NCBI GenBank assembly: GCA_944349765.1
Contig: CALVNN010000013.1
Coordinates: forward strand, 1-32,201
DNA: 32,201 bases
Direction: 5' to 3'
Source: an uncultured Clostridia bacterium
GTDB lineage: Bacteria > Bacillota > Clostridia > Christensenellales > UBA1242
The translations under genes were made by a program, and so were the position numbers. Position 1 is the first letter of the stretch. Every line of letters begins with the position of its first letter. The notes under the pieces are model-generated. The model was given only the letters and a program-made list of their open reading frames with translations, had not been told where the DNA came from and searched no databases. Shown here one piece after another: positions 1-32,201 of the stretch.

Positions 1-936
1 GACGGACAGAATGCCTATATAGATACAGCTAAGTCCACACCTTATACAGGCACAAATGGTCAGCCTGGACTCTTACTCTTAAGTGAAAAAGTGCTAAACA
101 GTTCGGAATTTAACCCATCCTTCAGTGATGGTAATCAATATAGTAGTAGTACGTTAAAAGCAACTATAGATAGAATGTATGATGAGCTATTTACCGTTTC
201 TCAGCAAAATCTAATAAAATCCACTACGGTGAATTCCACGTACAATGATGGCTCTCCTCACTATGGTGGAGACTCAGTAACTACCAAATTATTTCCATTA
301 GGCTGTCAATATAATGCATCATATACAGATAATTACGATGTAAACGACTATTTACCTACAGATAGTGAGAGAATAGTCTATACTACTGAGTTGGTGTCTT
401 CGTCAGGTTCGACTTATATCTGGTGGCTGCGTTCGGGTGTCTATAATGTCAATAAATATGTGCACTACGTTTACACTAGTGGCTCCTTGAATCACGGCAA
501 TGTGTTTGGTACGCTCGGCGTGCGTGTTGCTTTCGTATTTACGCCTACACCACCATACACCTTTGGTGAATTAGAGGTTGATCATGCAAGTGGTAAGAAG
601 TACTATGTAGAAATGGGTGAGTATCCACAAAGTCTAGCTAGTGTGTCATCCAGTGACGTGACTGCTACTAGTGAACAAATTACGATAGATGATACCGCTT
701 GTATCGTATACCAAAACAATACCACCGACGATAGATATGTGCTTTATAATAGTAATTACTACCTAATAGAGCCAGTAAGATGGATAATTCTAGGCTATGA
801 AGAGGGGTATGATACGTCTACTTATAAATTTGCTAACTTTACCATAGACGGACAGAATGCCTATATAGATACAGCTAAGTCCACACCTTATACAGGTACA
901 AATGGTCAACCTGGACTCTTACTATTAAGTGAGAAG
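1..936 (+). repeat. Near-identical segments of a tandem coding repeat (1-90 and 847-936)
   Basis: Bases 1-90 match 847-936 with 5 substitutions, and the first 50 bases are identical. The period is 846 bp (282 codons), so the two segments are the same part of successive DUF6273 units. The contig starts exactly inside this repeat, which suggests more units upstream and an assembly break caused by them. Confidence 0.85.
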
Positions 937-1413
937 TTACTAATTTCATCTCAATTCGATACTACCAATAATAATTATAGTGACAGTGTATTAAAGACGA
1001 ACAATGAATTGTTGTATGAGCAAATATTTTCAATAGAACAAAAAGAGTTAATTAAAACTATTAGTATAAATTCCACTTATTATGATAATGGTGCACATTA
1101 TGGCACTGATATGTTTGATGCTAAATTGTTTCCATTAAGCCGAAAATATAACTCAAGTTATACAGACAATTACGATTTATCAAATTATTTATCAAGTACT
1201 ACATCTAGACAAGCAACTCCTACAGACTTGGGTAAGGCGTCAGGTATTTACACTAACTCCAGCACAGGAATGGGGTATTGGTGGTTGCGATCTGGCAACT
1301 ATAACACCGCGAGTAACGCTTATTACGTTTATACCAGTGGTACAATTGCGAATGGTGCTGTTACCTATGCAAATCGTGGCATGCGTGTTGCTTTCGTCAT
1401 GACTTTTGCATAA
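1..1413 (+). CDS. Tandem DUF6273-type repeat protein, 5' truncated
   Basis: The frame is open from base 1 with no start in a sensible place, so the N-terminus lies outside the window. A GTG at 91 is in frame but has no ribosome binding site and falls inside a conserved repeat. Two repeat units are visible. Unit 1 ends around base 540 and unit 2 ends at the stop; each carries the signature WWLRSG, then a divergent stretch, then an (V/M)RVAFV ending. Unit 2 also shows the family start (GEYPQS, then a PVRWIILG-like strand). From family knowledge, DUF6273 domains occur in large surface or secreted Firmicutes proteins of unknown function. Bases 1-90 and 847-936 differ at only 5 positions, whereas the C-terminal thirds of the units differ widely. 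No anchor or sorting motif follows the last repeat. The specific function is unknown. Confidence 0.75.
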   Translation, partial: DGQNAYIDTAKSTPYTGTNGQPGLLLLSEKVLNSSEFNPSFSDGNQYSSSTLKATIDRMYDELFTVSQQNLIKSTTVNSTYNDGSPHYGGDSVTTKLFPLGCQYNASYTDNYDVNDYLPTDSERIVYTTELVSSSGSTYIWWLRSGVYNVNKYVHYVYTSGSLNHGNVFGTLGVRVAFVFTPTPPYTFGELEVDHASGKKYYVEMGEYPQSLASVSSSDVTATSEQITIDDTACIVYQNNTTDDRYVLYNSNYYLIEPVRWIILGYEEGYDTSTYKFANFTIDGQNAYIDTAKSTPYTGTNGQPGLLLLSEKLLISSQFDTTNNNYSDSVLKTNNELLYEQIFSIEQKELIKTISINSTYYDNGAHYGTDMFDAKLFPLSRKYNSSYTDNYDLSNYLSSTTSRQATPTDLGKASGIYTNSSTGMGYWWLRSGNYNTASNAYYVYTSGTIANGAVTYANRGMRVAFVMTFA

Positions 1414-1426
1414 CGGATGATTATGT

Positions 1427-1479
1427 TGTCATCCTGAGCCAGCACTGAAAGTGCTGTGTCGAAGGATCTCCCGGAAGGG
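1427..1479 (+). repeat. Intergenic repeat, copy 1
   Basis: It begins TGTCATCCTGAG and ends with the 13-mer TCTCCCGGAAGGG (1467-1479). A small perfect hairpin lies inside it, AGCACT/AGTGCT at 1441-1455. The end 13-mer is shared exactly with copies 2 and 3. Confidence 0.75.
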
Positions 1480-1532
1480 AAACGGGTGCTAGGAGTGATG
1501 GTATAGTAAATATAGAACGACCGACCCCATTA

Positions 1533-1571
1533 TGTCACCCTAAAGCCCTGTCGAAGGGTCTCCCGGAAGGG
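1533..1571 (+). repeat. Intergenic repeat, copy 2
   Basis: Same start (TGTCACCCT) and same end 13-mer (1559-1571) as copy 1, in the same orientation, but without the internal hairpin, so it is shorter. Confidence 0.75.
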
Positions 1572-1599
1572 TAAAAGGAAGTTAGGGGACAAAGTATAT

Positions 1600-1641
1600 T
1601 AAAAATAGAACGTATAATTTTATATATACGTTCTATTTTTA
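1600..1641. terminator. Perfect 17-bp hairpin with A-tract and T-tract, probable bidirectional terminator
   Basis: Bases 1600-1616 pair without mismatch to 1625-1641 across an 8-base loop. The arms begin with A5 and end with T5, so the stem could terminate transcription in either direction. It may end the transcript of the DUF6273 gene, whose stop is about 190 bases upstream. It could equally be the core of the mobile repeat whose inverted copies flank it. Confidence 0.55.
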
Positions 1642-1675
1642 TTTTAATAGTATCCATAATAAGTATTAAGAAGAA

Positions 1676-1712
1676 CCCTTCCGGGAGATGTCTCACTATG
1701 TTCGACATGACA
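1676..1712 (-). repeat. Intergenic repeat, copy 3, inverted
   Basis: Read on the minus strand it begins TGTCATGTCGAAC and ends with the same 13-mer (1676-1688 on the plus strand is CCCTTCCGGGAGA). With copy 2 it forms an inverted pair around the hairpin at 1600-1641. Confidence 0.7.
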
Positions 1713-1906
1713 TTTATTGTAAGGACTAAATGCCAGGGGTGTTGATAAACTTGACATGATATTACAATAGACCGTTACAATTTGTCACGAACTCAATATT
1801 ACATTTTATGATAGAATGGTATGACTTGTTGTATTTTTACACAAGGTCAACAAGACTTTGTATAGACGCCTTTATAAACTTAACATAATAAGGAGTATGC
1901 TACGAC

Positions 1907-1945
1907 AAAAAACACCTTTGAATAGTACAATCAAAGGTGTTTTTT
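1907..1945. terminator. Bidirectional rho-independent terminator after the ABC-F gene
   Basis: AAAAAACACCTTTGA (1907-1921) pairs perfectly with 1931-1945 over a 9-base loop. On the minus strand it lies 32 bases past the ABC-F stop and gives a GC-containing stem followed by T6. Confidence 0.85.
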
Positions 1946-1976
1946 ATATTGAGTTTTAAAGTGCGAACTTACTATG

Positions 1977-3569
<1,593 letters not shown>

Positions 3570-3590
3570 TTAATTTAATAATCTTTCTTT

Positions 3591-3619
3591 AGTGTAACAA
3601 AATCTTATACATTTGTCTA
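3591..3619 (-). promoter_or_regulatory. Sigma-A-type promoter for the ABC-F gene
   Basis: On the minus strand, TAGACA (3614-3619), a 17-base spacer, then TACACT (3591-3596), 34 bases before the start codon. The -35 box overlaps the stop codon of the upstream signal peptidase gene. Confidence 0.55.
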
Positions 3620-4174
3620 GTCCTCATACACATTATATCTCATATAATCTTCCTTGCGTGGCGTCAAATTGAAGTATATATACCCAGCTATAATAATAAG
3701 GATAAGGTCAACTATATTTTCCTGTAAAAATAATATTACGTTACCTATGTATGGTATAGTAAATACAAAGTCACCTATAGTAATGACACGACCAAGAACT
3801 CTTGATGGTACTATGTACTCTTGACTCTCTAAGTATGGGTTGTCACCTTTTGTGATGTAATGCTTTATACTACCATCCTCATTATACTCAATATCTATTA
3901 TTCTGTGTGTATTCACAGCGCCAGCAAATTGAAAGGATATTATATCATCTATTTCGTATACGTCTTTATCGTCCACTACAAAAACTATGCTCTTATAATC
4001 AATAGTTGGTTGCATACTCCATCCGACAACAGTGTATATTTGCACCCCAAGAACCATAGCTAAAAGTAGCGCACCAAGAAGAATGTATACTACCCACGTA
4101 AGGACTATCTTAAAAGCCTGTCCTATTGAGATTTCATCCTCATTAAAATATTTTTGATATTGTATTTTTTCCAT
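3617..4174 (-). CDS. sipW: Signal peptidase I, SipW/ER type (Ser-His)
   Basis: This 185-residue membrane protease removes signal peptides from exported proteins at the outer face of the membrane. It has a long hydrophobic segment at about 21-46, then the catalytic serine in GWSMQPT (Ser53). NTHRI carries His90, where typical bacterial enzymes have a lysine, so this is the SipW/archaeal/ER-type Ser-His class. A KGDNPY box (109-114) holds the conserved Asp111, and a second membrane helix lies near 145-168. The ATG at 4174 is chosen because it follows AAAGGG, whereas an in-frame TTG at 4231 lies inside the probable -35 box. No TasA- or camelysin-like partner is in the window. The divergent neighbour encodes a surface protein. 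Confidence 0.88.
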   Translation of the reverse strand: MEKIQYQKYFNEDEISIGQAFKIVLTWVVYILLGALLLAMVLGVQIYTVVGWSMQPTIDYKSIVFVVDDKDVYEIDDIISFQFAGAVNTHRIIDIEYNEDGSIKHYITKGDNPYLESQEYIVPSRVLGRVITIGDFVFTIPYIGNVILFLQENIVDLILIIIAGYIYFNLTPRKEDYMRYNVYED

Positions 4175-4202
4175 AATAATTACCCTTTTGTTTGTATTTT
4201 TA

Positions 4203-4231
4203 ATCTTATCAAATAATAAAAAATTTTGCAA
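4203..4231 (-). promoter_or_regulatory. Probable promoter for the signal peptidase gene
   Basis: On the minus strand, TTGCAA (4226-4231), a 17-base spacer and TAAGAT (4203-4208). Both boxes match the sigma-A consensus at 4 of 6. It would start transcription about 20 bases before the ribosome binding site, supporting the ATG at 4174. Confidence 0.4.
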
Positions 4232-4278
4232 TTGTTTTTACTACATTATTAGTATTCTCATTTTTTGATTTAAAAGTA

Positions 4279-4307
4279 TTGTTTTTTTTTATTTTTTATA
4301 CTATAAT
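4279..4307 (+). promoter_or_regulatory. Sigma-A-type promoter for the DUF4097-like surface protein
   Basis: TTGTTT (4279-4284), a 17-base spacer, then a perfect TATAAT (4302-4307). Transcription would begin near 4314, giving a leader of about 70 bases before the ATG at 4387. Confidence 0.65.
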
Positions 4308-4386
4308 CAATATATTATAGAACAAAGTGTTCTTAATTGAAGTTGTGAGCAATAGCGATTTATCAAATTATTATAAAGAGGGTAGT

Positions 4387-6072
4387 ATGAGTATTATAAA
4401 AGGGATATTTAAATATGCACTTATTCTAGTATTGATAGCACTTGGTATATGTGTGATTGGACTTGCTGTAATGATATTTACTGGTGCAACCTTATTTGGC
4501 TATAAATATATCAGTTATTCTACCACTAACATTGTTGTGGAAAATGGTGTCAGCCAAGATTATGTTAGTCTAAATCCTGGTGCAAATAATTATTATGGAG
4601 AGTTTGATTCGATTGTTGTTGATGCACCTGATATGAATGTATCAATTTCTAATAATCAATATGATTTTGTGGGCATATCTGCAAGTATTGATGTTAAAGG
4701 CTTTGTTAATGTAGATGATGTTAATGGATTAGTTCTAGAAGAAGAGATTGCACCTCAAATATTTAAAATTTATCAACCTATAGTAAGTGATAATGCTTTA
4801 TACCTTACTATTAGGACCGTAGATGGGTTGTTAAGTTATAATAAGCATAATTTAGATATAACTATCCCAGTACATTTAAAAACTATCAAAGATATTACAG
4901 TAAGCTGTGAAGATGGCGAATTTCATATGTATACAGATGGTAATAGAGTCGTCGAAAACACTGATACGGCGTACGCTTCTGAGTGTACAGGCACTTTGTC
5001 AGTGACTACTACAACAGGTCGACAAATCATTGAAGAGGCTAGTATAAATAATGTTGTTAGTATTTCTGAAAGAGGTGATTTATCTATTGCAAACCTAGTT
5101 AGCACATTTGATTATAATGAAAATGCACTTAATGGAATTACTGGTACATTGACAGTTGAGAATGAATACGGCGATGTTACCCTAGGTGAGAACACTCAAA
5201 TTGGTGGCGGTTGTGTAATAACTAGTGACCATTCTAGAATCAAGCTTAACGATGTGTACAATAGTGGTACTGGTGACAGCTTTATTTATAATGGTTCAGC
5301 TGCGTTTATTGAACTTAATGACATTTATGGTGTTGCTACTATCAACTCAGCTGATGCACAACTTAACTTAAATAGCGTTAAAAAATCCACCACAGATTTT
5401 GCTGAGTTAAGCATAAATCAAGGTAAAAGATTTTCACTAAATATTGAAGAGATAGATGGTACTACAGTCAATGTGGTAACAGAAAGCGGTTCAGTAAATA
5501 TTGGTAAATTAAAAAGTGATATGACAGATATTACTACTAAGAGCGGTAACGTCAATATTGAAGAGCTTTATAGCAGTGTAAAAGTTATCACCGAAAATGG
5601 TAATATAAATATCAATCAAGAAGAGTTATCTAAAGAGATGGCTCCAAGTGTGGTTATTGACATTCAGACAGATAGAGGAAATGTTGTTGTAAATGACATT
5701 CAATCCGCTTTAAATCTAAGAACTACTGGCAATGCTGCTGTCAAATTAAGATATGCACATGTTTATGCTAATAGTAATATCCAAAATGGAGACGGTAACC
5801 TAGAGATTGAGGCTACTTACGAGAAATATGTGTTAGTTACTTCTGGTGCTGGTAGTTTTGATGTTAAGATAGCACAAGTGGAGTATAGTAATCAAAATAC
5901 TGAGACAATTAGCTATGTGTCATTGACAGAAGCTGATGTAGAAGTTATTACCTCAGGCGAGGGAGATAACGTTACAAATACCTATAAAGAGATTGCAACA
6001 GGTGATATACTTAATGTCATCAACGTTACTAGCTTAAGCGGAGCGGTAGATATTTCAAATAGTGTCGCTTAA
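4387..6072 (+). CDS. Membrane-anchored DUF4097-like beta-helix surface protein
   Basis: A 561-residue protein with one N-terminal hydrophobic helix (about residues 8-38) and a long extracellular part. The body is made of short repeated strands such as VTESGSVNIG, TKSGNVNIEE and ITENGNINI, the pattern of the DUF4097/DUF4098 right-handed beta-helix (putative adhesin) family. It has no cysteine-rich, sorting or enzymatic motif. ATG 4387 is preferred because GAGG lies 5 bases before it. An in-frame GTG at 4327 would sit almost at the predicted transcript start and lacks a binding site. It is transcribed divergently from the SipW-type peptidase, alone, between its own promoter and terminator. The exact role (adhesion, envelope stress) cannot be told from sequence. 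Confidence 0.75.
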   Translation: MSIIKGIFKYALILVLIALGICVIGLAVMIFTGATLFGYKYISYSTTNIVVENGVSQDYVSLNPGANNYYGEFDSIVVDAPDMNVSISNNQYDFVGISASIDVKGFVNVDDVNGLVLEEEIAPQIFKIYQPIVSDNALYLTIRTVDGLLSYNKHNLDITIPVHLKTIKDITVSCEDGEFHMYTDGNRVVENTDTAYASECTGTLSVTTTTGRQIIEEASINNVVSISERGDLSIANLVSTFDYNENALNGITGTLTVENEYGDVTLGENTQIGGGCVITSDHSRIKLNDVYNSGTGDSFIYNGSAAFIELNDIYGVATINSADAQLNLNSVKKSTTDFAELSINQGKRFSLNIEEIDGTTVNVVTESGSVNIGKLKSDMTDITTKSGNVNIEELYSSVKVITENGNININQEELSKEMAPSVVIDIQTDRGNVVVNDIQSALNLRTTGNAAVKLRYAHVYANSNIQNGDGNLEIEATYEKYVLVTSGAGSFDVKIAQVEYSNQNTETISYVSLTEADVEVITSGEGDNVTNTYKEIATGDILNVINVTSLSGAVDISNSVA

Positions 6073-6090
6073 AGCTTATAATTATATAAA

Positions 6091-6133
6091 TAAAAATCCA
6101 CGATAGTTGATTACGACTATTTCGTGGTTTTTT
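6091..6133 (+). terminator. Rho-independent terminator
   Basis: CCACGATAGT (6098-6107) pairs with ACTAT (6116-6120) and CGTGG (6123-6127), leaving a two-base bulge, and is followed by T6. It lies 25 bases after the stop of the surface protein gene. Confidence 0.75.
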
Positions 6134-6151
6134 GTTTTTTGAGTAGTGTGT

Positions 6152-6180
6152 TTGACTTTTTTTGCGTTTTAGTGTATATT
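6152..6180 (+). promoter_or_regulatory. Strong sigma-A-type promoter
   Basis: TTGACT (6152-6157), 17 bases, TATATT (6175-6180). The same two hexamers and spacing recur in front of the tRNA operon. It drives the C-type-lectin-like protein gene. Confidence 0.7.
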
Positions 6181-6213
6181 ATTTTTTGAAGAAAATGTAG
6201 GAGTTTTTTGTAT

Positions 6214-7383
6214 ATGAGTGACAACAAGGTGTATGGTGTGATTACTGAGGAAAATCTTAATGGCAAACTACAAAGGATAGGTGATAATACAGTTAGTTTA
6301 GAGCCGACTATAAATGAAGACGGTACTATAGATAGTCCTTTTGATAAGATATATCCGTGGAGCGAGATGATAGAAGTAGATGACGAGGGTAATCCCATTG
6401 ATATGAGCGGGGCTAGTGAATATAAGGGGAATTTTTTTATAAAAGTACCTAAATTTTATACCTCTTATACTTATTCAAAAAGGGACGACCAAACATATGT
6501 GACGGGCGTGAAGATTTGTGCAAATAAGTTGGATAATAGCTATATACTAAATCCCGCTTTTATAGACGAAGATGGTAATGAATTGGATTATTTTTTGGTA
6601 GGTAAGTACAAAGCTGGTGACAGTGGATCTTTGCGTTCTATTTTAAAAGAGAGTATAAAAAAAGATGGTGAAGAACAAGTCGTAGAGGTAAAGCCCGTTG
6701 TTAATATTACTCTAGAGAATAGTCGAAAGCGTGCTATTAAGAATAATACAGATGAGTTGAAAGGTTATCAACTTATGGATATTTGGATGTGGAAGGCTTT
6801 GCAAGATTTATTTATTGTGGAATTTGCCACTTTAGATACTCAAAGTGTAATGAAAGGCAATTGCTATAGTATGAGTATCACAAAATGCGGTGTTACTAAT
6901 CAAATAAGTTCAAAAAGTGGATTTTTAGTAGAAAGTCCTTATTCTATGAAGTATAGGGGTATTGAGGATTTGTATGGCAATGTTTTTGAATGGTTAGACG
7001 GAGTAGTATTAAGCGAGTACAATATTTATGTTTGTGACAAACCAAGTCTATATTCAAATAAATTAAATGACTCTGGAGTAATAGAAAACTACACTAAAAT
7101 AAATTATTTAGCGTGTCAAGGTGAAAACAATATTTTAAAACTCGGTTACGATGCAAATAATCCTTTCGTTCAATTTCCTATTGAATGTAGCGATGAATTT
7201 TCTTTTGATAAAGGCTACTATGATGCTTACACAGTGAATAGGTCTGCCGGTCGCTCAGTGGCTGTAGGCGGGCATAATTGGAGCGAAGCTTTGGCTGGCT
7301 TATTTGGTATGAATTGTAATTTTGGAAGTCTAGCAGGTGTTACATACATAGGATGTCGACTGGCTAAACGTCCAATAAAATAA
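6214..7383 (+). CDS. C-type-lectin/FGE-fold protein resembling DGR variable proteins
   Basis: A 389-residue protein without a signal peptide. The C-terminal half (about 186-389) has the landmarks of diversity-generating retroelement targets with a C-type-lectin/formylglycine-enzyme fold. These are MWKALQDLFIVEFATLDTQ (193-211), YRGIEDLYGNVFEWLDG (247-263), and a C-terminal VGGHNWSEALAGLFG stretch ending IGCRLAKRP (351-387). In this family the last 40 or so residues are the variable ligand-binding surface, here encoded at about 7252-7380. The N-terminal half is acidic and has no family I recognise. ATG 6214 is favoured over an in-frame TTG at 6208, which leaves too short a gap to TAGGAG. No reverse transcriptase, accessory gene or template repeat is in the window. 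A cellular binding protein or prophage remnant fits equally; the natural ligand is unknown. Confidence 0.7.
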   Translation: MSDNKVYGVITEENLNGKLQRIGDNTVSLEPTINEDGTIDSPFDKIYPWSEMIEVDDEGNPIDMSGASEYKGNFFIKVPKFYTSYTYSKRDDQTYVTGVKICANKLDNSYILNPAFIDEDGNELDYFLVGKYKAGDSGSLRSILKESIKKDGEEQVVEVKPVVNITLENSRKRAIKNNTDELKGYQLMDIWMWKALQDLFIVEFATLDTQSVMKGNCYSMSITKCGVTNQISSKSGFLVESPYSMKYRGIEDLYGNVFEWLDGVVLSEYNIYVCDKPSLYSNKLNDSGVIENYTKINYLACQGENNILKLGYDANNPFVQFPIECSDEFSFDKGYYDAYTVNRSAGRSVAVGGHNWSEALAGLFGMNCNFGSLAGVTYIGCRLAKRPIK

Positions 7384-7397
7384 AGGTATGAAATATG

Positions 7398-7430
7398 ATA
7401 AAATAGTTTTTTTTAAAAAGTATTTTATTT
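7398..7430 (+). terminator. AT-only hairpin, possible terminator
   Basis: ATAAAATA (7398-7405) and T5 pair with A5 and TATTTTAT (7421-7428) with one internal mismatch and a 3-base loop. It lies 14 bases past the stop. The stem has no G-C pairs, so its strength is doubtful. Confidence 0.4.
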
Positions 7431-7494
7431 TGATAGAATTTGTGATATTCTAAAGATATAAAAACCTTAAATTTAGGGTTAATAAAGGAGTATT

Positions 7495-9444
7495 ATGGCT
7501 AAGACAAATTATGATGCAAAAGATATAGTTGTGCTTGAGGGACTAGATGCTGTTAGACTGCGTCCAGGTATGTATATTGGAACTACTGGAATCAAGGGAT
7601 TGCATCACTTACTGTGGGAAATAGTAGACAATGCAATGGACGAGGTAAGTAATGGATATGGAGACAATATCATAGTTACTTTGCACACAGATGGAAGTGC
7701 CTCTGTCAAGGATAACGGAAGAGGTATACCTGTTGATCCACATCCAACACTTAAAATATCCGGTGTTGAAGTGGTATTCACACAACTACATGCAGGCGGT
7801 AAATTTAATAATGATAATTACAATTTCTCAGGTGGTTTGCACGGTGTAGGTGCGTCCGTAACTAACGCTCTAAGTAAATGGACAAAGGTCTGGGTAGAGC
7901 GTGACGGCCAGACCTATTTTATGGAGTTTGAGAGCATAAAAGGTGAAGATGGCAAGGTAAAAAGTGGCGTGGTGAAAGAACATCTAAAGCCTATAGGTAA
8001 GACTGAGGGTAGTGGCACTTTGGTTAGATTTTTGCCAGATGCGGATGTATTTAAAGACGCTACATTTAGTAAAGAAATTGTTTCAAAACGACTTAAAGAA
8101 TTAGCTTTTTTAAATAAAGGCGTCAAAATAGAGCTGATTGACGAGCGAGACAATGATAGAGCAGTTTATCATTATGAGGGCGGTTTAGTCGATTTTGTTA
8201 AATACATCAACGAAGACAAGACGACTATAATATCTCCGTGTATTTATATAGAGGGTTCTTCAAAAATAGTGAAATTAGAGTTAGCCATAAGCTATACTGA
8301 CGGATATAATGAGAACGTATTCTCATATGTGAATAATATCCCTACAACCGAGGGCGGTACACACGAGACTGGACTTAAGAGTGCAATAACAAAAGTCTTT
8401 AATGATTATGCAAGAAAAAACAACCTACTCAAAGAAAAAGAAGTAAATCTTATGGGTGAAGATTTTAGAGAGGGTATAACGCTTGCACTTAGCATAAAGA
8501 TGCAAAATGTCCAATTTGAAGGACAGACCAAGACAAAACTTGGCAACCCTGAGGCTAAGCAAGAAGTAGAAAATATAGTAACGGCAGAGCTTAGCAAGCT
8601 GATAGAACGTAAAGAATATGCTTCAAGTATGGAAACTATTATAAATAAAGCCAAGTCAGCAGCAAAAGCTAGAGAGGCAGCACGTAAAGCTAAGGAGCTA
8701 ACCAGAGCAAAAAATAGCATAGATAGTACAAATCTTGTAGGTAAATTGAGTGCTTGCACAGGGCGTAAAGCCGAACTAAATGAGCTATTTATTGTTGAGG
8801 GCGATAGTGCGGGTGGAAGTGCTAAGCAAGGTCGAGATAGACAATTTCAGGCTATATTACCACTTAAGGGTAAGCCATTAAATGCCGAAAAGAAAAGATT
8901 AGAACAAGTACTTCAAAATGACGAAATTCGCAGTCTAATAAGTGCTTTAGGTGCTGGGATAGGAGATGACTTTGATACAAAAAATTTAAAGTATCATAAG
9001 GTAATTATCTTGTCCGATGCTGACCAAGACGGTGCACATATTAGGGCGATACTACTGACATTTTTCTTTAGGTATATGAGGGATTTGATAACTGGCGGGT
9101 ATGTGTATATGGGAATGCCACCTTTATACAAGGTATACCGTGGGAATAACTTTGAGTATGTGTATTCGGATAAAGAATTGCCAGAAGCTATAGAGCGAAT
9201 TGGCAAAGGGTATAGCATCCAAAGATACAAAGGTCTAGGCGAGATGAATCCAGAACAGCTTTGGGACACTACGCTAAATCCTGCGACAAGGAGTTTGGTG
9301 CGAGTAGAGCTTTCAGATGCAGCAGAGGCTGAGAGGCTTATAAGCATACTTATGGGTGATAATATTGATGCCAGAAAGGAATATATAGCAAACAACGCAA
9401 ATTTCAATAAGAAAACTATATATGATACATATAATTCGAAATAA
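7495..9444 (+). CDS. parE: Type II DNA topoisomerase subunit B (ParE-like)
   Basis: This is the 649-residue ATPase subunit that powers strand passage by the A2B2 enzyme. The GHKL ATPase motifs are VDNAMDE (44-50), DNGRGIP (73-79) and GGLHGVGASV (113-122). The TOPRIM metal site follows as EGDSAGGSA (435-443) and DADQDGAH (508-515). The length suits a Gram-positive GyrB or ParE without the proteobacterial insert. ParE is preferred over GyrB because the partner lacks a GyrA box. The family resemblance (GRDRQFQAILPLKGK, RYKGLGEMN) does not by itself decide. ATG 7495 follows AAAGGAG. The subunit A gene starts 13 bases after the stop, so the two are co-transcribed. Confidence 0.85.
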   Translation: MAKTNYDAKDIVVLEGLDAVRLRPGMYIGTTGIKGLHHLLWEIVDNAMDEVSNGYGDNIIVTLHTDGSASVKDNGRGIPVDPHPTLKISGVEVVFTQLHAGGKFNNDNYNFSGGLHGVGASVTNALSKWTKVWVERDGQTYFMEFESIKGEDGKVKSGVVKEHLKPIGKTEGSGTLVRFLPDADVFKDATFSKEIVSKRLKELAFLNKGVKIELIDERDNDRAVYHYEGGLVDFVKYINEDKTTIISPCIYIEGSSKIVKLELAISYTDGYNENVFSYVNNIPTTEGGTHETGLKSAITKVFNDYARKNNLLKEKEVNLMGEDFREGITLALSIKMQNVQFEGQTKTKLGNPEAKQEVENIVTAELSKLIERKEYASSMETIINKAKSAAKAREAARKAKELTRAKNSIDSTNLVGKLSACTGRKAELNELFIVEGDSAGGSAKQGRDRQFQAILPLKGKPLNAEKKRLEQVLQNDEIRSLISALGAGIGDDFDTKNLKYHKVIILSDADQDGAHIRAILLTFFFRYMRDLITGGYVYMGMPPLYKVYRGNNFEYVYSDKELPEAIERIGKGYSIQRYKGLGEMNPEQLWDTTLNPATRSLVRVELSDAAEAERLISILMGDNIDARKEYIANNANFNKKTIYDTYNSK

Positions 9445-9457
9445 AAAGGATTAAAAG

Positions 9458-11929
9458 ATGAAAAAATCAAGAAGTGAACAAATGTCGATGTTGGGTCCAG
9501 ATGGTGAAGCATTAGATGTGAATAAGATAATTACAAAAAGCATAGATGAGATAATGCACGAATCAATGATGCCTTATTCTGAATGCGTTATACTAGATAG
9601 AGCTTTGCCAAGGGTGGAAGATGGACTAAAGCCAGTACAGAGGCGTATATTATATACTATGCTAGAGCTAGGATTATCTCCTGACAAACCTTTTAGAAAA
9701 AGTGCACGTATAGTAGGCGATTGTTTGGGTAAATATCACCCACATGGAGATACTAGCGTCTATGATGCTATGGTTCGTATGGCACAAACCTTTAATATGC
9801 GTGAACCTCTTGTAACGGGACATGGTAATTTTGGATCGGTGGACGGCGATAGTGCAGCTGCTATGCGTTATACCGAGGCTAAGATGTCGCCACTTGCACT
9901 GGAAATGTTAAAAGACTTAGAGAAGAATACCGTTTCGTGGAGTTTTAACTTTGATGACTCATTAAAAGAACCAGATATGTTGCCTGCTGGGTTTCCAAAT
10001 CTACTGGTGAATGGTTCGACGGGTATTGCTGTTGGACTTGCTACCAACATTCCGACTCATAACCTTGCAGAAGTCATTGACGGTGCTGTCGCTATGATAG
10101 ATAAGCCAAAAATTACTCTTGATGAAATGATGAAATACATTCCAGCACCAGACTTCCCAACGGGCGGGTATGTAATAGTTGGCGATGAACTCAAACAAGC
10201 TTATGCGACAGGTAAGGGTAAAGTCATAATGCGTGCAAAGATAAATATTGAAACCAATGACGATAGAAAAAGCATTATCATTACCGAATTACCTTTTCAA
10301 GTAAATAAAGCTTTACTTCTTCAAAAGATTGCAGAGCTCAAAGAGGATAAGGGTAAGACGGCGTTAGCTGGTATTCAAGAGATACGTGATGAGTCTGACA
10401 GAAAAGGTATGCGTGCTGTCATAAAACTCAAAAAAGATGTAGCACCAGAGCCTATTATTAATTATCTATTAAAATACAGCAATCTTCAGACACAGTTTAA
10501 TATCAATATGGTGGCTATTGCTGAGGGTAAGCCACAACAATTAGGGTTGTTGGATTTAGTAAGACATTATATCAATTTTAGACAAAAAGTCATTGTAAAT
10601 AGGACTAAGTTTGACCTAGAAGTAGCAAAAGAAAGGGCTCATATATTAGAAGGGCTACTAATTGCCATCAAAAATATTGATGCTGTAGTTAAAATAATCA
10701 AAACTTCTTCTTCGACTACAGAGGCAAAACAAAGGCTAAGAGAAAAGTTTTTACTAAGCGAAAAACAAGCTCAAGCGATACTAGATATGAGGCTTAGTAA
10801 GCTTACTAATCTTGAAGTCAATAAGCTAGAAAAAGAACTAGCCGACCTTAAAGTCAAGATAGCCGAACTTACAGCAATACTCAATAGTACAAAACTTCAA
10901 CTCAAAGTAGTCAAAGATGAACTTCTTGCAGTGAAACGACAATTCAAAAATGAGCGTAAGAGCAAGATATTGAACAAAGATAAGGTTGAGATACCATCTG
11001 ATGAGGATTTAAAGGTAGCAAGAGATGTCGTAGTCGGTATCACAGCTATGAATACTATTAAGGCTATTCCAGTCAAAAATTTCTCAATGTCTCAAAAGGA
11101 ATTTGGTACAAATAGTACACTGTATGAAGCTCATAGTCAGTTTGTGAAATGTACTACAGAACAGAGTATATTTGTGTTTACTAATTTGGGTAATTGTTAC
11201 AAGGTGAACGTAGGCGATATAGATGAGGCTAAGTTTAAAGACAAAGGTACACCGTTAAAGAATTTATTAGAATGCAGTACGGATGAGGTGGCGGTGTATA
11301 TTATGCTTGTGCCTAAGTCATACAAAGATAGGTGCTTATATATCTTCACTGAGGAAGGTATGGTTAAGAAATCAAAACTTGCCGAGTATAATGTATCCAA
11401 GAGCCTAATACAAGCTATCAAACTAAAAGAGGGCGATAAGGTGATAGGCGTATGCGAAGAGGGTGTAGATGATGACCGAATGGTATTAGTGACAAAAGGC
11501 GGTATGGTATCTATATGTGAGATAAGTGACATACCGGATACTGGTAGAGTCACTAATGGTGTCAAGGCTATCAAGCTTAACGATGGTGATAAGGTTATTT
11601 TAGGTCAATTAAGTGACGGAAGTGGTGAGATAGTGACTATCACTAGCAAAGCCAACGCAAAACGTACTATTATTGCTGAATACGATGTCACTCCAAGATA
11701 CAGGAAAGGATTAAAATTAATTAGTTTTGGCAAAGACGGTGAGTATTTGCAGTTTGCTAGCATAGTTACTTGGCCTTATACTATAGTTGTTGAAGATATA
11801 AACGGCATTACAATATCTAAATACACAGAAGACATTGCTATAGCAAATCACGGTACTAGCGGTAAAAATATGGTACGAAGTAAAAATGGTTTAGTAGTAT
11901 CAAGAGTAGCTATATTTAAGGAAAATTAA
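9458..11929 (+). CDS. parC: Type II DNA topoisomerase subunit A (ParC-like)
   Basis: An 823-residue DNA cleavage/religation subunit. The catalytic tyrosine is Tyr138 in [10 protein letters not shown]. The quinolone-resistance region reads [15 protein letters not shown], with Thr99 and Asp103 at the positions of E. coli GyrA Ser83 and Asp87. Helical coiled-coil residues (about 370-500) form the gate, followed by a C-terminal beta-pinwheel (about 520-820). I find no GyrA box (QRRGGKG-like) in the pinwheel; the nearest stretch is RYRKGLKLI. This points to a topoisomerase IV-type decatenase rather than a supercoiling gyrase. The ATG follows AAGGA and forms a unit with the upstream subunit B gene. 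It ends at a terminator shared with the convergent sigK. Confidence 0.85.
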
Positions 11930-11934
11930 TTTTC

Positions 11935-11960
11935 AAAAACGCCTTATTTGGCGTTTTTTT
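11935..11960. terminator. Bidirectional terminator between parC and sigK
   Basis: AAAAACGCC (11935-11943) pairs perfectly with GGCGTTTTT (11950-11958) across a 6-base loop, followed by more T. It occupies the whole gap between the two convergent genes. Confidence 0.9.
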
Positions 11961-12651
11961 ATAAAAAGTCTTTGGTGTGTTTTCGGATTTCGTCTATGGC
12001 TTTGGTCTCAAGTCTACTTATATAACTTCTAGATATACCTAGTTCTTTTGCTACTTCTCGCTGGGTCTTGGGGTGCGTGCCTTCTAGTCCATAACGCATT
12101 TTTAGAATGGTGTATTCACGCTCATTCAAGACTTGTTTGATTAGACTAAGAAGCTTCTTATTCATTATTTTATTTTCGACGCTCTCTATGGATTGCCCTT
12201 CATATGCTGGGATAATATCCATAAGGCAAATATCATTGCCGTCTTTATCAGTGCCTAAGCTTTCGTTGAGACTTATGGCTTGATTGTGTTTTTTGTTGAC
12301 CCTAATAAGCATAAGAATTTCATTTTCTATGCATCTTGCGGCGTATGTAGAAAGCTGGGTGTTTTTGTCGGCATTAAAGGTATTTATAGCTTTTATAAGA
12401 CCAATAGAACCAGCTGATATCAGGTCTTCTGCTTCGCCGGCACCTGAGTATTTTTTGACAATATGTGCGACAAGACGTAAATTGTGATTTATAAGAATCT
12501 CTTTTGCGTTGTTGTCGCCATTTTTGTAGCGAATAAGCATTTGTTTTTCCTCTTCTGGAGTAAGGGGCTTGGGAAAACATGATACACGATTGATATACCC
12601 AGAAAATAACATAATTTTGTTCATAAAGGTCACAAAGTTTTCAAAAATCAT
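11959..12651 (-). CDS. sigK: RNA polymerase sigma-K factor (late mother-cell sporulation)
   Basis: A 230-residue sigma-70 family factor. A short hydrophobic, pro-like N-terminus (about 8-26) precedes FPKPLTPEEE. Region 2 contains NLRLVAHIVKKY (57-68), DLIS (76-79) and TYAARCIENEIL (102-113). Region 4 ends with the helix-turn-helix KELGISRSYISRLE. The LRLVAH and KDGNDICLMD wording fits SigK better than SigE. In the known pathway SigK directs late mother-cell genes (coat, cortex, lysis) and is made as a pro-protein cleaved at the forespore membrane. The gene is continuous, without a skin-type element. ATG 12651 follows AAGGAG at 7 bases. No SpoIVF or other sporulation gene is nearby. Confidence 0.85.
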   Translation of the reverse strand: MIFENFVTFMNKIMLFSGYINRVSCFPKPLTPEEEKQMLIRYKNGDNNAKEILINHNLRLVAHIVKKYSGAGEAEDLISAGSIGLIKAINTFNADKNTQLSTYAARCIENEILMLIRVNKKHNQAISLNESLGTDKDGNDICLMDIIPAYEGQSIESVENKIMNKKLLSLIKQVLNEREYTILKMRYGLEGTHPKTQREVAKELGISRSYISRLETKAIDEIRKHTKDFL

Positions 12652-12682
12652 TCTAAGTCTCCTTAAATAATTAACTTAGTTA

Positions 12683-12711
12683 TTTGTATGATCTAAAGTG
12701 ACATTATTTGA
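12683..12711 (-). promoter_or_regulatory. Candidate sigma-E-type promoter for sigK
   Basis: On the minus strand, TCAAATA (12705-12711), 14 bases, then CATACAAA (12683-12690), about 32 bases before the start. The -10 box is close to the known SigE consensus CATACAAT and the spacing fits, while the -35 match is partial. In Bacillus, sigK is a SigE-dependent gene. Confidence 0.4.
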
Positions 12712-12758
12712 CAAAATTCTTAAAAAAGTAAAAATTTTTATATAAATAGGATATACTG

Positions 12759-12787
12759 TTGATTAAGAGCGGAAAATTTGGTATACT
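12759..12787 (+). promoter_or_regulatory. Sigma-A-type promoter for der-plsY
   Basis: TTGATT (12759-12764), 17 bases, TATACT (12782-12787). The start codon of der is 44 bases downstream. Confidence 0.65.
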
Positions 12788-12831
12788 AATTTATATTTAA
12801 CCTTAAGATAAGGCAAAAGTGAGGTGATAGT

Positions 12832-14160
12832 ATGAGTAAGCCTTTGGTGGCGATAGTTGGTCGCCCAAATGTAGGTAAGAGCACTTTTTTTAACAAAGTG
12901 TGTGGTAGAAAGATTAGCATAGTAAAAGACGAACCGGGTGTAACGCGTGACCGTATTTATGCAGATGCAGAGTGGTGTGGCAAGGCGTTTTGTTTAGTTG
13001 ATACAGGCGGATTAGATTTTGAAGACAAAGGTGAGATAAAATCCAACATATTTGAGCAAGCTAAGATAGCCATAGACCTTAGTGAAGTAATACTTTTCTT
13101 TGTGGATGGTAAAGCGGGGTTATCTTCTTCGGATTATAGCGTAGCGGAGTTACTTAGAAAGAGTGGCAAACCTATTATTTTAGTTGTAAATAAGCTAGAC
13201 AACTATGAAGTGGAAAAATCCTACGATTTTTATGCCTTACAGCTTGGCGATCCGTATCCTATATCCGCTGAACACAGCAAGGGTATTGGCGATGTCTTGG
13301 ATGCTGTAGTCGAAAAGCTTAAAACTATAGTAAGTCCAGAAGAAGCGACAAATACAATCAAGATTGCGGTAGTAGGTAAGCCAAATGCAGGCAAGTCGAG
13401 TCTAACTAATAGACTACTTAACGATAAACGTATGGTAGTATCCTCTGTAGCTGGTACTACACGTGATGCTATAGACACGCCTTTTACCTTTGATGGTCAA
13501 GATTATGTCATTATAGATACCGCAGGTATGCGTAAACGTAGCCAAATAGACGAGGATAGTGTAGAAAATTATAGTGTTATTCGTGCTTTGGATGCCGTGC
13601 GTCGAGCAGACGTGGTGCTACTTGTAGTGGATGCTTTGCAGGGCATTACCGATCAAGACCAAAAGATAGGTGAGTTTATAGACAAAGAGGGTAAACCTTG
13701 CGTACTGGTTATAAATAAGTGGGATACAGTGCAGAAAGACTCATATACTATGAATAAATTCAATAAAGAAATAGAGTTAGATTTTGCCTTTATGGGGTAT
13801 TTGAAGCCTATATATATCAGTGCTTTGACAGGTCAGAGAGTGGATAGCGTGCTTGAGACCGTAAATAAAGTGTATGAAAATAGCGGGCGTCGTATTCCTA
13901 TGGGTGTCCTTAACGAAATTGTAGGCGATGCAATACAAGCCTCTCCACCTCCAAGCAAGAGCGGTCGTAGGCTCAAAATATCTTATTGTACTCAGGTCGG
14001 TGAGTATCCGCCAAAATTTGTTTTCTATTGTAATGAAGCTATTCTTATCCAGCCATCATATAGTAGATATTTAGAGAATAAAATAAGACAAGCCTTTGAT
14101 TTTGAGGGTACACCAATTAGATTAATTTTTAGAGATAAATCAGAAAAGGATGAATTTTAA
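12832..14160 (+). CDS. der: Ribosome-assembly GTPase Der (EngA)
   Basis: A 442-residue GTPase needed for maturation of the 50S ribosomal subunit. It has the diagnostic double GTPase layout. Domain 1 has GRPNVGKST (10-18), DTGG and NKLD. Domain 2 has GKPNAGKSS (182-190), DTAGMRK and NKWD. A KH-like RNA-binding domain follows at about 350-442. The length is normal. ATG 12832 follows GAGGTGAT. Its stop overlaps the plsY start by one base, so the two are translationally coupled, as often seen in Firmicutes. Confidence 0.96.
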   Translation: MSKPLVAIVGRPNVGKSTFFNKVCGRKISIVKDEPGVTRDRIYADAEWCGKAFCLVDTGGLDFEDKGEIKSNIFEQAKIAIDLSEVILFFVDGKAGLSSSDYSVAELLRKSGKPIILVVNKLDNYEVEKSYDFYALQLGDPYPISAEHSKGIGDVLDAVVEKLKTIVSPEEATNTIKIAVVGKPNAGKSSLTNRLLNDKRMVVSSVAGTTRDAIDTPFTFDGQDYVIIDTAGMRKRSQIDEDSVENYSVIRALDAVRRADVVLLVVDALQGITDQDQKIGEFIDKEGKPCVLVINKWDTVQKDSYTMNKFNKEIELDFAFMGYLKPIYISALTGQRVDSVLETVNKVYENSGRRIPMGVLNEIVGDAIQASPPPSKSGRRLKISYCTQVGEYPPKFVFYCNEAILIQPSYSRYLENKIRQAFDFEGTPIRLIFRDKSEKDEF

Positions 14161-14828
14161 TGGATATATTATGGTACACTTTGCTTGTTATAGGTAGCTA
14201 TTTTATAGGTAATATAAATTTTGCTATATTTCTTTCACGTAAAAAAAATAACGATATCACCAAGCTAGGCTCAGGTAACCCCGGCACTATGAATATGCTG
14301 AGAAATTTTGGCGTAAAAGTGGGCGGGTTGACATTAATCCTTGACGTGCTAAAAGGTGCATTGCCAGCACTTGTCGGATATCTTACATTAGGTGATACGG
14401 GATTATATGTCGCAGGTATTTCTGTGGTCGTTGGACATATATATCCAGTAGTTCGTAAATTTAAAGGTGGCAAAGGCGTAGCTTGTGCATTAGGTGTCTT
14501 TTTAGTAGCTAATCCACTTCTTACACTTGCTTTCTTTGTGTTGGCTTTCATTTATTTATTGATATTTGATTATGGAGCTATTGCATCTTTTATAGTTATT
14601 ACCGCTATGACTATTTTTGAGGCTTATTTCCACGCTGAAAATTTGACTATAAGAATACTATTATTTGCTATGTTTATTATCATATTTATAAGTCATAGAA
14701 AAAATATAGATAGACTTCTCGTAGGTACAGAAAATAAAGCTAATTTGAAGAAGTCTCTTAAGAAGTTGACTACTAAAAAAGAGCGTAAAGAAGAACGAAA
14801 AGAAGAAAAAGAGCGTAACATAGGTTAA
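14160..14828 (+). CDS. plsY: Glycerol-3-phosphate acyltransferase PlsY
   Basis: A 222-residue membrane enzyme that transfers acyl groups from acyl-phosphate to glycerol-3-phosphate, the first step of phospholipid synthesis. The three family motifs are present: GSGNPGTMNMLRNFG (37-51), GHIYPVVRKFKGGKGVA (92-108) and SHRKNIDRLLVG near 177-188. There are about five membrane segments. The last 26 residues form an unusually charged tail (KKERKEERKEEKER) that looks like an extension. It overlaps der by one base. The gpsA gene that often follows this pair is absent; a terminator and an unrelated ATPase gene lie downstream. Confidence 0.95.
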   Translation: MDILWYTLLVIGSYFIGNINFAIFLSRKKNNDITKLGSGNPGTMNMLRNFGVKVGGLTLILDVLKGALPALVGYLTLGDTGLYVAGISVVVGHIYPVVRKFKGGKGVACALGVFLVANPLLTLAFFVLAFIYLLIFDYGAIASFIVITAMTIFEAYFHAENLTIRILLFAMFIIIFISHRKNIDRLLVGTENKANLKKSLKKLTTKKERKEERKEEKERNIG

Positions 14829-14839
14829 TGCTCTTTTTT
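14806..14839 (+). terminator. Terminator overlapping the end of plsY
   Basis: AAAAAGAGC (14806-14814) pairs with GCTCTTTTT (14830-14838) over a 15-base loop, followed by T. The 5' arm is inside the plsY coding region. Confidence 0.7.
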
Positions 14840-14844
14840 AATTT

Positions 14845-14900
14845 ATCTCCAAAAAAGTGTAATTTTTGCCAAATTTCATCTCCAAAAAAGTGTAATTTTT
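14845..14900 (+). repeat. Two direct 23-bp repeats in front of the ATPase promoter
   Basis: Bases 14845-14867 and 14878-14900 are identical and begin ATCTCCAAAAAAGTG. The period is 33 bp, about three helical turns, which puts both copies on the same face of DNA. They end one base before the -35 box of the downstream promoter. Binding sites for a regulator or an element end are both possible. Confidence 0.8.
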
Positions 14901-14901
14901 A

Positions 14902-14930
14902 TTGATTTTTTTGCACTTAGGTGTTATTAT
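14902..14930 (+). promoter_or_regulatory. Sigma-A-type promoter for the AAA/DUF4143 ATPase
   Basis: TTGATT (14902-14907), 17 bases, TATTAT (14925-14930), 20 bases before the start codon. It sits directly downstream of the paired 23-bp repeats. Confidence 0.55.
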
Positions 14931-14950
14931 AGGCTTAAAAGGAGTAGAAT

Positions 14951-16252
14951 ATGAGAAGGAAAATTTATCAAAAATTACTAAACTGGAAGTCATCTAACTT
15001 GCGAAAACCTCTTATTTTACAGGGAGCTAGGCAAGTAGGTAAGACTTATATAGTGAATGTTTTCGGTAAAAATGAATACGCTAATGTAGTGTACTGCAAT
15101 TTTGAACAAGATCAAAGGCTCAAAGATTACTTTGATGTCTTAGAGCCTGTTTCTATTATCAAAAGAATATCAAATTATAAAAAACAAGAAATTTTAAAAG
15201 AAAATACTCTTATTATTTTTGACGAAATACAATCTTGTCCTCAAGCGTTAACGTCGCTTAAATATTTTAATGAGGAAGCTAATGAATATCATATTATAGC
15301 CACCGGTTCATTACTTGGTGTCGCCGTAAATAGACAAAGCACTTCGTTTCCTGTTGGTAAAGTGGATTTTTTGACTATGTATCCTATGGATTTTGAAGAG
15401 TTTTTATGGGCTTATGGTGACAAGTATGCGTATTTAGTAGAAGAGATAAGATCAGCGTATGAGTCATTTACTCCTCTTGATAAAATATCACACGACGAAG
15501 CTATGGAGTTATACCGAAATTATTTATTTGTTGGTGGTATGCCAGAAGTAGTGGAAGAATTTACTAAAATTAATTCTTATGATTTGGTGCAGAGTAAACA
15601 AAAAGATATCCTTGAGGCGTACTTCAATGATATGAGCAAGTACAATAAAACCACCGAAATACCAAAGACAAGATTGGTGTTTAAGAACATATCTACACAA
15701 TTGGCAAAAGAAAATAAAAAATTTCAATACAAATGCTTAAAAAGCGGTGCTAGAGCTTCAATATATGAAGATGCAGTAGAGTGGGTGTGCTTATCAGGTA
15801 TTGCTAAACAATTATACCGTTTAAATAAAGTTTCTTTGCCACTGGAGGCTAACAAGGATATATCGGATTTTAAATTTTATATGAATGATGTTGGTTTGTG
15901 TTGTGCTAGCCAAAATGTCATAGCTCAAGATATTATATTTGATGATAATGATTTTGAATTTAAAGGCGGGCTTACCGAAAATTATGTCCATAATCAATTG
16001 ATTCTAAATGGTGCTACTCCTTATTATTGGAAAAGTAAATCTGATGCCGAAGTTGATTTTATTGTGCGAATTGATGGGGATATAATACCGATTGAGGTTA
16101 AGTCTAGTGAGAACACTCGCAGTAAAAGTTTACAGTTTTTTATGAAGACTTATCCAGCTAAATATGCTATCCGTGTTTCCGCAAAAAATTTTGGCTTTGA
16201 AAATAATATAAAATCTATTCCGTTATATGCTGTGTTCTGTTTAGAATTTTAA
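14951..16252 (+). CDS. AAA-type ATPase with C-terminal DUF4143 domain
   Basis: A 433-residue protein with Walker A GARQVGKT (25-32), Walker B LIIFDEIQ (87-94) and a sensor-like ATGSLLG (117-123). The DUF4143 region includes GGMPEVVEEF (194-203). A C-terminal segment DAEVDFI...IIPIEVKSS (about 372-393) has the D/E-x(n)-E-x-K spacing of PDDEXK nuclease folds. These proteins are widespread, often in many copies and in variable genome regions, and their function is not established. ATG 14951 follows AAAAGGAG. It is a single-gene unit with its own promoter, directly upstream 23-bp repeats, and a hairpin after the stop. It sits where gpsA often follows plsY, consistent with insertion. I do not assign a biological role. 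Confidence 0.85.
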   Translation: MRRKIYQKLLNWKSSNLRKPLILQGARQVGKTYIVNVFGKNEYANVVYCNFEQDQRLKDYFDVLEPVSIIKRISNYKKQEILKENTLIIFDEIQSCPQALTSLKYFNEEANEYHIIATGSLLGVAVNRQSTSFPVGKVDFLTMYPMDFEEFLWAYGDKYAYLVEEIRSAYESFTPLDKISHDEAMELYRNYLFVGGMPEVVEEFTKINSYDLVQSKQKDILEAYFNDMSKYNKTTEIPKTRLVFKNISTQLAKENKKFQYKCLKSGARASIYEDAVEWVCLSGIAKQLYRLNKVSLPLEANKDISDFKFYMNDVGLCCASQNVIAQDIIFDDNDFEFKGGLTENYVHNQLILNGATPYYWKSKSDAEVDFIVRIDGDIIPIEVKSSENTRSKSLQFFMKTYPAKYAIRVSAKNFGFENNIKSIPLYAVFCLEF

Positions 16253-16297
16253 AAGTAAAACCTTCGTCTTTGCTAGAATAAAGCCTTTTACTTTTAT
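16250..16297 (+). terminator. Hairpin after the AAA/DUF4143 gene
   Basis: AAAAGTAAAA (16251-16260, starting at the stop codon) pairs with TTTTACTTTT (16288-16297); CTTT and AAAG extend it internally. It is AT-rich with an imperfect interior and is a plausible terminator. Confidence 0.5.
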
Positions 16298-16392
16298 CAA
16301 ATATTGTAATAGTTTATTTTTAATTTCAATAGGTATAGTAGAGGTTTTGGAAGAGATTAAATGACGTTAACATATATGTAGTTTAATATTTG

Positions 16393-16424
16393 AATACGAT
16401 TACTTAGTGTGGTCGTATTTTTTT
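16393..16424 (+). terminator. Orphan rho-independent terminator
   Basis: AATACGA (16393-16399) pairs with TCGTATT (16413-16419) across 13 bases, followed by a continuing T-run. No recognised gene precedes it: the upstream gene already has a hairpin 100 bases before, and the lgt promoter lies downstream. It could end a small RNA starting near TATAGT (16334-16339). Confidence 0.55.
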
Positions 16425-16458
16425 ATACAAAATATGACATTTTAAGCATTCGTTATTG

Positions 16459-16487
16459 TTGACAAGAAACATTTTTGAATGTATACT
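16459..16487 (+). promoter_or_regulatory. Sigma-A-type promoter for lgt
   Basis: A perfect TTGACA (16459-16464), 17 bases, TATACT (16482-16487), 38 bases before the lgt start codon. A TATAAT at 16491-16496 is badly spaced. Confidence 0.8.
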
Positions 16488-16525
16488 TACTATAATTGTT
16501 TACTTTAAGAAAAAAGGATTAGGTT

Positions 16526-17419
16526 ATGACTGATAGAGGGTTTTCTATTTTTGGTATTTTTGTAAATTGGTACGGTGTAATCATAGCATTTGGTATGATG
16601 CTTGGGATTTTTTTAGCTATAAAGACTATGAAAAAACAAGGTTTCAAAGTTGATACCGTTATTGACATAGCCTTAGTATGTATTCCATCAGCTATTATAG
16701 GTGCTAGGCTTTATTATGTGATTTTTTATACACACGACTACACTTTCTGGGAAATATTTAAGATATGGGAAGGTGGTATGGCGATATATGGTGGTGTGAT
16801 AGGTGGTTTTATAGGGCTTTTGATTTACTGCTTGGTAAAGAAAATTGATTTACTAAAAGTCTGTGATGCTGTTGCTCCTTGTCTAATCTTGGGTCAGGCA
16901 ATAGGTAGGTGGGGCAACTTTACTAATCAAGAAGCTTACGGCAATCTAGTCACTGATCCTAGTCTTCAATTCTTTCCTTTTGCTGTGCAGATAAGTAGTG
17001 CACACTATACTCCAGAAGCGTCAGAAGCTGTAATCAATGCTTTCGGAACGTTAGTAGATAGTGCGTGGTTTCAAGCTACCTTTTTCTATGAGAGTATGTG
17101 GAATTTTATAGTATTAGCGGTATTGCTTTTGGTCTTCTATAAAGTGGGTATTCGTGGTCTAACTACTTGTTGTTACTTTGTGTTGTACGGGCTAGGAAGA
17201 TTTGTTATAGAGGGATTAAGACTTGATAGTTTGTACTGGGGACCATTTAGAGTTAGCCAAGTACTGAGTCTATTATTAGTAATTGGCTTTATTGGATTTG
17301 CGACATATTTGATTATAAAAGAATACTTAAAGAAAAAGAAAAATTTAAATAGTTCTGACAAGCAAAAAAGTGAAAATGTCTTGAATGATAGTGGAGGAGA
17401 GAAAGGTGAAGTTTTCTAA
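16526..17419 (+). CDS. lgt: Prolipoprotein diacylglyceryl transferase Lgt
   Basis: A 297-residue polytopic membrane enzyme that attaches diacylglycerol from phosphatidylglycerol to the lipobox cysteine of preprolipoproteins. The family signature GRWGNFTNQEAYG is at 127-139, preceded by GGMAIYGGVIGG (about 88-99). About seven membrane segments are visible. The last 30 residues (KKKKNLNSSDKQ...) are a charged cytoplasmic tail. The ATG follows AAGGA. The last 14 bases overlap the next gene. The next enzyme of the pathway, lspA, is about 9 kb downstream. Confidence 0.95.
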   Translation: MTDRGFSIFGIFVNWYGVIIAFGMMLGIFLAIKTMKKQGFKVDTVIDIALVCIPSAIIGARLYYVIFYTHDYTFWEIFKIWEGGMAIYGGVIGGFIGLLIYCLVKKIDLLKVCDAVAPCLILGQAIGRWGNFTNQEAYGNLVTDPSLQFFPFAVQISSAHYTPEASEAVINAFGTLVDSAWFQATFFYESMWNFIVLAVLLLVFYKVGIRGLTTCCYFVLYGLGRFVIEGLRLDSLYWGPFRVSQVLSLLLVIGFIGFATYLIIKEYLKKKKNLNSSDKQKSENVLNDSGGEKGEVF

Positions 17420-18203
17420 ACAAAAAAATGGTTACAATATAGATGAAGTGGATAACTATATAACTTCTGTAACTTACAATTATGAAAATCAACTTGCTGG
17501 ACAAAAAGAGCGAATACATACACTCCAAGATGAAAATGAGCGATTAAAAAACGATTTAAAGTCATTTACAGATAAAGAATCAAATATTAATAGTGCACTC
17601 TTAATAGCTGTTGACAAGGCAAAGCAGATTGAAGAGGGCAGTCGTAAGGTATATGAACTTGAGATACAAAGGCTAAGACTTTTATTTAACAAATATAGAG
17701 ATTTTTTAGATAAGCTTATTGAGGAAAACCCAAACGCAAAAGATATAGCGACAACAAAGCAAATTGTAGCCGATTTCAAGCAAGAAATAAATAAGGCACT
17801 TAGCAAAAATTTTAGCGTGCAGGTAAAAGACGTTTCAGCATATGATCCTATGCGTAATTTACTTAACAAGATGAATAACTATATAGCTAAGCGAAACAAA
17901 AATGCCAAGCAAGAAGAAGCATCAAGAGAACCGGAAAAGCCACATCATCACGAACACGCAGAGCCATCACATCATTATTCGCCGTCAAAGATTAAACCAA
18001 TTGCGAATATTGAATTAGACAATGACGACCATTTTGAAAATTTGGTAGATAAGTTTTTGGAAGTGGGTGATGGTGAAGAAAAAAATGCGTTAGCTCAAAA
18101 AATTATGAATCATACTGGTTTTGATTTAAGAGAAGCAGTTAACCCTACCGAAGACCTTGAGGATATAATGAAATTTTTTGATTTCTATGAGGGCGATAAA
18201 TAA
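17406..18203 (+). CDS. DivIVA-domain coiled-coil protein with His-rich linker
   Basis: A 265-residue cytoplasmic protein. Residues 1-18 (KFSKQKNGYNIDEVDNYI) match the membrane-binding N-terminus of DivIVA/GpsB proteins, which mark curved membrane at poles and septa. A coiled coil follows (about 25-120). A histidine-rich stretch PHHHEHAEPSHHYS lies near 180-195, and an acidic C-terminus near 205-265 may be a separate helical domain. The GTG at 17406 is chosen because the DivIVA motif begins there and GGAGG precedes it. An in-frame ATG at 17385 would add seven residues encoded by that binding site. It overlaps lgt by 14 bases, so it is probably coupled to it. It is not in the usual ylm/sepF cluster and so may be a paralogue of the main DivIVA. 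Confidence 0.75.
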   Translation: MKFSKQKNGYNIDEVDNYITSVTYNYENQLAGQKERIHTLQDENERLKNDLKSFTDKESNINSALLIAVDKAKQIEEGSRKVYELEIQRLRLLFNKYRDFLDKLIEENPNAKDIATTKQIVADFKQEINKALSKNFSVQVKDVSAYDPMRNLLNKMNNYIAKRNKNAKQEEASREPEKPHHHEHAEPSHHYSPSKIKPIANIELDNDDHFENLVDKFLEVGDGEEKNALAQKIMNHTGFDLREAVNPTEDLEDIMKFFDFYEGDK

Positions 18204-18213
18204 CCGCCTTTTT
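18191..18213 (+). terminator. Weak terminator at the end of the divIVA-like gene
   Basis: GGCG (18192-18195) pairs with CGCC (18205-18208) followed by T5. The stem is only four G-C pairs and spans the stop codon. Confidence 0.4.
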
Positions 18214-18226
18214 ATATTTAATGTTG

Positions 18227-18255
18227 TTGAAAAAGTTTTAAAAAAATGTTACACT
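18227..18255 (+). promoter_or_regulatory. Probable promoter for degV
   Basis: TTGAAA (18227-18232), 17 bases, TACACT (18250-18255), about 120 bases before the start codon. The -10 hexamer is the same as in the ABC-F promoter. The long AT-rich leader holds a small GCTATTTTATAGC hairpin. Confidence 0.45.
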
Positions 18256-18374
18256 AAAAAAGTCGATGCTCAAGTTTTATTTTTTTTGAATTAAGCTATT
18301 TTATAGCAATATAAAAAAATTATGAATATATCTTTTATATGCTAATTTAGCTACTTACTTTTATTGGAGGAAAT

Positions 18375-19223
18375 ATGAGTTTTACAATTTTTACAGAGGT
18401 GACTGCGGATTTACCAGAAGATTATATCAAGAAAAATGACATCAATGTAATGGATTTGCCTTGTTATATTAATGATGAGTTGGTTTCTAGTGACCCTAAA
18501 AAGTTTTATGATTTGATGCGTAGTGGCGTACTACCTACAACTTCCTTACTTAATGTTGATAATCTCGTTAGTGCTTTTGAGCCTCATTTAAAACAAGGTG
18601 AGAAGATACTTTATATTGCTTTTAGTTCGGCTCTTAGTGGCACGTATGACAATGGTGTAAAGGCTAAGGAATTGTTAGAGCAAAAATACCCTAATCAACT
18701 TTTTGTATTAGATAGTAAATGTGCTTCAATGGGGCAGGGGCTACTAGTGGATTATGCTGTAGAATTAAGAAATCAGGGCAAAGATCTGGAAGAAGTATTT
18801 GAAATATTGAATAAAGAATTATATCAAATATGTCATTACTTTACGGTAGATAACTTGTTTCATTTGTATAGGGGCGGTAGAGTTAGCCGTACAAAAGCAA
18901 TGCTGGGTACAGTATTACAACTCAAGCCTGTATTGCACGTGGATGAGCATGGTAAACTAATCCCTATCAGTAACGCTCGTGGCAGAAAAAAATCTTTAAA
19001 AATGCTTGTTGATTTTATGAAAGAAAAATGTCAAGACAATATACCAAGCAAAGTATTTATAAGTCATGGTGATTGTCTTGAAGATGCAGAATATGTTGCC
19101 GAACTTGTAAAAGAGCAATTTGGCATCAATGATATTACTATCAATTATATAGGTACAGTGATTGGTACACATTCTGGACCTAATACAGTAGCATTATTTT
19201 TTAAGACACCTAATTTAAGATAA
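18375..19223 (+). CDS. DegV family fatty-acid-binding protein
   Basis: A 282-residue cytosolic protein. DegV-fold proteins (FakB type) hold a fatty acid and present it to the FakA kinase to make acyl-phosphate, the substrate of PlsY. Family landmarks are TADLPEDY near the N-terminus, PTTS (55-58), SSALSGTY (83-90), and a LYRGGRVSR box followed by LQLKPVL. The usual TDS(T)AD start reads TEVTADL here, and the usual TTSQPS reads TTSLLN, so lipid-contact loops differ from the textbook proteins. No fakA is in the window. ATG 18375 follows GGAGG. It is a single-gene unit between its promoter and a strong terminator. Confidence 0.9.
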   Translation: MSFTIFTEVTADLPEDYIKKNDINVMDLPCYINDELVSSDPKKFYDLMRSGVLPTTSLLNVDNLVSAFEPHLKQGEKILYIAFSSALSGTYDNGVKAKELLEQKYPNQLFVLDSKCASMGQGLLVDYAVELRNQGKDLEEVFEILNKELYQICHYFTVDNLFHLYRGGRVSRTKAMLGTVLQLKPVLHVDEHGKLIPISNARGRKKSLKMLVDFMKEKCQDNIPSKVFISHGDCLEDAEYVAELVKEQFGINDITINYIGTVIGTHSGPNTVALFFKTPNLR

Positions 19224-19241
19224 TTTTGTTTAGTTATAATT

Positions 19242-19264
19242 AAAAGAGCTTTTAGCTCTTTTTA
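19242..19264 (+). terminator. Strong terminator after degV
   Basis: AAAAGAGCT (19242-19250) pairs perfectly with AGCTCTTTT (19254-19262) around a 3-base loop, with a T-rich tail. Confidence 0.85.
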
Positions 19265-19304
19265 TTTTAATTTTAATAAGCAAAATAGTAACTTAACTAA
19301 TTGT

Positions 19305-19333
19305 TTGCGAAAATTGTCAATTTATGGTAAAAT
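19305..19333 (+). promoter_or_regulatory. Probable promoter for the comEC operon
   Basis: TTGCGA (19305-19310), 17 bases, TAAAAT (19328-19333), 24 bases before the GTG start. Confidence 0.5.
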
Positions 19334-19356
19334 GTGCAAGTTAGAGGTGATGCAGT

Positions 19357-21438
19357 GTGTTAACAAGAGAAAAGCACATATTAGCTAATAGACCGTTGTT
19401 TTTTGCTTTTGTTGCGCTAATAGCTGGTATATTATTAGCGTTTTCTTTTGTATACAATTTATCACTCTTGATTGTTTTATCTGTGATTACGTACATCGCA
19501 TTTGTTTTATTACTAGTCAGACGCAAGTTTGATACCTGCTTAATTATGTTTGTGGCCCTAATTATTGGTGTTTTGGCTTTTGTGATATGCTTTTCAATTT
19601 ACAAAGCTAATTACATTGAAACCCAAACTTATAAAGTAGTAGGTAAAGTAACAGATTCTTTTATCAAAGAAGATAACTACAGCATAGTGACTTTAGAAAA
19701 TTGTAAGATATATTTAGATGATGAGTTGATAACTAGTGGTAGTGTATCGGTTTTTGTTTCGGGTAGTGGTGGGTTTACTTATGGTGATGTAATAGAATTT
19801 GAGGCAGTAGTTAGTACAGAGGAATTTACGGATTTTGGGTCGCCGTCTTATTCGGTGATTAACGGCGTGATCTATAATGCTACTATATCCAATGATGATA
19901 TTTCTGTGCTAGACAATTATTTAACTATTGATGAGAGTGTGAGAATTGCAGTAAAAGAACGAATAGAAAGTTATTTTAATCCGACTCAAGCTGGTCTAGC
20001 GTATGGCTTAATATTTGGTGACCGTCAATTACTTGATGCCAGTATAACTGAAAGCTTTCAGTATTCAGGTATTGCACATTTATTAGCGGTAAGTGGTGTA
20101 AATGTAAGTATTATGTTTGGCTTGTTAGGTGCTTTATTAAATAGATTTAGCAAAAATAAGGTCTTAAACTTGATATTGCTAGCTGTGCCTGTCTTGTTGT
20201 TTTTGTGGCTTTGTGGTTTCGCTCCTAGTGTATGTAGAGCAGGTTTGATGTTTCTTATTATGTATTTTGCATCAGCAGTCCATAGGAATTATGATGCTTT
20301 AAATAATTTGTCTTTGGCAGGCATCATATTACTACTATTTAATCCGTTGGATTTGTTTAATGTCGGCTTTTTGTTATCTTTCAGTTGTATTTTAGGTATG
20401 ATTTTGTTTAATGACTATTTTATTCAAAAGTTAGCGTTACTTAAAAATAAATTTTTACAAATTTCTATTGCCACTTGTTTATCTACCACCATTATGACCT
20501 TGCCATTTATGTGTCAATACTTTGGCTATTTTAGCGTATTTGGTTTATTAACAAACTTTATCATATTGCCAGTATTTGAGATTGCTTTCATTGCCCTGAT
20601 GATAGTGGTACTTGTCGGATTGATATTACCATTTCAATTCTTGTTTGATATTGTTGGTGAATTACTTGCGACAATTATTTATATTTCAAAGGCAATAGCT
20701 GATATTGATTACTCTATCATTTATGTTGTGCCATTTACTATGACTATGAGTGTGATATTTACATTTACGATGTTTTTAATAAGTCGTAAAGTGATGATAG
20801 AAAAACGTTATAAAAGGATACTCGCTTTAGGTATGTGCGTAGTACTTGTATTATCTGGTTTGTTTGGGGTGATGAAATACAACAATAATGTAAGCGTCAT
20901 AAACACAAACGTTCAATCTATCACTATACGTGGCGATACGACTAGTGTTATAGGGTTTCCGTCAAATTCTCAAGATTTGTCTATGTTGAATAGATTTAAC
21001 TTTGAAGCTCTTATACTAAAGGTGGATAATATTGTTCTTGTCGATTCCACTTTTATCAAACTCGATAGAATTACAGAATTTGTTGATAAGTATCATGTCA
21101 ATAATATTTACATTTTGGAAAGTTGTTTGGATAAATATAATTATATTTTAGAAGATAGTAATTTGGGTGATAAAACTTCCGTAATGTTATTTGACACAGT
21201 CTATGATTTCGGTTATAATGTAGTAGCAAAAAGTTATAGCAAGCAAAGCTTTTATTTTGAAATAATTACCGACAATAGCTCTCTGTCTATTATTGACTCC
21301 GAAAGGTTTAGCGCAGATGATTTATCTTTGCTAATTAATAGTTTGGATGGGCATTATATTATTGATGGAGAGTCTGAGAATACCAAAGTCTATAAAAGTG
21401 ATAGTTATTATAACGTAAATTTAGAGGATGTAGTATGA
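19357..21438 (+). CDS. comEC: ComEC/Rec2-type DNA uptake channel protein without nuclease motif
   Basis: A 693-residue polytopic protein. N-terminal membrane helices (about 15-80) are followed by an OB-like DUF4131 segment (about 90-190). Then comes the competence-domain membrane core, including GLIFGDRQLLD and HLLAVSGVNVSIMFG (near 215-255). ComEC carries single-stranded DNA across the membrane during transformation. The C-terminal part (about 505-693) lies where the metallo-beta-lactamase-like domain belongs, but contains no HxHxDH or DVGQGD motif. GTG 19357 follows AGAGGTGAT. Its TGA overlaps the holA ATG by four bases; comEC-holA adjacency is a conserved Firmicutes arrangement. No comEA or pilus genes are nearby. 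Confidence 0.88.
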   Translation: MLTREKHILANRPLFFAFVALIAGILLAFSFVYNLSLLIVLSVITYIAFVLLLVRRKFDTCLIMFVALIIGVLAFVICFSIYKANYIETQTYKVVGKVTDSFIKEDNYSIVTLENCKIYLDDELITSGSVSVFVSGSGGFTYGDVIEFEAVVSTEEFTDFGSPSYSVINGVIYNATISNDDISVLDNYLTIDESVRIAVKERIESYFNPTQAGLAYGLIFGDRQLLDASITESFQYSGIAHLLAVSGVNVSIMFGLLGALLNRFSKNKVLNLILLAVPVLLFLWLCGFAPSVCRAGLMFLIMYFASAVHRNYDALNNLSLAGIILLLFNPLDLFNVGFLLSFSCILGMILFNDYFIQKLALLKNKFLQISIATCLSTTIMTLPFMCQYFGYFSVFGLLTNFIILPVFEIAFIALMIVVLVGLILPFQFLFDIVGELLATIIYISKAIADIDYSIIYVVPFTMTMSVIFTFTMFLISRKVMIEKRYKRILALGMCVVLVLSGLFGVMKYNNNVSVINTNVQSITIRGDTTSVIGFPSNSQDLSMLNRFNFEALILKVDNIVLVDSTFIKLDRITEFVDKYHVNNIYILESCLDKYNYILEDSNLGDKTSVMLFDTVYDFGYNVVAKSYSKQSFYFEIITDNSSLSIIDSERFSADDLSLLINSLDGHYIIDGESENTKVYKSDSYYNVNLEDVV

Positions 21439-22370
21439 AGTTTACTGAATTAAAAAGAGCTTTAAGGTCAAAAATTGAGCCCGTATATATCTGTTATGGC
21501 GATGACCGTATGGTTATGGAGATAGCTGTATCTCATATAATGGAGGCCACTAAAGGCGAACTCCCTGAGTTTGATGTAACCACGTTTAATGATAAGGCGG
21601 ATATAGCTGATATATTCGAAAGTTTAAATACTTTGCCGATTTCCGCTCCAAAACGTGTTACATATCTTAAGGACTTTAATTTAAAAACCATAAAAGAACA
21701 AATATCAGATTACGCAAAAAATCCTAATACAACTTCAGTGCTTGTGGTAACCACTTACGAAGAAGTCCAAATTGATAATGCGGTGATGGTGGATTGTAAT
21801 AGATTAGACAAGCCGATTTTAACGCTTAAGGTCACAAAGGAATTAAAAGAAAGAGGTTGCACTATTGATAATGATGCTTTAAGCTTGCTTATAGATTATT
21901 GTGATAACGATTTGGGGCGAATAACGCAAGAAACGTTAAAACTATCAGCAAATAAACATATCACACTTAAAGATGTTCAAGAAAATACTAACAAAGCTGA
22001 AAATTATAATGTCTTTGCCTTGACTGAAAGCCTAGGTAAAAAAGATGCAAAATCAGCAATTAAGGCCATAGATTATTTATTACAAGATGACAGTAAAAAA
22101 GGAGTCATCAGTGCTATTTACAATCATTTTCATAGATTGTTTTACATAGCGGTCAATCCTTTGCTTAGTGATGATGAGGTAGCTTCTCAACTGGGAGTTA
22201 AGAGTTACGCCATAAAGGTTAGTAGACCTCAAGTTAAGTATTTTGGAGTGAAAAGACTAAAAGAAATTTTGGATTTGATAAGAGAGGCCGACTTAAATAC
22301 CAAGACTACGTGGGCGAGCGTTGAAACTTATGCCTATTACCTTGTATTAAACATCCTTAATAAAAAATAG
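21435..22370 (+). CDS. holA: DNA polymerase III delta subunit
   Basis: A 311-residue clamp-loader subunit that opens the sliding clamp. The N-terminus has the family pattern PVYICYGDDRMVMEIAV with a degenerate P-loop region. A helical C-terminal domain contains NVFALTESLGKKDAKSA (about 194-210). Its length is slightly shorter than usual (about 330). The start overlaps comEC by ATGA, and there is no strong independent binding site, so coupled translation is likely. rpsT, which often follows holA, is not present here. Confidence 0.9.
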   Translation: MKFTELKRALRSKIEPVYICYGDDRMVMEIAVSHIMEATKGELPEFDVTTFNDKADIADIFESLNTLPISAPKRVTYLKDFNLKTIKEQISDYAKNPNTTSVLVVTTYEEVQIDNAVMVDCNRLDKPILTLKVTKELKERGCTIDNDALSLLIDYCDNDLGRITQETLKLSANKHITLKDVQENTNKAENYNVFALTESLGKKDAKSAIKAIDYLLQDDSKKGVISAIYNHFHRLFYIAVNPLLSDDEVASQLGVKSYAIKVSRPQVKYFGVKRLKEILDLIREADLNTKTTWASVETYAYYLVLNILNKK

Positions 22371-22381
22371 GAGATAATTTG

Positions 22382-22885
22382 ATGGAATTTTTTAATTTAA
22401 AAATAAGTAACAAAATTTGGGCTTTTGTTTGTGCTGGGCTTATATTGTTTGTTGGGTGTTTTATGGCGACATTACCCTTTATACATATGTTTGATATAGT
22501 ATCTGCTTTCAGTGCATTTGGTATAATTGTAGGGTGTGCACTATTTATAATGGCGGTAGTTTTAGCTCTTGTAACCGTTACTTATCTTACACTTCGAGAT
22601 TTTTCAAAGCTTGATATGGGACAGTATTATTTCGGTTGTGCTGTGTTATTAGGTTTGCTAGGTTGTATTTGGGGTGGCGGAGTATTTATCATGGGCTTTT
22701 GGCCGTATTTGGCTATGTTTGTTGGTGTGGTGCTACTTATTGTTTGTAGTGCTATCTACCTATGGTTACATCATAAAAGATTTTGTCAGTATTATGGTGA
22801 GAACGCTTTAAATTGTTTTAAACGTAGTCGATTTATAGTGTACCTAGTTGTTACTGTATGTCTAGTATTTTGGTTGATTATATAG
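22382..22885 (+). CDS. Small polytopic membrane protein, unknown
   Basis: A 167-residue hydrophobic protein with about five predicted membrane segments (near 13-33, 42-68, 83-107, 110-128 and 150-167) and short loops. A basic loop HHKRFCQYY lies before the last helix. I recognise no family. ATG 22382 is preferred over an in-frame TTG one codon earlier because GGAG is 8 bases upstream. It lies 11 bases after holA and 11 bases before the peptidase gene, so it is an operon member. Confidence 0.6.
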   Translation: MEFFNLKISNKIWAFVCAGLILFVGCFMATLPFIHMFDIVSAFSAFGIIVGCALFIMAVVLALVTVTYLTLRDFSKLDMGQYYFGCAVLLGLLGCIWGGGVFIMGFWPYLAMFVGVVLLIVCSAIYLWLHHKRFCQYYGENALNCFKRSRFIVYLVVTVCLVFWLII

Positions 22886-22896
22886 AGGAGTAGGTT

Positions 22897-24000
22897 ATGA
22901 AAAAGTATTTGTTGATTTTAATAGCCTCATTAGTTTTATTTATAGTCCCTTTTAATAGTACTTCTATTGTTAAAGCACAAGAAACGGCTACTATACAGAT
23001 AGTGCGTGCGGATATAGATGAGTATCTGTCACAAGGTGGAGTAAGTAGAGTAGCATATACCAGCGGAGAGTTGAAGTCTGCGAACTTTCTAGCTAATAAA
23101 ATGAGAAATTTAGGTTTGGAGTATTTTAGTGGGGATTCTTATTTGCAAACTTTTGGTGCTGGTGATGAGACCAGTCAAAATGTAATTGGTGTGAAGCAAT
23201 CTAGCGTAAGTGATAAAATAGTTATCCTCGGGGCACATTATGATAGTCATAAAGATGCTTTAAGTGCTGTGTATGACAATGCAAGTGGCGTAAGTATTGT
23301 GCTTGCTTTGATGGAGGCTTTAAAGGATGTATCATTACCATACGATGTGGTTTACATCTTTTATGGAGCTGAAGAGGTGGGAATGAAAGGTTCTAATCAT
23401 TTTGTAGAAAGCTTAAGTGCATTGGTTACAAAAAATATTTTATTAGCTATGAATTTTGACTCTATTGGTGTTGGTGAATATACATACTACTTTGCTGGAG
23501 ATACTTTAAATGGGCATAAGAAGTTATTTGAAAATAATTCTTATAATATTATAAATTATCCTGAGTATCCACGTGCAAATTATTTGGCTGGGTCTCCATC
23601 TTTTGGCTATGGGCATATAGGGCTTCAATCAGATAATTTGTCATATGTTAGTAATTCTATACGTTCTATAACATTTTTTAGCGGTAACGCTACCGACGTG
23701 GCTTTAGGATTTAGGGAAAGTGCGTATAATGACAATGTTCATCATACAAAAAATGACAATTTAAATTATATCCTAGAGGTTTATCCAGATTTTATAAATC
23801 GAATAAATAACGTAGCAAATCTAACATTTGATACATTAACTAGTAGTAATTTTTATACCGAGATGATAAATATGAGTCCCGGCATTAATCTTAATTTTTT
23901 TAGCGACAAAATCATTATAGTTTGTGTCGGCTTAATAGGGTTGATTTTTGTCAATAGATTTTTAACTCAAAAGGTAAATAAATCTTTAAATAAGAACTAA
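22897..24000 (+). CDS. Exported M28-family zinc aminopeptidase
   Basis: A 367-residue peptidase, predicted to act outside the cell membrane. It has an N-terminal signal sequence (about 1-27, ending VKAQ, no lipobox cysteine) and a C-terminal membrane helix (about 337-356) with a basic tail. The M28 metal site is complete: His114 and Asp116 in GAHYDSH, bridging Asp127 in YDNASG, Glu159/Glu160 in YGAEEVG (base and ligand), Asp188 in NFDSIG, and His282/283 in VHHTKND. The likely activity is removal of N-terminal residues from peptides, with unknown specificity. ATG 22897 follows GAGGAG. Confidence 0.88.
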   Translation: MKKYLLILIASLVLFIVPFNSTSIVKAQETATIQIVRADIDEYLSQGGVSRVAYTSGELKSANFLANKMRNLGLEYFSGDSYLQTFGAGDETSQNVIGVKQSSVSDKIVILGAHYDSHKDALSAVYDNASGVSIVLALMEALKDVSLPYDVVYIFYGAEEVGMKGSNHFVESLSALVTKNILLAMNFDSIGVGEYTYYFAGDTLNGHKKLFENNSYNIINYPEYPRANYLAGSPSFGYGHIGLQSDNLSYVSNSIRSITFFSGNATDVALGFRESAYNDNVHHTKNDNLNYILEVYPDFINRINNVANLTFDTLTSSNFYTEMINMSPGINLNFFSDKIIIVCVGLIGLIFVNRFLTQKVNKSLNKN

Positions 24001-24051
24001 AATAATAATTTTAAGCATATCTTATAAAAAAAATATAGGAGTGCTTTTTTT

Positions 24052-24369
24052 ATGGAATCAAAAGTTGAATTATTAAAAGATAAGACAGTAGATATAATTT
24101 ATTTTGTAAAGCAAGGCGAAACCTTGTCCAGTATAGCTGATAAATTTAAGACAACCAAAGAGATTATAATAGAAGACAATCAACTAACAGAAGTAGAGGA
24201 AGGTGATATACTTTGGATACGAAAACGTAATATGTCTGTCTATGTAGTTAAGCCTGCGGACACATTGCAAAAAGTAGCACAAAAAAATGGCGTATCTGTA
24301 GCACATATCAGAGAAGTTAATAAACTAAAAAGCGACTCACTTTATGTGGGACAAAAAATAATTATTTGA
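24052..24369 (+). CDS. Small double-LysM protein
   Basis: A 105-residue protein made almost only of two LysM modules: one from about 17 (YFVKQGETLSSIADKF) and one from about 63 (YVVKPADTLQKVAQKNG). LysM modules bind N-acetylglucosamine-containing glycans such as peptidoglycan. No signal peptide or membrane helix is visible, so it is either cytoplasmic (as in SafA/SpoVID-type spore assembly proteins) or exported in another way. ATG 24052 follows TAGGAG. It is the last gene before the terminator at 24443. Confidence 0.85.
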   Translation: MESKVELLKDKTVDIIYFVKQGETLSSIADKFKTTKEIIIEDNQLTEVEEGDILWIRKRNMSVYVVKPADTLQKVAQKNGVSVAHIREVNKLKSDSLYVGQKIII

Positions 24370-24442
24370 TAAAAAGCAAGATATATTAGCACTATTACTT
24401 CTTAATTAGGTAAATAATAGTTGAATTAAGCGTAATGGTTTT

Positions 24443-24466
24443 AAGCAAAGTACTTGCTTTTTTTGA
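24443..24466 (+). terminator. Terminator abutting the next promoter
   Basis: AAGCAA (24443-24448) pairs with TTGCTT (24454-24459), followed by a T-run whose end forms the TT of the next -35 box (TTGACA, 24463-24468). Confidence 0.7.
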
Positions 24467-24491
24467 CAAATTTGTTAAAATAAAATATGAT
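24463..24491 (+). promoter_or_regulatory. Strong sigma-A-type promoter for the GNAT-sepF-lspA-rluD unit
   Basis: A perfect TTGACA (24463-24468), 17 bases, TATGAT (24486-24491). Transcription would start about 15 bases before the ATG at 24513, which rules out the in-frame ATG at 24435. Confidence 0.8.
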
Positions 24492-24512
24492 TTTTTCGTA
24501 AGAAGGTTAATT

Positions 24513-25637
24513 ATGATAGAAGTTAAAGAAGTTAGTAATAAAAAAATGCAAAAAGAATTTTTAAATTTACCTCTAAAGATGTACAAAGATAACCCTTATT
24601 TTGTACCACCACTTTATTCAGATGAGAAAAATATTTTTTCACCTAAAAAGAATGTATATTTTAATGATTGCGAAATTGTGTACTATAATGCCTATAAGGA
24701 TGGCAAGATGGTGGGACGTATTGGAGGGATAATCCATAACGCTTATAATAAAAAGGTCAATGAAAAACGTGTTCGTTTTACAAGATTTGACTGTATAGAC
24801 GACGTTGATGTCGCTAAGGCACTTTTTGATAAGGTGGAAAGCTGGGCTGTTGGCAAGGGTATGGAAGTCGCTCATGGTCCACTAGGTTTTAGTGACTTAG
24901 AGAGAGAAGGCTTACTTATAGAAGGTTTTGATGAGTTAAGTACTTTTGAAGAACAGTATAATTATGAATATTATGCCAAGCTTATAGAAGCTTGTGGTTA
25001 TCAAAAGGAAGTGGATTGGGTAGAATATCAAATTGATATGCCCAAAGAGCCATTGACTAAAATTCAAAGTATTAGCGAAAAAGTTTTAAAGAAGTATAAT
25101 CTTAAAGTAGTGGAATTCAAATCAAAAAAAGAGATTTTAGACAACTATGCAGACAAAGTACTTGATCTATTAGATGAAGCGTACGGGGATCTATATGGGA
25201 CAGTGCCGTTTACAGATAAAATGCGTAAGTCTTTGATTGAACAATTCAAATTGATTCTTAATAAAGATTTGATAGTTGTTGTAGAAGATGAAAACAAAGA
25301 AGTGGTGGCCTTTGGTATATGTTTGCCATCACTTGCAAAGGCTGTGCAAAAATCAAAAGGTCATTTAACTCCTGCTTGTATAGTTAAGATTTTAAAAAAT
25401 GTACGTCATCCAGAAATGATGGACTTAGCTTTGATTGGAGTCAAGAAAGACCACCAAAATCGTGGGATAAATGGTATTGTTATAAATATGATTATAAATA
25501 ATGCTATCAAAATGGGGATAAAGGTGGCAGAGACAAATCTAAACCTTGAAGAGAATGAAAAAGTGCAATCTCAATGGAAGTTTTTTGAGCATAGAATGCA
25601 CAAGAGAAGACGTGCTTATGTAAAACGTTTAGTGTAA
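24513..25637 (+). CDS. GNAT-fold acyltransferase-like protein (YghO-like)
   Basis: A 374-residue cytosolic protein. The N-terminal section (NPYFVPPLYSDEKNIFSPKKN, spread over about 25-46) and GRIGGIIHNAYNKK (about 67-80) fit the YghO-like group of large GNAT-related proteins. The C-terminal half has a second GNAT-like region, with ALIGVKKDHQNRGINGIVI (about 310-328) resembling an acetyl-CoA-binding Q/RxxGxG/A loop. The substrate is unknown. ATG 24513 is set by the promoter and by an AGAAGG upstream. It leads the transcript that continues into sepF. Confidence 0.7.
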   Translation: MIEVKEVSNKKMQKEFLNLPLKMYKDNPYFVPPLYSDEKNIFSPKKNVYFNDCEIVYYNAYKDGKMVGRIGGIIHNAYNKKVNEKRVRFTRFDCIDDVDVAKALFDKVESWAVGKGMEVAHGPLGFSDLEREGLLIEGFDELSTFEEQYNYEYYAKLIEACGYQKEVDWVEYQIDMPKEPLTKIQSISEKVLKKYNLKVVEFKSKKEILDNYADKVLDLLDEAYGDLYGTVPFTDKMRKSLIEQFKLILNKDLIVVVEDENKEVVAFGICLPSLAKAVQKSKGHLTPACIVKILKNVRHPEMMDLALIGVKKDHQNRGINGIVINMIINNAIKMGIKVAETNLNLEENEKVQSQWKFFEHRMHKRRRAYVKRLV

Positions 25638-25659
25638 TAAGTAAAAAGGAGTAAAGCAA

Positions 25660-26199
25660 ATGGGATTTTTAAATTGGCTTATGAAAGGTGTTGACGTGGA
25701 AGAGAAGCAACAAGTAGTAGATATTGAAGAAGAAATTGTTCAAGATACACCTCAAAATAATGTGCAAAGTCAAAATGTTAATGTCAACCGTGTGGGGAAT
25801 ATGCCACCTTTTGAAAATAGTCTGGATAACTTAAAAAATTTATCCAACTTAGAAAAAAGCAGTAGCCTAAATGTAAGTATTCCTATGTCCGCCCCACAAA
25901 CAGACTATATTAATGTTACGCCACCAAGGCAAAAATCTCAAATAGTTGTATTTAAAATAAACAATATGAAAGATTTGCAATTAGCTATAAAACATTTAGC
26001 GTCTAAGCAACCCTGCGTTTTAAATATGGAAGCTCTGAGCAAACGTGAAATGCTAAAGATAATGGATTACCTAAATGGTGCAGTATATGCACTTTCTGCT
26101 ACAGTACATAGGATGCAAGGTAAGCTGTATTTAGTTAGCCCAGAAGGTATGGAGATAGCCCTTCAAGAAAAGAAAAAAGACAAAAAGAGGAGATATTAA
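25660..26199 (+). CDS. sepF: Cell division protein SepF
   Basis: A 179-residue FtsZ-binding protein that tethers and bundles FtsZ at the membrane. The N-terminal amphipathic membrane anchor (MGFLNWLMKGV) is followed by a low-complexity, Asn/Gln-rich linker (about 15-85). The SepF core (about 90-170) includes FKINNMKDLQLAIKHL and a DYLNGAVYAL helix. AAGGAG lies upstream. It is followed with no gap by lspA. In Bacillus-type genomes sepF is flanked by ylmE, ylmG, ylmH and divIVA; none is adjacent here. Confidence 0.92.
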   Translation: MGFLNWLMKGVDVEEKQQVVDIEEEIVQDTPQNNVQSQNVNVNRVGNMPPFENSLDNLKNLSNLEKSSSLNVSIPMSAPQTDYINVTPPRQKSQIVVFKINNMKDLQLAIKHLASKQPCVLNMEALSKREMLKIMDYLNGAVYALSATVHRMQGKLYLVSPEGMEIALQEKKKDKKRRY

Positions 26200-26658
26200 T
26201 TGATATTAAAGGTTTTGATTTTTGCAGGTGTTTTTGCTCTTGATATGATATCTAAGGCACTGCTAGATTACAAAAATATCCCTTTGATTGATGGTGTAAT
26301 ATCTTTTACGTATGTCCATAATACAGGAGCCGCATGGGGAATATTTGGTAATTCTACGTGGTTACTTGCAATATTTAGTTTGATATTTGTTATTGTCTTT
26401 ATTTATTTTGATAGGAAACTTAAGATAGAAAATACACTTTATAAAATAAGTTTTGCATTGGTGCTAGCGGGTACTATTGGTAATATGGTGGATAGAGTGG
26501 TGCTTGGCTATGTAAGAGACTTTATTTACTTGGATTTTTTAAAGACATACCCTGTATTCAATGTGGCTGATATGAGTTTGGTTATAGGTATGATATTACT
26601 CGCTATATATATTATATTTCTTCATAAGCCAGCGAAAAAAGAGGCACCAAATGAATAA
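26200..26658 (+). CDS. lspA: Lipoprotein signal peptidase II
   Basis: A 152-residue aspartyl protease with four membrane helices that cleaves diacylglyceryl-modified preprolipoproteins made by Lgt. The catalytic aspartates are Asp98 (GNMVDR) and Asp124 (FNVADMS). HNTGAAWG (40-47) and Asp15 are also conserved. The start is a TTG directly after the sepF TAA, read with GAGGAG inside the sepF end, so translation is coupled. It overlaps rluD by 8 bases. Confidence 0.95.
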   Translation: MILKVLIFAGVFALDMISKALLDYKNIPLIDGVISFTYVHNTGAAWGIFGNSTWLLAIFSLIFVIVFIYFDRKLKIENTLYKISFALVLAGTIGNMVDRVVLGYVRDFIYLDFLKTYPVFNVADMSLVIGMILLAIYIIFLHKPAKKEAPNE

Positions 26659-27544
26659 ATATGTGGGCATTAGGCTTGATAAAGCAGTGCTTGATATGCA
26701 TCCAGAAATTAGTCGTAGTCATATTAAGACGCTTATCCAAAACGGGGACATATTGGTTAATGATACAAAGCAAAAAGCAGGTTATATTATAAGAAATAAC
26801 GATGAAATTACAGTTCAAATACCTAAGGTAAAACCTTTGGAGGTTAAAGCTGAAAATATTTTTCTTGATATTGTGTATGAAGATAATGATCTGGCAATTA
26901 TAAATAAGCCACAAGGGATGGTTGTACACCCAGCAAATGGCAATGAGAATGGTACTTTAGTGAATGCTTTGCTTTATAATATAAAAGATTTAAGCGGTAT
27001 AAACGGCGTTATCAGACCTGGTATAGTTCATAGATTGGACAAAGACACTTCTGGTTTATTGATTATAGCTAAAAATGACTTAGCACATAAGAACCTAGCC
27101 AAGCAAATTGAAACAAAGCAATGCAAGCGTATATATCATGCTATAGTACACAACGCACCAAAAGAAGATGTAGGTGAAATTATTACAAATTATGGGCGTC
27201 ATCCTACAGACCGAAAGAAAATGGCTGTACTTGAAAGTAGTAATAGAGTGGCACATACAAAGTATACCGTATTAGAAAGATTAGGGCAGTTTACGTATAT
27301 GGAATTTGAATTAAAGACTGGACGTACGCACCAAATACGTGTTCATTGTGCTTATATGGGTATACCTATTGTCGGTGATAAGACTTATGGCGTGAAAGAG
27401 AAATTCAAATTTGAGGGTCAACTTTTACACGCAAAAAAAATTGAATTTACTCATCCTTCTACTGGTGAGTATATGAGTTTTGAAGTGGAATTACCTGATT
27501 ATTTTGAAAAATTTTTAAATCTTTTAAGGTTAAAAGTGCAATAG
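26651..27544 (+). CDS. rluD: RluD-type 23S rRNA pseudouridine synthase
   Basis: A 297-residue RNA-modifying enzyme of the RluA/RluD family. An S4 RNA-binding domain occupies about 1-65. The catalytic motif is HRLDKDTSGLL, with Asp130 as nucleophile. LKTGRTHQIRVH near 220-231 is the second family box. lspA-rluD adjacency is a common Gram-positive arrangement (ylyB in Bacillus). The ATG lies within the end of lspA, with GAGG before it. It is the last gene of its unit; the terminator begins inside its final codons. Confidence 0.92.
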   Translation: MNKYVGIRLDKAVLDMHPEISRSHIKTLIQNGDILVNDTKQKAGYIIRNNDEITVQIPKVKPLEVKAENIFLDIVYEDNDLAIINKPQGMVVHPANGNENGTLVNALLYNIKDLSGINGVIRPGIVHRLDKDTSGLLIIAKNDLAHKNLAKQIETKQCKRIYHAIVHNAPKEDVGEIITNYGRHPTDRKKMAVLESSNRVAHTKYTVLERLGQFTYMEFELKTGRTHQIRVHCAYMGIPIVGDKTYGVKEKFKFEGQLLHAKKIEFTHPSTGEYMSFEVELPDYFEKFLNLLRLKVQ

Positions 27545-27569
27545 TAGTTGCCTTTTAACTCTTTTTTTT
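27529..27569 (+). terminator. Terminator of the rluD unit, overlapping the next -35 box
   Basis: GTTAAAAG (27529-27536) and GCAA (27538-27541) pair with TTGC (27548-27551) and CTTTTAAC (27552-27559), with one bulged base, followed by T8. The TTGC of the 3' arm is also the start of the next promoter. Confidence 0.85.
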
Positions 27570-27576
27570 GTATAAT
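27548..27576 (+). promoter_or_regulatory. Sigma-A-type promoter inside the preceding terminator
   Basis: TTGCCT (27548-27553) lies in the 3' arm of the rluD terminator. A 17-base spacer that includes the T-run follows, then a perfect TATAAT (27571-27576), 36 bases before the next start codon. Confidence 0.7.
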
Positions 27577-27612
27577 AATTATGTTGATTATTTTATAAAG
27601 GAGATGTGTCGA

Positions 27613-27870
27613 ATGGCTAATAAAGATTTCAGAAGCCTTCTTAACCTTTTGGCTTTTGTTGCAATAGGTCTTGTAGGTGTTGCTTTGCTTTTGGCTAATG
27701 TCGGCTTGAGTGGCGATATTAGTAGTGCTTTAACCTTGGTAGCTAACTTGCTTGCATACATTATTACTGCCGTTGCTGCGTTCTATTTTGTTAGAAATAA
27801 GAATAACGTTTGGCTTTGGGTTGTTTATGCAGTAGCTTTAGTTTTGATTGTAATTAGTTATATTATATAG
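27613..27870 (+). CDS. Small membrane protein, unknown
   Basis: An 85-residue protein with about three hydrophobic segments (10-28, 36-60, 66-85) and short polar loops; YFVRNKNNVW separates the last two. No family recognised. ATG 27613 follows GGAG at 9 bases. An in-frame upstream start would fall in the -10 region. It is followed one base after its stop by another membrane protein gene. Confidence 0.65.
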   Translation: MANKDFRSLLNLLAFVAIGLVGVALLLANVGLSGDISSALTLVANLLAYIITAVAAFYFVRNKNNVWLWVVYAVALVLIVISYII

Positions 27871-27871
27871 T

Positions 27872-28246
27872 ATGAAGAAATTATTCAAACCAAACAGTAT
27901 AGTTATAATGGTTTTTGCTGTATTAGGGATTATTAGCTTTGGTATTGCTTTTAAAGTATACTTTTTTTCGTATGTAAGTTTTATATGTTTTGCAATTACT
28001 TTCGCTTTGATGGGTATAAGCTTTTTAGCGGAATACAATAAATATAAGGTGCAATTAGAGATCGCTAAACACGAAGCTATAGAAAAGCTTAGTGAAAGAT
28101 ATGATAAGCAATACGTAGAAATGGTGTTTGATCCAAGCAGTATGGAAAATGACTTCAAAAAACAATACATCAAATATAAAGTGATGGGAATAATTTCTAT
28201 TATAGTGGCTGTTGTATTCATATACACTTTAATTTCATATATATAA
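27872..28246 (+). CDS. Small membrane protein with central coiled segment, unknown
   Basis: A 124-residue protein with two N-terminal hydrophobic segments (about 10-28, 32-52), a charged helical middle (about 54-98, KYKVQLEIAKHEAIEKLSER), and a C-terminal helix (103-122). No family recognised. There is no clear ribosome binding site and a one-base gap from the previous stop, so translation probably relies on coupling with the 85-residue neighbour. Confidence 0.6.
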   Translation: MKKLFKPNSIVIMVFAVLGIISFGIAFKVYFFSYVSFICFAITFALMGISFLAEYNKYKVQLEIAKHEAIEKLSERYDKQYVEMVFDPSSMENDFKKQYIKYKVMGIISIIVAVVFIYTLISYI

Positions 28247-28267
28247 TTTTTATCTAAAGCAATGATG

Positions 28268-28305
28268 AGAGTTTTGGGTGTGTCCAAAGCTCTTTTTATT
28301 TTTTT
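28268..28305 (+). terminator. Rho-independent terminator
   Basis: AGAGTTTTGG (28268-28277) pairs with CCAAAGCTCT (28284-28293) with one G-T wobble over a 6-base loop, then a long T-rich tail. Confidence 0.8.
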
Positions 28306-28393
28306 GTTTAGTAGTGCGTTTTTTGTTCTATTTTGGATTTTCATTACATAGCATATAGCAAAAGTGCTTGTCTATAAGCGAAAAGGAGTAGAA

Positions 28394-29092
28394 ATGAAAT
28401 CTAAAAAGAAAATTATTTGGTATACACTAGGGATAATTATTTTTTGCGTAATAGTCGGTGTGGTATATAGTCTTTTCTTTATGGTGGAAGCTAGGGAACT
28501 TGCCAAAAAATCTCTTAGTGAAGTGAGACAAAACTTTTTTATTGCGAGTGATGATTTAAGTAATGTTAGTTTAAGTTCTGGATATAGAGAAGATCCTTAC
28601 GCTATTGATGGTGTGCATAACGAAATGGTCCCTTTTGGGGTGATTGTTTTTAGAACATCTCTTAGTAATGTGAGTGAGCCTTCTTATACTATGACCGTGA
28701 ATGAAAACACTTATGACGGAGTAATGGAGCGTAATCCATATGACAATACTTTTGTTGCTGATATAGAGAGTTTGGTGCCTGATGATGCTACGGTTACGTT
28801 GACAGTAAGTATTGAAGATGATACATATACATTTAATTTTACCAACATTAGCAAAGACTGGCTCATAGACTGCGATCAAGCTTTTGAATTAGGTCTTGAA
28901 AGTCTGGACGAGTATGTACAATCATTGAAAAAGGGAAATAAGTTTATGGGTGAGTGCTATGTGAAAGTTGTTAGTGACCCAAATAACTTATTAAACATAT
29001 ATTATTGGTATGTAGCGATTGTAGATACTGAAGGTAATTCACACGCAGTTGTAATAGATTCAACTAGCGGTGAAGTGCTTAGTCAAAACTAA
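28394..29092 (+). CDS. Membrane-anchored protein with C-terminal PepSY-like segment, unknown
   Basis: A 232-residue protein: a short basic N-terminus, one membrane helix (about 9-31) and an extracellular remainder. The last 30 residues (YYWYVAIVDTEGNSHAVVIDSTSGEVLS, spread over about 204-231) follow the strand pattern of PepSY domains, which often inhibit or regulate proteases. The middle is beta-rich with no family I recognise. ATG 28394 follows AAAGGAG at 7 bases; an in-frame start at 28364 would place that site inside the gene. It is a single-gene unit. Confidence 0.65.
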   Translation: MKSKKKIIWYTLGIIIFCVIVGVVYSLFFMVEARELAKKSLSEVRQNFFIASDDLSNVSLSSGYREDPYAIDGVHNEMVPFGVIVFRTSLSNVSEPSYTMTVNENTYDGVMERNPYDNTFVADIESLVPDDATVTLTVSIEDDTYTFNFTNISKDWLIDCDQAFELGLESLDEYVQSLKKGNKFMGECYVKVVSDPNNLLNIYYWYVAIVDTEGNSHAVVIDSTSGEVLSQN

Positions 29093-29116
29093 AATTTACA
29101 AGAAAAATAATTATAA

Positions 29117-29158
29117 AAAGATTGGCATTTGGATAAAAAATATTGCCAATCTTTATTT
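29117..29158 (+). terminator. Terminator overlapping the next promoter
   Basis: AAAGATTGGCA (29117-29127) pairs perfectly with TGCCAATCTTT (29144-29154) across 16 bases, with a T-rich tail. The 3' arm contains the next -35 box. Confidence 0.8.
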
Positions 29159-29171
29159 TTAATGGTATACT
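29143..29171 (+). promoter_or_regulatory. Sigma-A-type promoter inside the preceding terminator
   Basis: TTGCCA (29143-29148) in the terminator 3' arm, 17 bases, TATACT (29166-29171), 29 bases before the start codon. Confidence 0.7.
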
Positions 29172-29200
29172 ACATGTGAAATTATTTATTTGGAGTTATA

Positions 29201-29995
29201 ATGAACGATACCGAACAAAGAAACTTAATATGGCGGGTGGTCGCTCTTACCACATCTATTTTAGTGCTACTAACTACTTTAGTGGTTGTTCTTTGTGCTA
29301 TTTTAGCTCCTAGAGCTTATGGTGATTTTATTACCGCTTTAGGCTTTAAAAATGCTGGTTTGGTATCATATGAATATAATTACCATAAGACAAATGATAT
29401 CAATGACCTGTACTATTTAAATATGAAAAGTATTTTAGCAGATAATGATAAGTATATAAAAAAATCATATGAATTATTATCTAGTGAGGCGGATTATTTT
29501 GATTTTATTGAGTTTGTAGAGCAAGAAAATATCAATGCTTCTATTAGCAAGATGTCTATGATATTTGTAAGCAATGAGGATGACTACTTAAAAGGTAATT
29601 ATGTACAAGCACTCTATAATTTGGGTGAGCAAGGTTCATTTTTGTATGCATATAATGACCTAAAAGCCACTGTCGTGACTGATTTAGAGGCAAGGTATAA
29701 TTTTGTTGTAGGTTATTATATAACTATTGCTGATAGCAGTGACATACAAAAAAATATAACCGAGCAAGTGGCTGTTGATATTGAGAATTATAAAAATCAG
29801 CTACTCAATTTATACAACTCATATGACGGTGTTGATGAAGTAGAAAAATATAGATTATCGGTTATAAATTATAGAATTATTAATATTTTAAGTTCAATGA
29901 GAAAGATTAATGAGACTTTGGGGTATTATGAATTGCAAGAGCTTGATGATCTTGCAAGACAATTAAGTGAAGAGCTATTAACTCTAACTAGATAA
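29201..29995 (+). CDS. Membrane-anchored helical protein, unknown
   Basis: A 264-residue protein with one N-terminal membrane helix (about 13-36) and a mostly helical extracytoplasmic domain. Its repeating Tyr/Leu-rich helices (for example NDLYYLNMKSILADNDKYI, near 68-86) look TPR-like, but I cannot assign a family. ATG 29201 follows GGAG. hflX starts 27 bases after its stop with no terminator between, so the two share a transcript. Confidence 0.65.
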   Translation: MNDTEQRNLIWRVVALTTSILVLLTTLVVVLCAILAPRAYGDFITALGFKNAGLVSYEYNYHKTNDINDLYYLNMKSILADNDKYIKKSYELLSSEADYFDFIEFVEQENINASISKMSMIFVSNEDDYLKGNYVQALYNLGEQGSFLYAYNDLKATVVTDLEARYNFVVGYYITIADSSDIQKNITEQVAVDIENYKNQLLNLYNSYDGVDEVEKYRLSVINYRIINILSSMRKINETLGYYELQELDDLARQLSEELLTLTR

Positions 29996-30022
29996 TTTAT
30001 TCTAGATTGTGGAGGTGGATAT

Positions 30023-31111
30023 ATGGACAAGATGCATAATACAGAAGAAAAACAAGAACAGGCTATTTTAGTGGGTGCTGATTTTAAATCAAAAGAAATC
30101 ATTGAGGAGAGCCTGAGCGAATTGTCAGGGTTGGCGTCAACAGCTAATATAGAAGTGCTTGCAACGTTGGTACAGCCTTTAAGAGAGCACAATTCAGCGA
30201 CTTTTATAGGCTCAGGTAAGGTTGAAGAACTAGCAAATCTTGTTCAAGAAAAAAATGCTGATTTGGTTATATTTGACGAGGAATTAAGCGGGTCTCAAAT
30301 TAGAAACTTAGAGGATGCTGTAAATGCTAGAGTCATAGATAGAAGTATGTTGATTTTGGATATTTTTGCATCAAGAGCAAAGACTAATGAGGGCAAGCTT
30401 CAGGTGAAATTAACCCAACTTAAGTATATACAGCCTAGACTTTCGGCTATAAGTAAGTCTTATGGAAGGTATGGCGGTGGCGTAGGGATGCGTGGAGCAG
30501 GCGAGACAGAGCTAGAACTTAATAAACGTATTGTTCGCGACAAAATACACGATTTGACCGAGCAAATACAAAAACTAAAACAGCAAAGAGATCTGATGCG
30601 TAAGCAACGAACAAAAAATAATCAAAAAGTGGTGGCTATAGTTGGATATACCAATGCTGGCAAAAGTACCTTGCTTAATGCACTTAGTAAAAGTGATGTG
30701 TACGCTGATGATAAGTTATTCGCGACTCTAGATACTACAACTAGACAAGTTTGCCTAGATTATTTGCATAAGTTTTTGCTTGTAGATACGGTTGGTTTTA
30801 TTAATAAACTGCCACATGAATTTATTGAAGCCTTTCAGGCAACATTAGAAGAGGCTGCAAGTGCTGACCTTATATTGCACGTAGTTGATAGAAGTAATCC
30901 TCAATATCAAAAACACATCGAAGTCGCAAATAATGTCTTGAATAAAATAGGTGCTGGCAATATCCCACAACTACTTGTATACAACAAAGTTGATAAGATA
31001 GAAAATTATCAGGACGAAGGGGTGTTTGTCATAAGTGCTAAAAATAAGATAAATTTGGATGAATTAAAATTAAAAATAACATCTATGCTTTTTGATGATA
31101 TTAATGTATAG
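30023..31111 (+). CDS. hflX: Ribosome-associated GTPase HflX
   Basis: A 362-residue GTPase that splits stalled or stressed 70S ribosomes. The N-terminal HflX domain has the glycine-rich YGRYGGGVGMRGAGETELE segment (near 147-165), then a long helix (about 170-195). The GTPase domain has GYTNAGKST (G1), DTVGF (G3), NKVD (G4) and SAKN (G5). The length is shorter than the usual 400-430 residues because the C-terminal extension is missing, a common form. GGAGGTGG precedes the ATG. Confidence 0.95.
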   Translation: MDKMHNTEEKQEQAILVGADFKSKEIIEESLSELSGLASTANIEVLATLVQPLREHNSATFIGSGKVEELANLVQEKNADLVIFDEELSGSQIRNLEDAVNARVIDRSMLILDIFASRAKTNEGKLQVKLTQLKYIQPRLSAISKSYGRYGGGVGMRGAGETELELNKRIVRDKIHDLTEQIQKLKQQRDLMRKQRTKNNQKVVAIVGYTNAGKSTLLNALSKSDVYADDKLFATLDTTTRQVCLDYLHKFLLVDTVGFINKLPHEFIEAFQATLEEAASADLILHVVDRSNPQYQKHIEVANNVLNKIGAGNIPQLLVYNKVDKIENYQDEGVFVISAKNKINLDELKLKITSMLFDDINV

Positions 31112-31121
31112 ATGAGTATAC

Positions 31122-31149
31122 AAGGGTACGTTTTATATGTACCCTTTTT
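31122..31149 (+). terminator. Terminator after hflX
   Basis: AAGGGTAC (31122-31129) pairs perfectly with GTACCCTT (31139-31146), followed by T. Confidence 0.85.
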
Positions 31150-31179
31150 CAAAAAATTGTAAAAAATATTCAAAATCTC

Positions 31180-31208
31180 TTGACTTTTTATTTGTGAAGT
31201 GGTATATT
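31180..31208 (+). promoter_or_regulatory. Strong promoter of the tRNA operon
   Basis: TTGACT (31180-31185), 17 bases, TATATT (31203-31208), 86 bases upstream of the first tRNA. It is identical in both boxes to the promoter at 6152-6180. Confidence 0.75.
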
Positions 31209-31231
31209 TAATTCAGTTGTTTTATGAGAAG

Positions 31232-31277
31232 CAACAATGGGTTGGGTACAATTTAATGAGAATTGCACCTTTGTTGG
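31232..31277 (+). other. Structured leader upstream of the first tRNA
   Basis: CAACAA (31232-31237) pairs with TTGTTG (31272-31277); inside, a GGT pairs with ACC (31268-31270) and CAATT (31249-31253) with AATTG (31262-31266). It is a long stem-loop in the operon leader, with no T-run after it, and does not match a tRNA or other RNA family I know. Confidence 0.5.
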
Positions 31278-31294
31278 TAATCCGATTTATTTTG

Positions 31295-31369
31295 TGCTAG
31301 TAGCTCAGTTGGAAGAGCATCGCCCTTCTAAGGCGAGGGTCGGGGGTTCGAACCCCTCCTGGCACACCA
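31295..31369 (+). tRNA. tRNA-Arg (anticodon TCT)
   Basis: A 75-base cloverleaf. The acceptor GTGCTAG pairs with CTGGCAC (one T-G). The anticodon stem is TCGCC/GGCGA with loop CTTCTAA, and the T-loop is TTCGAAC. CCA is encoded. First gene of the operon. Confidence 0.95.
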
Positions 31370-31380
31370 ACCATTTTTAT

Positions 31381-31458
31381 GGTGGATGTAGCTCAGTTGG
31401 TTAGAGCGCCAGATTGTGGATCTGGAGGTCGTGGGTTCGAGACCCATCTTCCACCCCA
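31381..31458 (+). tRNA. tRNA-His (anticodon GTG)
   Basis: Anticodon stem CCAGA/TCTGG with loop TTGTGGA. The extra G-1 (31381) faces the discriminator C73, as expected for tRNA-His. The acceptor GTGGATG/CTTCCAC has one T-T mismatch at pair 6-67. CCA is encoded. Confidence 0.93.
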
Positions 31459-31461
31459 TAG

Positions 31462-31536
31462 TGGGGTATCGCCAAGTGGTAAGGCACGAGACTTTGACTC
31501 TCGCACTCGTTGGTTCAAATCCAGCTACCCCAGCCA
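31462..31536 (+). tRNA. tRNA-Gln (anticodon TTG)
   Basis: A 75-base cloverleaf starting TGGGGTA, with anticodon stem CGAGA/TCTCG and loop CTTTGAC. Ends TACCCCAGCCA. It is separated by only 3 bases from tRNA-His. Confidence 0.95.
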
Positions 31537-31558
31537 TTATCCTAACTTTAGGATTTAT

Positions 31559-31633
31559 TGGGGTATCGCCAAGCGGTAAGGCTCGGGATTCTGATTCCCG
31601 CATTCGAGGGTTCAAATCCTTCTACCCCAGCCA
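31559..31633 (+). tRNA. tRNA-Gln (anticodon CTG)
   Basis: Same acceptor and D arm as the previous tRNA-Gln, with anticodon stem CGGGA/TCCCG and loop TTCTGAT. CCA is encoded. It probably arose by duplication of its neighbour. A small hairpin ATCCTA/TAGGAT lies between the two. Confidence 0.95.
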
Positions 31634-31653
31634 CTTTTGTTAGGTTTATTTAT

Positions 31654-31729
31654 GGTTCATTAGCTCAGTCGGTAGAGCACTTGACTTTTAATCAAGGTGT
31701 CCGGAGTTCGATTCTCCGATGAGCCACCA
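31654..31729 (+). tRNA. tRNA-Lys (anticodon TTT)
   Basis: A 76-base cloverleaf. The acceptor GGTTCAT pairs with ATGAGCC (one T-G). Anticodon stem CTTGA/TCAAG, loop CTTTTAA. CCA is encoded. Confidence 0.95.
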
Positions 31730-31746
31730 TTTGCATAATTTATTTT

Positions 31747-31829
31747 GCGCCTGTGGCGGAATTGGCAGACGCGCTAGACTTAGGATCTAGTTCGAGAGAG
31801 TGGGAGTTCAAGTCTCTTCAGGCGCACCA
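31747..31829 (+). tRNA. tRNA-Leu (anticodon TAG)
   Basis: An 83-base class II tRNA with a long variable arm. Acceptor GCGCCTG/CAGGCGC, anticodon stem CTAGA/TCTAG, loop CTTAGGA. CCA is encoded. Confidence 0.95.
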
Positions 31830-31854
31830 TTGTTATGCATATTTCCGCTAATTT

Positions 31855-31912
31855 GTAGCCATTGCTACGAAGCGAAAGGGGTTCCCCGGCCCCCCGAAGG
31901 GAAAATCCGGGG
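31855..31912. repeat. GC-rich inverted-repeat block between tRNA-Leu and tRNA-Lys
   Basis: Two hairpins lie in an 88-base spacer: GTAGC/GCTAC (31855-31868) and CCCCGG/CCGGGG (31884-31912). The stretch is far richer in G+C than the rest of the window and looks like an inserted palindromic repeat. No gene. Confidence 0.55.
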
Positions 31913-31917
31913 ATTAT

Positions 31918-31993
31918 GGACTTTTAGCTCAGTTGGCAGAGCAACTGACTCTTAATCGGTGGGTCCGGGGTTCGAGCCCCCGAAAGTCCACCA
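31918..31993 (+). tRNA. tRNA-Lys (anticodon CTT)
   Basis: A 76-base cloverleaf. Acceptor GGACTTT/AAAGTCC, anticodon stem ACTGA/TCGGT (one T-G), loop CTCTTAA. CCA is encoded. Its 3' half is partly repeated downstream (32050-32171). Confidence 0.95.
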
Positions 31994-32018
31994 AGGCCCC
32001 TTAGAGGTGTTTTTTTTT
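31989..32018 (+). terminator. Probable terminator of the tRNA operon
   Basis: A short G-C stem involving the CACC at the end of the last tRNA and GGTG (about 32006-32009) is followed by nine T (32010-32018). Confidence 0.5.
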
Positions 32019-32049
32019 GTAAATACGAAGAATAGATTGAGAGTCGGTT

Positions 32050-32171
32050 CTGACTCTTAAGCGGTGCGCGTGCGTAAAGAAATTTGCGGAATGAGCAAAT
32101 TTCAGCCAAAGCGGGCGAGCAAGTCATTTGCGAGACGGAGGGGACCAAAGCCCCCGAAAGTCCACCAAGGC
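32050..32171 (+). pseudogene. Interrupted partial copy of the 3' half of tRNA-Lys(CTT)
   Basis: Bases 32050-32066 repeat the anticodon arm at 31945-31961 with one change, and 32149-32171 repeat 31975-31997 exactly (23 bases: T-stem end, acceptor, CCA and trailer). Between them lie 82 bases instead of the 13 in the intact gene. That insert contains a perfect 9-bp hairpin (32079-32087 with 32095-32103). No D arm or 5' acceptor precedes it, and it lies beyond the operon terminator, so it is not a functional tRNA. Confidence 0.7.
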
Positions 32172-32174
32172 ACC

Positions 32175-32201
32175 AGATCGGAAGAGCGTCGTGTAGGGAA
32201 A
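32175..32201. other. Illumina TruSeq adapter sequence (contamination)
   Basis: The last 27 bases begin AGATCGGAAGAGCGTCGTGT and match the reverse complement of the Illumina universal adapter. They are untrimmed read-through, not genome. Confidence 0.97.

Follow-up and report, generated by a model that had tools for sequence, protein, structure and literature searches.

A variable protein gene of the diversity-generating retroelement type standing alone upstream of parE in an uncultured Clostridia bacterium

The stretch of DNA analysed here, referred to as the window, comprises 32,201 nucleotides from an uncultured Clostridia bacterium. At 6214–7383 it contains a gene that the initial annotation had described as encoding an orphan variable protein of the type targeted by diversity-generating retroelements (DGRs). 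The locus has the following features.

6152–6180, + strand: sigma-70-like promoter, TTGACT-17-TATATT, matching the consensus at 10 of 12 positions; likely the gene's own promoter
6199–6203, + strand: AGGAG resembling a Shine-Dalgarno sequence, 10 nt ahead of the ATG, assigned from sequence
6214–7383, + strand: gene for an orphan variable protein of the DGR type; 389 aa, predicted C-type lectin (CLec) fold of the FGE subtype, no signal peptide evident by eye
7258–7362, + strand: counterpart of the variable region (VR) seen in DGR-linked relatives, from alignment to their VR and template repeat (TR) and a codon test
7384–7494, + strand: 111-nt gap before parE, without the hairpin, template repeat and reverse transcriptase (RT), all three of which relatives have downstream
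7495–9444, + strand: parE (topoisomerase IV subunit B-like)
9458–11929, + strand: parC (topoisomerase IV subunit A-like)

The open reading frame is intact, with an ATG at 6214 and a stop codon at 7381–7383, and all of the landmark segments quoted earlier for the C-terminal half, namely ALQDLFIVEFATLDTQ, YRGIEDLYGNVFEW and the terminal VGGHNW...AGLFG...IGCRLAKRP, are found in its product. The promoter-like site is a consensus match only, and the regional total of such sites is near the shuffle expectation. GC content is host-like, and so is codon usage, which thus offers no sign of recent transfer. Since the frame, the promoter-like site, the Shine-Dalgarno sequence and 45 of the 54 near-invariant residues of the family are retained, the gene is not a decayed pseudogene. 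A search of the same genome found no variable-protein paralogue.

The parE-parC order is common to relatives of the organism wherever it could be checked. None of those checked carries a comparable gene upstream of parE, with about 1.5 kb of flank covered for most, and the same holds for the closest relative by ParE (G016, 77% identical). The G016 genome contains a DGR of its own that serves a different variable protein (L188, G016:C8:71000-88000; repeats at 6532–6648 and 7132–7248), in which 19 of 19 differences are at template adenines. The neighbouring genes in the window are of housekeeping or surface types, and no phage structural genes were seen among the window genes scanned. One of them, at 91–1413, encodes a 440-aa protein with a C-terminal DUF6273 (residues 277–436) and N-terminal matches to phrog_10993 (Hoc-like phage head decoration); it could be another lectin-like surface protein.

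The structure of the 389-aa protein was predicted with AlphaFold2 from an input alignment of 38 sequences (pLDDT 83, pTM 0.89). The best PDB matches of this model in Foldseek were TaqVP of Thermus aquaticus (2.3e-10) and Mtd of a Bordetella phage, each a DGR variable protein. In VIA-align, TaqVP scored Z 25.7 over 259 residues at 2.9 Å, and the next rows, PvdO, Treponema TvpA (2y3c) and FGE, scored near Z 12, with 12.3 as the second-best value overall. TaqVP (PDB 5VF4) is of similar length (381 aa), consists likewise of a single CLec domain of the FGE subtype with its VR at the extreme C-terminus, and is 20% identical over the 259 residues. It adjoins avd, TR and RT in a T. aquaticus prophage (PMC6328139), whereas none of these lies beside the window gene. 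The C-terminal CLec domain of Mtd from phage BPP-1 (1YU0-1YU4), whose receptor-binding role serves as the model for phage DGR targets, also matches the window protein, with Z of about 11. As judged from the predicted model, the protein is a DGR variable protein with a CLec fold of the FGE subtype and a C-terminal variable segment.

A Pfam search with the protein gave no match, but in PHROGs it matched phrog_5302 (tail protein) over residues 2–387 (E=8.5e-40). A tblastn search of phage records identified relatives, including those of Lactobacillus phage LBR48 and Psychrobacillus phage Perkons, in which an annotated reverse transcriptase is next downstream. When the last 137 bp of the Perkons gene were compared with their downstream copy, 32 of 32 differences fell at adenines of the copy, which is the template. 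G050 and G128, two genomes from the family of the window's bacterium, hold DGRs of the prophage type; template adenines account for 15 of 16 differences in the first and 25 of 26 in the second. When viral and genome contigs were surveyed more widely with a three-row profile, 44 distinct relatives, among those fetched, proved to have a template repeat next to the gene. As a rule, the RT lies directly downstream in most of these relatives, the template mostly lies 165–291 nt after the VR, VR/TR mismatches are almost exclusively at template adenines, and the templates translate to VGGNWNNGANAGLWNWNGNNSASNANSNIGGR or near variants. These tail proteins, as in Perkons, LBR48 and the Clostridia prophages, are homologous to the window protein over its full length at about 24–40% identity, but their genes stand directly upstream of TR and RT, whereas the window gene is followed by parE. 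The fold match to TaqVP and the 44 template-bearing relatives with their template-adenine mismatches make membership of the window protein in this DGR variable-protein family solid, and together with the phrog_5302 and Mtd matches they bear out the earlier designation. The survey indicates that proteins of the phrog_5302 type serve widely as DGR targets among the phages and prophages of Firmicutes.

A possible VR in the window gene had been proposed at 7252–7380. A VR-equivalent does exist, but it is slightly narrower, at about 7258–7362, because the VGGHNWSEALAGLFGMNCNFGSLAGVTYIGCRL of the window falls on the template segment of the relatives. Two fixed tryptophans are present in the binding site of TaqVP, whereas the two near-invariant VR tryptophans of the family are both replaced in the window protein, by N355 and M366. 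Of the 54 near-invariant columns, 9 are changed here versus 0–5 in other rows, a comparison that is somewhat biased in that the other rows were retrieved by searches for conserved patterns and are more similar among themselves. At the columns where templates have AAY, a pyrimidine third base (NNY) is found in 7 of only 10 columns in the window versus 8–10 of 10 in DGR-linked relatives; four of the latter score 8, close to the window value, and the NNY fraction in the rest of the window gene is 0.57. This codon test is weak alone, though it points in the same direction as the erosion of the VR.

The 3′ target site was also compared. A GC-rich hairpin of the type AAGGGGGAAACTTCCCCCTT, defined as a stem of 6 bp or more that contains 4 or more GC and lies shortly past the stop codon, is present in 41 of the 44 DGR-linked relatives and is rare in shuffled sequences; by the same criteria, three of the relatives are without it. 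No such hairpin was found within 200 nt of the stop codon in the window. The IMH, likewise expected just 3′ of a VR, was looked for by eye and not seen either. Efficient retrohoming in BPP-1 depends on such a hairpin directly behind the VR, and stem mutants have residual activity (PMC3240598).

It had been noted that nothing resembling an RT or a template repeat lies in the window, and indeed neither was found downstream of the gene, nor any template-like repeat within 4000–12000 of the window. A cassette in cis is absent because the gene abuts parE. We also searched the rest of the genome, an assembly of 977 kb in 30 contigs that is 93.13% complete, as the initial annotation had proposed with a near-copy of the 3′ end beside an RT in mind; neither turned up. 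No RT was found with PF00078, and a profile of four DGR RTs gave 0 matches. In the same run this profile matched 52 of 297 genomes of the family, not all of these matches being DGR RTs, and was strongest for G128 and G050, which had supplied rows to it, and for G114, an independent control. By blastn, the 3′ end of the gene matched only itself besides matches of chance length. A search with an adenine-masked pattern, in which A was allowed at every position as a true template must fit, recovered with up to 3 mismatches only the VR itself, the positive control.

These results bear on the possibility that the VR is still diversified in trans, with RT and template supplied by a coinfecting phage, a plasmid or genome sequence missing from the assembly. 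DGRs recur in this small-genome bacterial family, as the profile matches show; several of its genomes, including G016, hold adenine-only VR/TR pairs, remote targets exist in Treponema denticola (PMC4891356), and in G149 a VR lies 4.9 kb from its TR. Against this stand the failure to find RT and TR in 93% of the genome, the absence of the 3′ hairpin, the loss of the fixed tryptophans and the weaker codon signature (7/10 in the small test). Active diversification served from elsewhere is therefore not supported. An unassembled prophage or plasmid could hold both RT and TR, and because the missing 7% leaves a small chance of this, we keep such diversification as a highly improbable alternative. 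Of the two options originally offered, a remote RT or a frozen relic, we favor the latter because neither RT nor template turned up in the 93% complete genome, the hairpin is absent and the VR appears to have drifted away from what a template would give.

The phylogeny of the relatives raises the question of whether the gene was ever a DGR target, as it would not have been if it stems from a lineage of phage tail proteins that share the fold but have no DGR. Some phage relatives (L084, L085, L016 and L011) are indeed without RT or TR nearby, and the window row has no supported sister in the tree. However, DGR-linked members dominate, the DGR-free rows do not cluster in the tree but recur across it (10 label changes), and the window protein has kept the terminal VGG...AGLF...GCRL layout of a VR. 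We regard such a descent as improbable. A single-protein search of IMG/VR and GTDB contigs found no close relatives of the window protein, and its terminal branch is long (2.43 versus a median of 0.37).

The long branch would fit a decaying prophage relic, with the gene as the last one of a deleted prophage and heading for loss. The phage-type relatives, the lineage-specific position and the lack of matches in the genome to the two other phage markers searched, portal (PF04860) and Baseplate_J, are consistent with such decay. On the other hand, the frame is open at full length, the gene has a promoter-like site of its own and its scaffold is conserved, and neither phage remnants nor att-like direct repeats of note were found beside the gene. 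The long branch could also reflect a divergent phage lineage instead of drift after capture. Decay of this kind is possible, although we do not consider it the leading account.

Alternatively, the protein may have been domesticated by the host, as a CLec protein kept for fixed binding or an FGE-like function and selected independently of phage. The intact frame with its expression signals and host-like codon usage, the retained near-invariant residues, the enzymes FGE and PvdO among the fold relatives and a second chromosomal orphan amid housekeeping genes in G114 all argue in this direction. Yet members of the variable protein family occur in only 4 of 297 genomes of the bacterial family, two of the four in prophage DGRs, so that this is not a conserved host gene, and the protein has no evident signal peptide. 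Domestication in this sense is a rather unlikely explanation. Both it and prophage decay are compatible with the explanation that we prefer, and their likelihoods overlap with its own because both are ways of becoming uncoupled from a DGR.

We consider it probable that the gene encodes a phage receptor-binding variable protein that now stands alone upstream of parE, uncoupled from its DGR and with its binding surface frozen. A gene for a receptor-binding variable protein of the tail-tip type would have belonged to a phage or prophage DGR and would then have been captured by the chromosome or have survived alone in it. Because RT, template repeat and 3′ hairpin are absent, mutagenic homing is most likely no longer possible, which would leave the binding surface fixed. 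The intact frame may mean that the protein is still used, as a lectin-like binder that no longer varies, or that its capture was recent. We infer the phage origin from the relatives, with no phage genes found next to the gene, and likewise a past loss of the DGR as opposed to its never having been there. More speculatively, the host might have taken this DGR-born protein into its own service as an unvarying cellular binder with independent expression, one solution of hypermutation having been frozen; it could, for example, be a decoy that disturbs the adsorption of phages or the assembly of their tails. We think this doubtful.

DGR targets without their machinery are known in kind, and the window gene would be a further case. 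In T. denticola isolates, target genes without RT and TR were interpreted as leftovers (PMC4891356), the target gene outlasting the core DGR as is proposed here. In that species the loss can be seen directly by comparison with close strains that have complete DGRs, whereas the window gene has no close relative for comparison. A large DGR survey sought targets beside the RT and states that remote ones would be missed (PMC8144416). The window gene illustrates clearly how a DGR target can outlive or escape the machinery that diversified it, here at a chromosomal site next to essential genes. Should strains or phages carrying the complete cassette exist, a hypermutated binding site could be compared before and after mutation stops.

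Other orphans and unusual arrangements were observed among the contigs surveyed. The orphan in G114 (L019, G114:C61, 10847–12220) encodes a 457-aa protein with a hydrophobic N-terminal stretch, lies between tRNA synthetase and Mur ligase genes and has kept a GC-rich hairpin after its stop codon. Contig C35 of G114 holds a DGR RT and a template that resembles the VR of this orphan at the protein level; it was rejected as the current template, as the two differ at many synonymous and non-adenine sites. Elsewhere in G114, short matches to the orphan of 21 nt look like T-rich chance matches. Another orphan relative (L139, CAMEYT010000001.1, 5935–7038) has no RT or TR in 13 kb but possesses the 3′ hairpin and all near-invariant residues; it may have lost them recently or be served from a distance. 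A contig labelled Alistipes (L142, JAFVVS010000091.1) carries a Clostridia-type phage DGR of the phrog_5302-type family, and its label is likely due to misbinning. The DGR of G149 (L056, G149:C26, reverse strand) lies by what appear by eye to be tyrosine-recombinase-like fragments and has an 831-aa target with an apparent signal sequence; its remote VR is downstream of the RT, with 16 of 16 differences at template adenines. Finally, L055 (G147:C23:57000-76000, reverse strand) contains two VR/TR pairs, in which 14 of 14 and 10 of 10 differences are at template adenines.
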